This document shows, piece after piece, positions 1 to 64,000 of a DNA stretch of 64,000 bases. Under the pieces are notes generated by a model that was not told where the DNA came from, did no database searches, and was given only the letters and a program-made list of their open reading frames with translations. This stretch comes from Buttiauxella agrestis (GTDB taxonomy: Bacteria; Pseudomonadota; Gammaproteobacteria; Enterobacterales; Enterobacteriaceae): assembly GCF_900446255.1 (NCBI RefSeq), contig NZ_UIGI01000001.1, forward strand, positions 3,436,763 through 3,500,762. The letters run 5' to 3'. The first letter of the stretch is position 1. Every line of letters begins with the position of its first letter. Position numbers and translations under genes: made by a program.

Positions 1-11
1 AGCCTAATTAA

Positions 12-1376
12 TTATGCTGATGCTGGCTTGCGTGGCGGACGACGACGACCATTAGCGCCCGCGGGTTTTGCGCCATCTGCCTGTGGGCGAGATGGGCGAC
101 GCGGTGCATTGCTGCGCTCAGATGATGCGCCACCATTGCCACCACGACGTTGACCCTGGCCTTGACCGCCGCCGTTGCCACGACCGCCGCCACGCTGCTG
201 CTGGCGACCGTTAACGATAGGCTCGGCTGGGATTGTTGGATCCACTTCGTACCCTGGAATCGCCATACGCGGCACTTCACGCTTAAGTACACGTTCAATG
301 TCACGCAGCAGTTTGTGTTCATCAACACACACCAGAGACAGCGCTTCACCCGTTGCCGCAGCACGGCCAGTACGGCCGATACGGTGCACATAGTCTTCCG
401 GTACGTTTGGCAGTTCGTAGTTCACAACGTGTGGCAGTTCTTCGATATCAAGACCACGCGCGGCGATGTCCGTTGCTACCAGCACACGGATGCCACCGTT
501 TTTGAAGTCAGCCAATGCACGAGTACGCGCGCCCTGGCTCTTGTTACCGTGGATGGCCGCCGCGGTGATACCGTCTTTGCCCAGCTGTTCTGCCAGGTGG
601 TTTGCACCATGTTTGGTACGGGTAAACACCAGCACTTGCTGCCAGTTACCTTCGCCAATCATCTGCGATAGCAGCTCTCTTTTACGTTTCTTATCAACGA
701 AGTGAACGTGCTGGGTCACTTGCTCAGAAGCGGTGTTGCGACGCGCCACGGAAACTTCTTCCGGGTTGTGCAACAGCTTTTCAGCCAGGCCTTTAATATC
801 GTCAGAGAAGGTCGCGGAGAACAGCAGGTTCTGGCGACGAGCGGGCAGTTTTGCCAGCACGCGACGGATATCGTGGATAAAGCCCATGTCCAGCATGCGG
901 TCAGCTTCATCCAGTACCAGGATTTCTACCTGGTCTAGTTTGACTGCGTTCTGGTGTTCTAAATCCAGCAGACGGCCCGGTGTTGCCACCAGCACATCGA
1001 CACCGCTACGCAGTTTCATCATCTGTGGGTTAATGCTCACGCCGCCGAAAACCACCAGCGAACGGATATCTAAATATTTGCTGTAGTCGCTGACGTTTTC
1101 GCCAATCTGAGCAGCAAGCTCACGGGTTGGTGTCAGGATCAGCGCGCGCACCGGGCGACGGCCTTTCGCATGCGGCTGTTTGTCTACCAGGCGCTGCAAC
1201 AGCGGCAAGGTGAAACCAGCGGTTTTGCCGGTGCCGGTTTGGGCACTGGCCATCAGGTCACGACCGGCTAAAACAACCGGGATCGCCTGACGTTGAATAG
1301 GGGTAGGCTCACGATAGCCCTGCTCTTCCACTGCACGCAGAATATCGGCGTTCAGGCCGAGAGAATCAAAAGACAT
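12..1376 (-). CDS. rhlE: ATP-dependent RNA helicase RhlE
   Basis: DEAD-box RNA helicase, 454 aa, the same length as the E. coli protein; the family acts in ribosome assembly and RNA turnover. Visible in order are the Q motif ([10 protein letters not shown]), motif I (AQTGTGKT), Ia (PTRELA), DEAD box ([13 protein letters not shown]), motif III (SAT) and motif VI (HRIGRTGR), then a basic Gly/Arg/Gln-rich tail of about 70 residues, probably RNA binding and disordered. The frame stays open upstream to base 1640, but MSFDSLGL at 1376 is the family start and the upstream residues are not conserved. It is divergent from cecR, and CecR is known to act on this intergenic region in E. coli. Confidence 0.96.
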
Positions 1377-1590
1377 AGGTACTCCAGAATCGCCCTGACC
1401 GCGAGGTGCGGTGTAGTTTCCAGGGGTTCGTATGACGCCAGTCATTCTGGCGCAAGAGAGGGGCACAAACCACGGTGCCGTAAGCCGCGCAGTGTAACAG
1501 GTTTTGTGACTTTGCGCACAAATTCTATTTTTCGATGCATTCACAAGATAAATGTTTGGAACTGGACACTGCGATATCGAGAGCCTACTC

Positions 1591-1610
1591 TTAATCAATC
1601 GATTGATTAA
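1591..1610. promoter_or_regulatory. Perfect 20-bp palindrome, probable CecR operator
   Basis: TTAATCAATCGATTGATTAA is a perfect inverted repeat in the rhlE-cecR intergenic region, with its 3' end 17 bases before the cecR ATG. TetR-family repressors normally bind such palindromes next to their own gene, and E. coli CecR is known to autoregulate and to control rhlE. Assignment as the CecR site is inference from position and symmetry. Confidence 0.75.
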
Positions 1611-1627
1611 CTTTTTAAGAGGTCGGT

Positions 1628-2323
1628 ATGAACGCGACACCGACGCCGGTCACTTCCCGTGGTGAGCAGGCAAAAAACACGCTAATTACAGCCGCCATCG
1701 CGCAATTTGGCGAATATGGCTTGCACGCCACGACTCGCGATATCGCCGCACTCGCCGGGCAAAACATTGCTGCCATCACCTACTATTTCGGCTCGAAAGA
1801 AGAGCTGTATATGGCGTCCGCACAATGGATTGCTGATTTCATCACCCACAATTTCCAGCCTCACGTCAAACGTGCCGAAGCTATTCTCAGCCAGGAAAAT
1901 CCGGACAAACCGCAGATTCGCGAGCTGATTCATACCGCGTGCGAGCACATGATTATCCTGCTGACTGCCGATGAAACGCTGAACCTGAGCAAATTTATAT
2001 CGCGCGAACAGCTTTCGCCCACTCCGGCCTATCAACTGATTCACGAGCAAGTGATTGCGCCGATGCACACGCATCTCACCACGCTCGTTGGGCACTATAC
2101 GGGTCGCCGCCCCGATGACACCGCCACAATTCTTCACACCCATGCGCTGCTCGGGCAGGTGTTGGCGTTTCGTCTGGGGCGGGAAACCATTTTGCTCCGC
2201 GCCGGTTGGACAACGTTTGATCAAGAAAGCGTGAAACAAATCAGCGATGTGGTGCGCAGCCATATCGATTTCATTTTGCAGGGGTTATCGAGCCAACGAG
2301 GAAATGCCAGCAATGAAAAGTAA
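1628..2323 (+). CDS. cecR: TetR-family regulator CecR (YbiH)
   Basis: TetR/AcrR-type DNA-binding repressor, 231 aa (E. coli about 223). The N-terminal helix-turn-helix lies at about residues 30-58 ([20 protein letters not shown]), followed by the ligand-binding helical domain containing the conserved [14 protein letters not shown] stretch. In E. coli CecR controls its own operon with ybhGFSR and rhlE and affects sensitivity to cefoperazone and chloramphenicol. An AAGAGGT ribosome site precedes the ATG. The 3' end overlaps ybhG by 11 bases, so regulator and exporter are co-transcribed. A perfect palindrome just upstream is its likely operator. Confidence 0.94.
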
Positions 2324-3314
2324 AAAGCCGATCGTTATCGCCGTGGTGGTTATCGCGCTTATCGCCGCCGGAACAGGCGGTTGGATGTGGTACAAAAGCC
2401 AGCAAGATCAAGGGCTGACGCTGTACGGTAACGTGGATATTCGCACCGTCAATTTGAGTTTTCGCGTGGGCGGGCGTCTTGCAGCACTCCAGGTGGATGA
2501 AGGCGACGCGATTAAAGCTGGCGAAACGCTGGGTGAGCTGGACCAGGGGCCATACCAAAATGCCCTGCTTCAGGCACAAGCTAACGTCGCCGCGTCACAG
2601 GCCAAGTTTGATTTGATCATCGCCGGATATCGCGATGAAGAAATTGCCCAGGCCGCAGCGCAGGTCAATCAGGCCCAGGCGGCATTTGATTACGCGCAGA
2701 ACTTTTATCAGCGCCAGCAGGGTTTATGGGCCAGACGCGTGATTTCTGCCAACGAGCTGGAAAACGCCCGTTCATCCAGCGACCAGGCCAAAGCCACGCT
2801 GAAAGCAGCGCGCGACAAATTGAGCCAGTACCGCACCGGGAACCGTCCGCAGGAAATTGCCCAGGCGCAGGCCAGCCTGCAACAGGCGAAAGCCCAACTT
2901 GCTCAGGCACAATTAGATTTACAGGACACCACGTTGGTTGCGCCCTCCGATGGCACATTGCTGACCCGCGCAGTTGAACCTGGCAGCATGCTGAATGCCG
3001 GAAGCACCGTGTTAACGCTTTCTCTGACTCGCCCGGTTTGGGTGCGAGCTTACGTCAGCGAAGTGAGCCTGAATCAGGCGAAACCAGGCACCGAGTTGCT
3101 GGTTTACACCGATGGCCGACCGGATAAACCGTATCACGGCAAAATTGGTTTCGTTTCCCCAACCGCTGAGTTCACACCGAAAACCGTCGAAACGCCGGAT
3201 TTGCGCACCGATCTCGTATATCGCCTGCGCATTATCGTCACCGACGCCGATGATGCACTGCGTCAGGGAATGCCGGTCACGGTGAAATTCAATGATGAGA
3301 ACGCGCATGAGTAG
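2313..3314 (+). CDS. ybhG: HlyD-family periplasmic adaptor YbhG
   Basis: Membrane fusion protein of the YbhGFSR exporter, 333 aa. One N-terminal membrane anchor (about residues 6-23) is followed by a biotinyl-lipoyl-like half ([20 protein letters not shown]), a long Ala/Gln-rich coiled-coil hairpin (about 80-205), the second lipoyl half ([15 protein letters not shown]) and a beta-barrel region. It should bridge the inner-membrane permease to an outer-membrane channel such as TolC. I chose the ATG at 2313, which has GAGGA ten bases upstream; an ATG at 2304 is too close to that site. It overlaps both neighbours, in line with a single operon. Confidence 0.94.
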
Positions 3315-5055
3315 CCAGGAAGGCATCATTGCCCTGCACGGGCTAATGAAACAGTTCCCGGGGCAGGAAAAGCCTGCGGTCGCACGCCTTGAATGCGAGA
3401 TTCATACCGGCTCAGTGACCGGTCTGGTCGGCCCTGACGGTGCCGGGAAAACCACGCTAATGCGCATGTTGGCCGGTTTATTAAAACCTACAGAAGGCAC
3501 GTCCAGCGTGATTGGGCTTGATCCGGTAGAAGACGACCGCGCTCTACACGCCGTTCTGGGATACATGCCGCAAAAATTTGGCCTGTATGAAGATTTAACG
3601 GTGATGGAAAACCTGAATTTGTACGCCGATTTACGTGGCGTAACGGGCGAGGAACGCAAAAAAACATTTAAGCGCCTGCTGGAATTCACCGCCCTTGGGC
3701 CGTTTACCACCCGGCTTGCCGGGAAGCTCTCCGGCGGCATGAAGCAAAAGCTCGGCCTCGCCTGCACCCTGGTCGGCCAGCCAAAAGTGCTGCTGCTTGA
3801 TGAACCCGGCGTCGGCGTAGACCCGATTTCGCGCCGCGAACTGTGGCAAATGGTGCACGAACTGGCCGGTGACGGCATGTTGATTCTGTGGAGCACGTCG
3901 TATCTCGATGAAGCTGAACAGTGCCGCGATGTGTTGCTGATGAACGAAGGCGAACTGCTCTACCATGGCGCGCCGAAAGAGCTGACGCAGCAAATGGCCG
4001 GGCGCTCGCTGCTGGTGAGTCACGGTGAGGAAAATAATCGCAAGCTGTTGCAACGTGCGTTGAAGTTGCCGCAGGTCAGCGACGGCGTGATTCAGGGGCG
4101 CTCGGTGCGCCTGATCCTCGCCAAAGACGCCTCTATTGAAGATCTCAGCCACGCGCTTGATGTGCCACCCGACAGCATTTCACAAACCGAACCCCGTTTT
4201 GAAGATGCCTTTATCGACCTGCTCGGCGGTGCCGCCACTCAGGAATCGCCGCTGGGGAAAATCCTGCATACGGTAGATGGCACGCCAGGTGAGACGGTGA
4301 TCCGAGCCGAATCATTAACCAAAAAATTCGGCGATTTTGCGGCGACTGACAATGTGGACTTTACCGTCCAGCGCGGAGAGATTTTCGGCCTGCTGGGGCC
4401 GAACGGCGCCGGGAAATCCACCACCTTTAAAATGATGTGCGGCTTGCTGGTGCCGACTTCCGGCAAAGCGCTGGTGCTGGATATGGACTTAAAAACCAGT
4501 TCCGGCAAGGCACGCCAGCATCTGGGTTATATGGCACAAAAATTTTCGCTCTACGGCAACTTAACCGTGGCGCAAAACCTGCGATTTTTCTCCGGCGTGT
4601 ACGGCCTGCGTGGCAAAGCGCAGGAGGAAAAAATCAATCGCATGAGCGAAGCCTTCAGCCTGCAACCCATTATGAACAGCTCCACGGATGCACTGCCGCT
4701 CGGTTTTAAACAACGCCTGGCGCTGGCGTGCTCGTTAATGCATGAGCCGGACATTTTGTTTCTCGATGAACCGACGTCAGGCGTTGATCCGATTACGCGT
4801 CGTGAATTTTGGTTGCACATCAATAGCATGGTGGAAAAAGGCGTCACGGTGATGGTGACGACGCACTTTATGGATGAAGCGGAATACTGTGACCGTATTG
4901 GGCTGGTGTATCGTGGCAAGCTGATTGCCAGCGGCACGCCAGACGACCTGAAAGAGCAAGCGGCCGATGACGAGCAAACTGACCCGACGATGGAACAGGC
5001 GTTTATTACGCTGATTCATCAATGGGATAAGGATCACGAGCATGAGCGAACATAA
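3307..5055 (+). CDS. ybhF: Fused double ATP-binding subunit YbhF
   Basis: ATPase of the YbhGFSR ABC exporter with two nucleotide-binding domains in one chain, about 582 aa. Domain 1 has Walker [10 protein letters not shown], signature LSGGMKQ and Walker [13 protein letters not shown]. Domain 2 (from about residue 325) has GPNGAGKST and [12 protein letters not shown], but its signature reads LPLGFKQ, so the composite ATP sites should be asymmetric. E. coli YbhF has the same LPLGFKQ. The start at 3307 overlaps the ybhG stop by 8 bases; in-frame ATGs at 3292 and 3295 would add five residues. In E. coli YbhF has been linked to tetracycline and cation export. Confidence 0.94.
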
Positions 5056-6181
5056 TCAGGCCGTTTCCTGGCGGCGCGTGCGCGCCCTGTGCGTGAAAGA
5101 AACTCGCCAGATCGTACGCGACCCCAGCAGTTGGTTAATTGCGGTGGTGATTCCGTTACTGCTGTTGTTTATTTTTGGCTACGGTATCAACCTGGACTCC
5201 AGCCGCCTGCGCGTTGGCGTATTGCTGGAACAGCAAAGCGAGGAAGCGCTGAATTTCGCCCACACCATTACCGCATCACCTTACATCGACCCGACCATTA
5301 GCGATAACCGTCAGCATCTTATTCAGTTGATGCAGGCGGGCAAAATTCGCGGTCTGGTGGTTATCCCAACCGACTTCGCGCAAAACATGGCACGCGCAGG
5401 TGCGACGGCTCCGGTGCAGGTTATTACCGATGGCAGCGAACCGAACACCGCCAACTTTGTGCAAGGTTACATGGAGGGTATCTGGCAAATATGGCAACAG
5501 CAACGCGCGGAAGACCGGGGCGAAAAATTTGAACCGCTGATCGACGTGCAGCTCCGTTATTGGTTTAACCCGGCGGCTATCAGCCAGCATTTTATTATCC
5601 CCGGCGCAGTCACCATCATTATGACGGTGATTGGCGCGATTCTGACTTCCCTGGTGGTGGCGCGGGAATGGGAGCGCGGCACCATGGAAGCGTTGCTCTC
5701 GACACAGGTCACACGCACCGAATTACTGCTGTGCAAACTCCTGCCCTATTACGTGCTCGGAATGCTGGCGATGCTGCTGTGTATGCTGGTGTCGGTGTTT
5801 ATTCTCGGCGTGCCCTATCGCGGCTCGCTGCTGATTCTATTCTTTGTAACCAGCCTGTTTTTACTCAGCACATTGGGTATGGGGCTGTTGATTTCGACGA
5901 TTACCCGCAACCAGTTTAATGCCGCCCAGGTGGCGCTCAACGCTGCATTCTTGCCGTCTATCATGTTGTCCGGCTTTATCTTCCAGATTGACAGTATGCC
6001 GGCGATTATCCGCGCGGTGACTTACGTGATTCCTGCCCGTTATTTTGTCAGCACGCTACAAAGTCTGTTTCTGGCGGGGAATATTTCGACTGTATTGATT
6101 ATCAACGTGCTGTTTTTAATTGCTTCGGCGGTGATGTTTATCGGCCTGACGGCGTTAAAGACTAAACGCCGTCTCGACTAG
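5042..6181 (+). CDS. ybhS: ABC-2 type permease YbhS
   Basis: Integral membrane permease of the exporter, 379 aa (E. coli 377). The N-terminal [13 protein letters not shown] segment precedes the first membrane helix; a large periplasmic domain (about 50-175) follows, then five hydrophobic segments in the C-terminal half, the typical ABC-2 layout. It overlaps ybhF by 14 bases and is followed after 9 bases by its paralogue ybhR, with which it should form a heterodimer energised by YbhF. Confidence 0.94.
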
Positions 6182-6190
6182 GGGAACGCG

Positions 6191-7297
6191 ATGTTTTATC
6201 GACTCTGGACTTTAATTCGCAAAGAGCTGCAATCCCTGCTGCGCGAGCCGCAAACCCGCGCGATTTTGATTCTGCCCGTGGTGTTGCAGGTGGTGCTGTT
6301 CCCGTTTGCCGCCACACTTGAAGTTACCAACGCCACTATCGCGATTTATAACGAAGATAACGGCAGCCACTCGGTGGAGCTGACTCAACGTTTTGCACGC
6401 GCCAAAGCGTTTAGCCATGTGCTGTTACTAAAAAGCCCGCAGGAAATCCAGCCGACCATCGACAACCAAAAAGCACTGCTGCTGATTCGCTTCCCGGCCG
6501 ATTTCTCACGTGATATCGCCAGCCTTCAACAAGCCAAACTGCAAATTATTCTCGATGGGCGTAATTCAAACAGTGCGCAAATTGCCGCAAATTACCTGCA
6601 ACAGATTGTGAAGAATTACCAGCAGGAGCTGGTGTCCGGGCAGCCCAAACCGAATAACAGCGAACTGGTGGTCCGCAACTGGTATAACCCGAATCTGGAT
6701 TACAAATGGTTCGTAGTGCCGTCATTGATTGCAATGATCACCACTATCGGCGTGATGATTGTGACGTCACTTTCGGTCGCCCGCGAACGCGAGCAAGGTA
6801 CGCTTGATCAGCTGCTGGTTTCTCCGCTGGCAACCTGGCAAATCTTTGTTGGCAAAGCAGTGCCTGCGCAAATTGTGGCGATTGGCCAGGCAACCATTGT
6901 GCTGGGCGTGGGGATCTGGGGTTATCACATTCCGTTTTCCGGCTCGCTTTTGCTGTTTTACTTCACGATGCTGATTTACGGGTTGTCGCTGGTGGGATTT
7001 GGTTTGTTGATTTCAGCGCTGTGCTCAACGCAACAGCAGGCGTTTATCGGCGTGTTCGTCTTTATGATGCCAGCGATTTTGCTCTCGGGGTATGTTTCAC
7101 CCGTAGAGAATATGCCGGTGTGGCTGCAAAACCTGACGTGGGCAAATCCGATTCGGCATTTCACCGATATCACCAAGCAGATTTATTTGAAGAACGCGAG
7201 TTTTGATATTGTCTGGGGAAGTGTGTGGCCGCTATTGGTTATCGCGGCCACCACGGGTTCAGCGGCGTACTGGATGTTTCGGCGCAAAATTGCCTGA
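6191..7297 (+). CDS. ybhR: ABC-2 type permease YbhR
   Basis: Second permease of the YbhGFSR exporter, 368 aa, with the same architecture as YbhS: an N-terminal helix after [15 protein letters not shown], a periplasmic domain, and C-terminal helices including the conserved [18 protein letters not shown] coupling segment. It is the last gene of the cecR operon. Its last 39 bases overlap the 3' end of the convergent ybhQ. Confidence 0.94.
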
Positions 7298-7669
7298 GGT
7301 TTTATCTTTGGCGAGCAGCGAATAAATAATCGGCCCGGCAATCATCGCAATACCCGCACCAACGAGCAGAAACTTGTTTTCGACGACGCGTGACAACAAC
7401 CACAGGGCAATCATCGCGTTGCCGAAATACCAGGTGGTGGTCAGCTCTTCAAGAAAATCACCGATATCACGTAACCGCCCTGTACGCACACGGTGCAGGG
7501 CGAACATCAAAATCACTGTTGCTGCATACAGCAAACATAGCCCTATGCCGACCGGTATGAGGGTTGCAGTTTTCCAGCCAACGAGCAGCGCACAGACCAC
7601 ACCCAGATGCAGCATTATCTGCCAGCAGCTTAGGCCTGTCGTCACTTGTACACGTTGTTGCCATTTCAT
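7259..7669 (-). CDS. ybhQ: Inner membrane protein YbhQ
   Basis: Small membrane protein of unknown function, 136 aa, the same length as E. coli YbhQ. It has about four hydrophobic segments and the conserved core [15 protein letters not shown]. The start MKWQQRVQV at 7669 has AGGAG about seven bases upstream; the open frame upstream is not conserved. It converges on ybhR with a 39-base overlap and is divergent from ybhP. Confidence 0.9.
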
Positions 7670-7801
7670 TATTTCTCTCCTGGCCGCTATTTCCTGTCTT
7701 TCAGAGTACCGCAGTATGCGGAAAATTCCGTAACGCGGCACCTATTTGTGACAGAGACTACACTTTATTTTCATCAGGATGTTAACAATGCCGGGAGAAG
7801 C

Positions 7802-8560
7802 ATGGGTAACAAGTCTCAGCACTTTTCCTTTAAAGTGCTCACAATTAATACACACAAAGGTTTCACCGCACTCAACCGGCGCTTTATTTTGCCGGAGTTG
7901 CGTGATGCGGTGCGCGCAGTTTCCGCCGATATCGTCTGCTTGCAAGAGGTCATGGGCGCCCACGAAGCGCATTCGGTGCGTTTTGAAAACTGGCCGGAAA
8001 CCAGTCATTACGAGTTCCTCGCCGATACGATGTGGAGCGATTTTGCCTATGGCCGCAACGCGGTTTATCCCGAAGGGCATCACGGGAACGCGGTGCTGTC
8101 TCGCTTCCCTATCCATCATTTCGAAAATCGTGATATCTCGGTCGAAGGCCACGAAAAGCGCGGCATGCTGCATTGCCAGATGAATGTGCCGGGCAAAAAT
8201 GTGCGCGTGCATGTGATTTGCGTGCATCTCGGTTTGCGTGATGCACACCGTCAGGCGCAGCTCAATATGCTGTGTCAGTTGGTGAATAATCTTCCGGAAG
8301 GCGAGCCGGTGGTGGTTGCCGGGGATTTCAATGACTGGCAGCAACGCGCCAACCGGCAATTAAAGCAAACGGGTTTGGATGAGGTGTTTACCCGCGCGTC
8401 AGGCCGTCCGGCTCGCACTTTCCCTGCCCGCTTCCCACTGCTGCGCCTGGACCGAATTTATGTGAAAAACGCTTCCGCGAGCGCACCAACCGCCCTGCCG
8501 TTGCATCAATGGCGGCATCTCTCGGACCATGCGCCCCTCGCCGTGGAGATTCATCTATGA
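7802..8560 (+). CDS. ybhP: Endonuclease/exonuclease/phosphatase-family protein YbhP
   Basis: Protein of the EEP (DNase I-like) superfamily, 252 aa. Metal-dependent phosphodiesterase motifs are visible: TINTHKG near the N-terminus, the catalytic Glu in [14 protein letters not shown], and the C-terminal LSDHAPL with the catalytic Asp-His. Substrate is unknown. The start at 7802 follows GGGAGAA and matches the E. coli N-terminus. Its stop overlaps the clsB start in ATGA, so ybhP, clsB and ybhN form one operon, which suggests a membrane-lipid link. Confidence 0.92.
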
Positions 8561-9843
8561 AAAATAACTGGCGCGACGGGAACCGGATTTCATTGCTTGA
8601 AAACGGTGATCAGTTTTTCCCTGCGGTATTCAAAGCTATTGAACATGCGCGCAGCAAAGTGCTCCTCGAGACATTTATCTGGTTTGAAGACGATGTCGGC
8701 AAGCAGTTACATAAAGTCTTACTCGATGCGGCACAGCGCGGCGTTAGCATTGAAGTTCTGCTTGATGGCTACGGTTCACCCGATTTAAGCGACAAATTCG
8801 TAGAACAGCTGACAACGGCTGGGGTGCTATTCCGCTATTACGACCCTCGCCCATTGGTGTTTGGGATGCGCACTAATTTATTTCGCCGTATGCACCGAAA
8901 AATCGTGGTGGTTGACGGTTCGGTGGCGTTTGTCGGCGGGATTAACTATTCCGCAGAACAGATGAGCGATTACGGCCCGGAAGCCAAGCAGGATTATTCG
9001 GTAAAAGTCGAAGGGCCGGTGGTGGACGATATTTATCAGTATGTGATTTCTAACTTGCCGGGGAATGACCACAAGCGCCAGTGGTGGCGACGCCGCCGGA
9101 ATCCTGCACAAGAAAACCTCACCCCTGGTGAAGCGCAGGCATTGTTTGTATGGCGTGATAACGACCAGCATCGTGATGATATTGAGCGTTATTATTTGAA
9201 AATGCTCAGTAAAGCCAAACGCGAAGTGATTATTGCTAACGCGTATTTCTTCCCTGGCTACAGGTTACTACATGCGATGCGTAACGCATCACGGCGCGGT
9301 GTTTCGGTGAAGCTCATCGTGCAAGGCGAGCCGGATATGCCGATAGTCAAAGTCGGTGCTCGTCTGCTGTACAACTACCTGGTGCGCTCCGGGGTGAAAA
9401 TCTACGAATACCACCGCCGCCCGCTGCACGGCAAAGTCGCTATTATGGATGACCACTGGGCCACCGTCGGCTCCAGTAATCTTGACCCGCTGAGTTTGTC
9501 GCTAAACCTCGAAGCGAATCTGATTATTTACGACCGCACGTTTAATGACACGCTGCGTGCCAATCTGACCAGTTTGATTGCCAAAGACTGCCATCCGGTC
9601 GTTGAATCAATGCTGCCAAAACGAACCTGGTGGAATCTGGGTAAAAGCGTGCTGGCGTTCCACTTTTTGCGCCACTTCCCGGCCATGGTCGGCTGGTTGC
9701 CTGCACACACGCCCAAACTTGCGCAAGTCATGCCCCCGGCGCAGCCGCATATGGAAACTCAGGACAGAGTTGATATGGGGAATCCGGTTTCCGCCAGTAT
9801 TGAGAGCGACGCTGAAACGGAAAACCAGGGAGTGAAATACTGA
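8557..9843 (+). CDS. clsB: Cardiolipin synthase B
   Basis: Phospholipase-D-superfamily cardiolipin synthase, 428 aa (E. coli about 413). Both HKD motifs are intact: H113-x-K115-x4-D120 (HRKIVVVD) and H291-x-K293-x4-D298 (HGKVAIMD), each followed by a VGG/VGSSN turn. The family makes cardiolipin from phosphatidylglycerol at the inner membrane, and E. coli ClsB can also make phosphatidylglycerol. It starts within the ybhP stop (ATGA) and its own stop shares one base with the ybhN start. The C-terminal tail is a little longer than in E. coli. Confidence 0.95.
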
Positions 9844-10811
9844 TGTCGCACTCTCATCCTAAATGGCGCAAAGCAAAGAAAATCCTCACCTGGCTATTTT
9901 TTATCGCCGTTATCGTATTGCTGGTGGTGTATGCCACAAAGGTTGACTGGCAGGAGGTCTGGGAGGTTATTAGCAACTATAACCGCCTGGCGCTGTTTAG
10001 CGCGGTCGGACTGGTTATCCTGAGCTATCTGATTTACGGCTGTTACGACCTGCTGGCGCGCTCGTATTGTGGGCACAAACTCGCAAAACGACAGGTGATG
10101 CTAGTGTCGTTTATCTGCTATGCATTCAACCTTACGCTCAGTACCTGGGTGGGTGGCATTGGCATGCGCTATCGGCTTTATTCACGGCTTGGGCTACCCA
10201 GCGCCACAATCACGCGCATTTTCTCACTGAGTATTTCAACAAACTGGCTGGGTTACATTCTGCTGGCCGGGGTGATTTTTACCGTGGGTGTGGTGCAGTT
10301 ACCGGATCACTGGTACATCGACGAAACCACGCTGCGGATTTTAGGTGCCGTATTGCTGGCAATTATTGCGGTTTATCTGTGGTTCTGCGCGTTTGCCAAA
10401 CACCGTCATATGACGATTAGAGGCCAGCGCCTGGTGTTGCCATCGTTCAAATTTGCGCTGATGCAGCTCGTCATTTCCAGTAGTAACTGGATGGTGATGG
10501 GCGCAATTATTTGGCTGTTATTGGGTCAGCAGGTGAATTATTTCTTCGTGCTGGGCGTGCTGCTAGTGAGCAGTATCGCCGGAGTGATTGTGCATATCCC
10601 TGCCGGGATTGGCGTGCTGGAAGCCGTGTTTATCGCACTGCTTGCCGGGGAGCATGTCAGCAACGGCACCATTATTGCGGCACTGATTGCCTACCGAATG
10701 CTTTATTTTATCGCCCCGCTGCTGCTGGCGATTGTGTGCTATTTAGGGCTTGAGAGTCGGGCGAAGAAGATACGAGTGAAGAACGAGAAGAAGCAGGGAG
10801 AGAATGCGTAA
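9843..10811 (+). CDS. ybhN: UPF0104-family inner membrane protein YbhN
   Basis: Polytopic membrane protein, 322 aa, with about seven to eight hydrophobic segments and the conserved GGIGMRYRLY and HIPAGIGVLEAVF motifs of the family that includes lysylphosphatidylglycerol flippase/synthase membrane domains. Its co-translation with clsB suggests a role with phospholipids; the exact activity is unknown. E. coli YbhN is about 318 aa. A hairpin starts at the stop codon. Confidence 0.92.
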   Translation: MSHSHPKWRKAKKILTWLFFIAVIVLLVVYATKVDWQEVWEVISNYNRLALFSAVGLVILSYLIYGCYDLLARSYCGHKLAKRQVMLVSFICYAFNLTLSTWVGGIGMRYRLYSRLGLPSATITRIFSLSISTNWLGYILLAGVIFTVGVVQLPDHWYIDETTLRILGAVLLAIIAVYLWFCAFAKHRHMTIRGQRLVLPSFKFALMQLVISSSNWMVMGAIIWLLLGQQVNYFFVLGVLLVSSIAGVIVHIPAGIGVLEAVFIALLAGEHVSNGTIIAALIAYRMLYFIAPLLLAIVCYLGLESRAKKIRVKNEKKQGENA

Positions 10812-10833
10812 GGCGGAGAGATATCCGCCTTAC
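10808..10833. terminator. Hairpin between convergent ybhN and ybhL
   Basis: GTAAGGCGGA and TCCGCCTTAC form a perfect 10-bp stem with a 6-base loop, starting within the ybhN stop codon. There is no good U-tract on either strand, so it may be a weak bidirectional terminator or an mRNA-end stabiliser. ybhM, which lies nearby in E. coli, is absent: only 33 bases separate the two genes. Confidence 0.6.
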
Positions 10834-10844
10834 GTTATACGCAG

Positions 10845-11555
10845 TTAACGGCGGTTGCCGAAAATACGCAGCAACATCAAGAACAAGTTGATGAAGTCGA
10901 GATACAGCGTCAATGCGCCAAGAATCGAATACTTGCGCATGGTTTGTGTATCGCGGGTATCAATTTGCTCGCCGATGTTTTTCAGCTTCTGCGTGTCGTA
11001 GGCCGTCAGACCGACAAACACGATGACGCCGATGTACGTCACCGCCCACATCAGCGCGGTGCTTTTCAGCCACATATTGACCAGTGAAGCTAAAACAATA
11101 CCGATAAGCGCCATAAACAGCATATTGCCAAAGCCGCTCAGGTCGCGTTTGGTGGTGTAGCCGTACAGGCTCATCGCGCCAAACATCCCGCCTGCAACCA
11201 CGAACGTGCTGGCGATAGACGAATAGGTGTAGACGATAAAAATACTGGAAAGCGTCAGACCCGTCAGTGCCGAATAGAGCATGAACAGGCTGGTTGCCAT
11301 ACCCGCACTGAGCTTATGCACCATGCCAGAGAGCACAAACACCAGCCCCAATTGCACGATGATCAGCCCAAAGAAGGTGATTTTGCTGGAAAAGACAAAT
11401 TCCATCACCGCTGGCGTATTTGCGGCGTACCAGGCGATAAATGCCGTCAGTAACAGGCCGCAGGTCATCCAGCCATAAACTTGTGCCATATATGCCTGCA
11501 AACCGGTACGGGATTGCTGCACGATGGTGTCATTGGAACGTGGGAATCGATCCAT
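10845..11555 (-). CDS. ybhL: BAX inhibitor-1 family membrane protein YbhL
   Basis: Seven-helix membrane protein of the Bax inhibitor-1/YccA family, 236 aa (E. coli 234). It begins MDRFPRSNDT and carries the family's GLTAYDTQKLK motif near the C-terminus. Members leak calcium or modulate membrane proteases; the role of YbhL is not established. It follows the moa operon on the same strand after about 90 bases. Confidence 0.92.
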   Translation of the reverse strand: MDRFPRSNDTIVQQSRTGLQAYMAQVYGWMTCGLLLTAFIAWYAANTPAVMEFVFSSKITFFGLIIVQLGLVFVLSGMVHKLSAGMATSLFMLYSALTGLTLSSIFIVYTYSSIASTFVVAGGMFGAMSLYGYTTKRDLSGFGNMLFMALIGIVLASLVNMWLKSTALMWAVTYIGVIVFVGLTAYDTQKLKNIGEQIDTRDTQTMRKYSILGALTLYLDFINLFLMLLRIFGNRR

Positions 11556-11642
11556 GATGCTTCCTTAAGTGAATTACGTTGACCGAATATCAGGCTCAAA
11601 GGCCTGTACCTTAAGATTAACACAACTACATGAAGGTGCCTG

Positions 11643-12095
11643 TTACCAGCGTTTCGCAGCTTGCTTATCGGTTTCGCGGGCTTCGACCCAGCGATCCCCG
11701 TCAGCCGTGGCTTCACGCTTCCAGAATGGCGCACGCGTTTTCAGATAATCCATGATGAATTGTGCGGATTCAAACGCAGAACTGCGATGCGCGCCGGTCA
11801 CGCCGACAAAAACGATTTCGTCACCAGGCCACAACTCGCCGATACGATGAATCACGCTAACGCGTTGCAGCGGCCAGCGCTGGCGAGCTTCTTCGATAAT
11901 TTCCGCCAGTGCTTTTTCCGTCATCCCCGGATAGTGCTCAAGCGTTAAGGCGCTGACACTGTCGCCAAGGTTGTGATTACGCACTTTGCCCGTAAATGTC
12001 ACTACCGCACCGTCTTCATCGCACTGCGCAAGCCACTGGTATTCTTCGCCAACATTGAAGTTTTCGTGGCTAACACGAATTCGGGTATTTTCCAT
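11643..12095 (-). CDS. moaE: Molybdopterin synthase catalytic subunit MoaE
   Basis: Large subunit of molybdopterin synthase, 150 aa as in E. coli. It inserts the two dithiolene sulfurs carried by MoaD into cyclic pyranopterin monophosphate. Conserved stretches include FTGKVRNHN, LEHYPGMTEKAL, HRIGELWPGD, the H-R-S of GAHRSSAF and the catalytic lysine region APFWKRE. The start MENTRIRV lies one base after the moaD stop. Confidence 0.96.
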   Translation of the reverse strand: MENTRIRVSHENFNVGEEYQWLAQCDEDGAVVTFTGKVRNHNLGDSVSALTLEHYPGMTEKALAEIIEEARQRWPLQRVSVIHRIGELWPGDEIVFVGVTGAHRSSAFESAQFIMDYLKTRAPFWKREATADGDRWVEARETDKQAAKRW

Positions 12096-12096
12096 C

Positions 12097-12342
12097 TTAG
12101 CCTCCGGTAACAGGCGGGAAGAAAGCGACTTCGTCACCGTCAGTCAGTGGGCTATCAAAACTCACCAGCGTCTGGTTGACCGCAGCCAGCAATTTGCCAG
12201 ACTCCAGCGCCAACGCCCAGCGCTCGCTTCTGTTTGCCAGTTCAGCACGCAACTCTTCGACATCACTAAAAGTGGCGTCCAGTTGCAGACGGTCACAATC
12301 GACCAGCTCACGCACCTGAGCAAAAAACAGAACATTAATCAT
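12097..12342 (-). CDS. moaD: Molybdopterin synthase sulfur carrier MoaD
   Basis: Ubiquitin-fold sulfur carrier, 81 aa, ending in the diagnostic Gly-Gly (FFPPVTGG) that MoeB adenylates and that is then thiocarboxylated. The start [13 protein letters not shown] overlaps the end of moaC by 8 bases; the longer open frame upstream lies within moaC and is not used. Confidence 0.96.
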
Positions 12343-12844
12343 GCTCAACCACCTCGCTCTGCGCCTTACTTTCCACCTTAAAGTCGCCAGACTTACCGCC
12401 GCTTTTCGCCAGCAAACGCACCGGGCCAATCACCATATCTTTCTGCACCGCTTTGCACATGTCGTAAATGGTTAATGCTGCGACCGATGCGGCAGTCAGC
12501 GCTTCCATTTCCACGCCGGTTTTACCGGTCAGACGGCAGACAGATTCGATACGCACGCGGTTGTGCTCGGGTTCGGCGGCTAAATTGACTTCGACTTTAC
12601 TGAGCATCAGCGGGTGGCAAAGGGGAATCAAATCCCAGGTGCGTTTTGCCGCCTGAATACCTGCAATACGCGCCGTGGCGAACACATCACCTTTGTGGTG
12701 GCTGCCTTCAATAATCATGGCAAGCGTAGCGGCTTCCATGGTGATAAACGCTTCTGCTCGCGCCTCGCGTACCGTTTCTGCTTTGGCAGAAACATCCACC
12801 ATGTGCGCTTCGCCAGCGGCATTAATATGAGTGAGTTGCGACAT
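12335..12844 (-). CDS. moaC: Cyclic pyranopterin monophosphate synthase MoaC
   Basis: Second enzyme of molybdopterin synthesis; with MoaA it converts GTP to cyclic pyranopterin monophosphate. 169 aa, about eight residues longer than E. coli MoaC at the C-terminus. Family motifs [30 protein letters not shown] and YDMCKA are intact. It begins three bases after the moaB stop. Confidence 0.96.
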
Positions 12845-12847
12845 AGT

Positions 12848-13360
12848 TTATTTCTTGAGATGAGGGTGAAAATTGCAAGGGCGCACGCGGGCATCCAGTT
12901 GCGGCGCAATGATGTTGTCCCACGCGGTATGACATGCTTTGGTGGAACCGGGCATGGCAAAAATCAGTGTCTTGTTTGCCATTCCCGCAAGCGCACGTGA
13001 TTGCAACGTAGAAGTGCCGATCTCTTCAAACGAGAGCATCCGAAACACTTCACCGAAACCTTCGATTTCCCGGTCAAACAATGGGAGTAACGCTTCGGGA
13101 GTCTGGTCGCCTTCAGTGAAGCCCGTGCCACCGTTAATCAACACCACCTGCACTTCATCATCAGCAATCCATTGGGAAACCTGGGCGCGAATGGCGTAGC
13201 GATTTTCTTTGACGATAGCTTTGGCTACCACATGGTGGCCCGCTTCAGTGGCGGCTTCGCGCAGATAATGCCCTGAAGTGTCGTCCTCTTCACCGCGACG
13301 GCTTGAAACGGTCAGAATAGCAATATGTACCGGGATAAATTCACTGCTTACCTGGCTCAT
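12848..13360 (-). CDS. moaB: Molybdenum cofactor biosynthesis protein MoaB
   Basis: MogA/MoaB-family protein, 170 aa. The molybdopterin-binding fold is shown by TVSSRRGEEDDTSG and by INGGTGFTEGDQTPEA. E. coli MoaB is largely dispensable because MogA does the adenylation. It sits between moaA (33-base gap) and moaC in the canonical operon order. Confidence 0.95.
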   Translation of the reverse strand: MSQVSSEFIPVHIAILTVSSRRGEEDDTSGHYLREAATEAGHHVVAKAIVKENRYAIRAQVSQWIADDEVQVVLINGGTGFTEGDQTPEALLPLFDREIEGFGEVFRMLSFEEIGTSTLQSRALAGMANKTLIFAMPGSTKACHTAWDNIIAPQLDARVRPCNFHPHLKK

Positions 13361-13393
13361 GAAATTCTTCCTTTTGGTCTGATTTTATCTGGT

Positions 13394-14383
13394 TTACCCG
13401 CCAATATAAGACAGGTTTTGAGTGATTCCGGTATCACCGTCATGCAGGAAATGGGTCTGTTTTTTATGCGTTAACGCTTCGGCTATGCGCGCTTCAAGTT
13501 CGTCAATTTGCTCGTCGCTTGCCAGCAAATCACGCAGGGAAATGCCCTGTTCGCCAAATAAACATAGATGCAGATTTCCAACCGATGAGACACGCAGGCG
13601 GTTGCAGCTGGCGCAGAAGTCTTTTTCATACGGCATGATAAGGCCGATTTCACCCGCGTAATCGGGGTGACAGAAGACCTGCGCCGGGCCATCGCTGCGG
13701 CTGCGTAGCTGGTGAACCCAACCACGCGCCAGTAACTGGTCGCGGATGGTTTTGCCGGAGATATGATGTTTGCGGAATAGCTCGCCGCCGTCGCCGGTTT
13801 CCATCAGTTCAATGAAACGCAGCTGAATCGGGCGCGGTTTGATCCACGCAAGGAAGGTATCGAGTTCGTGGTGGTTTACGCCACGCATCAGGACGGTGTT
13901 CACTTTTACACGCTCGAAACCCGCGGCAAAAGCAGCGTCGATGCCATCCATTACCTGGCGGAATTTATCCTGCCCGGTAATAGCGTGGAACTGGCGAGCA
14001 TCAAGGCTATCGACGCTGACATTCACCGCGGTCAGCCCGGCGTCACGCCATTGCTGGATATCACGCGCCAGACGATAGCCGTTAGTCGTCACCGCAATCT
14101 GGCGAATACTGGCGTTTTCATGTACGGCGGCAATGATGTCGGTGAAATCTTTACGCAAAGAGGGTTCGCCACCGGTCAGACGGACTTTTTCAGTACCCAG
14201 GGCGGCAAATGCGCGCGTGACGCGGCGAATTTCATCAACGTTGAGGAAACTTTTGTTCGCCACACCGTGAGGCTTGTAGCCATCCGGCAGGCAATAGTTG
14301 CAACGGAAATTGCAAACGTCGGTAACAGACAAACGCAGGTAAAAAAACTTACGCGCGAATGCATCGGTAAGTTGGGTAGCCAT
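13394..14383 (-). CDS. moaA: GTP 3',8-cyclase MoaA
   Basis: Radical SAM enzyme starting molybdopterin synthesis, 329 aa. The N-terminal cluster motif is C24-x3-C28-x2-C31 (CNFRCNYC); GGEP lies at the SAM-binding strand; the second cluster is bound by CASCNRLR and a further Cys in LHLCLFGE. The C-terminal Gly-Gly (SYIGG) needed for activity is present. I chose MATQLTDAF at 14383, with GGAAGG upstream; the open frame extends 23 codons further into the Moco RNA leader and is not translated. Confidence 0.96.
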
Positions 14384-14397
14384 GTACACCTTCCAAA

Positions 14398-14490
14398 TAC
14401 GGGAGATGCAGTCATTTCTTACTGCACCCTGGTGACTCAAGGTCACGGCCAAAGCACCGTATCTTTCGACTTAGGTCCAGAGGCTTAGTG
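14398..14490 (-). ncRNA. Molybdenum cofactor (Moco) riboswitch of the moa operon
   Basis: The leader directly upstream of moaA, read on the minus strand, has the hallmark segments of the Moco RNA motif: GCTTTGGCCGTG, then CACCAGGGTGCAG, the tetraloop-like AGTAAGAAATGACT stem and GCATCTCCC just before the ribosome site. The E. coli moaA leader has nearly the same sequence and reduces expression when cofactor is abundant. Boundaries are approximate. Confidence 0.85.
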
Positions 14491-14495
14491 TGTTT

Positions 14496-14621
14496 TATAT
14501 CCGTCATCATTCAAGCTGCAGGGGTGTTGGCTTCGCTCGTTCACCCCGGTCACTTACTTTAGTAAGCTCCAGGGGATTCACTCCCTTGCCGCCTACCTGC
14601 CACTTGAATGCTAACGACTAC
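14496..14621. repeat. ERIC element (moaA-ybhK intergenic)
   Basis: Imperfect palindromic repeat of about 126 bases. Its core TCACTTACTTTAGTAAGCTC, flanked by CACCCCGG and CAGGGGATTCAC, matches the segments used as ERIC consensus primers; the outer arms (ATTCAAGCTGCAGG and the complement of CTGCCACTTGAAT) are inverted. A second copy is at 51,311. ERICs are non-autonomous intergenic elements of enterobacteria. Beyond it, bases 14,622-14,827 hold an AT-rich stretch that presumably carries the ybhK promoter. Confidence 0.88.
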
Positions 14622-14827
14622 GGCGATAGTAGCGCGTGATGGTATTATTCGCCATAACAGCTTTCGCTATATAAGTATATACATAACGAACTAATCGTTC
14701 AATTTCGCCACAGACTACGCGAAAAGTGAACTTTTGCTTTGATATACATCATTAACAACCGGAGCTGAATCGTATTTTGACTGCATTTGCGCTACCTTAT
14801 TTCGATAGTTCGTCATAAGGAATAGCT

Positions 14828-15736
14828 ATGCGCAATCGCACGTTTGCGGATTTGGACCGGGTGGTCGCCCTTGGCGGTGGGCACGGTCTGGGCAGGGTCA
14901 TGTCATCCCTCTCCTCTTTGGGTTCCCGTTTAACCGGTATTGTTACCACCACCGATAACGGCGGTTCTACAGGGCGCATTCGACGCTCTGAAGGAGGCAT
15001 CGCCTGGGGTGACATGCGCAACTGTTTAAATCAATTAATTACCGAACAAAGCGTTGCTTCAGCAATGTTTGAGTATCGTTTTGGCGGTAATGGTGAACTT
15101 TCAGGTCATAACCTCGGAAATTTGATGTTAAAGGCGCTGGATCACCTGAGCGTGCGGCCTTTAGAAGCCATCAATCTTATTCGCAACCTGCTTAAAGTGG
15201 ACGCATTTCTGATTCCAATGTCCGAGCAGCCGGTAGATTTGATGGCAACGGATGCAGATGGCCATTTTATTTATGGTGAAGTGAATATTGACCAGCTTTC
15301 TTCGCCACCGCAGGAGCTGTCGTTATACCCGAAAGCCCACGCCACGCGTGAAGCAGTACAAGCGATTGCAGAAGCTGACCTGATTTTGATTGGCCCCGGC
15401 AGTTTCTACACCAGCCTAATGCCGATACTTTTGCTTGAGGATATGGACCAGGCGCTACGCCGCACCCCGGCCCCGGTCGTTTTCATTGGCAATCTGGGCA
15501 AGGAATTGAGCACCGCCGCAGCCAGCCTGTCACTTGCACAGACGCTGGACGTCATGGAACAGCGAATCGGTAAACGTATTGTTGATGCGGTGGTGGTTGG
15601 CCCGCAGACAGATGTCTCTGAGATTACAGACCGCGTGGTGATTCAGGAACCACTGGAGGCGAGTGACGTTCGGTATCGCCACGACAGGCATCTGCTTCGC
15701 CAGGCACTTGAAAAAGCTATTCAGCAACTCGGATAA
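14828..15736 (+). CDS. ybhK: YvcK/GlmR-family nucleotide-binding protein YbhK
   Basis: 302-aa cytoplasmic protein of the CofD-like/YvcK family. Nucleotide-binding elements include ALGGGHGLG at residues 14-22, [14 protein letters not shown] and GDMRNCL. Homologues in Gram-positives bind UDP-GlcNAc or nucleotides and tune wall precursor metabolism; the E. coli function is not settled. The ATG follows AAGGAA. It converges on uvrB. Confidence 0.94.
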
Positions 15737-15761
15737 AAAAACGCCTTCTTAACGAAGGCGC
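15735..15761 (-). terminator. Rho-independent terminator of uvrB
   Basis: On the minus strand CGCCTTC-GTTAA-GAAGGCG forms a 7-bp GC-rich stem followed by a run of seven U residues, just after the uvrB stop. The U-tract overlaps the last codons of ybhK on the other strand. Confidence 0.88.
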
Positions 15762-15766
15762 TTACA

Positions 15767-17782
15767 TTATGAGGTTGCAATAAACAATTGCCGTAACTGA
15801 TGAAGCTGGTCACGAATTTGCGCGGCTTCTTCAAATTCCAGATTTTGCGCGTGCTCCAGCATCTTCCCTTCGAGTTGATGGATTTTCTGCTGCAACGCTT
15901 TTGGCGTCAGGATGATTTCATCATCTTCAATCACGCTACGCGCTTTGCTCTTCATCCGGCCTTTGGTTTTCGCCATGCCTTCGCCAAGCTGGAGGACATC
16001 CACCACTTTCTTATTTAGCCCTTGCGGCGTAATCCCGTTTTCTTCGTTGTAACGCTGCTGTTTCTCACGGCGGCGCTCCGTTTCGCTAATCGCTTTCGCC
16101 ATCGACGGGGTGATTTTGTCACCATACAGAATCGCTTTACCATTGATGTTACGCGCCGCGCGGCCAATGGTCTGAATCAACGAACGCTCGGAGCGCAGGA
16201 AGCCCTCTTTATCGGCGTCCAGAATCGCCACCAGCGACACTTCAGGCATATCCAGGCCTTCACGTAGCAAGTTGATACCCACCAGCACGTCAAACTCGCC
16301 AAGGCGCAAATCACGAATGATTTCCATACGCTCGACGGTATCAATGTCCGAGTGCAGATAGCGCACCCTTTCGCCATGCTCTTCGAGATATTCCGTCAAA
16401 TCTTCGGCCATTCGTTTGGTTAACGTCGTCACTAAAACGCGTTCGTTAATTTCGACACGTTTACGAATTTCAGAAAGCAGATCATCGACCTGTGTCCCCA
16501 CCGGGCGAACTTCGATGATTGGGTCGAGCAAACCGGTTGGCCTGACGACCTGATCGACAACATCGCCACCCGATTTTTCTAGTTCGTAATGACTGGGCGT
16601 TGCCGAAACATAAATAGTTTGCGGGGCGAGTGCTTCAAACTCTTCAAATCTCAATGGGCGGTTATCAAGCGCTGAAGGCAGACGGAAGCCATATTCCACC
16701 AGCGTTTCTTTACGCGAACGGTCCCCTTTATACATCCCGCCGATTTGCGGAATAGTGACGTGAGATTCATCAACAATCAGCAAGCCGTCGGCTGGCAGAT
16801 AATCGAAAAGCGTTGGCGGCGGCTCGCCAGGCCCACGGCCAGAAAGGAAGCGCGAGTAGTTTTCAACGCCAGAGCAGTAACCCAATTCGTTCATCATCTC
16901 CAAATCAAACTGAGTTCGCTGCGTGAGGCGCTGCTCTTCAAGCAGTTTGTTGTTGGCGAGCAGCACTTTTCTGCGGTCAGCCAGTTCAACTTTGATCTCT
17001 TCCATCGCTTGCAGAATACGTTCGCGCGGTGTGACGTAGTGCGATTTAGGGTAGACAGTGAAACGCTGGATAGCCTGGTCAACTTGCCCTGTCAGCGGGT
17101 CAAACAGCGAGAGCCGTTCCACTTCTTCATCGAAAAGCTCAACGCGTAATGCGAGGTCGTCCGACTCGGCCGGGAAGATATCAACCACTTCACCGCGCAC
17201 GCGGAAAGTACCGCGCTGGAATGCCTGGTCGTTGCGGGTATATTGCAGCTCCGTCAGGCGCCGTATTATGGAACGCTGATCGATGATCATCCCCTTGGTC
17301 AGGTGAAGCATCATCTTCAGATATAAATCCGGGTCGCCCAGACCGTAAATCGCAGACACCGACGCCACCACAATGACATCACGCCGCTCAAGCAAAGCCT
17401 TGGTTGCTGACAGGCGCATTTGCTCGATGTGCTCGTTCACTGAGGAATCTTTTTCGATAAAAGTATCAGAGCTTGGAACATAGGCTTCGGGTTGGTAGTA
17501 GTCGTAATAAGAAACGAAGAACTCCACCGCGTTATCCGGGAAGAACTCTTTCATCTCGCCATACAACTGCGCCGCCAGCGTTTTGTTTGGAGCCAGCACC
17601 ATAGTGGGGCGTTGTAAATCAGCAATCACATTTGCCACAGTGAAGGTTTTACCGGACCCGGTTACACCTAATAAAGTCTGGTGCGCAAGTCCGTCTTCCA
17701 GCCCCTCTTTCAGGCGACGAATGGCATCAGGCTGATCGCCTGAAGGTTTGAATGCTGAATTTAATTTGAACGCTTTACTCAT
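15767..17782 (-). CDS. uvrB: Excinuclease ABC subunit UvrB
   Basis: Damage-verifying helicase of nucleotide excision repair, 671 aa (E. coli 673). Walker A GVTGSGKT is at 39-46; the beta-hairpin that clamps DNA is in [21 protein letters not shown]; helicase motifs DESH, SATP and QTIGRAARN follow; the C-terminal UVR motif ([15 protein letters not shown]) binds UvrC. It starts [18 protein letters not shown] LexA-type box and promoter elements lie upstream. In E. coli uvrB directly follows bioD; here three accessory genes lie between them. Confidence 0.97.
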
Positions 17783-17830
17783 GAAGAGGCTACCTGATGA
17801 AGAAACGAGCGGGCCGGAGGATAATTTTAC

Positions 17831-17879
17831 TCGGCACAGGAAATTTTGCCAGAAAAAGATACTGGATGAAAAACCAGTT
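17831..17879 (-). promoter_or_regulatory. uvrB promoter region with LexA (SOS) box
   Basis: Read on the minus strand, AACTGGTTTTTCATCCAGTA (17,860-17,879) matches the E. coli uvrB SOS box at nearly every base, with CTGG-N8-CCAG instead of the consensus CTGT-N8-ACAG. Downstream a CTGGCA / TAAAAT pair with 17-base spacing resembles the E. coli proximal promoter. UvrB should be SOS-inducible but possibly less tightly repressed. Confidence 0.75.
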
Positions 17880-18179
17880 CCTTGCCGTCACGTTTATGAT
17901 ACCGACACGATTTACCGCCAGGTTTGCATGTAAAACACACAACTCTTAGCGGTTTACGCTGACCAAAATGGTTATCCCCAGATTTTTTTGCCTTTTAACA
18001 TTTGTCAAGCAGTGTCATAAAAGCGTAAGGAACATCTGTGGCACTTTTATTGCAGCAATTGATTTTATTCAACTCGTTAATTTTTAAAGATTATTTTAGA
18101 AAGTCTGGTTTCGCGCCAATTCATGCGCAACCCGCGTCCGCTCTCGCTTACCGTAAGTTTTCTAACTCTAATGCACATG

Positions 18180-18204
18180 GTTATCCACAGGAATAGTGGA
18201 TAAC
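18180..18204. promoter_or_regulatory. Inverted pair of DnaA-box-like sites
   Basis: GTTATCCAC, a 7-base spacer and GTGGATAAC form a perfect inverted repeat. The left arm contains the consensus DnaA box TTATCCACA; the right arm, on the other strand, reads TTATCCACT. A weaker TTATCCCCA lies at 17,972. DnaA binding upstream of uvrB has been described in E. coli. The rest of the 17,783-18,597 gap is AT-rich; I see no convincing gene in it. Confidence 0.6.
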
Positions 18205-18597
18205 TGCTCTCAGGCCTTTTGCAGCGCAGACCGCAAAAAACCCTAAAATCTCTGTGCGGGAGGCTAAAAATATTTTTCCATATTATTTTTGGCTTTTTTT
18301 TACCCGTTCTGAGGTGGATATTTCTTTTGATCCTGCTCACGAATTGCGCATTTGAGAAAAGAGTGTCACAGACTTGCACCAAACACGTTAACAGCCAGGC
18401 ACCGACAAAGTGCACGCTCTTTTTAAAGTCGTAGCAGCAGAAGCGTTATTCACCCTTTTTTATGAGTCTTTTCTCAAAGTTGCATTGTTCTGGCTTCAAC
18501 ATCGGTTCATGGCAGGAGAATTGCACAGATGATAAACGCCATGCTTCAAATCGCTGAAGTAGCCTACGTTGTTCAGCTTGCCAGAAGGAGAGTATCG

Positions 18598-19308
18598 ATG
18601 TTGAGTCTTCGTGCTGTTAACCAGTTTTATGGCGAAAGCCATGTGCTGTGGAATCTGGATCTCGAACTGACGCCCGGCGAGTGCACGTGCGTTCTGGGCG
18701 CACCAGGAATGGGTAAAACGACACTGGTCAACTGCATCACGGGTTATCTGCCGGTGCAAAGTGGCAGTATGACCTGGCTTGAAGCAGGCCATCCTCCGCA
18801 AGATTTACTGACCCAGCCCATTGAAGGCCGGGCTGCGCTGGGGATGAGCTACGTTGCGCAGGACAGACGCATATTTTCCCAATTAAGCGTTGAGGAAAAT
18901 CTTCAAATTGCACTATTGGCTGCTCGTATACCGTCACGCGCCATACCCAATATGATCTACGAGCTTTTCCCTGAACTTTACAGCTTGCGCCACATGCGTG
19001 GCGGAGAGCTTTCTGACTACCTTCAGCAGCAGTTAGCCCTGGCACGGGCGCTAGTGACTGAACCGAAACTGTTGATTCTTGATGAACCGACTTTTGGCAG
19101 CGGCCAGCGTTTTATCAACGATCTGGGAAATATCATCCGTAGGCTAAGCCGTGACTTTGGGCTGACTATCCTGCTGGTAGAACAACGGTTATCGTTTATT
19201 CGCCGTGTCGCAGACCGCTTCTGCTTGCTGCATCGTGGGCGAAATGTGGCCCAGGGGAACGTGGCTTTACTGGATGACAAACTGGTTTCCAGTTGGATAG
19301 ATCCATGA
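18598..19308 (+). CDS. Orphan UrtE/LivF-like ABC ATP-binding protein with degenerate signature
   Basis: 236-aa ATPase most like UrtE, the urea ABC transporter subunit, from the pattern VNQFYGESHVLWNLDLEL and YELFPEL. Walker A GAPGMGKT (34-41), Q-loop YVAQ, Walker B LLILDEP (158-164) and LLVEQ are kept. The ABC signature LSGGQQQQ has become LSDYLQQQ (138-145), and the DEPTEGIQP segment reads DEPTFGSGQ. No permease or binding protein is nearby. The ATG at 18,598 has AGAAGGAGAG just upstream. It may be a relic of a urt operon or a repurposed ATPase; transport function is doubtful. Confidence 0.75.
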   Translation: MLSLRAVNQFYGESHVLWNLDLELTPGECTCVLGAPGMGKTTLVNCITGYLPVQSGSMTWLEAGHPPQDLLTQPIEGRAALGMSYVAQDRRIFSQLSVEENLQIALLAARIPSRAIPNMIYELFPELYSLRHMRGGELSDYLQQQLALARALVTEPKLLILDEPTFGSGQRFINDLGNIIRRLSRDFGLTILLVEQRLSFIRRVADRFCLLHRGRNVAQGNVALLDDKLVSSWIDP

Positions 19309-19351
19309 TGGTGTGCCATTCGACGGCAAGAGCAAAACAGAAGTTCTGCCG

Positions 19352-19870
19352 TCACAACTGGCCCAGTTGTTTCTGTATGTTTGCATCAACATCAGCCAGT
19401 TCCCTCTGCAAATTACATTGGCGGGTGATGGCTGATAATTCCACCAGCGGCAAAGGGACTTTCGATACACCCGCTTCACGCATCCAACGCAGCACAGGCT
19501 CAAGGTGCCAGATGGCTGTTTTACCGTCATGCACAGGCTGAGGGAATGCATCCCGGCTTACCATCACTTTGCGCATATACTGGCGTGAAAAGCCCAGCAG
19601 TTCAGCGATATCAGTAAGCCCCACCAGGTCGGGCATCACTTCGACCAATGCTGCCCCTGGAATAATACGCTTGACGTCTTTAATTGCTGAAACCACTGCC
19701 TGCTTTGCATCTTGCGCTTCGCGAGTAAAATTCAATGCAATGCGGCCGGTCACTCCCACGCCAACAAGCGCGTCATCACAACCCTGAGCACCTAAGGCTT
19801 CAACCCATTGCTCCGGATTCTGGCTCTTTTCTGGCAGTGTAAAAATCACTGTAAAACTAAACTCTGACAT
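19352..19870 (-). CDS. HTH-domain protein, possible antitoxin of a two-gene module
   Basis: 172 aa, no family I can name with certainty. The N-terminal 80 residues look like an alpha/beta domain (FSFTVIFTLPE, CDDALVGVGVTGRIALNFTRE). Residues about 82-103 (LVGLTDIAELLGFSRQYMRK) read as a helix-turn-helix, followed by FPQPVHDGKTAIWHLEPVLRW, typical of site-specific DNA-binding proteins. AAGGAG precedes the ATG. It starts 17 bases after the small upstream gene and is probably co-transcribed with it. A role as antitoxin/autoregulator is inference from arrangement. Confidence 0.65.
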   Translation of the reverse strand: MSEFSFTVIFTLPEKSQNPEQWVEALGAQGCDDALVGVGVTGRIALNFTREAQDAKQAVVSAIKDVKRIIPGAALVEVMPDLVGLTDIAELLGFSRQYMRKVMVSRDAFPQPVHDGKTAIWHLEPVLRWMREAGVSKVPLPLVELSAITRQCNLQRELADVDANIQKQLGQL

Positions 19871-19887
19871 GTTCTGCTCCTTGCAAC

Positions 19888-20151
19888 TCAATGCCTGATG
19901 ATAGGTGGTGTGCCCTGTTGACTACAGTTATCGACAACACGGCGGATTTGCCGCGCGTGGTTATACGCGCTGCGCGGTGTGCTCCAGATGCAGCTAATAC
20001 AAAACTCACCGCAACGGCAGGCTTTATCATTCCATGGGCAATACATCTTTCCCCAACAGTGCGAACCACCAGGCCGCACTTGCCAGCCCTGACATTCGGC
20101 ATAGGTCAATGCTGCCTCGATATCTTTATTCGGGTGTAACCGTCGCGTCAT
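19888..20151 (-). CDS. Small Cys-rich protein with HicA-like GSH motif, possible toxin
   Basis: 87-aa basic protein. Its layout, IEAALTYAE then GWQVRPGGSHCWGKM with Gly-Ser-His at 29-31, recalls the HicA mRNA-interferase fold, whose catalytic His lies in a GSH motif. Unlike classic HicA it has a Cys cluster (C38, C45, C47, C51, C54) that could bind metal, then NHARQIRRVVDNC. GGAGG precedes the ATG at 20,151; upstream in-frame codons lack a ribosome site. It lies upstream of the HTH gene in a compact pair. Toxin function is inference. Confidence 0.65.
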   Translation of the reverse strand: MTRRLHPNKDIEAALTYAECQGWQVRPGGSHCWGKMYCPWNDKACRCGEFCISCIWSTPRSAYNHARQIRRVVDNCSQQGTPPIIRH

Positions 20152-20322
20152 AGAACCTCCAGTCGATACTCTCAGAAAAGTTGTCATGTGACAACATAAA
20201 TTGAGAGGCAATTTACTCCTGCCCTGGTTTTCTACAACAAGAAATTCATACGATTAATTGAGTCAGGAAGAGCGCCCGAAAGATTTATCGGGCGTTGCAG
20301 AAATATGCGAGTGAAATGCGGG

Positions 20323-21006
20323 CTATGCCGAAAGAAGAGAAATATTCAGGTGAGCACCCAGTACCGTTTGATCATTGATTTCCGGGCAGAAAGGAATTTC
20401 ACCCAGCATCGGGGCTTTTAAAACATCACACAGCGTCGCGATGTATTCTTGATGGCGTTTGCCCGTTGGCTGAACGTCGTTGGCAATCCAGCCTGCGAAC
20501 TTTAAGCCGGAGTTGTGAATTGCCAGTGCCGTCAACATGGCGTGGTTGATACAGCCCAGTTTCACCCCGACCACCAGAATTACCGGCAGTTGTTCTTGTA
20601 TCACCCAGTCAGCAAAAGTTGTGGTTGTTGAAAGGGGTGTGAACCACCCTCCTGCGCCCTCGACCTGCAACCAGTCTGCCTTCGTTGAAAGTGCCTCAAG
20701 CCCCGCCGATATTTGCGAAAAATCGATAGGCCGTTGTTCCTGCGCGCTCACAATATGCGGCGACGTGGGTTCCAGAAACGCAAACGGATTGACTTGTTCA
20801 TAGCCTAATTTAACGCTGCTATTGCGCTGAAGTGCCAGCGCATCGCTATTACGGATGCCCTGCGCCGTCATCTCGCTTCCCGACGCGACCGGCTTATATC
20901 CCACGGTACGGAAACCCGCCGCTGTAGCCGCTTGTAGCAATGCACAACTGGCGACGGTTTTGCCTACTTCTGTATCGGTTCCGGTGACAAACCATTTTTT
21001 AATCAC
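20323..21006 (-). CDS. bioD: Dethiobiotin synthetase BioD
   Basis: ATP-dependent carboxylase closing the ureido ring to give dethiobiotin, 227 aa. The P-loop variant TGTDTEVGKT is at the N-terminus, KPVASG and the EGAGGWFTPL loop follow, and VVGVKLGCINHA is conserved. I place the start at the GTG at 21,006, with GGAG nine bases upstream; a second in-frame GTG at 21,021 has no site. It overlaps the bioC stop by 8 bases and ends the bioBFCD operon. Confidence 0.95.
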   Translation of the reverse strand: MIKKWFVTGTDTEVGKTVASCALLQAATAAGFRTVGYKPVASGSEMTAQGIRNSDALALQRNSSVKLGYEQVNPFAFLEPTSPHIVSAQEQRPIDFSQISAGLEALSTKADWLQVEGAGGWFTPLSTTTTFADWVIQEQLPVILVVGVKLGCINHAMLTALAIHNSGLKFAGWIANDVQPTGKRHQEYIATLCDVLKAPMLGEIPFCPEINDQTVLGAHLNISLLSA

Positions 21007-21757
21007 GTTCAATAACTCCACAAACGAGTTGCCAGGTCAGGGGGAATTGCCCCTCTTTTTGCGGCCAGGCGAGACTTAATTTTTGCAATTGTTGACGGGT
21101 CATCAACGAGGTTTTTCGCCCGTCATGAAGATGCGTAGCGCCAATGCCCTTCAGCGATTGCATGGCACTTATCACGCTGTCGTAATACTGGGTAATCTCA
21201 TGAATTTGCAGAGAACACCGCCAGCCATGACACGCTTCCTGAATCTGCGTAAAAGGCAGGAAATGGTTGGCATGAGATTGTTCATCCACCGCCTGCCAGG
21301 CAGTGTGCAATTCACTTAATGAACCGGCTGCAAGGGTGGTAAATGCCACACACCCGCCCGCACGCGTGACGCGGTAAAGCTCGCTCAAACCACTTCGTAA
21401 GTCGCTACACCACTGCACAGCAAGGTTGCTCCAGGCGAGGGAAACCTGATTTTCCGAAAGCGCTATGGCTTCGATATCTCCTTCGAGATAGCAATCAGCA
21501 CAACCATTGAGTGCGGCATGTTTCAACATTGCAGGCGAGAGATCCAGAGCCGTGACATGGCAGCCTTTTTCACGCCATACGCGGCTGTACCAACCGGTAC
21601 CGCAACCGGCGTCCAGCACGGTTGAGATTTCCCGCCCTTCGATCATTTTTGCGAGCAGTGTTCCACTCTCACGCTGTAATTGCGCGTGGCTGTCGTAGGT
21701 GGTCGCTGCACGGCCAAATGCAGAAGCGATAGCCGCTTTGTTAACAAGTCGCGTCAT
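20999..21757 (-). CDS. bioC: Malonyl-ACP O-methyltransferase BioC
   Basis: SAM-dependent methyltransferase that disguises malonyl-ACP as a methyl ester to start pimelate synthesis, 252 aa. Motif [23 protein letters not shown], and [10 protein letters not shown] are diagnostic. The start [18 protein letters not shown] at 21,757 has GGAGG upstream and overlaps the 3' end of bioF by 17 bases. The partner esterase gene bioH lies elsewhere in enterics. Confidence 0.95.
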
Positions 21758-22892
21758 GCAAAGCCTCCAGCAGCCTGTCGATGTCCTCAAAGGTGTGGCT
21801 GGCGGAGAGCGTAATACGCAGCCGCGCAGTCCCCTGCGGCACGGTGGGAGGGCGAATCGCAGTCAGCCAGAATCCCTGCTCGCGCAAAGTGGCGGCAAGC
21901 TGAATCGCCGCCTGATTTTCGCCCACAATCAGCGGTTGAATGGCGGTTTGCGAGACCCTTAATTCCAGCGGCAAGCGTGCTGCCCCCGCACGAAACCGGG
22001 CGATGTTGGCGTGTAATTGCGAACGCCTGGAATCATCCTCGCGAATGACATTTAATGCCGCCGATAACGCATATGCCTGTGCGGGCGGCATGGCGGTGCT
22101 GTAAATAAGATGGCGAGCGAATTGCAGCAAATAATCTGCCATCGATTCACTACACAACACAGCGGCTCCGCTGGCACCGAACGCCTTACCAAATGTCACC
22201 ACTAGCAAATCGGGCTTAACGTTTTGCTGGTCACAGCTGCCCCGCCCTTCATCGCCGATTACGCCGACGCCATGAGCATCGTCAACCATCAACAAGCCTC
22301 CGGCGTGCCGGGTAGCTTGTGCAATTTCAGCCAAAGGTGCTTCATCACCATCCATGCTGAACACGCCTTCCGTCACCACCAATTGCTGCCCTTCCGTTGG
22401 CTGCGCAAGCAGTTTTTGCAGAGAAGCGACATCGTTATGGGCAAAGCGCCGTAGTTGCGCCGGGCTATGCATCGCGGCTTCCAGAAGCGACGCATGGCTG
22501 AGTTTATCCGCAAGAATGCGGTCTGGTTTTTCACTCAGCGCCGCAATCACCGCCTGATTAGCCGCAAACCCTGAAATAAACAGCAGCGCACGCGGATAAC
22601 CGAGCCAATCCGCCAGTTGTTCTTCAAATTGCTTATGGGCTTCGTTATAGCCAGTAACATGCCCGGAACCGCCGCTGCCAACGCCGTAAATTTCGGCCCC
22701 ATGCTGCCAGGCGGTTATGACTCTGGCATGTTGGCTTATTCCCAGATAATCATTACTGGAAAAATTCAGATAGCGCCTGGCGTCTTGCACCAGATAACGG
22801 CCACTACCTTGCTGATTAGCCTGACGGGTTCGTAAGCTGCCGCTGGCGCGCCGTTGTTCAAGCGCGCTGTCGATGCGTTGCTGCCAGGTCAT
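21741..22892 (-). CDS. bioF: 8-amino-7-oxononanoate synthase BioF
   Basis: PLP enzyme condensing pimeloyl-ACP with alanine, 383 aa (E. coli 384). The alpha-oxoamine synthase fold is evident from [37 protein letters not shown] and the PLP lysine in [13 protein letters not shown]. It overlaps bioB by 4 bases and bioC by 17, so translation is coupled through bioBFCD. Confidence 0.96.
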
Positions 22893-23929
22893 ACAGCCGC
22901 CGCGTTGTAGTAAGTCTCCGTGTCCGCGTTGAGCAGTTGATCGGTGAGTTGCTGCTGCTGTTCGTTATCGCCCGCATGAGTGGTGGTTTGCTGCGGATTA
23001 AGCCCCAGTTTGCGGAACAATTGCAGGTCTTTGTCTTCTTCCGGATTTGGCGTGGTCAGCAGTTTGCAGCCGTAGAAAATGGAGTTCGCCCCCGCCATGA
23101 AACACATGGCCTGAGTTTGCTCACTCATCTGCTCACGCCCGGCGGAAAGACGCACAAAAGAGGTGGGCATCATGATGCGCGCAACTGCGATTGTGCGAAT
23201 AAAATCAAATGCATCGACATCTTCGTTTTCAGCCATCGGGGTGCCTTTTACCTTCACCAGCATGTTGATGGGCACGCTTTCTGGTGGGGTCGGCAAGTTA
23301 GCCAGTTGCAGCAATAATCCGGCGCGATCTGTCACCGTTTCGCCCAAACCGACAATGCCGCCAGAGCAGACTTTAATGCCCGCGCCGCGCACTTTGTCGA
23401 GCGTATCAAGGCGTTCCTGATAGGTGCGGGTGGTAATAATATTGCCGTAGAATTCTGGCGAGGTATCAAGGTTGTGATTGTAATAATCAAGCCCCGCCGC
23501 CGCTAAACGTTCGGCTTGCGCACCGGTTAATGTGCCGAGCGTCATGCAGGTTTCCAGCCCCATTTCGCGCACGCCCTGCACCATTTGCTCGAGGTAAGGC
23601 ATATCGCGATCGTTAGGGTTTTTCCAGGCAGCACCCATGCAAAAACGGGTCGAACCGGCATTCAACGCTTTACGCGCCGAGTCGAGAACCTGCTCCACTT
23701 CCATCAGGCGTTCAGACGTCAAACCGGTTTTATAGCGCGCACTTTGCGGGCAATATTTGCAGTCTTCCGGGCAAGCGCCGGTTTTAATCGACAGCAGCGT
23801 GCTGACCTGAACATGGCGAGGATCGAAGTGCTGGCGATGCACCTGTTGGGCCTCAAACATCAGCTCGAGGAAAGGTTTTTCAAATAAAGCAGTAACCTGC
23901 GACATTGACCAGCGTGCGTGGTGAGCCAT
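22889..23929 (-). CDS. bioB: Biotin synthase BioB
   Basis: Radical SAM enzyme that inserts sulfur into dethiobiotin, 346 aa. The [4Fe-4S] motif is C53-x3-C57-x2-C60 (CPEDCKYC); residues lining the sacrificial [2Fe-2S] site are in FCMGAAW, CMTLG and the later conserved Arg region. It is the first gene of bioBFCD, transcribed away from bioA under the shared BirA operator. Confidence 0.97.
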
Positions 23930-23974
23930 TGGGCGTCTCCAAAAAGGGTGTTGTTAGGCATTGATTGACGTTAT

Positions 23975-24012
23975 ACTTGTAAACCTAAATCTTTTTTAAA
24001 TGGTTTACAAGT
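23975..24012. promoter_or_regulatory. BirA operator between bioB and bioA
   Basis: ACTTGTAAACC and GGTTTACAAGT form a perfect 11-bp inverted repeat separated by 16 bases, matching the E. coli bio operator at its conserved TTGTAAACC...GGTTTACAA. It overlaps the divergent promoters of bioA and bioBFCD. BirA carrying biotinyl-AMP binds it and shuts both transcripts. Confidence 0.95.
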
Positions 24013-24018
24013 CACCCT

Positions 24019-25308
24019 ATGACCCCTGCTGATTTAGCGTTCGACCAACAACATATCTGGCACCCGTACACTTCCATGACCCAACCGTTACCGGTTTATC
24101 CGGTGGTTTCGGCGTCGGGCTGCGAACTACAACTTGCTGATGGTAAAGCCCTTGTTGACGGGATGTCGTCCTGGTGGGCAGCAATTCATGGCTACAATCA
24201 CCCGCGCTTAAATCAGGCGATGAAAGACCAGATTGACCAGATGTCGCACGTGATGTTTGGCGGTATCACGCACCCGCCTGCGGTGGCGCTGTGCCGTAAA
24301 TTAGTTGCCATGACGCCAGAAAACCTTGAGTGCGTGTTCCTCGCCGACTCCGGTTCCGTTGCCGTCGAAGTGGCAATGAAAATGGCGTTGCAGTACTGGC
24401 ACGCAAAAGGCGAGCTGCGCCAGCGTTTCCTCACCTTCCGTCATGGGTATCACGGCGATACCTTCGGCGCGATGTCGGTCTGCGACCCGGATAATTCCAT
24501 GCACAGTTTGTGGCAGGGGTATCTTCCGGAACATCTGTTCGCGCCCGCACCAAATTGCCGTTTCGACGATGAATGGGACGAGATGGATATCGTGCCATTT
24601 GCCCGTTTAATGGCCGCGCATCGCCACGAAATTGCCGCAATTATTCTTGAGCCGATTGTTCAGGGCGCTGGCGGAATGCGTTTTTATCATCCTGAATGGC
24701 TTAAGCGCATTCGCCGCATGTGTGACCGCGAAGGTATTTTGCTGATTGCTGATGAAATCGCGACCGGCTTTGGGCGCACCGGGAAACTCTTTGCCTGCGA
24801 ACACGCGGGGATTTCACCCGATATTTTGTGTCTCGGCAAAGCACTGACCGGCGGCACGATGACGCTTTCCGCCACGCTGACCACACGTCTGGTCGCCGAA
24901 ACCATCAGCGATGGCGAAGCCGGTTGTTTTATGCACGGCCCGACGTTTATGGGGAATCCGCTGGCTTGCGCCGTCGCAACAGAAAGCCTCGCTTTGCTGG
25001 AAGAAGGTCACTGGCATCAGCAAGTTAGTGCCCTGGAACAGCAGTTGTCTGCGGGGCTGAAACCGTTGCTGGGCAGTGAGCAAGTGGCGGATGTGCGCGT
25101 GCTGGGGGCGATTGGTGTTGTCGAAACTCACCAACCAGTGGATATGGCCGCCCTTCAGGCATTTTTTGTCGAGCAAGGCGTGTGGATTCGTCCGTTCGGC
25201 CGCCTGATTTACCTGATGCCGCCATACGTTATCAGCCATGAGCAACTGGCAAAATTGATCAACGCCGTAGCACTTGCGGTAGAAAACCCGGCGTTTTTCA
25301 AGAGCTGA
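24019..25308 (+). CDS. bioA: Adenosylmethionine-8-amino-7-oxononanoate aminotransferase BioA
   Basis: Class-III PLP aminotransferase, 429 aa as in E. coli; makes 7,8-diaminopelargonate using SAM as amino donor. [36 protein letters not shown] and the PLP lysine in [19 protein letters not shown] are characteristic. It is divergent from bioB under the BirA operator. Confidence 0.97.
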
Positions 25309-25378
25309 GCACCAGCAAGCCGCGCGAGTTTGCACTACACTTCGAGGATCTTTTCATGCGCCCAACAGGGAGATTTAG

Positions 25379-26059
25379 ATGAAAATTCTCATGGTTTTAA
25401 CTTCGCACGATAAACTCGGCAACACTGGCAAACCCACAGGCTTCTGGCTTGAGGAGTTTGCCGCGCCTTATTATGTTTTCCATGACGCCGGTCTGGACGT
25501 GACACTCGCTTCGCCAAAAGGCGGCCAACCGCCGCTTGATCCCAAAAGTGATGAGCCGGATGCACAAACTGACGACACCCGCCGTTTCCGTGGCGATTCC
25601 GCCGCCCAGAAATTATTAGCAAATACCCAAAAACTTGAGAGCATCAACGCTGATGATTTTGACGCTGTGTTTTATCCCGGCGGCCACGGGCCATTGTGGG
25701 ATCTGGCCGAAGATCAAAACTCCATCAAACTGATTGAGCAATTCTGGGCTGCGGGTAAACCTGTCGGCGCGGTCTGCCATGCGCCGGGCGTTTTGCGCAA
25801 AGTTTTAAAACCCGACGGCACGCCGCTGGCCAAAGGTAAGCGGGTGACGGGTTTTACCAATAGCGAAGAAGATGGCGTGGGTTTAAGCGCTGTCGTGCCT
25901 TTCCTGGTGGAAGATGAGCTGAAAAATGCCGGTGGGTTATTTGAGCGCACCGACGACTGGGGCGAATATGCGGTGGTTGACGGGCATTTAGTCACCGGGC
26001 AAAACCCAGCGTCTTCGGCTATTGCTGCCCAGGAATTGCTAAAACTACTCGATCTATAG
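25379..26059 (+). CDS. DJ-1/PfpI family protein (type 1 glutamine amidotransferase-like)
   Basis: 226-aa member of the class that includes Hsp31-like glyoxalase/chaperones. The nucleophile elbow is AVCHAPG (C133, H134), with an acidic E25/E26 in FWLEEFAAPY; YPGGHGPLWDL forms the oxyanion region and VTGQNPASS the C-terminal loop. Likely role is handling of methylglyoxal or damaged proteins; substrate is not shown by sequence. AGGGAG precedes the ATG. It lies 15 bases before ybhB and is absent from this position in E. coli. Confidence 0.85.
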   Translation: MKILMVLTSHDKLGNTGKPTGFWLEEFAAPYYVFHDAGLDVTLASPKGGQPPLDPKSDEPDAQTDDTRRFRGDSAAQKLLANTQKLESINADDFDAVFYPGGHGPLWDLAEDQNSIKLIEQFWAAGKPVGAVCHAPGVLRKVLKPDGTPLAKGKRVTGFTNSEEDGVGLSAVVPFLVEDELKNAGGLFERTDDWGEYAVVDGHLVTGQNPASSAIAAQELLKLLDL

Positions 26060-26074
26060 TTAAAGGGAGCGGTC

Positions 26075-26551
26075 ATGAAACTCATTAGTCAGGATATTAA
26101 AGAAGGTGACAAACTCCCCGCCCGCCACGTGTTTAATGGCATGGGTTACGAAGGCGATAACCTTTCGCCGCATCTGGCCTGGGATGATGTTCCTGCGGGA
26201 ACCAAAAGTTTTGTCGTGACCTGTTATGACCCGGACGCACCGACGGGTTCCGGCTGGTGGCACTGGGTGGTGGCGAATTTGCCTGCCGATACGCGCGTAT
26301 TGCCGCAAGGTGCGGGTTCGGGGTTAGCCGACCTGCCAGAACCCGCCGTTCAGACGCGAACCGATTTCGGACAAGCGGGCTATGGCGGTGCCGCACCACC
26401 AAAAGGTGAAACTCATCGCTATATCTTTACCGTTCACGCCATCGATGTTGAAACCCTTGAAGTTGATGAGAATGCATCAGGGGCGATGGTCGGTTTTAAC
26501 GTTCACTTCCACTCGTTAGGCAGTGCATCAATTACCGCGATGTTCAGTTAA
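26075..26551 (+). CDS. ybhB: PEBP-family protein YbhB
   Basis: Phosphatidylethanolamine-binding protein/Raf-kinase-inhibitor-like protein, 158 aa as in E. coli. The ligand-site signature is visible as DPDAPTGSGWWHWVVANLP and the second as GYGGAAPPKGETHRYIFTVHA. Cytoplasmic; no signal peptide. Function in bacteria is unclear. Its 15-base distance from the DJ-1-family gene suggests co-transcription. Confidence 0.93.
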   Translation: MKLISQDIKEGDKLPARHVFNGMGYEGDNLSPHLAWDDVPAGTKSFVVTCYDPDAPTGSGWWHWVVANLPADTRVLPQGAGSGLADLPEPAVQTRTDFGQAGYGGAAPPKGETHRYIFTVHAIDVETLEVDENASGAMVGFNVHFHSLGSASITAMFS

Positions 26552-26563
26552 TCCACTTTTTAT

Positions 26564-26588
26564 GAAGCCGATTTGCACAATCGGCTTC
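26564..26588 (+). terminator. Hairpin downstream of ybhB
   Basis: GAAGCCGATT and AATCGGCTTC pair perfectly over 10 bp around a 5-base loop, 12 bases past the ybhB stop. The following CCGTTTCG is a poor U-tract, so termination may be partial. Confidence 0.6.
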
Positions 26589-26677
26589 CCGTTTCGCTCA
26601 ACTTAGTATAAAAAAGCAGGCTTTCAGATCCCTTTTAAAATTGCATTCTTTTTAATTTGCACTGCAAGGAGCAAGCC

Positions 26678-27982
26678 TTGAACACAATTTCGGTTACTCG
26701 TCGGGCAGCCATGCTCGCTTTTGCTGTGGCTTTGTCTGCCTGTAGCTCAACGCCTCCGGAAGACCGCCCTTCAACACAAGTGGCACCTGGTACCCAATCC
26801 CGCCCGGTTCTTTCAGGCGATGAAGCGCAGAACTTTGTTCAGGCGCGCTACTTCTCGTCTAAAAATAAAGATGAAGCCCCGTGGACACCGTCTTCTATTC
26901 GCATTCCTGCGCAACCTGACTTTGTTGTAGGTGCCGCTGGTGGCGAAGGTGTGACGCATACTTCGATTCAGGCCGCCGTCGATGCAGCCATGATTAAGCA
27001 CAGCAACGCGCGCCAGTACATTGCTATTCAGCCGGGCGAATATGCCGGTACCGTTTATGTGCCAGCAGGCTCCGGTAGCGTCACGCTGTACGGCACCACC
27101 GATAACGCAAGTGATGTCAAAATCACGATGCCGCTGGACTCTGAAATTGACGTGAATACCTGGCGTCGTGCGGTCAACCCATCAGGCAAATATATGCCGG
27201 GTAAACCCGCCTGGTACATGTTCGATAATTGCCAGAGCAAGCGTAGCGCGACCGTTGGCATCATGTGTTCTGCGGTAGTGTGGTCACAGAACAATGGCTT
27301 GCAGATGCAAAACCTGACTATCGCCAACACCCTGGGTGACAGCGTTGATGCGTCTAATCATCAGGCAGTGGCGCTGCGTACCGATGGCGATAAAGTTCAG
27401 TTGAACAATGTTCACCTGCTGGGCCGTCAGAATACTTTCTTCGTGACCAACAGCGATGTGCAAAACCGCCTGTTGACCGATCGCCAGCCGCGTACTCTGG
27501 TGACGAACAGCTATATCGAGGGTGATGTGGATGTGGTGGCTGGCCGTGGCGCGGTGGTGTTTGATAACACTGATTTCCGCCTGGTCAATAGCCGTACTCC
27601 AGAAGGTTCCGTGTTCGCGCCTGCCACTCTGCCGAATATTTATTACGGTTTCCTGGCCATCAACAGCCGCTTTAGCGCTGCTGGCGATAACACCGCACAG
27701 TTGGGTCGCGCCTGGGATGTTGAAGCGAGCGAAAACGGTTACAGCGCAGGCCAGACGTCTAACGGCCAGGTTGTTATCCGTGACAGCGTGATTAACGAAG
27801 GCTTCAATAACGCGAAACCGTGGGGCGATGCCGCAGGTTCTAAGCGTCCGTTTACCGGCAATATCGGTACCAAAGGCGAGAAAGGCGAAATTCAGCGCGA
27901 CCTGAATGATGCCAACGCGAACCGCATGTGGGAATTCAACAACCGCGGTGTAGGTAGTTCGGTGGTTGAAGAAGCGAAATAA
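26678..27982 (+). CDS. ybhC: Outer-membrane lipoprotein YbhC, pectinesterase family acyl-CoA thioesterase
   Basis: Right-handed beta-helix protein of the pectin methylesterase family, 434 aa. The signal peptide ends in a lipobox LSAC with C22, so it should be lipidated. The core has NGLQMQNLTIANT, LLGRQNTFFVTNS and YIEGDVDVVAGRGAVVFDN, equivalent to the pectinesterase active-site strands. E. coli YbhC acts poorly on pectin and has been reported to hydrolyse acyl-CoA. I chose the TTG start at 26,678 because AAGGAGC lies just upstream and the N-terminus then matches the family; an in-frame TTG at 26,657 lacks a site. Confidence 0.93.
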   Translation: MNTISVTRRAAMLAFAVALSACSSTPPEDRPSTQVAPGTQSRPVLSGDEAQNFVQARYFSSKNKDEAPWTPSSIRIPAQPDFVVGAAGGEGVTHTSIQAAVDAAMIKHSNARQYIAIQPGEYAGTVYVPAGSGSVTLYGTTDNASDVKITMPLDSEIDVNTWRRAVNPSGKYMPGKPAWYMFDNCQSKRSATVGIMCSAVVWSQNNGLQMQNLTIANTLGDSVDASNHQAVALRTDGDKVQLNNVHLLGRQNTFFVTNSDVQNRLLTDRQPRTLVTNSYIEGDVDVVAGRGAVVFDNTDFRLVNSRTPEGSVFAPATLPNIYYGFLAINSRFSAAGDNTAQLGRAWDVEASENGYSAGQTSNGQVVIRDSVINEGFNNAKPWGDAAGSKRPFTGNIGTKGEKGEIQRDLNDANANRMWEFNNRGVGSSVVEEAK

Positions 27983-27998
27983 CCCAACGCTTTAAAAC

Positions 27999-28027
27999 AA
28001 AAAACCTCGCCCACGCGAGGTTTTTTT
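27999..28027. terminator. Bidirectional terminator between ybhC and pgl
   Basis: AAAAAACCTCGC, a CCAC loop and GCGAGGTTTTTTT make a symmetrical hairpin with T-tracts on both strands, serving the convergent ybhC and pgl. Confidence 0.9.
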
Positions 28028-28038
28028 ATGCTTCAAAA

Positions 28039-29037
28039 TCAATGGGCGTTAACAACCACCCACATCGGTCCTTGCCCTACGGCATAACGGCCTTTCTCTT
28101 CGAGTAAACCTTGCTCACCGGTGATTTGATAAACCGCGATATGGTGCGATTTCTGCCCTGCGGCAATCAGATATTTACCACTATGGTCTACGTTAAAGCC
28201 GCGTGGTTGAGTTTCCGTTGGCTGGTAGCCTTCCACCGCAAGCACGCTGCCGTCTTCCGAAACGCTAAATACGGTGATGATGCTAGCGGTACGGTCGCAG
28301 GTATATAAATGGCGGCCATCCGGTGTGATGTGAATATCAGCCGCCCAGCGGGTGTCTGAGAAGCCTGGAGGCATGATATCCAGCGTTTGCACGCATTCAA
28401 TTTTGCCGTAAGCATTTTTCAGCTCCCAGACATCCACAGAGCCGTTCAGTTCGTTAACGCAGTAACCGTATTGTTGGTTCGGGTGGAACGCCATATGTCG
28501 TGGGCCAGCCCCTTCAACGGTGGTCACTTCCGCTGGGGTTTGAGCGACCAGATGACCGTCGTCAGACAATGTGAACTGGCAGATGCGGTCTTGCTTGAGC
28601 GCAGGCACCCACAGCGTGCGGTTATCAGGCGAAATGTTAGCGGAATGGCAACCTTCCAGACCTTCAACCACATCCACAACCTCACCCGGCAGGCCGTCGT
28701 TAGCCAGACTCACCACACTGACACTTCCGGCATTGTAAGACGCGCTGAACAGGAAACGGCCCTGATGGTCGGTAGAGATATGCGTTGGGCTTCCCGGTAT
28801 TGCCGTCACACCCGCTTCCGTTAGCGTGCCGTCATCCGGCGTAATGCGGTATGCAATAACGCGAAACTCAGGGCGCACGCCCACATACAGGTAACGTTTG
28901 TCCGGACTAATTACCATTGGCTGAACCTGGCCTGGGGCGTCAACAACCTGCACCAGGGTCAGTTCACCATTTTGGTTAAGTTGCCAGACGTGAATTTGCT
29001 GGCTTTCCGGGCTGGCGGTATAGACTGTTTGTTTCAT
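28039..29037 (-). CDS. pgl: 6-phosphogluconolactonase Pgl
   Basis: Seven-bladed beta-propeller lactonase of the oxidative pentose phosphate pathway, 332 aa (E. coli 331). Repeated blade motifs ([68 protein letters not shown]) are clear. The start [12 protein letters not shown] at 29,037 has GAGGAGAGA upstream; the open frame extends a further 27 codons with no conservation. Confidence 0.95.
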
Positions 29038-29179
29038 GAAATCTCTCTCCTCCCAACGTCTTGAGTAATAGTCACAAGGGTAGTGCGTTTTACCGACTCG
29101 TGTTGTCATTTTGAACAACGCCGCAAGCGGTGTAACATCGGCACAGGCCTTATGATTCTGAATTTGACTGGAACCCTAA

Positions 29180-29998
29180 ATGACTTATCGCGTAATCGCC
29201 CTTGATCTCGACGGCACGTTACTCACGCCGCAAAAAACTATTCTTCCTGAATCACTGACAGCTTTACAACGCGCACGTGACGCTGGCGTGAAAGTTGTCA
29301 TTGTGACGGGACGTCATCACGTTGCCATCCATCCTTTTTATCAGGCACTGGCTTTAGAAACACCTGCAATTTGCTGTAATGGGACTTATTTGTATGATTA
29401 TCATGCGAAAAAGGTACTTGAGTCCGATCCGTTGCAGCCCGCGCAAGCAAACCAGCTGCTTGATTTGCTGGATGCCCACAATGTTCATGGGTTGATGTAT
29501 GTCGATGAAGCGATGCTGTATCAGGAAACCACCGGGCACGTTTTGCGTACCGAAAACTGGGCAAAATCGCTGCCAGAATCCCAGCGTCCGGTGTTCCGCC
29601 ATGTGAACTCACTGCGTGAAGCGGCGCATGATGTTGAGTCTATCTGGAAGTTTGCGCTGACGGATGAAGACACCGTGAAGCTAAAAAACTTCACCCGGGT
29701 GGTTGAACATGAATTGGGGCTGGCGTGCGAATGGTCGTGGCACGATCAGGTTGATGTCGCGCAAAGCGGTAACAGCAAAGGCATGCGCCTGGCACGTTGG
29801 GTTGAATCACAAGGCTTATCCATGAGCGATGTGATGGCTTTCGGCGATAACTTTAACGATTTAAGTATGCTGGAAAGTGCCGGACTTGGCGTAGCGATGG
29901 GTAATGCCGATGACGCCATTAAAGCGCGTGCCGACTTGGTGATTGGCACCAATCTGGAAACCGGTATCGCTGAGACGATTTATAAGCATTTGATTTAA
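29180..29998 (+). CDS. ybhA: HAD-superfamily (Cof-type) phosphatase YbhA
   Basis: Cof-like HAD hydrolase, 272 aa as in E. coli, where it dephosphorylates pyridoxal phosphate and sugar phosphates. Motif I is ALDLDGTLL (D9, D11), motif II VTGRH, motif III the conserved Lys in QSGNSKGM, motif IV FGDNFNDLSML. Divergent from pgl by about 140 bases. Confidence 0.94.
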   Translation: MTYRVIALDLDGTLLTPQKTILPESLTALQRARDAGVKVVIVTGRHHVAIHPFYQALALETPAICCNGTYLYDYHAKKVLESDPLQPAQANQLLDLLDAHNVHGLMYVDEAMLYQETTGHVLRTENWAKSLPESQRPVFRHVNSLREAAHDVESIWKFALTDEDTVKLKNFTRVVEHELGLACEWSWHDQVDVAQSGNSKGMRLARWVESQGLSMSDVMAFGDNFNDLSMLESAGLGVAMGNADDAIKARADLVIGTNLETGIAETIYKHLI

Positions 29999-30009
29999 AA
30001 CGGTGAAAA

Positions 30010-30037
30010 TGGTGGATAACGCTGTGCTTATCCACCC
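30010..30037. repeat. REP-like hairpin between ybhA and modC
   Basis: GGTGGATAA-CGCTGTGC-TTATCCACC gives a perfect 9-bp stem in the gap between convergent ybhA and modC. The same GGTGGAT...ATCCACCCTAC arrangement recurs at 62,537, so this is a dispersed extragenic palindrome, possibly also acting as a terminator. Confidence 0.7.
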
Positions 30038-30048
30038 TACCGATCCCG

Positions 30049-31107
30049 CTATGCCGTTATCGACACGCTTTTGATTTGCGCGTACAACCACTGGCCAGGT
30101 TTTATCATTAGCTCATCTCTTGCCCACGGGCTAATCCGCGCCCACAGCGTTCGCGAACCCACTTCCAACTGCACTTCCACCTGCCCTTCATCGTCATAAC
30201 ACTGAGCCACTTTGGCACGCAGCACGTTACGAATACTGCTGTTGACCGGTGGCTGGAGAATCAACGAAACATCTGATGCCTGAATGCGAATACGCAACGA
30301 CGCCTGTAACGGTTTATCGAGTTTGTTGACCCATAAATGCTGATCGCCGAGCGCAAGTGCCGTCATGGCGTAATGCGGATGATGCTCCAGCACCGTCACT
30401 TTCAGCACGCTACTTTGCTGCTCTTTAGGCAACCACGGGTGCATCACACTGCTGCCCCAAACTTCTTCCAGATTGCCAAAAGCTTTGACTTCGCCGCCAT
30501 CGAGCACCAGCACTTTATCCGCCAGATGCAGAATTTCTTCCAGCGAGTGGCTGACATAAAGCATCGGGATATTAATTTCCCGCGCCAGACGTTGCAGATA
30601 CGGCAGCAGTTCACGCTTGCGGGGGATATCCAGCGAGGCGAGCGGTTCATCCAATAGCAGCAGTTCAGGTGAAGTTAACAAAGCGCGACCGATCGCCACG
30701 CGCTGTTTTTCCCCACCGGACAAACTCCACGGGAAACGTTCTAACAGCGGCTCAATACCTAACAGCGCCACCAGTTTATCGAACTGCCCGGCGGCCGATC
30801 GCGGCATACCGTATTTCAGATTGCCGCGCACGCGGTAGTGTGGGAACAGGCGCGCATCCTGAAACACATAACCAATCCGGCGTTTTTCAGGGGCCAGGAA
30901 ACGCTTATTCTCGGCATCACTCAATACGCGATCGTTCAGGACAATTCGCCCTTGTTGCGGGTGAGTCAGGCCGCTAATGGCATTAATCAGCGAGGTTTTA
31001 CCCGCGCCAGAAACACCAAATACCGCAGTAATCCCCTGCCCCGGCAACGTTTCATTTATGGCTAAACGATGATCCCCCAGCGTCTGAACGAAATTTAACT
31101 CCAGCAT
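30049..31107 (-). CDS. modC: Molybdate ABC transporter ATPase ModC
   Basis: ATP-binding subunit of the molybdate importer, 352 aa. Walker [10 protein letters not shown], signature LSGGEKQR, Walker [12 protein letters not shown] and the switch His (YVSHS) are intact. The C-terminal third (from about residue 290) is a Mop/TOBE domain that binds molybdate (QASDVSLI). It shares one base with the modB stop. Confidence 0.96.
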
Positions 31108-31799
31108 CAGAGTGCCCCTATCCGTTTACGGCTCTGTCGGGCCAGCCATTCCGCCACCAGCAAAGACGCCAACGCCAGCACAATGGAAATCACGCACAAA
31201 CGCGCTGCCGCACTTTCGCCGCCAGGGGTTTGAATCAGGGTATACATCGCTGAAGGAATAGTACGAGTTTCGCCAGGAATATTGGAAACGAAGGTAATTG
31301 TGGCGCCGAATTCACCGAGCGAGCGGGCAAATGCCAACACGGTTCCGGCAATAATTCCTGGCAATGTGAGCGGTAAGGTGATGGTGCAGAACACTCGCCA
31401 GCGCCCGGCACCGAGCGTGCGAGCGGCCTGTTCGAGTTTCATATCCACACCTTCCAACGCCAGGCGAATGGCTCGCACCATCAGCGGGAACGACATCACC
31501 GCCGCCGCCAATACTGCGCCGCGCCAGCTAAACGCAAAGGTGATTCCAAAAACGTCGTAGATCCAGGCACCAATTACGCCGCGCCGCCCCATCGCAATCA
31601 GCAGTAAATACCCCACGACCACGGGCGGGAGCACTAACGGGAGGTGGATGATGCTGTCGAGCAGGGCTTTGCCGGGGAACCGGCAACGCACCAGTACCCA
31701 GGCAAATAAGATCCCAAAAGGAAGGCTAAATAGCACCGCAAGGGTTGAGACTTTCAGGCTCAGCAGTACCGCCTGCCATTCGGGATCGGTCAATATCAT
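31107..31799 (-). CDS. modB: Molybdate ABC transporter permease ModB
   Basis: Inner-membrane permease, 230 aa, with five to six hydrophobic segments and the EAA coupling loop ([22 protein letters not shown]). It overlaps modA by 4 bases and modC by 1, the usual modABC arrangement. Confidence 0.96.
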
Positions 31800-32572
31800 T
31801 TGATTGTCGTAAATCCGTAACGTTGGAAGATAGCTCCCGCTTCCGGTCCTTTCAGATAAGTGTAAAACGCGCTCACGGTTGGGTTGTCGTGGCCTTTGAC
31901 AATCGCAATCGGATATTCCACTTTCTTGTGGGAATCTTCCGGGAATGTACCAACCACTTTCACGCCTTTACTCGCCACCGCATCAGAACCGTAAACGATA
32001 CCCATCGGCGCTTCATCGCGTTCAACCAAAGCCAGTGCGCCACGAACATCTTCTGCCGGAGCTAATTTTGGTGATAGCGTATCCCACGCGCCTAATTTTT
32101 GCAGCGCTTCTTTGGCATAAATGCCTGCTGGAACATGGTCCGGGTCACCAACGGCCAGACGGCCACCGTTGAGCAATGAAGCCCAGTCAGTTTTAGCGTC
32201 AATGGCGACATCGCCAATTTTGCTGGTTTTCGGTGCGACCACAACCAGGCTGTTGCCGAGCAGCGTTTCGCGAGAATCGGTTTTAATCGCGTCTTTGCTG
32301 ACGGCGTAATCCATCCATTTCTGGTCGGCAGAAATGAATAAATCCGCAGGAGCACCAGCTTCAATCTGGCGTGCAAGCGTTGAAGATGAAGCAAAAGAAG
32401 ACGCGATCTGAACCGTGGTGCCTTTCTGATATTGCGTGGCAATATCTTGCATTGCGTTAGTTAATGACGCTGCTGCAAAGACGGTAATTTTGCTGTTATC
32501 GGCAAATGCCTGCCCGACCAACGTGACGCTCAATGCCGCGCCTAATGCGAGACGTACCCACTGCTTAGCCAT
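31796..32572 (-). CDS. modA: Molybdate-binding periplasmic protein ModA
   Basis: Periplasmic solute-binding protein for molybdate and tungstate, 258 aa, with a 24-residue signal peptide cut after QAFA. Oxyanion-contacting loops include FAAASLTNAM and FASSSTLARQIEAGAPADLFISAD. First gene of modABC, with a ModE site directly upstream. In E. coli acrZ and modEF lie upstream; here homology to that region ends within about 120 bases. Confidence 0.96.
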   Translation of the reverse strand: MAKQWVRLALGAALSVTLVGQAFADNSKITVFAAASLTNAMQDIATQYQKGTTVQIASSFASSSTLARQIEAGAPADLFISADQKWMDYAVSKDAIKTDSRETLLGNSLVVVAPKTSKIGDVAIDAKTDWASLLNGGRLAVGDPDHVPAGIYAKEALQKLGAWDTLSPKLAPAEDVRGALALVERDEAPMGIVYGSDAVASKGVKVVGTFPEDSHKKVEYPIAIVKGHDNPTVSAFYTYLKGPEAGAIFQRYGFTTIK

Positions 32573-32591
32573 GTTTTACTCCACTGAGTTT

Positions 32592-32615
32592 CGTTATGTA
32601 GTGTGTAATATAACG
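32592..32615 (-). promoter_or_regulatory. ModE operator upstream of modA
   Basis: On the minus strand CGTTATATTACACACTACATAACG has the inverted CGTTAT/ATAACG ends and internal TAT/TACAT core of the E. coli modA ModE site, starting 20 bases before the modA ATG. ModE with molybdate should repress modABC. modE itself is not in the window. Confidence 0.85.
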
Positions 32616-32694
32616 ATGCAAGCAAAGAAATTACAGAACTTATCGGCACAATGAGCGGAAAGTTTATTCACGAACTGCATGCAAGTCGCTCTCG

Positions 32695-34122
32695 CTAAAG
32701 CAAAAATATCGTCGCGAGGCCGAGGAAAATAAAGAAACCGCCGGTGTCGGTAATCGCAGTAATCATCACGCTGGAACCGACTGCCGGGTCTTTGCCCATC
32801 CGAATCATGAAAATAGGGATCAACACGCCCATCAGAGATGCCACCAGCAGGTTGAGCACCATCGCCAGCGTCATTACCCCGCCCAATGCGAGGTCGTCAT
32901 AGAGAAGCCACGTTACGCCGCCCATCACGCCGCCCCAGATAATGCCGTTAATCAGGGCGACGCCCAGTTCGCGCAACACCAAAAACGAGAAGTTGCCCGG
33001 CTGAATGTGTTGCAGCGCAAGCGCACGCACAATCATGGTGATGGTCTGGTTGCCCGTGTTACCGCCAATTCCCGCAACAATCGGCATCAACGACGCTAAC
33101 GCCACCAGTTGCGAAATAGTATGTTCAAACAGGCCGATAACGCGCGAGGCGACAAAGGCGGTACACAAATTTAACGCCAGCCACGCCCAACGTGCTTTAA
33201 CCGCTTTGCTGACGGGGGCAAACACATCTTCTTCGGCGCTCAAACCACCCATACGGCGCAAATCGTTATCGGTTTCTTCGTAAACCACATCAACGATTTC
33301 GTCGATGGTCAGGCGACCAATCAGTTTGCCGCTGCTGTCGATAACCGCCGCACTGACTAAGTCATCACGCTCAAACGTTCGCGCCGCCACTTCATCATTA
33401 TCTTCCGGAGCAAAACAGGTCGGGTTGTCGTCCATAACGTTTATCACCGGCGTTTGCGGCGCATGCAGCAAAATGGTGGTAAGACCGAGTTCGCCCAACA
33501 AGGTTTTATCCCGCGTGGTGACGAAAACTTTATCGGTGTTTTGCGGCACTTTGCCACGCAAACGCAGAAAACGTTGCACCACTGCCAGCGTGACATCGGC
33601 CCGCACGGTAATCACTTCGAAATCCATAATGGCGCCGACGCTGTGCTTTTCGTAATGCAGCACTTGTCTGACGCGAGTGCGCTGTTCTTGCGGCAATGTC
33701 GCCAGCAAGCGGCCCATCAGGTCACGGGGAAGATATTGCGCGAGGTAAATTTGGTCGTCGATATCCAGCGGGCGAATGATATTGAGCAACGCTTTGTCGC
33801 TCATATCTTCAATCAGGTCATCCCAGACGGTTTCCGAGGCTTCAATCAGCACTTTGCCGCGCTTCTCTTCCTTCACCAGACTCCACAGTGCGTGGCGCTC
33901 TTCCGTCGGTAACGCTTCGAGCACATCGGCCAGATCGGCGGCGGGCAATCGCGCCACCAGGGTCACGATTTCGGCAATATCCTGCTCGGGGGTATGAGCG
34001 TCCGGCTGTGGGATTTTATCGAGAATGCCGGTAGCGACAGCTTTATTGGTTAACAGAATCTGGAGGATTCTGGCTCGGTCTTGCGCACGCTGTTTTGTGC
34101 TGTACTTTGGAGTGACAGACAT
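32695..34122 (-). CDS. mgtE: Magnesium transporter MgtE
   Basis: 475-aa channel-type Mg2+ transporter. In order: MgtE N-domain helical repeats (about 30-150), two CBS motifs (about 155-290, GAIMDFEVITVRAD and TIDEIVDVVYEE), a connecting helix, then five membrane helices with the family signature VAGIGGNTGNQTITMIVRAL and the C-terminal ITDTGGFFIFLGLA. The cytosolic domains gate the pore by sensing Mg2+. mgtE is not in E. coli K-12; here it sits at the join of two distant E. coli map regions. Confidence 0.94.
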   Translation of the reverse strand: MSVTPKYSTKQRAQDRARILQILLTNKAVATGILDKIPQPDAHTPEQDIAEIVTLVARLPAADLADVLEALPTEERHALWSLVKEEKRGKVLIEASETVWDDLIEDMSDKALLNIIRPLDIDDQIYLAQYLPRDLMGRLLATLPQEQRTRVRQVLHYEKHSVGAIMDFEVITVRADVTLAVVQRFLRLRGKVPQNTDKVFVTTRDKTLLGELGLTTILLHAPQTPVINVMDDNPTCFAPEDNDEVAARTFERDDLVSAAVIDSSGKLIGRLTIDEIVDVVYEETDNDLRRMGGLSAEEDVFAPVSKAVKARWAWLALNLCTAFVASRVIGLFEHTISQLVALASLMPIVAGIGGNTGNQTITMIVRALALQHIQPGNFSFLVLRELGVALINGIIWGGVMGGVTWLLYDDLALGGVMTLAMVLNLLVASLMGVLIPIFMIRMGKDPAVGSSVMITAITDTGGFFIFLGLATIFLL

Positions 34123-34183
34123 CTGGCAGTTTTCCCTGTGAACGACGAGCTAAGTTATAGCCTGTTGCAGCACAGAAAACAAA

Positions 34184-34207
34184 AAACCAGCCGATTAAGA
34201 CTGGTTT
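34184..34207 (-). terminator. Rho-independent terminator after yojI
   Basis: On the minus strand AAACCAGTC and GGCTGGTTTTTT pair (one G-U) around TTAATC and end in a U-tract, 13 bases past the yojI stop. It separates yojI from mgtE. Confidence 0.8.
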
Positions 34208-34219
34208 ACATGAAAGGTA

Positions 34220-35866
34220 TTAGTGTCTGGTTCGCGCAACAGCATCCCTTGACGCATTATCACGTTCGTGACCGGTTAATTCGCTCAACTGGCCCTGGCG
34301 CATCTCGAGCAAGCGATCGGCATGAATAAAGTAGTGATCGTCATGGCTGATGGCAAAAATGGTTTTACCCATTTGCTGCATGAGTGGCAGCAGCGTCTGG
34401 TAGAACTCGCGGCGGAAATGAGGATCCTGATCGGCGGCCCATTCATCGAGCAGAATGATGTCACGCTCTTCTGCTAACGCCAGCAGTAACGCCACGCGTT
34501 TTTTCTGCCCTTTCGAGAGTTTCAGATTAAGGATTGTGCCGTTATCCAACTCCAGCTTGTGGCTCATTTGCAGGCGCTCAAGCCAGGTCGCCACCAGTTC
34601 AGGATTCGCCTGTTCGCCCTGTGGGCCAAGCAGGCGGTCAAACAGCCACACATCCGTAAATACCGCAGAAAAGAGTTTGCGATAATCATCCTGATTACTG
34701 GCATCAATCTTTTGCCCATCCAGATAGATCGCGCCAGACACCGGCTGGTATAGCCCGGTCAGCAGCATCGCCATGGTGGATTTACCGCTACCATTGCCAC
34801 CAATCAGGAACAGCAGCTCACCGCGTTCAATTTTAAGGTTCAGTGGACCGACGGAGAATGTGTTGTCGCCGTACTGGAACACCACATCGCGCATTTCCAG
34901 GGTTTGCCAGCGAACCGGCTCTTTGCTGCGCGGGAATGCCGCATCGTAAGGCGCCAGGTGGAATTTGTTGAGTTTGTTGAACGCGACTTGTGCCGTTAAT
35001 AATGTTGGCAATGCGCCAACCGCCGAAAGCATAGGCGTGCGTAAGAAAAGCAGCGTCAGGGAGAATGTTGCCGCCACGTTGGTATCAGACCAGCCGAGGC
35101 TGTTTGCCATCCAGAACACCAGGCCTATCACGCCGAGCATCATAATATTCGACCAGTTCACCGCGCTCAGATGGTAGGTATCAGCGCGAATAATATGGCT
35201 ACGGTAATCGTTGGCATGAGGAATATAGGTGTCTTCATAGACGCGTTCCGCACGCTCGCGGTTTAACGCCAGTTCTTTGCGCCCTTCAATCACGGTCTGA
35301 TAATCGTTATAAAGCTGGTCTTCAATTTCACGCAGTTGCGCCAGGTGTTTGTAAACCCGCGCGACCAGCACATAGCCGCCATAGATGGTCACTGCGACCC
35401 AAATCGCCGTGACGCCGAGCATTTTTGGCGACAGCCATACCAGATAAGCCGCTGAACCGAAAGTCAGAATAATGCCCTGAACCAGTTCCGGCAGACGCAC
35501 AAAAGCAATGGTAATGTTGCGTACATCGCTGGTTAAACCTGCGAGCAGCGCCGCATTGCCGAGTTGTTCAACGCGTTCAACGTGAGTGTCCATCAGGCGC
35601 TTGATAAATTCGCTGCGCAGACGGAAAACGAAATGGTGGCCGAGTGTGGTCAGCGCTAATTGCGAGCCTAACGTCACCGCCATTAATAGCAGTAACAGAC
35701 CCAGAAACTCAGGCAAAACCGAAAGGGAAATATCAGGCGTTTCAATCAAGCGCTGGTTGATAAAGGCAATTAAGCCGATACCGAGCGCCGCACTGAGCAA
35801 ACTCAGCGCCATGACTATCAAGAAAGGCCAGCGGTACTGCCGGAAAACCACACGTAAAAGTTCCAT
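34220..35866 (-). CDS. yojI: ABC transporter YojI (permease-ATPase fusion)
   Basis: Exporter with fused membrane and ATP-binding domains, 548 aa (E. coli 547). Six membrane helices span about residues 1-310, then [10 protein letters not shown] (Walker A), LSKGQKKR (signature), [11 protein letters not shown] (Walker B) and AISHDDHYF (switch). E. coli YojI exports microcin J25 together with TolC and is regulated by Lrp. It follows alkB on the same strand after 84 bases, in the order known from E. coli. Confidence 0.94.
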
Positions 35867-35950
35867 TACTCACAACCCGTAAAACGAAAACAGCGAGCAG
35901 TTTAAACGGCTGGCATCCAACAGCAAGAATAATTCTTATTAATATTCGTG

Positions 35951-36592
35951 TTAACGGGTATGGCGGAAAGTAATGTTGTAACGAAACTCGCCAGTGGCGC
36001 TGTGTTGGCCTGCTTTAAGCGGCAAAATACCGTGGTAAAAAAGGCGGGAAGCGCCGCCCCACACCACCACATCGCCGTGTTCGAGCATCACACGCTTAAG
36101 CGGGTCATTGCGTTTAAGGCCACCAAACTGAAACACAGCCGGGAGGCCAAGCGAGACGGAAACTATCGGCTTTTGCAAGTTCAACTCGTCTTTATCCTGA
36201 TGCAGCGACAGTTTAGCCCCCACGGCGTAGCGGTTAATCAGGCAGGCATCAGGCTCAAAACCAGGATATCCAGCCGCTTTTGATGCGGCATCCGATAGCT
36301 CACGAAAAATCGTCGGCATTGCGGGCCAGGGCTGCGAAGTGAGCGGGTCGATGGGCGAATAGAGATAACCGTGGCTGTCTGTTGTCCAGCCAACATCACC
36401 GCAGTTGGTCATCGCCACGGACATGGTGTATCCACCGGGCGTGACCATCTGGCGAAACGGGGAACGGTCAGCCACCAGAGAAATTTGCCCGAGAATCTGC
36501 CGCGCATCGGCACAGGCAAAGCGGCGCAAAATCACCGCCCCATCCGCCAGCGGCTCCTGCCACGGCGCTTCATCGGCAAATAAATCAAGCAT
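35951..36592 (-). CDS. alkB: DNA oxidative demethylase AlkB
   Basis: Fe(II)/2-oxoglutarate dioxygenase repairing 1-methyladenine and 3-methylcytosine, 213 aa. The iron triad is in LHQDKD (His, Asp) and the distal His of RLFYHG; 2-oxoglutarate is bound by the C-terminal R-x5-R of EFRYNITFRH. The TPGGYTMSVAMTNCG substrate lid is conserved. The ATG at 36,592 shares one base with the ada stop, so translation is coupled to ada; a GTG one codon upstream is in frame. Confidence 0.96.
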   Translation of the reverse strand: MLDLFADEAPWQEPLADGAVILRRFACADARQILGQISLVADRSPFRQMVTPGGYTMSVAMTNCGDVGWTTDSHGYLYSPIDPLTSQPWPAMPTIFRELSDAASKAAGYPGFEPDACLINRYAVGAKLSLHQDKDELNLQKPIVSVSLGLPAVFQFGGLKRNDPLKRVMLEHGDVVVWGGASRLFYHGILPLKAGQHSATGEFRYNITFRHTR

Positions 36593-37662
36593 CACTCCTC
36601 CCGCTGTTTGGCTTCAATCTCAAGTAACTGACGCTTACGATCCACCCCCCAACGGTACCCGGAAAGCGCTCCGTCGTTACGCACTATACGATGGCAAGGA
36701 ATAACAACCGCCAGTTTGTTGGCCGCGCACGCTCCCGCGACGGCTCGAACGGCCTGCGGTTTACCGATGCGCCGGGCGATATCGCTATAGCTCGCTGTTT
36801 GCCCCGCCGGGATTTGACGCAACGCTTGCCAGACTTGTTGCTGGAATGCGGTTCCCTGAATATCCAACGGTAAAGCAACCTGCTGGCCCGGATGTTCAAG
36901 CACGCTCACCACCTGCGCCACTCGTCGGGCAAATGATTCATCGCCCACATCAAGTGAAGAATTCGGGAACAACGTTTCCAGCTCGTGAATCAAACTTTGC
37001 GCATCGTTACCTAACAGTATGGCGCAAATCCCGCGCTCACTCTGAGCAACCAGGAATTCGCCCAGTCGGCAAGAACCAACCACAAATTGAATGGTAGCGC
37101 GCACTCCCCCCCGACGATATTGCTTTGCCGTCATCCCCAGAACCTCATTCGCCTGCTGATAAAAATTGCTCCCGGACTGATAGCCCGCCTCGAAAACAGC
37201 GCGAGTCACTGGTTCACCATCATTGAGTTGCTCGCGCAGGCGTTTGGCACGAAGCGCTTGTTGCCAGGCTTGGGGCGTTAAGCCCGTGACCTGTTTGAAA
37301 AGGCGGTGAAAGTGAAATGGGCTCATTGCCACTCGTGCCGCAAGTTCAGCCAGCGCAATCGGTTCGCTGCTGGCTTCGAGAATTCGGCAGGCCTGGGTGA
37401 TACGGTCAATCCGCTGCTGCTCTGGCGCTGGTTTATCTGGCTGGCAGCGTTTGCATGGCCGAAAACCGGCATCGACTGCGGCGGCAACATTTTCAAAGAA
37501 CAGGACGTTTTTGCGTAATGGGTGGCGTGCGCTGCAAGAGGGGCGGCAGCAAATTCCTGTCGTTTTCACGGCAAAAACAAACTGCTCATCAGCGCGAGTA
37601 TCACGGGTTTCCACGGCCTGCCAGCGGCTTTCATCGCTGACTTCGTCAAAAAGTTGTTTCAT
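36592..37662 (-). CDS. ada: Bifunctional DNA methyl acceptor and transcriptional activator Ada
   Basis: 356 aa. The N-terminal zinc domain has the methyl-accepting cysteines C39 and C43 (TTGICCRPSC) with C70 and C73 (RPCKRC); next is an AraC-type HTH (MSPFHFHRLFKQVTGLTP), then the O6-methylguanine methyltransferase domain with the PCHR active-site Cys. Methylation by phosphotriesters turns it into an activator of ada-alkB. I start at MKQLFDEVSD (37,662), preceded by CAGGAG; the frame is open 15 codons further. The divergent neighbour is the seven-gene operon. Confidence 0.95.
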   Translation of the reverse strand: MKQLFDEVSDESRWQAVETRDTRADEQFVFAVKTTGICCRPSCSARHPLRKNVLFFENVAAAVDAGFRPCKRCQPDKPAPEQQRIDRITQACRILEASSEPIALAELAARVAMSPFHFHRLFKQVTGLTPQAWQQALRAKRLREQLNDGEPVTRAVFEAGYQSGSNFYQQANEVLGMTAKQYRRGGVRATIQFVVGSCRLGEFLVAQSERGICAILLGNDAQSLIHELETLFPNSSLDVGDESFARRVAQVVSVLEHPGQQVALPLDIQGTAFQQQVWQALRQIPAGQTASYSDIARRIGKPQAVRAVAGACAANKLAVVIPCHRIVRNDGALSGYRWGVDRKRQLLEIEAKQREE

Positions 37663-37874
37663 GACTGGCTCCTGTTTTTTGCTGTCATGGTATGACTTTG
37701 ACAGCATAGGTGTGCTGAGAAACCCGCAATCTTGCTTTTATATAAAACACGCTCTGCCTACAAGATTAATCCCAAAAGGCCGGTTTAAGACTAGGTTATT
37801 TATGCTGCAAAGTTATACTTCCGCCCGAGTAAAATCACTCAATAGCCATACGTAGTAAAGGGAAACAGTTACAC

Positions 37875-38882
37875 ATGCCCACCTCACCTTATTCCTGCCC
37901 TCTTGGTGCGTTAAGGATTATAGCCACTGGAGTTGCGTTGCCGCCTGATAAGGTGGAATCTTCAACCCTGGATCGAAAGCTCGGTAAAACTGTGGGATAT
38001 GTCGAACAGCGCTCGGGCATAAAATATCGTTTCCATGCCAGTGAGAATGCCAGCCAGGCAGTTCTGGCCGCGGCGGCATTGAATGATGCTCTTGACCGCC
38101 AAAACATTGATCCTCTTTCCATTGATCTCTTAATTTCAGCTTCTGCCATTGCCTACCAGGCGTTGCCTTGCACTGCGGTACATATCCTGAAAGCCGCCAG
38201 ACTGGCACCCGGAACAGCGGGTTTTGACATCAACAGTAGTTGTGTGAGCTTTATTTCAGCCCTGCAAGTCGCCTCTGGTTTACTGAATACTGGCAGCTAT
38301 AAACGCATTGCTATCGTCAGCGCCGATATTGCTTCGCGCGGTATCGACTGGAACCATGAAGAGTCCTCGTTAATTTTCGGTGACGGCGCGGCCTGCGCCA
38401 TCGTTGAACGTGGAGATGGTCAAAGTCGTATTCTTGGTAGTCTGGTGGAAATGTATCCTTCCGGAAGCGAACTGTGTGAAATACGCGCTGGCGGAACGCG
38501 ATGCAACCCACGAGCTGGCATGGAAGATGCCGATTTCCTTTTCCAGATGCAGGGAAAAAAACTGTTTCGTCACGCCTCATCTATTATCGAAGATTTTTTC
38601 CAACGCCTTCTGGATGAAAGCAAACTGACCCTGAATGACATTGCCACCGTAGTTCCCCATCAGGCCAGCCATTTATCTCTGGAACATATGCGCAAGCGTC
38701 TGCATGTTTCGAATGACGTTCTGATTGATATCTATCGCTATCATGGTAATCAGGTCGCGGCATCTATTCCTACCGCACTACATGAAGCGATGATTACCGG
38801 CCGTTTTAATGCCGGTGAGCCCGTAATGCTGATTGGCACAGCCGCGGGATTGACACTGGCTGGAATGATTATTCAGCCATGA
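37875..38882 (+). CDS. Ketoacyl-ACP synthase III/OleA-like condensing enzyme
   Basis: 335-aa thiolase-fold enzyme with the KAS III triad in place: C123 in DINSSCVSF, H262 in VPHQAS and N292 in HGNQVAAS. EQRSGIKYR near the N-terminus and IFGDGAACAIVE are also typical. KAS III enzymes join an acyl-CoA to malonyl-ACP, while OleA joins two acyl-CoAs head to head; sequence alone does not decide. Housekeeping fabH lies elsewhere in enterics, so this copy is dedicated to its operon. GGGAAA lies upstream with rather long spacing. First gene of seven; its stop overlaps the next start (ATGA). Confidence 0.88.
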   Translation: MPTSPYSCPLGALRIIATGVALPPDKVESSTLDRKLGKTVGYVEQRSGIKYRFHASENASQAVLAAAALNDALDRQNIDPLSIDLLISASAIAYQALPCTAVHILKAARLAPGTAGFDINSSCVSFISALQVASGLLNTGSYKRIAIVSADIASRGIDWNHEESSLIFGDGAACAIVERGDGQSRILGSLVEMYPSGSELCEIRAGGTRCNPRAGMEDADFLFQMQGKKLFRHASSIIEDFFQRLLDESKLTLNDIATVVPHQASHLSLEHMRKRLHVSNDVLIDIYRYHGNQVAASIPTALHEAMITGRFNAGEPVMLIGTAAGLTLAGMIIQP

Positions 38883-39895
38883 GAATTCTTGTCACCGGTG
38901 CAACCAGCGGGCTGGGGCGAAATGCAGCACAATGGTTACTTGAGGAAGGACATCGGGTAATTGCCATTGGCCGTAATCGGCAGGTGGGAGCAGAATTACA
39001 GGCTCTCGGAGCGATGTTTATTGCCCAGGATTTAACCCTGAGCACGGATGAAATGTTTTCTCATCTGGTACAGGGGTGTGATGCCGTCTGGCATTGTGCA
39101 GCAAAATCATCCCCTTGGGGCAAGGCGCAAGAGTTCTTCAATACTAATGTGGTTGTCACCGAAAAACTGGCATTCGCTGCAGGGCGAGAAGGAGTAGAAC
39201 GCTTTGTGCATATCTCATCACCAGCGGTGTATTTCGATTTTCGCCATCATCACAATCTGGTGGAAACCTGCCGGGCCAGCCGTTTTTCAAGCCAATACGC
39301 CACCAGCAAATATGCTGCTGAACAAGTACTGAAAAAGTCGGTCGATCGTTTCCCTGACACCATCTACGTGATCCTTCGTCCCCGTGGGTTGTTTGGCCCA
39401 CACGACCGAGTGATTGTGCCCCGTTTAATGCAACAACTCAGTGCAAAACGCAATGTCCTGCATTTGCCTGGCGGGGGCGAGGCACTGCTTGATCTCACTT
39501 TTGTACTCAATGTTGTGCATGCAATGGACTTAGCTACCCGTAATCAAAGCCTGCATTCCGGCTCAGTTTATAACATCACAAACCATCAACCAGAAAAATT
39601 GGCAGATATAGTAGATTCACTTCTAAATCAGAAGCTTAATTATAATTGTACCTTGCGAGCGCTTCCCTATAGCTTGCTGCATATGGCTGCATCAATTATG
39701 GAACTGATCGCTAAAGTAACCGGCAAAGAGCCGTTGCTCACGCGTTACAGCGTTGGCGCGGTATATTTTGATATGACACTGAGTTCTCAACGGGCCATTA
39801 ATGAGCTAGGTTATCACCCGCTCTACTCACTCGAAAAAGGTATTGAGTTGACTGGCGAATGGTTGCGGGTACAAGGAAAAGGTCGCCATGGCTAA
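38879..39895 (+). CDS. NAD(P)-dependent epimerase/reductase, OleD or 3-beta-HSD-like
   Basis: 338-aa extended short-chain dehydrogenase. The Rossmann motif is GATSGLGRNAA (7-17), an Asp-containing loop follows (AQDLT), WHCAAKSS is the structural motif, and the catalytic pair Y140/K144 lies in YATSKYAAE with S113/S114 upstream. It resembles 3-beta-hydroxysteroid dehydrogenases and OleD, which reduces 2-acyl-3-ketoacids. Next to the OleA-like gene it probably reduces the condensation product's keto group. No signal peptide. An AT-rich patch near 39,600 differs from the surroundings. Confidence 0.86.
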   Translation: MRILVTGATSGLGRNAAQWLLEEGHRVIAIGRNRQVGAELQALGAMFIAQDLTLSTDEMFSHLVQGCDAVWHCAAKSSPWGKAQEFFNTNVVVTEKLAFAAGREGVERFVHISSPAVYFDFRHHHNLVETCRASRFSSQYATSKYAAEQVLKKSVDRFPDTIYVILRPRGLFGPHDRVIVPRLMQQLSAKRNVLHLPGGGEALLDLTFVLNVVHAMDLATRNQSLHSGSVYNITNHQPEKLADIVDSLLNQKLNYNCTLRALPYSLLHMAASIMELIAKVTGKEPLLTRYSVGAVYFDMTLSSQRAINELGYHPLYSLEKGIELTGEWLRVQGKGRHG

Positions 39896-40694
39896 TATCA
39901 CAACCTTCGAAGTAGGCTACTGCACCCATATTGGTTGCATGGCATTGAAAGGGGCTGGTTTTCGGGTTTGTAAATTTCCGGCTCGCGCTTATTTAATTAA
40001 AGCGGGAGATAAATGCTGGCTGTGGGATACAGGCTACGCAACCTGGTTTGAGCATTATACGCGTTCGGGTATTTTCCAACTGTATCGAAAAATCACGCCA
40101 GTCTATTTTGACCCACGAGAATCACTGGCAGCCCAGTTGCGTGAGCAAGGCTACGCCCGCAGGGATATTCAAGGGGTGATCCTTTCCCATTTTCATGCTG
40201 ACCACGTTGCCGGACTGCGTGATTTTGCCGAATCCAATTTTATATGCTCCGGTGAAGGCTGGCAGAAAACCCGTGATTTACGCGGGCTGGCGGCATTGCG
40301 ACAGGCATTTATTCCGGGACTTGTCCCGGAGTCATTCGAAGATTCAGTACAGTTTTTTGAAAGTTTCACCCGCGTTGCACTGCCCGCAGAGTTGACTCCT
40401 TTTGCCCGAGGCTATGAATTACCTGGTAGCCAGGGGCAAGTGATTCTGGTGCCACTACCCGGTCATGCGGCCGGACACACCGGGGCATTTGTGCAAACGG
40501 ATGATGGCTGGGTATTGCTTGCCAGCGATGCAGCCTGGTCGCCAGTAAGTTATCAGATGTTGCGTGGCCCGTCCCGTATAGCCAATATAGTGATAGATAA
40601 TTCATATGCGTTTTACCAGACCCTGGAACAACTCAACCAGCTCTGGCGGGGCGGAAAGTGTGAAATTCGGTTATGTCATGAGGGAGATTTATGA
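39888..40694 (+). CDS. Metallo-beta-lactamase-fold hydrolase
   Basis: 268-aa binuclear metal hydrolase. The zinc motif H101-x-H103-x-D105-H106 (HFHADH) is complete, with H193 in PGHAAGH, bridging D214 in LASDAAW, and H264 in LCHEGD. The pattern is close to N-acyl-homoserine-lactonase-type enzymes. In this operon it could open a lactone, cleave an ester or hydrolyse a thioester intermediate. Overlaps the upstream gene by 8 bases and the next by 4. No signal peptide. Confidence 0.86.
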   Translation: MANITTFEVGYCTHIGCMALKGAGFRVCKFPARAYLIKAGDKCWLWDTGYATWFEHYTRSGIFQLYRKITPVYFDPRESLAAQLREQGYARRDIQGVILSHFHADHVAGLRDFAESNFICSGEGWQKTRDLRGLAALRQAFIPGLVPESFEDSVQFFESFTRVALPAELTPFARGYELPGSQGQVILVPLPGHAAGHTGAFVQTDDGWVLLASDAAWSPVSYQMLRGPSRIANIVIDNSYAFYQTLEQLNQLWRGGKCEIRLCHEGDL

Positions 40695-41974
40695 TCCCGT
40701 TTCGTACCCTCTGGCATTATTTTCGTATTCGTTACCGCCGCTTTGCCAATCGCGAGGCGTTGGAAAAATACCAACAGGTACAACTCAGACACTTCACTCG
40801 CCGAATCCTGACCAAAAGCCCTTGGTTTAACCGCTTTATTTCTCAACCCATCAGCAATTGGCCTTTAATGGATAAGTCACTGATGATGGAAAACTTTGAC
40901 GAAATGAACACCCAAGGATTACGGCGTAACAAACTGCTTGCTTGCGCGCTGAAATGCGAAAAGGATCGCGATTTTTCCCGGAAGAGCGGCAGGTTCAGCG
41001 TCGGGCTTTCGTCAGGGACTTCAGGTCAACGGGGTGTATTCGTCGTCAACCCTGAGGAGCAACAACTTTGGGCTGCGGGGATGCTGGCGAAAATGCTACC
41101 AGACGGTTTGTTTGCTGGAGAGAGGGTTGCCCTGTTTCTGCGCGCCAATAACAACCTGTATCAGAGCGTGAATAATCGCTGGTTGAGTCTGGCTTTTTAC
41201 GACCTTTTTCAGCCGATGTGTTCTCATTACTCCCCGCTTGAACAACAGTCTCCCACGATTATTGTCGCGCCCGCGCAGGTGTTGCGCGAACTGGCGTTAC
41301 GCGTAAAACGTGGTGAACTGACGCTGCCAGTGAAAAAGGTTATTTCGGTGGCGGAAGTGCTGGAGCAACAAGACCGCCAGCTTCTGAACGAGGTCTTTGG
41401 TAACGTGGGGGAAGTCTACCAGGCAACAGAGGGTTTTTTGGCTGCCACCTGTTCACATGGAACCTTGCATCTGAATGAAGAATGCCTGCACATAGAACCA
41501 CTGTGGATTGATGAGCAGCGCTTCACACCGGTTATCACAGATTTCACCCGCCAGACTCAACCTATCGTCCGTTATCGGTTGGATGATGTATTGGTTGCCA
41601 GTAACAAAATTTGCCCCTGTGGTAATCCCGCCCGAGCGATAAGCCACATTGAAGGCCGTTGGGATGATCAACTCAAGTTGGTTAATTGTCAGGGGGATTC
41701 ACAAATCGTATTCGCCGATCTTTGTAGCCGAGCTCTGGCGATTTCCCTACCTCTGACGGTGGATTATCGACTCATTCAACACGGTGCAACCACTCTGCAT
41801 TTGCTAGCTGATTGTTCAATGACTGAGCTTGAACATTGTAAAGCTGCATTGCAGGCGATGCTGCAACAGCAAGGCATTGATACGCAAAAACTCAGTTGGA
41901 AGCTGGAAAGCACAACGCTAATCCCGCAGTTCGACAGCAAAAGGCGGCGTATCACCCGCAAGGACGTTGCATGA
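40691..41974 (+). CDS. F390-synthetase/CapK-like adenylate-forming enzyme
   Basis: 427-aa member of the PaaK/CapK/coenzyme F390 synthetase branch of adenylate-forming enzymes. The phosphate loop is SSGTSGQRG (107-115), then YQATEG (243-248), the ribose-binding RYRLDD (294-299), and a CPCG motif (308-311) shared with F390 synthetases. It probably activates a carboxylate as an acyl-adenylate for transfer to a thiol, hydroxyl or amine. No carrier-protein gene is in the operon, so the acceptor is unknown. Start overlaps the previous stop as ATGA. Confidence 0.84.
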   Translation: MIPFRTLWHYFRIRYRRFANREALEKYQQVQLRHFTRRILTKSPWFNRFISQPISNWPLMDKSLMMENFDEMNTQGLRRNKLLACALKCEKDRDFSRKSGRFSVGLSSGTSGQRGVFVVNPEEQQLWAAGMLAKMLPDGLFAGERVALFLRANNNLYQSVNNRWLSLAFYDLFQPMCSHYSPLEQQSPTIIVAPAQVLRELALRVKRGELTLPVKKVISVAEVLEQQDRQLLNEVFGNVGEVYQATEGFLAATCSHGTLHLNEECLHIEPLWIDEQRFTPVITDFTRQTQPIVRYRLDDVLVASNKICPCGNPARAISHIEGRWDDQLKLVNCQGDSQIVFADLCSRALAISLPLTVDYRLIQHGATTLHLLADCSMTELEHCKAALQAMLQQQGIDTQKLSWKLESTTLIPQFDSKRRRITRKDVA

Positions 41975-42576
41975 AAAACCAGTTTTATCGCGCCAATCAG
42001 TTGCTGCTGGGGTGGGGATTTGTCGGCGTGATTTATCATCTGACCGACCATCTACAGGGTACCGGACGGGTTATCACGCCGTCATGGATTGACGAGTTCA
42101 TCCCTTTTTCGGCAAACGCTATCTGGCCGTATCTCTCCTTTTTCTTGATTATCCCTCTGGGCTATTTCCTGGCACCGCTTAATGCCGTGCGCTGGCTAGC
42201 CCGAGCGATGCAGATTGCCGCGCTGGGCGCAGGTACTGTGTATTTGCTGTGGCCGACCACGTTACAGGCACCCGTCGATACTGGGCATGGCCTAACCTCA
42301 AAATTGCTAAAAGGCTTGATTGCGGCAGATTCGACACAAAACTGTCTACCGTCGTTACATGTCACTCTGACCCTGCTTGCTGTGTGGGCGGTAGCTAAAT
42401 CCCGACAGAGTTTCACGACTTGGGTCCTTATGCTCTGGGGCTTCGTCATAGCCTTTTCTATTTTGCAGCTAAAGCGCCATTTATTTATCGACCTGATAGG
42501 TGGCGTGGTTCTGGCATGGATCGCCGGTGCACTGGCACAGCGATTGACACACAAAAAGGAGTTGTCTGGTGAATGA
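41971..42576 (+). CDS. PAP2-superfamily membrane phosphatase/phosphotransferase
   Basis: 201-aa membrane protein with about five to six hydrophobic segments. PAP2 motifs are PSLH (127-130) and KRHLFID (H170, D174), the layout of PAP2_3/AUR1-type enzymes that move a phospho-headgroup between lipids rather than of classic phosphatases; the N-terminal KxxxxxxRP motif is missing. The start at 41,971 overlaps the ligase stop in ATGA. Its presence suggests that the product is a membrane lipid or is attached to one. Confidence 0.8.
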   Translation: MKNQFYRANQLLLGWGFVGVIYHLTDHLQGTGRVITPSWIDEFIPFSANAIWPYLSFFLIIPLGYFLAPLNAVRWLARAMQIAALGAGTVYLLWPTTLQAPVDTGHGLTSKLLKGLIAADSTQNCLPSLHVTLTLLAVWAVAKSRQSFTTWVLMLWGFVIAFSILQLKRHLFIDLIGGVVLAWIAGALAQRLTHKKELSGE

Positions 42577-43675
42577 ATTAACCTTGCCCTTCATATTTAT
42601 GTTGGTGTTTGTTGTCGCAGAAGCAGTGCTGCTAAACCTGAACGGTCAACATCAGATTGACTGGCACGACGTGATTTTCAACCTCAACTCAGGGCATATT
42701 ATGCTTTGGCTGTTTCGTGGCCTGGAAGTGATCTGCTTTAGCGCGGTATTAAACTCCTTTAGCCTGGGATTATTTGCTGATACTGCGCCAGTCTGGGTCT
42801 GGTGTTTTACACTATTTGCATGGGATTTCGCTTTCTACTGGCTCCACCGGTTACATCATCAGTTGCGTTTACTTTGGGCGGTGCACGTCGTGCATCATCA
42901 GGGAGAGCATTACAATTTGTCGCTGGGAGTGCGGAATTCTTGGTACTCGTCGCTCACCTCGATCCCGTTTTTCATTACGCTGGCCTGGCTGGGTGTACCG
43001 CTGAGCGTATATCTGAGCATGTCAATTTTTCACTACACCATCCAATTCTTTAACCACAATGCGTTGACACCAAAACTCGGTTTTCTGGAAAAGATTTTTG
43101 TCACTCCCACCCACCACAGAGTGCATCACATAAATGAACGCACCTACGCGGACAGCAATTACGGTGGTACATTTATTTTCTGGGATAAGCTTTTTGGCAC
43201 GTTTAAAACTTTGCCGCAGGAGCTTCATTGCTATGGTGTTAAAGGCAATCCACCGACAAACAATCCGTTTATCGAAAGTAATCGTCCTTTCTGGCGCTTT
43301 TTGAACCGCCAGTCGTCGCCACGCCAGTTCAAGATTTCTTCATGGATGCTTTTTTGTGGAACTATCCCGCTGTTTGCGCTGGTGCTGGGCTATATCCATC
43401 TATACGGCTACGGCTACGACAATGTCTCTGTACCACAAATCGCACTGTTTGTGCTTCTGGCAATCGGCCCGGTCGCACTGGGTGCTATCTCCCAGGGGCA
43501 GTATTGGGGCGTTGTGATGTGGTTTGCTCTGACGCTTGCGTTACTGCTGCTGTTTGTCGTAGCACTAGGCTGGACGCAGATTTTCTGGGTTGGAACGATG
43601 TCGGTGCTAACGCTGCATGGTATTGGCATGTTATGCGGCTGGGGCCGACAGGCTGTAGCCAGGAGCGATATATGA
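42569..43675 (+). CDS. Sterol desaturase/fatty acid hydroxylase family protein
   Basis: 368-aa integral membrane di-iron oxygenase. Histidine clusters HRLHH (93-97), HVVHH (106-110), H163 in FNHN, and HHRVHH (182-187) lie between hydrophobic segments; three more helices follow after about residue 260, as in alkylglycerol-monooxygenase-like members. It should hydroxylate or desaturate a lipid chain. It starts with GTG at 42,569, seven bases after AGGAG, and overlaps the upstream gene by 8 bases. Confidence 0.85.
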   Translation: MNELTLPFIFMLVFVVAEAVLLNLNGQHQIDWHDVIFNLNSGHIMLWLFRGLEVICFSAVLNSFSLGLFADTAPVWVWCFTLFAWDFAFYWLHRLHHQLRLLWAVHVVHHQGEHYNLSLGVRNSWYSSLTSIPFFITLAWLGVPLSVYLSMSIFHYTIQFFNHNALTPKLGFLEKIFVTPTHHRVHHINERTYADSNYGGTFIFWDKLFGTFKTLPQELHCYGVKGNPPTNNPFIESNRPFWRFLNRQSSPRQFKISSWMLFCGTIPLFALVLGYIHLYGYGYDNVSVPQIALFVLLAIGPVALGAISQGQYWGVVMWFALTLALLLLFVVALGWTQIFWVGTMSVLTLHGIGMLCGWGRQAVARSDI

Positions 43676-44790
43676 AGCACAAGACAGCATTAAGGCCTCT
43701 GGCCTACCAACCCAATGATTTAGAATTACATAAAGCGCTGAAACAGGCGGTACATCAGTATCTCCGCCACAAAAACGATCATCGTTTCGCCGATGGACTT
43801 ACCATTGCCAAAATGGGGTTTCTGGTGCTGATATGCTTGGGTTGCTACTGGATGAGCCTGCGACAATCTACAAGTATGGCTTTTTTTGGTTGGTACTTTG
43901 GCTTCATATTTAGCGGTATGCTACTGATCGTTAATGTAATGCATGATGCCTCTCATAATGCCTTTTTCCGCGCCAGTTGGGCAAACGTACTGATTAACCG
44001 CTTGGTTTCTATTCCTCTTGGGCTTGATCCAGAGAGTTGGCGAGTGCGTCATGCCATTTTTCATCATACTCATACCAATATTTCCGGTTACGACCCTGAC
44101 ATTGATGAGAATGGCGTATTGCGTCAAACACCTTTTCAACAATGGAAACCTTTCATGCGTCTCCAGCACTGGTACTGGCCTGTCGTTGCCGCGCTAACTT
44201 TTCCTTGGTATATCTGGCTGGTAGATTGGTTAGATCGCGCCGGACAAACCCGAGTAACCGAAAGACTGGCGCGCAAAGGGATCACAGGATGGACTATTTT
44301 TTTGGGCAGCAAGGGCAGCCATTTTATGCTGGCATTGGCTATTCCGACTCTGGTACTACCTAAAAGTATCAGCCTGCCCGTCATTGTGATGATCTACTTT
44401 TTTTGCCAGATGATTGCGTCGTTGCTGTTTGTGATCATTCTCGTCGGAACCCACTGGGCTAAAGCGAAATTTTTCGAAGCACCCGAGCAAGGCAATATGC
44501 CGCATAACCGGTATCAGCATATTTTCGCTACCACATTTGACTGGCACACACGACCTACCTGGGTAGGTTACTGGCTCGGTGGGGCTAATCTGCATCTGAC
44601 TCATCATCTTTTCCCTCACTGGAATCACCGCCACTATCCTGAGTTAAGTCAGTTAATCGCTGATGTAGCAGCACAATTCGATCTGGATTACCAAAATCTG
44701 AGCGTGAGTGAGTTGCTGCATTTTCAGTACCGTTACCTCAAAGAGATGGGGGTTACCCCCCAGAATTCGCCAGGTGACAACGATCAATGA
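43672..44790 (+). CDS. Membrane fatty acid desaturase
   Basis: 372-aa di-iron desaturase with three histidine boxes: HDASH (91-95), HAIFHH (127-132) and HLTHH (308-312). Four hydrophobic segments surround them and ETPF-like N-terminal fusion domains are absent. It belongs with acyl-lipid/acyl-CoA front-end-type desaturases. The start at 43,672 overlaps the hydroxylase stop in ATGA. Last gene of the operon; it converges on apbE, and only a weak AATGAC/GTCATT repeat lies at its 3' end. Confidence 0.86.
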   Translation: MKHKTALRPLAYQPNDLELHKALKQAVHQYLRHKNDHRFADGLTIAKMGFLVLICLGCYWMSLRQSTSMAFFGWYFGFIFSGMLLIVNVMHDASHNAFFRASWANVLINRLVSIPLGLDPESWRVRHAIFHHTHTNISGYDPDIDENGVLRQTPFQQWKPFMRLQHWYWPVVAALTFPWYIWLVDWLDRAGQTRVTERLARKGITGWTIFLGSKGSHFMLALAIPTLVLPKSISLPVIVMIYFFCQMIASLLFVIILVGTHWAKAKFFEAPEQGNMPHNRYQHIFATTFDWHTRPTWVGYWLGGANLHLTHHLFPHWNHRHYPELSQLIADVAAQFDLDYQNLSVSELLHFQYRYLKEMGVTPQNSPGDNDQ

Positions 44791-44829
44791 CATCAGTAAG
44801 TCATTGGGTTGGCAGGGGTAGTACCAGGG

Positions 44830-45870
44830 TTACTCGCTGAGTAAGAAGGTTTTAAACTGCGGCGACATCCACGTGGTAAAACTATCGCCCTCTTTGGTGA
44901 TCAAATAGACTGCCAGCCCCTCTTTTTCTGCGACCTGCTTCGCTTTTTCCGTACCGAGCACCATCAGGCCGGTGTCCCATCCATCAGCCTCCATGGCGGT
45001 CGGGGAAATCACTGTTGCCGAAACGAGTTTGTGCTGAATTGGCTGGCCGGTTTTGGGATCAATCACGTGCGACAGGCGCTTGCCGTCGAGTTCGTAATAA
45101 TTGCGATAGCTTCCGGAGGTACTGATTCCATGGCCATTGAGATCAACCACCGCCTGTACCGCGTTTTCACGGTCGGTAGGTTTCTGGATAGCGACTCGCC
45201 AGGCTTTGCCATCAGCGTTAGTGCCACGAGTTACCACGGCACCACCGACGGAAACAAGGTAACGGCTAATACCGTTTTGTTCCATTAAACGCGCCAGATG
45301 ATCGGCCGCGTAACCTTCGCCCATCGTCGAAAGATCCACATACAAGCCAGACAGATCTTTTTGCAGGAACTGTTTCCCGGCCTGGTTAATCACCGTCAGA
45401 TGATGCAAACCGGTTAGCGCTCTGGCGGTGTCAATTTGTGCCTGATCCGGCGTTTTGACGGGTTGTTTATCCGGGCCAAATCCCCACAGATTTACCAGCG
45501 GCCCAACGGTGATGTCCATCGCGCCGTCTGTTTTCGCCCCGATTCGCAAGGCCATGGTTACAATATCGCTCATCGCTTCGGCAACCGGATAGGGTTGGGT
45601 TGATACCGACTGATTGAAAAGCGAGAGCGCTGAATCTTTTTTATAGGTCGACAATAAGCGGTCATCACCGTCTAACTGCGCCTGGATTTTTTCGCGCAGT
45701 TCCGTCTGACGGGCATTGTCCATGCCCGCAACACTGGCACGCCAGTAGGTGCCCATGGTTTTGCCTTCCAGCACCATGCCGGAATTGCCTTTGGCCGTTG
45801 GGTTATCACAGCCTGCTAAAGCGCCCAGAACTATGGCAAACAGGCCATAGCGTAGTAATCGTAAGTCCAT
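44830..45870 (-). CDS. apbE: FAD:protein FMN transferase ApbE
   Basis: Lipoprotein that covalently attaches FMN to threonines of periplasm-facing flavoproteins such as RnfG and NqrBC, 346 aa. The lipobox LAGC places the lipidated Cys at 21. Conserved sites include GTYWRASV, LSTYKKDSALSLFN, VDLSTMGEGYAAD, VSVGGAVVTRG and the metal-binding MEADGWDTGLMVLG. I start at MDLRLLRYGLF (45,870), with AGGAGAG upstream; the open frame continues 55 codons upstream without a signal. Confidence 0.94.
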   Translation of the reverse strand: MDLRLLRYGLFAIVLGALAGCDNPTAKGNSGMVLEGKTMGTYWRASVAGMDNARQTELREKIQAQLDGDDRLLSTYKKDSALSLFNQSVSTQPYPVAEAMSDIVTMALRIGAKTDGAMDITVGPLVNLWGFGPDKQPVKTPDQAQIDTARALTGLHHLTVINQAGKQFLQKDLSGLYVDLSTMGEGYAADHLARLMEQNGISRYLVSVGGAVVTRGTNADGKAWRVAIQKPTDRENAVQAVVDLNGHGISTSGSYRNYYELDGKRLSHVIDPKTGQPIQHKLVSATVISPTAMEADGWDTGLMVLGTEKAKQVAEKEGLAVYLITKEGDSFTTWMSPQFKTFLLSE

Positions 45871-45960
45871 TGTTTCTCTCTCCTGTTTGAGCGCAAAAGG
45901 GTACACCAACTGGCAAAAAAATTGGCTTAAAAGTAAAGGTTGTTGAGGCTTCAGACGTAA

Positions 45961-45984
45961 AAAAGGCGCCCGAAGGCGCCTTTT
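45961..45984 (-). terminator. Rho-independent terminator of ompC
   Basis: AAAAGGCGCC and GGCGCCTTTT form a perfect 10-bp stem with a 4-base loop (TTCG on the minus strand), followed on the minus strand by further U residues, 26 bases past the ompC stop. Confidence 0.9.
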
Positions 45985-46009
45985 ACAACTCATACTGCGT
46001 AAGCAGGAA

Positions 46010-47119
46010 TTAGAACTGGTAAACCAGACCAACACCTACGATGTCATCGGTGTTAACTCCGGCATCACGAGTGAAGTTGTTGTCATCCATTAGGTTGATT
46101 TTGTAATCAACGTAGGTAGACATGTTTTTGTTGAAGTAGTAAGTCGCGCCAACATCAACATATTTAACCAGATCCTGGTCGCCGTAACCTTCGATGTCTT
46201 TGCCTTTAGACTGCAGGTAAGCAACGGAAGGACGCAGACCGAAGTCGAACTGGTACTGAGCTACAACTTCAAAGTTCTGTGCTTTGTTAGCAAAGCCAGA
46301 AACCAGGGAGTCACCGCCACCGAAGCGAGTCGCGTTGTAAGTCTGGGTGTACTGCGCTGCCAGATAGATGTTGTTAGCGTCATATTTCATGCCGCCGCTG
46401 TAAGTTTCAGCGCGATCGCCGTCACCCAGGTATGCAGCACTGTTCTGGTCGGTAGTACGCTTGGAGCTAGAGATTGCTGAACCGATGCTGAAGCCTTCGC
46501 CCAGATCATAAGTCAGGGAACCGCCAACGCCGTCACCGTTCTGTTTCAGAGCACCACGGCCGTTAGCTGTAGAACCTTCACCAGAAACGCTGCCGTTTTT
46601 ACCCTGGTATTGCAGAGCAAAGTTCAGGCCGTCAACCAGACCGAAGAAGTCGGTATTACGGTAAGTTGCAACGCCGTTTGCACGAGATTGCATGAAGTTA
46701 TCAGAACCATAAGTGTCGCCGCCAAATTCTGGCAGAACGTCGGTCCATGAAGTTACGTCGTATACAACGCCGTAGTTACGACCGTAGTCGAATGAACCGT
46801 AGTCAGCAAAACGCACACCTGCAAAGCCCAGACGAGTCCACGCCTGATCGCTGCTGCCTTCGGTGTTGTTTGCTTGAACGTTGTATTCCCACTGGCCGTA
46901 ACCGGTCAGTTGGTCATTAATCTGAGTTTCGCCTTTGAAACCGATACGGATATAAGACTGGTCACCGTCTTGACCATCGTTGTCAGAAAAGTAATGTAAG
47001 CCATCTACTTTACCGTACAGATCTAATTTGTTGCCGTCTTTGTTATAAATTTCGGCCGCATGAGCGGTGCCTGCTACCAGCAATGCTGGAACCAGGAGGG
47101 ACAGTGCTTTAACTTTCAT
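46010..47119 (-). CDS. ompC: Outer membrane porin OmpC
   Basis: Trimeric 16-strand general porin, 369 aa with a 21-residue signal peptide ending AHA. Mature sequence begins [19 protein letters not shown]; the constriction loop has PEFGGD; the C-terminal strand ends VGVGLVYQF with the terminal Phe required for Bam recognition. The micF gene and OmpR-type sites upstream, and the apbE/rcsD neighbours, identify it as OmpC rather than OmpF or PhoE. External loops differ from E. coli. Confidence 0.95.
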
Positions 47120-47225
47120 GTTATTAACCCTCTGTTATATGCCTTTTTATATGCCACTGCTTACTGATTGTTTTTCCAATCAGTCGGCGAACCCATTGTC
47201 CAAAACAAATACAGATTAATCCAAT

Positions 47226-47292
47226 CCGAATATGATACTAAAACCATAGAGATGTTTCATTTATCCATATAGGTGTTTCAAAATGTAAATAT
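47226..47292 (-). promoter_or_regulatory. ompC promoter with OmpR-binding sites
   Basis: On the minus strand TTTACATTTTGAAACACC, then GATAAATGAAACATCTC and TTTTAGTATCATATTCGG reproduce the E. coli ompC upstream region base for base at most positions: the OmpR boxes and the -10 element TATCAT. OmpR-phosphate should control both ompC and the divergent micF. Confidence 0.85.
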
Positions 47293-47445
47293 GATGGAAC
47301 TTTTTTCAGCACGAAAAGACAATTATATAAGCACTAAAAGTTAAAACAAATAAAACCAAAAGAAAAATCAAATACTTACTGCAAAATAAAATCAGTAGCA
47401 CTGAATGATAAAACATACTGCTGATTTATATATAAAATAACTCCC

Positions 47446-47538
47446 GCTATCATCATTAACTTTATTTATTACCGTCATTCATCTCTGAATGTCTGTTTAC
47501 CCCTATTTTGGACCGGATGCTTGCATCCGGTTTTTTTT
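47446..47538 (+). ncRNA. micF: Antisense small RNA MicF
   Basis: Begins GCTATCATCATTAACTTTAT, the region that pairs with the ompF ribosome site, and continues as E. coli MicF with few changes. It ends in a CCGGATG-CTTG-CATCCGG stem with eight U residues. 93 nt, divergent from ompC. With Hfq it represses ompF translation. Confidence 0.95.
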
Positions 47539-47981
47539 ACGCTTCTTTACGTAACTTTAATCATTCTGTGCTACTCCCTTCAAAAATGTAATGACTATTA
47601 AGAAATCCACCCTCGATACGATTAATGCCGCTTCGCTTAGCAGGAACTTTCTCTAAGAAGAAAAGCAAAATAAAAAATCATTTCAAATATAATAATTGTA
47701 CAGACGTGATTATTTTGTACAAAAACACCCCACCTCAATCGTACAAAATACGCGCCGTTTACCGTTCCCATTCTGGCTAATTTTCAGTAACCTGGAAATG
47801 TACCCATTTGGAATTATACTCGTTGGGTTTCAAAGAGAGTCGATGACGCCAGTGCCTGATAAAGGTATTCTTAGCGCTGGTTTTTTGGTGACAGTTCTAC
47901 CGTCTGTCAGGCTTATCTGCGGGTAGAACAGAACAGTGGTTTTATTAAAGTGGCGAATGCTCGCCGGGTTGCGCGCTAACA
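47539..47981. other. micF-rcsD intergenic region
   Basis: AT-rich 443-base gap that should hold the rcsD promoter. Three GTACA repeats at 47,698, 47,717 and 47,741, the middle one in TTTTGTACAAAA, are the only structure I see. A 76-codon open frame at 47,696-47,926 has no ribosome site or recognisable family and I do not call it. Confidence 0.5.
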
Positions 47982-50639
47982 ATGAGTCAGTCAGACAGTA
48001 TGATCCCTAATAAATTTTCGCTTATCCCCGGCAATATCACGCGCTTCTTTCTGCTATTGATCGTGATATTGCTCGTTGCCATGGGCGTCATGGTGCAAAG
48101 CGCCGTCAACACCTGGCTGAAAGATAAGAGCTATCAGATTGTAGATATCACGCACGCGCTGCATAAGCGCATCGATACCTACCGTTACGCCACCTGGCAA
48201 ATCTATGACAACATTGCCGTGTCGACATCTCCGGCAAGTGAAGGTCTGCAAGAAACCCGTCTGCGCCAGGATGTTTATTATTTAGAGAAACCTCGCCGCA
48301 AAACCGAAGCCCTGATTTTTGGCTCTCACGACAGCTCAACCCTGGACATGACCCAACGTATTTCGACCTATCTCGATACGCTGTGGGGTGCCGAAAATAG
48401 CCCATGGTCGATGTATTATTTAAACGGCCAGGACAACAGCATGATCCTGGTTTCTACCCTGCCGCTTAAAGATCTCTCATCCGGCCTTAAGGAGAGTGGC
48501 GTAGGTTCCATTGTCGATTCACGTCGTGCCGAGATGTTGCAACAGGCCAACGCGCTTGATGAACGTGAGAGTTTCTCTTCATTACGCCATCTGGCCTGGC
48601 AAAACGGCCATTACTTCACCCTGCGCACGACCTTTAACCAGCCGGGGCATCTGGCAACCGTCGTCGCGTTTGATTTGCCGATTAACGATTTAATTCCGCC
48701 AACGATGTCACTGGATAGTTTCCGTCTGGAAAATAATGATGCCCAGCTTCCGGGCAAGAGTGCCGATAAAGAGGGACCGGATAGCATCACCATTAACTTT
48801 AACGGCGCGAAAATCGAAATTGCTTCGCCGCTTGCCACTACCGATTTGCGTCTGGTGTGGCAGGTTCCACTTGGCACGTTGTTGATGGACACCTTGCAGA
48901 ATATTTTGCTGCCACTGCTGCTTAATATCGGCCTGCTGGCACTCGCGTTGTTTGGCTTTACGACTTTCCGCCAGCAGGCTGCGCGCCCTGTCGAAACCCA
49001 AAGCGGCAACGCCGAGTTACAAATCCTGCGAGCCTTAAATGAAGAGATTGTCACGCAACTGCCACTTGGCCTGCTGGTGCATGATCTGGACTCTAACCGT
49101 ACGGTCATTAGTAATAAAATTGCCGACCATCTGCTGCCGCATCTGAATCTGCAAAACATTATTGCGATGGCCGATCAGCATCAGGGTGTGATTCAAGCCA
49201 CGATCAATAACGAACTGTACGAAATCCGGCAGTTCCGTAGTCAGATTGCTCCACGCACGCAGATTTTTGTGATTCGCGATCAGGACCGCGAAATTCTGGT
49301 GAATAAAAAGCTCAAACAAGCGCAACGTTTATACGAGAAAAATCAGCAAGGACGCATCGCGTTCATGCGGCATATCGGAGAGGCGTTACAGCTTCCGGTG
49401 AAGAGTATTGCAGAGCATGCCAGCGCGTTAAACACTCCAGAGGCGCGTGTCGTCGCTAATGAAGCGCAAAGTATTGCGCGTCTGGTGGATGAAATTCAGT
49501 TGCTGAATATGCTCGAAACCGACGCATGGAAAACCAATGCCACAAAGTTTGCCATCCAACCTTTGATTGATGAAGTCGCCCTGGAAATGCTGCCAATTAT
49601 CAAACGCAAAGGTTTGCAGCTGCTGATAAATAATCACCTGACAACGGATGAAGAACGTCATGGCGACCGCGAAGCCTTGCGCAAAGCCTTGCAATTACTG
49701 CTCAATTACTCGGTGACGACCACTCAGATTGGTAAAATCACTCTGGATATCACCGAAGAAGAATCCGGTCCTGACCGTTTACTGTTCCGTATTCTGGACA
49801 CCGGCGAAGGCATTAGTCATGGCGAAGTCGATAATCTTCACTTCCCTTTCCTTAACGAAACCAGCGAGGATCGTTACGGGCAAGCCAACGGCTTAACGTT
49901 CTATTTGTGCAACCAGCTGTCACGCAAATTAGGCGGGCATCTGAATATTAAAACCCGTGAGGGGATTGGTACGCGCTATAACCTGCACATCAAAATGACG
50001 GCAGAGCCGCAGCACGAAGAACAGGAAGAGAAATTGCTTGATGATGTCGTGGCAATGATTGATATCACCTCGAATGAAGTGCGGAATATCGTCACTCGTC
50101 TGCTGGAGAATTGGGGAGCACAATGCATCACCCCGGATGAAAGACTGGCAAGTCAAGAGTTTGATATCTTCCTGACAGATAATCCGTCTAATCTTACATC
50201 TTCTGGTTTGCTTTTAAGCGATGATGAGAACGGAATGCGGAAAATTGGCCCAGGCCAATTCCGCGTTAACTTTAATATCAGCAATGCCATGCAGGATGCG
50301 GTGCTACAACTGATAGAGGAGCAACTGGCGCAAGAAGGTGCATCCGAATCCCCGTTAGGTGGTGACGAAAATGCGCAACTTCATGCCAGCGGCTATTACG
50401 CGCTGTTTGTTGACACAGTACCGGAAGATGTTAGGAGATTGTATACTGAATCTGCGGCGCACGATTTCGCAGCGTTAGCGCAGACAGCTCACCGCTTAAA
50501 GGGGGTGTTTGCAATGCTCAATCTGGTACCCGGCAAGCAGTTATGTGAAACGTTAGAGCATCACATTCGTGAAAGTGATGCTACCAACATACAAAAATAT
50601 ACCAGCGATATTGACGCTTACGTCAAGAGTTTGCTGTAG
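47982..50639 (+). CDS. rcsD: Phosphotransfer intermediate protein RcsD
   Basis: Inner-membrane HPt protein of the Rcs phosphorelay, 885 aa (E. coli 890). Two membrane helices (about 20-40 and 305-325) flank a periplasmic domain; a degenerate histidine-kinase-like region follows; the C-terminal HPt domain has its phospho-accepting His at about 837 in TAHRLKGVF. It passes phosphate from RcsC to RcsB. rcsB follows 16 bases after the stop. Confidence 0.96.
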   Translation: MSQSDSMIPNKFSLIPGNITRFFLLLIVILLVAMGVMVQSAVNTWLKDKSYQIVDITHALHKRIDTYRYATWQIYDNIAVSTSPASEGLQETRLRQDVYYLEKPRRKTEALIFGSHDSSTLDMTQRISTYLDTLWGAENSPWSMYYLNGQDNSMILVSTLPLKDLSSGLKESGVGSIVDSRRAEMLQQANALDERESFSSLRHLAWQNGHYFTLRTTFNQPGHLATVVAFDLPINDLIPPTMSLDSFRLENNDAQLPGKSADKEGPDSITINFNGAKIEIASPLATTDLRLVWQVPLGTLLMDTLQNILLPLLLNIGLLALALFGFTTFRQQAARPVETQSGNAELQILRALNEEIVTQLPLGLLVHDLDSNRTVISNKIADHLLPHLNLQNIIAMADQHQGVIQATINNELYEIRQFRSQIAPRTQIFVIRDQDREILVNKKLKQAQRLYEKNQQGRIAFMRHIGEALQLPVKSIAEHASALNTPEARVVANEAQSIARLVDEIQLLNMLETDAWKTNATKFAIQPLIDEVALEMLPIIKRKGLQLLINNHLTTDEERHGDREALRKALQLLLNYSVTTTQIGKITLDITEEESGPDRLLFRILDTGEGISHGEVDNLHFPFLNETSEDRYGQANGLTFYLCNQLSRKLGGHLNIKTREGIGTRYNLHIKMTAEPQHEEQEEKLLDDVVAMIDITSNEVRNIVTRLLENWGAQCITPDERLASQEFDIFLTDNPSNLTSSGLLLSDDENGMRKIGPGQFRVNFNISNAMQDAVLQLIEEQLAQEGASESPLGGDENAQLHASGYYALFVDTVPEDVRRLYTESAAHDFAALAQTAHRLKGVFAMLNLVPGKQLCETLEHHIRESDATNIQKYTSDIDAYVKSLL

Positions 50640-50655
50640 CAAGGTAGCCTATTAC

Positions 50656-51306
50656 ATGAACAGTATGAACGTAATTATTGCCGACGACCATCCGATTGTC
50701 CTGTTCGGCATTCGTAAATCTCTCGAGCAGATCGAGTGGGTGAATGTTGTCGGTGAATTTGAAGATTCCACAGCGCTTATCAATAATCTGCCAAAACTTG
50801 ATGCTCATGTTTTGATAACCGATCTCTCAATGCCTGGCGACAAATACGGCGATGGCATTACGCTTATCAAATACATTAAGCGCCATTTCCCGAATATCTC
50901 CATCATCGTTCTGACGATGAATAACAACCCGGCGATTTTGAGTGCGGTATTAGAACTTGATATCGAAGGGATTGTATTGAAGCAAGGCGCGCCAACCGAC
51001 TTACCAAAAGCTCTGGCCGCATTGCAGAAAGGCAAAAAATTCACCCCGGAAAGCGTTTCACGCCTGCTGGAAAAAATCAGCGCGGGCGGTTACGGCGACA
51101 AACGTTTGTCTCCAAAAGAGAGCGAAGTATTGCGCCTGTTCGCGGAAGGTTTCCTGGTGACTGAAATTGCCCGTAAGCTGAACCGCAGCATCAAAACCAT
51201 CAGTAGCCAGAAGAAATCAGCCATGATGAAACTGGGTGTGGAAAATGACATTGCGTTGCTGAACTATCTTTCGTCAGTGAGCCTGTCCCCGGCTGACAAA
51301 GAATAA
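50656..51306 (+). CDS. rcsB: Response regulator RcsB
   Basis: 216-aa LuxR/FixJ-type regulator, nearly identical to E. coli. Receiver residues are the acidic pair in IIADDHP, phospho-Asp56 in ITDLSMP, and the conserved Lys in VLKQG; the DNA-binding HTH is LSPKESEVLRLFAEGFLVTEIA. It controls capsule, motility and envelope stress genes, with RcsA, BglJ and other partners. Start MNSMNVIIADDHP at 50,656; a second in-frame ATG lies three codons later. Confidence 0.97.
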   Translation: MNSMNVIIADDHPIVLFGIRKSLEQIEWVNVVGEFEDSTALINNLPKLDAHVLITDLSMPGDKYGDGITLIKYIKRHFPNISIIVLTMNNNPAILSAVLELDIEGIVLKQGAPTDLPKALAALQKGKKFTPESVSRLLEKISAGGYGDKRLSPKESEVLRLFAEGFLVTEIARKLNRSIKTISSQKKSAMMKLGVENDIALLNYLSSVSLSPADKE

Positions 51307-51310
51307 TTTC

Positions 51311-51433
51311 TACCCGTCATACTTCAAGTTGCAGCTGTGTTGGCTGCTCTCACTCACCCCAGTCACTTACTTTAGTAAGCTCCTGGGGATGAGTTCTCTT
51401 GCCGCCTGGCTGTAACTCGAATTATTCGGGCAT
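51311..51433. repeat. ERIC element (rcsB-rcsC intergenic)
   Basis: About 123-base imperfect palindrome with outer arms TACCCGTCATACTTCAAGTTGC and the complement of CTGTAACTCGAATTATTCGGG, and the ERIC core CACCCCAGTCACTTACTTTA followed by GTAAGCTCCTGGGGATGAG. It sits between the convergent rcsB and rcsC, whose transcripts would both read into it. Same family as the copy at 14,496. Confidence 0.9.
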
Positions 51434-51457
51434 AAACCCTAATCCTGCTTTGCAGAA

Positions 51458-54310
51458 CTACAACTCCCTACTGCTACGCACCCTTGCGGCATAGAGATCG
51501 ACAGTCTTTTTAAGAATATCCAGCGTCACTGGCTTCGACAGGCAACTATCCATTCCCGACTCAATACAACGCTGCTTCTCTTCAGCCAGTGCATTCGCCG
51601 TGACCCCCACGACAGGCAGCGTCAAACCTAACTGTCGAATACGTTGCGTCAGACGATATCCATCCATATTCGGCATGTTGACGTCGCTCAGCACGATATC
51701 AATATGATTTTTACTCAGCACATTGAGTGCATCCACGCCGTCATTCGCCGTTTTGCATTGATACCCGAGAGATCCCAACTGATCGGCCAGCAAACGTCGG
51801 TTGATAGGATGATCGTCAACCACCAGGATCATCATGTCGTCATTTCGTTCATTGGTGCCAGTGAGCGCCGGGAGTTCCGCATCTGTACCCGGTAGCGTCA
51901 CGGTAACGCTGTAAATACGGCCCAGCAGCAGCAATAAATCATGCGGGGCGGCAAGGCTGTGCAACCAACACCCCGGTGACATCTCAATTGGAATACCGAT
52001 ATGACGACGGCAGAAAATAATCGCGGCACGCCCTTGCCACTCGTTTTCCAGCTCATCGTCAGTAATCAAAATATCGTCGATGTCGGGTATTTCACCTTGA
52101 TACTGCCGAACGTCGATATGGTTTTTGGCAAGCATTGATTCCAGATACTGGCTCAGTGATGCATTGCGCACCGCCAGCCAGCAGCGCTTGTTCAGCAACC
52201 CTTCCACCCCGGATTGCCCGGCATAATTGGCACTGTATAAAGGAATGCGAATCGTAAACTGGCTGCCCATGCCGACTTCGGTATCAACCGAAATATCGCC
52301 ATCCATCATGCTGATTAACTTCTCGCAGATGGCCAGACCCAGCCCGGTGCCCTGGAAGTTATGCTGCACGCCGGTCCCCACCTGGAAGAACGGGTCAAAC
52401 AGGCGCGTGACCTCTTTCGCAGGGATCCCCACGCCCGTGTCACGCACTCGCAACGAGAGATAATCCCCTTCCACGCTGACATGCAAAACGATACAGCCCA
52501 CGTCGGTAAATTTAATCGCGTTGCTAAGCAAGTTGGAAATCACCTGCTGCAAACGCATCGGGTCGCCTTGCAGCGTTAGCGGCACATCAGGTTCGATGAA
52601 ACAGTACAGCCCGAGCTGTTTACGCACCACCAGCGGTAAATAGTTGGCGGTGATGTGGCTCATAACTTCACGCGGAGAGAACTCACGCGGCTCGATTTTG
52701 AGCTGTTCAGATTCAATTTTTGAGAAGTCGAGAATATCGCTAATAATTTTCAGCAGCAGGTTGGAAGAGTTATTCATCGCCGTCACCAGGCGATCAACGC
52801 CTTTCGGCAACTCTTTGGTTTGCAATAAATCCAGGTTGCCGATAATGCCGTACAGCGGCGTACGCAGTTCATGGCTGACGGTGGCAAGGAACATGGATTT
52901 TGACTGGCTCGCCTGCTCAGACGCCTGCGCCATTTCCTGGAGTGACTCTTCCATTTTCACACGCGCACTCACATCCACCAGCACGCAAATCGCCACGTTT
53001 TCATTGCGATAGCGCGAATGGACAAAGCTTATCTGCAAGTTGGTATGGCTGCTGGTCAGCACATCGACGAAGTTAACCTGCTGCCCGCAAATGATTTGCG
53101 TCAGCCGCTGCCGGTCTTCGTGCGTCAGCATGTTGAGATAATTGTGCGCCAGTTCGTTGCTCAGAATATTTGTGCCGTCCTGAGTACGCAGAATACAAAT
53201 CCCTACCGGGGCCGAAGCCACAATTTTACGGTTGAACTGTTCGTGTTCTTCCAGACGCTGGGCATCGTTTTCCGCCGGGATAAATATCCGTTTCTCGTAC
53301 ATCCGCGCCAGCGTAAACAGCACGACGCCCACGAGGATATTCAACAGCACCGAGTTGAGGATCAGCATCCGGATCCGCTCCAGCACCATATCCACCGGGA
53401 CGGAGTACACCACGCTCATTGACGATGGCGGCAAGTTTTTCTTGAGAATGAATTGTTTGAAACCTGAGGTGTAACCAAACCACGAACGTTCCTGCACCCA
53501 TTTACTTTCAGGATCGATGTGTGTTTCCGGCCCGGTCAGTGAAATCAACGGTCGGCTATTTTCATCCAGAATGGTCACGCCAATGGGCATAGAACCCGGT
53601 GACAGGAAATTTTCCATGCGGATGGTTTGTTCGACACCCAGCAGCGCCTGCAAGCGGTTCGCAAGATACACCGGCGTCAGCGTATAAAAGTAACCGACAC
53701 CCGGACGCGACCCCTGCCCAATCCAGTAAATACTGTTGCTGCGCTCATCTTGCGGGGCATTACGATATTTCATGATGCGTTCGTGCAACGTTTTCAGCGC
53801 TTTTTCGCGCTCAAGCGGCATTTCACGCAGGCCGAAATCGGCCATGCACAGATTGTCGCCGCCAATCAAAAAGACGCGGTTGAGATCGTAAGCTGCAGAA
53901 AAATTATCGCGCCAGTAGCGCAAGAACCACGCCAGCGATTGCAACGAAGAACGCCAGGAGGCACTGACGGCGGAGCAGTCAGAGTCAGGGAATAACGGCA
54001 TGAAATTCGGTGGATCAACTTTGTTGTCATCGTTTTCCACGACCGGCAACACGCCATTCGACGCAGTCAGGCGATTCTCGGCGATGTACTTGAGTTCTTT
54101 CACCACATCAGAAGTGCGCTGAATGTAACGCTGCGCCTGATCGAAGCTGATATTAAATTCCTGACGAATTTCTGACTCTTTTTCGTGTAATGCATTAACG
54201 ATGTAGAACACCGAAAAGAGCGCAATCAGCAGCCAGAGCAATAAAGCCAGCGCCCGAAACATGTAGCGGGAGACTTTGAGTGTGGTACGAAAGGAGACAA
54301 GATATTTCAA
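51458..54310 (-). CDS. rcsC: Hybrid sensor histidine kinase RcsC
   Basis: 950 aa (E. coli 949). Membrane helices at about 20-40 and 310-330 border a periplasmic domain; the HisKA box is FLATVSHELRTPLYGIIGN; ATPase boxes are DPMRLQQVISNLLSNAIKFT (N), DTGVGIP (G1) and GTGLGLAI (G2); an ABL linker domain and a receiver with phospho-Asp in IVLSDVNMPNMDG end the protein. I use the TTG start (LKYLVSFRTTLK) because it matches the E. coli N-terminus; the frame is open 34 codons further upstream. Confidence 0.95.
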   Translation of the reverse strand: MKYLVSFRTTLKVSRYMFRALALLLWLLIALFSVFYIVNALHEKESEIRQEFNISFDQAQRYIQRTSDVVKELKYIAENRLTASNGVLPVVENDDNKVDPPNFMPLFPDSDCSAVSASWRSSLQSLAWFLRYWRDNFSAAYDLNRVFLIGGDNLCMADFGLREMPLEREKALKTLHERIMKYRNAPQDERSNSIYWIGQGSRPGVGYFYTLTPVYLANRLQALLGVEQTIRMENFLSPGSMPIGVTILDENSRPLISLTGPETHIDPESKWVQERSWFGYTSGFKQFILKKNLPPSSMSVVYSVPVDMVLERIRMLILNSVLLNILVGVVLFTLARMYEKRIFIPAENDAQRLEEHEQFNRKIVASAPVGICILRTQDGTNILSNELAHNYLNMLTHEDRQRLTQIICGQQVNFVDVLTSSHTNLQISFVHSRYRNENVAICVLVDVSARVKMEESLQEMAQASEQASQSKSMFLATVSHELRTPLYGIIGNLDLLQTKELPKGVDRLVTAMNNSSNLLLKIISDILDFSKIESEQLKIEPREFSPREVMSHITANYLPLVVRKQLGLYCFIEPDVPLTLQGDPMRLQQVISNLLSNAIKFTDVGCIVLHVSVEGDYLSLRVRDTGVGIPAKEVTRLFDPFFQVGTGVQHNFQGTGLGLAICEKLISMMDGDISVDTEVGMGSQFTIRIPLYSANYAGQSGVEGLLNKRCWLAVRNASLSQYLESMLAKNHIDVRQYQGEIPDIDDILITDDELENEWQGRAAIIFCRRHIGIPIEMSPGCWLHSLAAPHDLLLLLGRIYSVTVTLPGTDAELPALTGTNERNDDMMILVVDDHPINRRLLADQLGSLGYQCKTANDGVDALNVLSKNHIDIVLSDVNMPNMDGYRLTQRIRQLGLTLPVVGVTANALAEEKQRCIESGMDSCLSKPVTLDILKKTVDLYAARVRSSREL

Positions 54311-54422
54311 ATTGAGCCTGGTCGTGGAAATTGCAAAACTTTGGATGCCGTTAAGGTAGTCGCAAAAATGATAGCCCGCAACGGCAAACAGCGTGGATGA
54401 CACTGACCACAAAGGATTACTG

Positions 54423-54809
54423 TCAGAACTTCTCGATAACTTTGAAATGCATCAGCACCAGGGTCATATCCGGTGAGAATAAGTCATATTCTTCAAAGAA
54501 GCGTTTATGCTCTTTACGCCAGTAAGCCAGCGATTTGTCGCCTTCGCCTTCAGCCAGAGCATGAGCTTCATTGACCTGCTCATAAGTGGTCATCTCAACG
54601 GTCGTCAGTTCAATCGCACAAACCGGCTCATTCTTGCCATCTACCACCACGAAGATATCACCAGGTTGAGCAATGCCCTCGCCGTCCAGGTTAGAACAGG
54701 TAGCCGTTTTCACGCCATCCAGCACCAGCCTGGCAAGTTCATCCGCCTGCTTTTCGGTATCACCGAATGCCCAACGTTCTATGTCTTCATACTTTTCAGG
54801 AATAGCCAT
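54423..54809 (-). CDS. ASCH-domain protein
   Basis: 128-aa cytoplasmic protein of the ASCH superfamily, a beta-barrel fold related to PUA and linked to RNA binding. Typical stretches are WAFGDTEKQADELARLVLDGVKTATCS, GDIFVVVDGKNEPVCAIELT and EGEGDKSLAYWRKEHKRFF. Some homologues cut RNA or hydrolyse N4-acetylcytidine; which activity this one has is not clear. It begins 119 bases past the gyrA stop, beyond the gyrA terminator. E. coli has the ato genes between rcsC and gyrA instead. Confidence 0.85.
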   Translation of the reverse strand: MAIPEKYEDIERWAFGDTEKQADELARLVLDGVKTATCSNLDGEGIAQPGDIFVVVDGKNEPVCAIELTTVEMTTYEQVNEAHALAEGEGDKSLAYWRKEHKRFFEEYDLFSPDMTLVLMHFKVIEKF

Positions 54810-54868
54810 TGCTTCACCTTATTAATTGAGCCATCAATTCATTAGAATAATACATGGTATTAAAATAC

Positions 54869-54903
54869 AAAACGCCCGATGCAAAGAATGCATCAGGCGT
54901 TTT
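54869..54903 (-). terminator. Rho-independent terminator of gyrA
   Basis: Minus-strand AAAACGCCTGATGC-ATTCTTT-GCATCGGGCGTTTT pairs with one A-C mismatch and ends in a U-tract, 28 bases after the gyrA stop. Confidence 0.9.
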
Positions 54904-54930
54904 AAGTCATATCAAACGACAAATTTCGGA

Positions 54931-57579
54931 TTATTCGTCCGCGTCGTCGGATACTTCATCATCAGCAGCTTCATCAGTGTCTGCTTCTGGTGCGATTTCG
55001 TCATCACCTTCCGCAACTGAGCCGTCGATAGCATCCAGCTCTTCTTCGTCTACCGGTTCTGCAACACGTTGCAGGCCCACTACGTGTTCATCGTCCGCGG
55101 TACGGATGAGGATAACGCCCTGGGTGTTACGGCCAACGACACTCACTTCAGAAACGCGAGTACGAACCAGAGTACCGGCATCGGTGATCATCATAATCTG
55201 GTCGGTATCTTCCACCTGCACCGCGCCCACAACGCTGCCGTTGCGCTCGGTCACTTTGATGGAGATAACGCCCTGAGTCGCACGCGACTTGGTCGGATAT
55301 TCTTCAGCCGCAGTACGTTTACCGTAACCATTCTGCGTCACGGTCAGGATTGAACCTTCGCCGCGCGGAATAATCAGGGAAACGACTTTGTCTTCACCCG
55401 CCAGTTTAATACCGCGAACACCTGTTGCAGTACGGCCCATGGTACGAACGGCGTCTTCTTTGAAGCGTACCACTTTACCCGCAGCCGAGAACAACATGGC
55501 TTCGTTGCTGCCGTCGGTCAAATCAACACCAATCAGCTCGTCACCCTCGTTGAGGTTAACGGCAATGATGCCTGCTGAACGTGGACGGCTGAAGTCGGTC
55601 AACGCAGTTTTCTTCACGGTGCCGCTTGCGGTCGCCATGAATACGTTAATGCCTTCGGCATATTCACGAACCGGCAGAATCGCGGTGATACGTTCGTTTG
55701 CTTCCAGTGGCAACAGGTTAACAATTGGACGGCCACGCGCACCACGGCTCGCTTCCGGCAACTGATAAACCTTCATCCAGTACAGACGACCACGGCTGGA
55801 GAACAGCAGAATGGTATCGTGGGTATTGGCAACCAACAGGCGGTCGATGAAGTCTTCTTCTTTAATACGTGCTGCGGATTTACCTTTACCACCACGACGT
55901 TGTGCTTCGTAGTCGGTCAGCGGCTGATATTTCACATAGCCCTGATGGGACAGCGTCACAACCACATCTTCGCGGTTGATCAAATCTTCAATGTTGATAT
56001 CAGAGGTATTCGCAGTGATCTCTGTACGACGCTTGTCGCCAAACTGATCGCGCATCGCAACCAGCTCTTCAGTGATCACTTCCATCAGACGTTCAGCGCT
56101 GCCCAGAATGTGCAGCAACTCAGCGATCTGCTCCAGCAACTCTTTGTATTCGTCGAGCAGTTTTTCGTGCTCAAGGCCAGTCAGTTTCTGCAAACGCAGA
56201 TCCAGAATCGCCTGTGCTTGTTGCTCGGTCAGGAAATATTGACCATCACGAATACCGAATTCTGGTTCCAGCCATTCAGGGCGCGCAGCGTCATCACCTG
56301 CACGTTCCAGCATCGCGGAAACATTGCCCAGATCCCATGAACGGGCGATCAGGCCTGCTTTCGCTTCTGCCGCATTTGGAGAATGACGGATCAGTTCGAT
56401 GATTGGGTCGATGTTCGCCAGAGCGATCGCCAGACCTTCAAGGATGTGCGCACGATCGCGCGCTTTACGCAGTTCGAAGATAGTACGACGCGTAACAACT
56501 TCACGACGGTGACGCACGAACGCAGAAAGAATGTCTTTCAGGTTCATGATCTTCGGTTGGCCCTGGTGCAACGCAACCATGTTGATACCGAAGGAAGTCT
56601 GAAGCTGAGTCTGAGAATAAAGATTATTCAGAACCACTTCGCCCACTGCATCGCGTTTGATTTCGATGACAATGCGCATGCCGTCTTTATCAGACTCGTC
56701 ACGCAGAGCGCTAATGCCCTCAACGCGTTTGTCTTTCACCAGTTCAGCGATTTTCTCAATCAGGCGTGCTTTGTTAACCTGGTACGGAATTTCATGAACG
56801 ATGATGGTTTCGCGACCGGTTTTAGCATCAGCTTCTACTTCTGCGCGAGCGCGGATGTAAATCTTGCCACGGCCAGTACGATACGCTTCTTCAATGCCAC
56901 GACGGCCATTGATGATTGCAGCAGTTGGGAAGTCCGGGCCTGGGATGTGTTCCATCAGCCCTTCAACGGTAATGTCTTCGTCTTCAATAAACGCAAGGCA
57001 ACCGTTGATCACTTCCGTAATGTTATGAGGCGGGATGTTAGTTGCCATACCGACTGCGATACCGGATGAACCGTTTACCAGCAGGTTAGGTATTTTGGTT
57101 GGCATAACATCAGGAATTCGCTCGGTGCCGTCGTAGTTATCGACGAAGTCTACCGTGTCTTTTTCGAGATCGGCCATCAGCTCGTGGGCGATTTTCGACA
57201 TACGGATTTCCGTATAACGCATCGCCGCGGCGGAGTCACCATCTACAGAGCCGAAGTTACCCTGGCCATCTACCAGCATGTAACGCAATGAGAATGGCTG
57301 CGCCATACGCACGATAGTGTCATAGACAGCGGTATCACCATGAGGGTGATACTTACCGATTACGTCACCAACAACACGGGCGGATTTTTTGTACGCTTTA
57401 TTCCAGTCATTGCCCAATACGTTCATGGCGTAAAGTACGCGACGGTGTACCGGCTTGAGTCCATCGCGGACATCTGGCAGTGCGCGGCCGACAATAACCG
57501 ACATCGCGTAATCCAGATATGAGCTCTTAAGCTCTTCCTCAATGTTGACCGGTGTAATTTCTCTGGCAAGGTCGCTCAT
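54931..57579 (-). CDS. gyrA: DNA gyrase subunit A
   Basis: 882 aa (E. coli 875). The breakage-reunion domain has catalytic Y122 in AMRYTEIRM; the quinolone region reads [13 protein letters not shown] with Thr at 83 and Asp at 87; the wrapping domain begins at the GyrA box QRRGGKG; the C-terminal tail is very acidic ([16 protein letters not shown]). Introduces negative supercoils with GyrB. Thr83 replaces the Ser of E. coli but is the natural residue in some related genera. Confidence 0.97.
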
Positions 57580-57728
57580 GTATCCGCTATCCCTCTACTG
57601 TGTCCCGGATTCAAAGGTCGCAAATTATAACACAATCGCCCTACTGTGGGGAAACCAGAAGAACTACACATCTACCCTAAATAATTCGTATACTTCCGCC
57701 ACGAAACAAGCAAGGAGTAAGCAGCCCC

Positions 57729-58448
57729 ATGAATGCCGAAAACCAACCGGTAATCCAGAACGTCGACCATGATGAAATCGCTAAATTCGAAGCCGTTGCC
57801 TCACGCTGGTGGGATTTAGAAGGCGAATTTAAACCGCTTCACCGTATTAATCCGCTGCGTTTGGGCTATATCAGCCAGCGTGCGGGTGGGTTATTCGGTA
57901 AAACGGTGCTTGATGTTGGCTGCGGCGGCGGAATTCTGGCAGAAAGCATGGCGCGCGAAGGGGCGAATGTGACTGGCCTGGATATGGGATTCGAACCGTT
58001 ACAAGTGGCTAAACTTCATGCCCTGGAAAGCGGTATTCAGGTGGATTACGTTCAGGAAACCGTTGAACAGCACGCCGAAAAATTTGCTGGAAAGTACGAC
58101 GTTGTGACCTGCATGGAAATGCTGGAACATGTGCCCGATCCGAAATCGGTCGTTGCGGCCTGTGCAAAACTGGTCAAACCAGGTGGCCACGTCTTTTTCT
58201 CCACCCTCAACCGTAATGGCAAATCCTGGCTGATGGCGGTCGTTGGCGCGGAATACATTCTGCGCATGGTGCCAAAAGGCACGCATGATATTAAAAAGTT
58301 TATCAAACCTGCGGAATTGCTGTCCTGGGTGGATGAGACTCCACTGCGCGAGCGTCACATGACCGGGTTACATTTCAACCCGCTGACCAACACCTTCAAA
58401 CTTGCGCCAGGCGTTGATGTTAACTACATGCTGCATACCGAAGCATAA
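57729..58448 (+). CDS. ubiG: Ubiquinone biosynthesis O-methyltransferase UbiG
   Basis: SAM-dependent methyltransferase doing both O-methylations of ubiquinone synthesis, 239 aa (E. coli 240). It has [20 protein letters not shown] at the N-terminus, motif [27 protein letters not shown] and the membrane-association loop [19 protein letters not shown] precedes the ATG. Divergent from gyrA, as in E. coli. Confidence 0.96.
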
Positions 58449-58480
58449 ACCTGCTTTCTCATAGGTGAATCTTATGGTTT

Positions 58481-58503
58481 TTGCGCAACATCAAGTTGCG
58501 CAA
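58481..58503 (+). terminator. Hairpin downstream of ubiG
   Basis: TTGCGCAAC-ATCAA-GTTGCGCAA is a perfect 9-bp stem 33 bases after the ubiG stop. The following TTATCC is only a weak U-tract. yfaL, present here in E. coli, is missing. Confidence 0.5.
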
Positions 58504-58678
58504 TTATCCATTAAGTTTAAGAAATCAGCACTCGATCAAAAATATCATTTTTTTTGCATCCCATTGACAATTGTCACAGGCCTTATGTGACGTGGACTTA
58601 GCGAAATTCTGCTTGTCACAACCTTAAATTCATCTCGAAATCAATACTTGTTCTCAGCCGATTAGTTACTAGAATACT

Positions 58679-58722
58679 CACCATATAGTGATCAAGTAAT
58701 CCATAACCCCCTACATATAGTA
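58679..58722 (+). promoter_or_regulatory. Tandem NrdR boxes upstream of nrdA
   Basis: CACCATATAGTG (58,679-58,690) and CTACATATAGTA (58,711-58,722) resemble the NrdR consensus; their centres are 32 bases, about three helical turns, apart, the spacing seen in E. coli nrd promoters. NrdR with dATP or ATP should repress the operon. A perfect 12-bp palindrome TGACAATTGTCA lies farther upstream at 58,565. Confidence 0.8.
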
Positions 58723-58723
58723 T

Positions 58724-58763
58724 TTATCCACAAGGTTAGCCACAAGTCGCTAACTGTGGATAA
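58724..58763. promoter_or_regulatory. Two inverted DnaA boxes upstream of nrdA
   Basis: TTATCCACA at 58,724-58,732 and TGTGGATAA at 58,755-58,763 are both perfect consensus DnaA boxes in opposite orientation, ending 39 bases before nrdA. DnaA is known to regulate E. coli nrdAB, linking dNTP supply to initiation of replication. Confidence 0.88.
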
Positions 58764-58802
58764 CCGGGGTATTTTTCATTTCACGGACAGGTACACACTC
58801 AC

Positions 58803-61088
58803 ATGAATCAGAGTCTGCTGGTTACAAAACGTGACGGTCGCACTGAGCGCATCGATCTGGATAAAATCCACCGAGTTCTGGATTGGGCCGCCGAAGGCTT
58901 AAACAACGTATCCGTATCGCAAGTTGAACTGCGCTCGCACATTCAGTTTTATGACGGCATCAAAACTTCTGATATTCATGAAACGATCATCAAAGCTGCG
59001 GCAGATTTAATCTCTCGTGAAGCGCCTGATTACCAGTACCTGGCTGCACGCCTGGCGGTTTTCCATCTGCGTAAAAAAGCTTACGGTGAGTTTGAGCCGC
59101 CAAAACTGTACAGCCATGTTGTGAAAATGGTTGAGATGGGCAAATACGATAGACATCTGCTGGAAGACTACACGGAAGAAGAGTTCAAGCAGATGGACGA
59201 TTACCTCGACCACGATCGCGACATGAGCTTCTCATACGCCGCGGTGAAACAGCTTGAAGGTAAATACCTGGTTCAAAACCGTGTCACCGGCGAAATCTAC
59301 GAAAGCGCACAGTTTCTCTACATTCTGGTTGCCGCGTGCCTGTTCTCTGGTTATCCGCGTGAAACGCGTCTGAGCTATGTGAAACGTTTTTACGATGCGG
59401 TTTCCCTGTTCAAAATCTCTCTGCCAACGCCGATTATGTCTGGCGTGCGCACCCCAACTCGCCAGTTCAGCTCTTGTGTCCTGATCGAGTGCGGTGACAG
59501 CCTGGATTCCATCAACGCCACTTCCAGCGCGATTGTGAAATACGTTTCCCAACGTGCAGGCATCGGTATCAACGCCGGTCGCATTCGTGCGCTGGGTAGC
59601 CCGATTCGCGGCGGTGAAGCATTCCACACTGGCTGTATCCCGTTCTACAAACACTTCCAGACTGCGGTGAAATCCTGCTCTCAGGGCGGCGTGCGTGGCG
59701 GTGCTGCGACACTGTTCTACCCAATGTGGCATCTGGAAGTTGAAAGCCTGCTGGTACTGAAAAACAACCGTGGTGTTGAAGGCAACCGCGTACGCCACAT
59801 GGATTACGGCGTGCAAATCAACAAACTGATGTACACCCGTTTGTTGAAAGGCGAAGACATCACCCTGTTCAGCCCGTCTGACGTCCCAGGTCTGTACGAC
59901 GCATTCTTTGCCGACCAGGAAAAATTCGAGCAGCTGTACACCAAATACGAGAAAGACAACAGCATCCGCAAACAGCGCGTGAAAGCCGTTGAGCTGTTCT
60001 CGCTGATGATGCAAGAACGTGCGTCAACGGGCCGTATCTATATTCAGAACGTTGACCACTGCAACACCCACAGCCCGTTTGATCCGGCTATCGCGCCAGT
60101 TCGCCAGTCTAACCTGTGCCTGGAAATCGCGCTGCCGACCAAACCAATGAATGACATCAACGACGAAGACGGTGAAATTGCACTGTGTACGCTGTCGGCA
60201 TTCAACCTTGGTGCAATCGAAAGCCTCGATGAACTCGAAGAGCTGGCGATTCTGGCAGTACGCGCTCTGGATGCGCTGCTTGATTACCAGGATTACCCAA
60301 TTGTTGCCGCGAAACGTGGTGCCATGGGCCGCCGTACTCTGGGCGTAGGCGTGATTAACTTCGCCTACTACCTGGCGAAAAATGGCGTTCGTTACTCCGA
60401 CGGTAGCGCCAACAACCTGACGCACAAAACCTTCGAAGCCATTCAGTATTACCTGCTGAAAGCGTCGAACGAGCTGGCGAAAGAGCAAGGCCCTTGCCTG
60501 TGGTTCAACGAAACCACCTATGCACAAGGCATTCTGCCAATCGACACATATAAGAAAGACCTGGATGTGATCAGCAACGAGCCGCTGCATCTGGATTGGG
60601 AAGCACTGCGTGAGTCAATCAAAACCCACGGCCTGCGTAACTCAACGCTTTCTGCATTGATGCCGTCAGAAACCTCATCGCAAATTTCCAACGCGACTAA
60701 CGGTATCGAGCCACCACGCGGCCATATCAGCATTAAAGCGTCGAAGGACGGTATTCTGCGTCAGGTCGTTCCGGATTATGAAAAACTGAAAGATAATTAT
60801 GAGCTGCTGTGGGACCTGCCAAACAACGACGGCTACCTGCAATTAGTGGGTTTGATGCAGAAATTTATCGACCAGTCGATCTCTGCTAACACCAACTATG
60901 ACCCATCGCGCTTCCCATCAGGCAAAGTGCCGATGCAGCAATTGCTTAAAGATTTGCTCACCGCCTATAAATTCGGTGTCAAAACGCTTTACTATCAGAA
61001 CACCCGAGACGGCGCAGAAGATGCGCAAGACGACCTGGCACCTTCTATCCAGGACGATGGCTGCGAAAGCGGCGCATGTAAAATCTAA
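58803..61088 (+). CDS. nrdA: Ribonucleotide reductase class Ia alpha subunit NrdA
   Basis: 761 aa as in E. coli. The N-terminal ATP-cone (MNQSLLVTKRDGRTERIDL to about residue 90) is the allosteric activity site. The active-site Cys and Glu are in SNLCLEIALP, a redox Cys in FSSCVLIECGD, radical-transfer tyrosines in KTLYYQNTRD, and the C-terminal swinging thiols in CESGACKI. Reduces ribonucleoside diphosphates. First gene of nrdAB-yfaE. Confidence 0.97.
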   Translation: MNQSLLVTKRDGRTERIDLDKIHRVLDWAAEGLNNVSVSQVELRSHIQFYDGIKTSDIHETIIKAAADLISREAPDYQYLAARLAVFHLRKKAYGEFEPPKLYSHVVKMVEMGKYDRHLLEDYTEEEFKQMDDYLDHDRDMSFSYAAVKQLEGKYLVQNRVTGEIYESAQFLYILVAACLFSGYPRETRLSYVKRFYDAVSLFKISLPTPIMSGVRTPTRQFSSCVLIECGDSLDSINATSSAIVKYVSQRAGIGINAGRIRALGSPIRGGEAFHTGCIPFYKHFQTAVKSCSQGGVRGGAATLFYPMWHLEVESLLVLKNNRGVEGNRVRHMDYGVQINKLMYTRLLKGEDITLFSPSDVPGLYDAFFADQEKFEQLYTKYEKDNSIRKQRVKAVELFSLMMQERASTGRIYIQNVDHCNTHSPFDPAIAPVRQSNLCLEIALPTKPMNDINDEDGEIALCTLSAFNLGAIESLDELEELAILAVRALDALLDYQDYPIVAAKRGAMGRRTLGVGVINFAYYLAKNGVRYSDGSANNLTHKTFEAIQYYLLKASNELAKEQGPCLWFNETTYAQGILPIDTYKKDLDVISNEPLHLDWEALRESIKTHGLRNSTLSALMPSETSSQISNATNGIEPPRGHISIKASKDGILRQVVPDYEKLKDNYELLWDLPNNDGYLQLVGLMQKFIDQSISANTNYDPSRFPSGKVPMQQLLKDLLTAYKFGVKTLYYQNTRDGAEDAQDDLAPSIQDDGCESGACKI

Positions 61089-61092
61089 CTTA

Positions 61093-61123
61093 AAATCCCC
61101 TCACCTAGTTGAGGGGATTTTTT
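61093..61123 (+). terminator. Terminator-like hairpin between nrdA and nrdB
   Basis: AAATCCCCTCA-CCTAGT-TGAGGGGATTTTTT is a perfect 11-bp stem followed by U residues, a few bases after the nrdA stop and 24 bases before the nrdB ATG. It may attenuate or process the message, or protect the nrdA transcript. Confidence 0.75.
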
Positions 61124-61147
61124 CGACGCATTACAGGATTTGATTTC

Positions 61148-62278
61148 ATGGCATACACCACTTTCTCACAGACGAAAAACGATCAACTCGCTGAGCCAAT
61201 GTTCTTTGGCCAGCCAGTGAACGTGGCACGCTACGATCAGCAAAAATATGACATCTTCGAAAAGCTGATCGAAAAGCAACTTTCCTTCTTCTGGCGTCCG
61301 GAAGAAGTTGACGTTTCACGCGATCGTATCGACTACCAGGCGCTACCGGATCATGAAAAACACATCTTCATCAGCAACCTGAAGTACCAGACGCTGCTGG
61401 ACTCCATTCAGGGTCGTAGTCCGAACGTGGCGCTGTTGCCGCTGATTTCCATCCCTGAACTGGAAACCTGGGTTGAAACGTGGGCGTTCTCCGAAACGAT
61501 CCACTCGCGTTCTTATACGCACATCATCCGCAACATCGTTAACGATCCGGCGATTGTGTTTGACGATATCGTGACCAACCAGGAAATCTTAAAGCGTGCG
61601 AAAGATATCTCCGGTTACTACGACACCTTGATTGAAATGACCAGCTACTGGCATCTGCTGGGTGAAGGCACGCACAACGTCAACGGAAAAACCGTGACCG
61701 TGAATCTGCGCGCCCTGAAACGCCAACTTTATCTGTGCCTGATGAGCGTGAACGCGCTGGAAGCGATTCGCTTCTATGTCAGCTTCGCCTGCTCCTTCGC
61801 TTTCGCCGAGCGCGAACTGATGGAAGGCAACGCGAAAATCATCAAACTGATCGCCCGTGACGAAGCGCTGCATTTGACCGGGACTCAGCATATGCTGAAC
61901 CTGATGCGTTCCGGCGAAGACGACCCGGAAATGGCAGAAATCGCCGTGGAATGCCGCCAGGAATGTTACGACCTGTTCGTGTTAGCTGCTGAACAAGAAA
62001 AAGAGTGGGCAAGCTATCTGTTCCGCGACGGTTCAATGATCGGCCTGAACAAAGACATTCTGTGCCAGTATGTTGATTACATTACCAACATCCGTATGCA
62101 GGCTGTCGGTCTGGATCTGCCATTTAAAACACGTTCAAACCCAATCCCATGGATCAACGCGTGGCTGGTGTCGGATAACGTGCAGGTTGCACCGCAGGAA
62201 GTGGAAGTCAGCTCTTATCTTGTTGGCCAGATTGACTCTAATGTCGATGCTGACGACCTGAGCAATTTCCAGCTTTAA
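61148..62278 (+). CDS. nrdB: Ribonucleotide reductase class Ia beta subunit NrdB
   Basis: Di-iron tyrosyl-radical subunit, 376 aa as in E. coli. Iron ligands lie in [10 protein letters not shown] and [19 protein letters not shown], the radical Tyr in IHSRSYTHI, and the C-terminal peptide DDLSNFQL docks on NrdA. I start at [12 protein letters not shown] (61,148) after ACAGGA; a longer frame from 61,109 runs through the hairpin and is not conserved. Confidence 0.97.
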
Positions 62279-62281
62279 GCC

Positions 62282-62536
62282 ATGAGCCGCATTACATTAC
62301 GCAAATCCGGCGCACAACTGTTATGCGGGGAAGAACACCCTTCCCTGCTGGCGACGCTTGAATCACATCAGGTCACCGTCGAGTATCAGTGTCGGGAAGG
62401 TTATTGCGGCTCCTGCCGGACTCGCTTAATTGCGGGTCAGGTTAAGTGGCTTACCGAACCGCTGGCGTTTATCCAGCCCGGTGAAATACTTCCCTGTTGC
62501 TGCCAGGCGCACGGCGATATTGAAATAGAGATGTAA
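62282..62536 (+). CDS. yfaE: [2Fe-2S] ferredoxin YfaE
   Basis: 84-aa plant-type ferredoxin that helps to build and maintain the NrdB di-iron-tyrosyl cofactor. Cluster cysteines are in CREGYCGSCRTRL plus a later Cys in the CCCQ segment. It starts three bases after nrdB. E. coli has inaA and glpQ beyond it; here a repeat and glpT follow. Confidence 0.95.
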   Translation: MSRITLRKSGAQLLCGEEHPSLLATLESHQVTVEYQCREGYCGSCRTRLIAGQVKWLTEPLAFIQPGEILPCCCQAHGDIEIEM

Positions 62537-62611
62537 AGGGTGGATGACGCTTGCGCGTATCCACCCTACAACGGCTTTTCGTAGGTCGGATTAGCGTAGC
62601 GACATCCGACA
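62537..62611. repeat. Paired REP-like palindromes between yfaE and glpT
   Basis: Two hairpins in tandem: AGGGTGGAT...ATCCACCCT (62,537-62,567) and GTCGGAT-TAGCGTAGCGAC-ATCCGAC (62,585-62,610). The second has the TAGCGTAGCG loop typical of enterobacterial REP/BIME units; the first is the same unit as at 30,010. They lie between convergent genes and may stop or stabilise both transcripts. Confidence 0.78.
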
Positions 62612-62625
62612 TTCATTTGACCTGG

Positions 62626-63984
62626 CTACTGGCTATTTTCTCTGGCTTTCATTTCCTGATGATGTTTGTTCTCACCCACCATCACCACCAGCAGCAGAAT
62701 CACGGCCATAATACTGCCGCCGATCATCACCATAAAGCCGCCATCCCAGCCGAAGAAATCAACGGTATAACCCACAATGGCGCTCGCGGCGACCGACCCA
62801 CCGAGATAACCAAACAAGCCAGTGAAGCCCGCTGCCGTTCCCGCGGCTTTTTTCGGTGCCAGTTCCAGCGCATGTAGACCAATCAGCATCACCGGGCCGT
62901 AGATCAGGAAGCCAATCACAATCATACACGCCATATCCACACCCGGATTACCCGGCGGGTTCAGCCAGTAAACAATGGTCGCAATCGTCACCAGAATCAT
63001 AAAGAACACACCGGTTGCGCCACGGTTGCCGCGGAACACTTTATCCGACATCCAGCCACACAGCAGCGTCCCTGGGATCCCTGCGTATTCATAAAGGAAA
63101 TAAGCCCAGGAGGATTTATCCAGCGCAAAGTGCTTCACTTCTTTCAGATACGTTGGCGACCAGTCGAGAATGCCGTAACGCAGCAAGTAGACGAAAACGT
63201 TAGCAATGGCGATGTACCACAGCAGGCGGTTAGGGAACACGTACTGCATAAAAATCTGTTTAGCCGTCAGCTCCTCTTCCGTTTTGTCGTTATAGTCGTC
63301 CGGGTAATCGTTTTTGTACTCTTCGATGGGTGGCAAGCCGCAGGATTGCGGGGTGTCGCGCATTAATGCAAAGGCAATCAGCGCCACCAGAATCGCCGCA
63401 AAGGCTGGCATATAAAGTGCCGCGTGCCAGTCGTTAAACCATGCCATCCCGAGTAAGAACAGCAGCGGCGGCAAACCACCGCCCACGTTATGTGCGCAGT
63501 TCCATACAGATACAATTCCGCCACGCTCTTTCTTGGACCACCAATGCACCATGGTGCGCCCACACGGCGGCCAGCCCATTCCCTGGAACCAACCACACAG
63601 GAACAGCAGCACGAACATCACCGCGATGCTGGATGTCGCCCATGGCACAAACCCCATAAATAGCATCACGGCTGCCGCCAGAATCAAACCGGCGGGTAAG
63701 AAAACGCGTGGATTCGAGCGGTCAGAGACTGACCCCATGATGAATTTTGAAAAGCCGTAGGCGATAGAAATACCGGAAAGCGCGAATCCTAAATCCCCCC
63801 GCGAGAAACCTTGCTCAATCAAGTACGGCATCGCCAGCGTGAAGTTTTTACGCACCAGGTAATAGGCCGCGTAACCGAAGAAAATCCCCATAAAAATTTG
63901 CCAGCGCAGGCGTTTATAAGTTGGGTCAATGTGCTCGTTCTTTAGCCGGGGCTGGTGCGCGCTGGGTTTGAAAATGCTTAGCAT
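62626..63984 (-). CDS. glpT: Glycerol-3-phosphate:phosphate antiporter GlpT
   Basis: Major-facilitator antiporter, 452 aa as in E. coli, with 12 predicted helices. Substrate-binding R45 lies in [10 protein letters not shown] and the second binding Arg in [27 protein letters not shown]-type sequence and [10 protein letters not shown] mark the organophosphate:phosphate group. It also imports fosfomycin. glpQ, which follows glpT in the E. coli operon, is missing. Only 16 bases upstream of the start are in the window. Confidence 0.96.
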
Positions 63985-64000
63985 AAATGCCTCCGTGGCA

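Follow-up and report, generated by a model that had tools for sequence, protein, structure and literature searches.

The seven genes between ada and apbE in the window (the whole 64,000-nucleotide stretch of Buttiauxella agrestis DNA analyzed here) form an operon that is translationally coupled and under purifying selection and that most likely makes a dedicated membrane lipid derived from fatty acids. We tentatively predict that the product is a ceramide-like membrane lipid made by a route without serine palmitoyltransferase (SPT). This prediction is based on both of the main gene sets that follow the four core genes, here called tails A and B, since each carries a look-alike of ceramide head-group enzymes, the likeness being weak for the PAP2 enzyme of tail A. 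The features are listed in Table 1.

Table 1. Genes of the operon and extent of the insert, in window positions.
Feature	Position	Strand	Basis
Gene 1, FabH-type KAS III ketosynthase	37875..38882	+	Cys in DxNxSC, His in PHQAS, and Asn in GNQV
Gene 2, extended SDR, OleD-like 3-oxoacyl reductase	38879..39895	+	Family models, motifs
Gene 3, MBL hydrolase with lactonase fold	39888..40694	+	PF00753, profile and fold searches
Gene 4, F390-synthetase-related (PaaK-like) adenylate-forming ligase, TIGR02304	40691..41974	+	Family model
Gene 5 (tail A), membrane enzyme of the PAP2_3 family	41971..42576	+	PSLH and RHxxxD conserved, KX6RP absent
Gene 6 (tail A), membrane enzyme of the FA_hydroxylase family (sterol-desaturase type)	42569..43675	+	GTG start; conserved His boxes
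Gene 7 (tail A), fatty acid desaturase, D2 paralogue type	43672..44790	+	Three His boxes conserved
Whole insert, relative to the empty ada–apbE site of the nearest relative (G001)	37739..44829		Flank alignment

An ORF check of the window confirmed seven ORFs at 37875–44790 on the forward strand. The overlaps at junctions 1 to 6 are 4, 8, 4, 4, 8, and 4 bases, assuming ATG starts at 41971 for the PAP2 gene and at 43672 for the desaturase gene, and the packing described in an earlier note, with 4- or 8-base overlaps at all six junctions, was thus confirmed. Across loci, an overlap of 4 bases was found for KAS III/reductase (93/105), MBL/ligase (95/107), and ligase/PAP2 (62/71), and one of 8 bases for reductase/MBL (51/107); PAP2/hydroxylase overlapped by 4 bases in 35 and by 8 in 16 of 66 loci, and hydroxylase/desaturase by 8 bases in 26 and by 4 in 8 of 62. 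These counts include some near-duplicate loci, and the 4-base counts are upper values because the start nearest a 4-base overlap was chosen. Comparison of the window with a B. agrestis record gave dN/dS values of 0.07 to 0.10 for the four core genes (flanking controls, 0.05–0.08). Between two E. coli alleles, the seven genes gave 0.09 to 0.17, which is looser than the controls narI (0.03) and narH (0.01). The conserved overlaps and purifying selection fit a translationally coupled operon that, as judged earlier, appears functional; likewise, the active-site residues, previously judged complete, are conserved among relatives, with intact motifs.

In the flank alignment, the ada–apbE insert comprises 7091 bases in the window versus 6 in G001, and in 11 of the 12 genomes of the genus compared, apbE and ada lie side by side. 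No mobile gene occurs among the insert ORFs, and no duplicated target was noticed at the edges in the flank alignment, so that a reading as mobile-element cargo was rejected. A reading as an anti-phage system was also set aside, as none of the seven proteins had a PADLOC match at 0.001.

The notion of a local oddity did not hold: the gene set of the window occurs in many gamma- and betaproteobacteria, and the core families also occur in other phyla, the four-gene core being found from Fusobacterium to E. coli. Of 110 loci, 106 have KAS III, SDR, MBL, and ligase together on the same strand, and apart from the window and two loci of E. coli, all 110 were picked by the ligase alone; a gene was scored as present if more than 30% was matched, on the strand of the ligase and within 15 kb. 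The named loci, being the top 80 among at least 560 confirmed, favor close relatives, and L005–L010, with matches below the family cutoff, were left out. Conservation alignments were made without identical rows and translations with internal stops. The 98-locus tree omits eight near-duplicates and four loci with an incomplete core, and the 38-row tree is a hand-picked subset.

Among complete E. coli genomes, 672 of 5426 (approximately 12%, or about one in eight) have a copy of the operon, and the carriers include Nissle and an ST131 strain. The earlier note had suggested looking for the same gene order in other genomes, and the three E. coli copies inspected have the same seven genes in this order, behind narI. 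The operon of strain ABU 83972 (ECABU_RS07620–RS07650) matches the window in genes and order, with 53 to 74% protein identity, but differs in its chromosomal site (narI versus ada–apbE); no product or name was found for it. Megablast with the ada gene of the window gave no match in the E. coli comparison, and in E. coli K-12 no remnant of the operon was found, only RttR repeats.

What follows the core varies. In tail A, as in the window, the core is followed by PAP2, hydroxylase, and one or more desaturases, and in tail B by a reductase, a GT21 enzyme, a hydrolase, and a GT1 enzyme; other variants have tails A and B together, an NRPS, or ATP-grasp-like enzymes. In a B. agrestis record, the sister operon at the same ada–apbE site has tail B, and the next relatives (Klebsiella sp. 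and Yersinia similis) have both tails, which indicates that the copy in the window has probably been trimmed. The two tails are combined in one operon at four loci (L022, without the 194-residue gene, L044, L047, and L064). At the ligase/SDR2 junction of L021, 27 aligned bases gave a score of 24, no higher than the best of 500 shuffles, which is only suggestive of a deletion scar. Tail B was also considered as a free-standing pathway, and this was rejected: among 60 relatives, the sole genome with GT21 and no ligase (G034) carries a deletion relic. For the 194-residue protein of tail B, a profile search gave only a chance match (E 0.41); a Ser/Asp/His set was read from its alignment by eye. 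More distant operons (L116–L120, L122, L124, and L125) share the four core families with the window at 29 to 43% identity and have ATP-grasp-like and other proteins in place of the PAP2/hydroxylase/desaturase tail. The best model for the ATP-grasp-like protein, in the three tested, was PRK06849 (320–358 bits, below the cutoff of 406), and the annotation includes a GNAT protein for L128 and L130 but none for L127.

The core enzymes recall the OleABCD olefin/β-lactone pathway, with which the operon has in common a condensing enzyme, an OleD-like reductase, an adenylate-forming enzyme, and a hydrolase. Gene 2, previously described as an OleD-like reductase, is indeed an extended SDR with OleD as its best NCBIfam model (160.2 bits, below the equivalog cutoff of 580), which spans residues 1 to 324 of 329; it had no match in the PDB at 1e-20. 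Gene 1, previously called OleA-like, is instead of the FabH type: it has the KAS III domains PF08541 and PF08545 and scores 336 bits with PRK07204 and 213 with PRK09352 (FabH), versus 103 with PRK09258, which we take to be the model holding OleA. Its nearest solved relatives in a PDB search include CorB, an enzyme that joins two chains. One could imagine that gene 1 carries out a head-to-head condensation of two fatty acyls, that gene 2 reduces the 2-alkyl-3-keto acid, and that gene 4 (for OleC) adenylates it toward a β-lactone, which gene 3 (for OleB) opens; the product would be a 2-alkyl-3-hydroxy (mycolate-like) acid, a β-lactone, or an olefin, decorated by the tails. The PaaK-like nature of gene 4, the lactonase fold of gene 3, CorB, and the OleD match are consistent with such a route. 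It is nevertheless unlikely, given the FabH-type KAS III, the replacement of OleC by a TIGR02304 ligase and of OleB by an MBL protein, and tails with GT and PAP2 enzymes that would be unsuited to a hydrocarbon. Domain and NCBIfam searches listed neither OleB nor OleC families for any of the seven genes. If the two-chain acid were a ceramide mimic, this route would overlap with the ceramide-like reading.

In gene 3, H101, H103, D105, H106, H193, D214, and H264 are invariant across 46 sequences, and the 25 best PDB matches of its model are all lactonases. It scores below every equivalog cutoff for N-acyl homoserine lactonase and 4-pyridoxolactonase (4-pyridoxolactonase, 51.6 bits, cutoff 325; AiiA, 45.9, cutoff 375; AttM, 38.5, cutoff 390), yet has the same fold. 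Gene 4, which had been described as an F390-synthetase-like ligase, scores 584.2 bits with TIGR02304, above the curated cutoff of 251.9, and in the PDB it is related to phenylacetate-CoA and PaaK-like ligases. A set of ligase, KAS III, and MBL is paralleled by pqsA, pqsD, and pqsE, and PQS biosynthetic enzymes are among the PDB matches of gene 1. The PaaK-type ligase could accordingly activate an aromatic or other starter acid, which KAS III would extend and the MBL enzyme release, yielding a diffusible signal or antibiotic; Xenorhabdus loci, with a core but no hydroxylase, desaturase, or GT (PAP2 lies about 0.7 kb upstream in L058, L059, and L063), would fit such a product. We consider this quite improbable, as three of the seven window genes belong to membrane lipid-type families and GT21 suggests a hydrophobic acceptor. 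Moreover, gene 3 was rejected as a PqsE-type MBL thioesterase, since lactonases lead both its profile and fold searches and PqsE is unlisted.

Lipid phosphatases of the PAP2 superfamily have the motifs KX6RP, PSGH, and SRX5HX3D. In gene 5, a putative transferase according to the earlier note, only PSLH and RHxxxD are conserved; KX6RP and the SR motif are absent, and the phosphatase motif set is therefore incomplete. The only PDB match of its sequence profile is the phosphatase LpxE (E 0.028), and its weak NCBIfam matches (20 bits) are phosphatases as well. The model of gene 5 (pLDDT 94) had no structural match in the PDB at E 0.001 or below; its top three matches, at E 1.1e-3 to 6.0e-3, TM 0.53 to 0.56, and rmsd 8 to 10 Å, are weak and comprise inositol phosphorylceramide (IPC) synthase with ceramide, SMSr with ceramide, and Aur1–Kei1. 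LpxE and PgpB come after these ceramide head-group enzymes in this tentative ranking. For gene 6, the only NCBIfam match is OlsE, at 63.5 bits far under the cutoff of 475, and the profiles of genes 7 and 6 had no PDB match at 0.01 and 0.1. The OlsE and LpxE matches would suit a remodeling of ordinary lipids by hydroxylation and desaturation, in the style of ornithine lipids, with a 3-hydroxyacyl donor supplied by the core and gene 5 serving as lipid phosphatase. To this we give little credence: ordinary fatty acid synthesis already supplies 3-hydroxyacyl chains, which would make a dedicated KAS III and ligase superfluous, and the core is also found with quite different tails.

The ceramide-like reading draws further on GT21, which belongs to tail B and combined operons and is absent from the window. 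At E ≤0.001, its profile matches only two PDB sequences, both of ceramide glucosyltransferase (best E 1.8e-22, positions 2–366 of 374), and it keeps the D, DDD, DD, and QxxRW motifs; a further match, to the hopanoid enzyme HpnI, scores 82.5 bits (cutoff 310). The sphingolipid (ceramide) pathway of eukaryotes and some bacteria shares with the window an SDR, a PAP2-superfamily enzyme, a membrane hydroxylase, and a desaturase, and the sister and combined operons contain a GT21 homologue of its glucosyltransferase. Where that pathway usually starts with SPT, the operon has KAS III, an adenylate-forming ligase, and a lactonase-fold MBL enzyme. With two SPT families tried in 14 of the 25 carriers found, one of them with tail B (G009), 13 of the 14 lacked an SPT above the curated cutoff (NF047599 in one, NF047600 in none), and carrier G036 has an SPT; among 14 control genomes, two and one were above the respective cutoffs. 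No amide-bond enzyme was evident in tails A or B.

For such a ceramide-like lipid, gene 1 would condense an acyl thioester with another unit, either acyl or malonyl, and gene 2 would reduce the 3-keto group, as does the ketoreductase acting after SPT. The resulting hydroxy acid could be adenylated by gene 4 and then coupled on, and the hydrolase encoded by gene 3 might open a lactone or thioester intermediate or clear side products. In the window form, gene 5 would transfer a phospho-head group, and genes 6 and 7 would hydroxylate and desaturate the chain using oxygen; in the sister form, the GT21 and GT1 enzymes would add sugars in place of the phospho-head. A broader proposal, which we regard as rather doubtful, is that sphingolipid-like lipids independent of SPT form a whole family, which the core would produce in Enterobacterales, in other proteobacteria, and further afield, the E. 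coli carriers included, with swappable head-group modules (PAP2 phospho-head, GT21 and GT1 sugars, or NRPS or ATP-grasp amino acid) setting the final form.

The earlier statement that no named pathway is known with exactly this seven-gene set agrees with the open-license literature, where, judging by titles and the beginnings of abstracts, neither such a pathway nor a description of the operon was found; the operon family is apparently unstudied. To our knowledge, the genus of E. coli is not known to make sphingolipids. Bacterial ceramide-like lipids act on host immunity and membranes. If the prediction is true, many human E. coli strains, including the probiotic Nissle, make an uncharacterized ceramide-like lipid, and because Nissle genetics are easy, the idea is directly testable there. 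What is new relative to a local view of seven genes is that the tail is exchangeable and that the window probably carries a reduced form of the operon; this core-plus-tail design would show bacteria swapping lipid head groups on one scaffold.

The seven genes lie on the forward strand and overlap at all six junctions, by 4, 8, 4, 4, 8, and 4 bases, which bears out the description in the earlier note of a tightly packed operon between ada and apbE. The flanking genes (ada, alkB, and yojI; apbE and ompC; names from reading of the sequences) are all on the reverse strand. In 11 of 12 genomes of the genus, ada adjoins apbE, and an operon is otherwise found at this site only in the record of B. agrestis ATCC 33320/DSM 4586 (G009). 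Comparison of the flanks with the nearest relative compared (G001) indicated an insert of 7091 bases versus 6 bases, the ada DNA being 96% identical. The GC content is 48–51% in the operon and 51–54% upstream of it, with even lower values around ompC; composition is therefore hardly informative.

Locations of features in the window and in compared loci, and decayed copies of the operon
Feature	Location	Strand	Remarks
Seven-gene operon	window 37875-44790	+	
Insert relative to G001	window 37739-44829		
MicF antisense RNA	window 47445-47538		upstream of ompC; Rfam RF00033, 102.9 bits; ordinary
NRPS-like protein	L099:10302-13310		directly behind core
NRPS-like protein	L091:10181-13294		directly behind core
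DUF3419 protein	L121:5928-7010		behind distant core operon
SPT over curated cutoff	G036:C2:4636778-4637947		away from operon
Decayed copy	L158		fused KAS III/reductase fragments, then GT21, 194-aa gene, GT1
Decayed copy	L123		ligase and GT1 broken
Decayed copy	L094		fragments of hydroxylase and desaturase

Gene 1, previously called an OleA-like synthase, is instead a FabH-type KAS III with Cys-His-Asn present, and its best solved relatives are 4v2p (which we take to be CerJ), FabH enzymes, and CorB. Gene 2 is an OleD homolog (SDR) scoring under the equivalog cutoff. The model of gene 3 (pLDDT 91) has lactonases as all of its 25 best PDB matches (TM 0.67–0.73 by query length), and the metal ligands of this MBL-fold protein are invariant across 46 sequences. 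Gene 4 is a PaaK-like ligase (TIGR02304) from a family that carries no assigned function. For gene 5, a PAP2 protein (model pLDDT 94), the top three PDB fold matches are ceramide head-group transferases (E-values of 1.1e-3, 5.7e-3, and 6.0e-3, none reaching 0.001; TM 0.53–0.56), followed by phosphatases; its sequence profile gave the phosphatase LpxE as sole PDB match (E 0.028). The histidine boxes are kept in genes 6 (hydroxylase) and 7 (desaturase), for which profile searches of the PDB found no relative.

Among 110 loci with the ligase, which include near-duplicates, KAS III, SDR, and MBL all accompany it in 106; the exceptions are L074, L081, the broken locus L123, and L092, whose sequence starts at the end of a contig. 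What follows this core is exchangeable. A complete tail A (PAP2, hydroxylase, and one or more desaturases) without tail B occurs in 66 of the loci, L074 and L092 included; in a few betaproteobacteria, a desaturase lies upstream of the core. The family contains two old desaturase paralogs, of which the window has the D2 type only. A complete tail B (OleD-like SDR, GT21, a 194-aa protein, and GT1) without tail A occurs in eight loci, two of them (L019 and L021) from one genome and one broken (L123). Both tails share one operon in four loci (L044, L047, L064, and L022, the last without the 194-aa gene). The core stands alone, by the query set used, in 19 loci, some of which have tails outside that set.

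Further partners were seen in other relatives. The NRPS-like protein of L099 has AMP-binding and PCP domains preceded, by our own reading, by a condensation-like part; in L091 and L099, desaturase and PAP2 come after this protein, whose adenylation residues are similar to the asparagine code. Distant relatives have an ATP-grasp-like protein (best model PRK06849, under its cutoff in all three tested). The DUF3419 protein of L121, which we assume to be BtaA-like, makes a betaine-type head group possible. By annotation, five of six plasmid loci carry the core set (the sixth has the ligase alone), with ATP-grasp in three of the five and a divergent TetR–sulfotransferase pair in two. A pair of this kind lies beside the Rhodobacterales core operons L015, L131, and L132, hinting at a sulfated product. 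The Pseudomonas megaplasmid pMPPla107 (L129) has a TIGR02304 ligase with other core genes not annotated nearby, and two other Pseudomonas plasmids (H31 and H32) carry similar ligases. In Fusobacterium, the core families occur with a classical SDR and GT21, and a 215-aa protein is a possible relative (23% identity) of the 194-aa protein.

The same seven-gene order, which the earlier note suggested seeking in other genomes, is present between narI and purU in all three E. coli copies inspected, two of which have rttR and tRNA-Tyr annotated; the K-12 narI–purU site has no operon, RttR repeats only. Matches were found in 672 of 5426 complete E. coli genomes, 671 of which have at least 80% of the 6882 operon bases in one place. 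Carriers among the matches listed include ABU 83972, LF82, Nissle, ATCC 25922, and JJ1886 (presumably ST131), all of which we take to be phylogroup B2. The operon also lies behind narI, a nitrate reductase gene, in Citrobacter gillenii, a Serratia, and G316 (with E. coli, loci L011, L012, L013, L030, L044, and L112). This neighborhood contrasts with the oxygen-using families of genes 6 and 7; its recurrence may reflect a common integration spot or common regulation. The ligase was detected at E ≤1e-60 in 22 of 394 genomes and 13 of 115 genera of the order, in seven of 398 genomes sampled across the phylum, and above the family cutoff in four of 60 relatives.

Two trees were built, a quick one of 98 loci and a careful one of 38. 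The operons of the window and of G009, which carries tail B, are sisters (100/100), and nearest to them are Klebsiella and Yersinia similis operons, both with both tails (100/99); the window desaturase likewise groups with the desaturases of these two. The simplest history would be an ancestor with both tails, followed by loss of tail B and one desaturase in the line of the window operon and of tail A in that of G009. A candidate deletion scar in the G009 operon is statistically weak. A single clade of tail-B carriers was rejected on the 38-locus tree (AU p 2e-7), and tail B has thus been lost, or else acquired, at least twice; all tail labels together need 15 changes on the 98-locus tree. Synonymous divergence between the window and G009 is lower in the operon (0.62–0.92) than in flanking genes (1.06–1.23), which may reflect transfer within the genus or a different codon constraint.

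The family is apparently undescribed so far: searches of the open-licence literature found no description of the operon. Papers that use the term “F390 synthetase” include one on ladderane genomics (PMC2649909), one that tabulates transposon mutants from a kiwifruit pathogen, among them a single F390 synthetase gene as a possible member of this family (PMC9823363), and PMC5467263.

A ceramide-like product is suggested by the GT21 of tail B, whose PDB matches are ceramide glucosyltransferase only (HpnI is also related to GT21), by the fold search for the PAP2 of tail A, which may point, weakly, the same way, and by the sharing of one operon by both tails in four loci. SPT, the usual first enzyme of ceramide synthesis, was sought in 14 of the 25 carriers found (eleven with tail A, two with core only, and G009 with tail B) and was absent above the NF047599 cutoff from 13 and above the NF047600 cutoff from all 14. 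Because of the LpxE match of gene 5 and the narrowness of this SPT sample, we hold the ceramide-like reading only tentatively, as somewhat more doubtful than probable. Since look-alikes of head-group enzymes are present yet SPT scored under these cutoffs in nearly all carriers tested, the acceptor for the tail enzymes would probably be an amphiphile supplied by the core itself. Possible backbones of this amphiphile include 2-alkyl-3-hydroxy acids and 3-hydroxyacyl amides. The window operon is real and conserved and looks functional, and a dedicated membrane lipid is its likely product.
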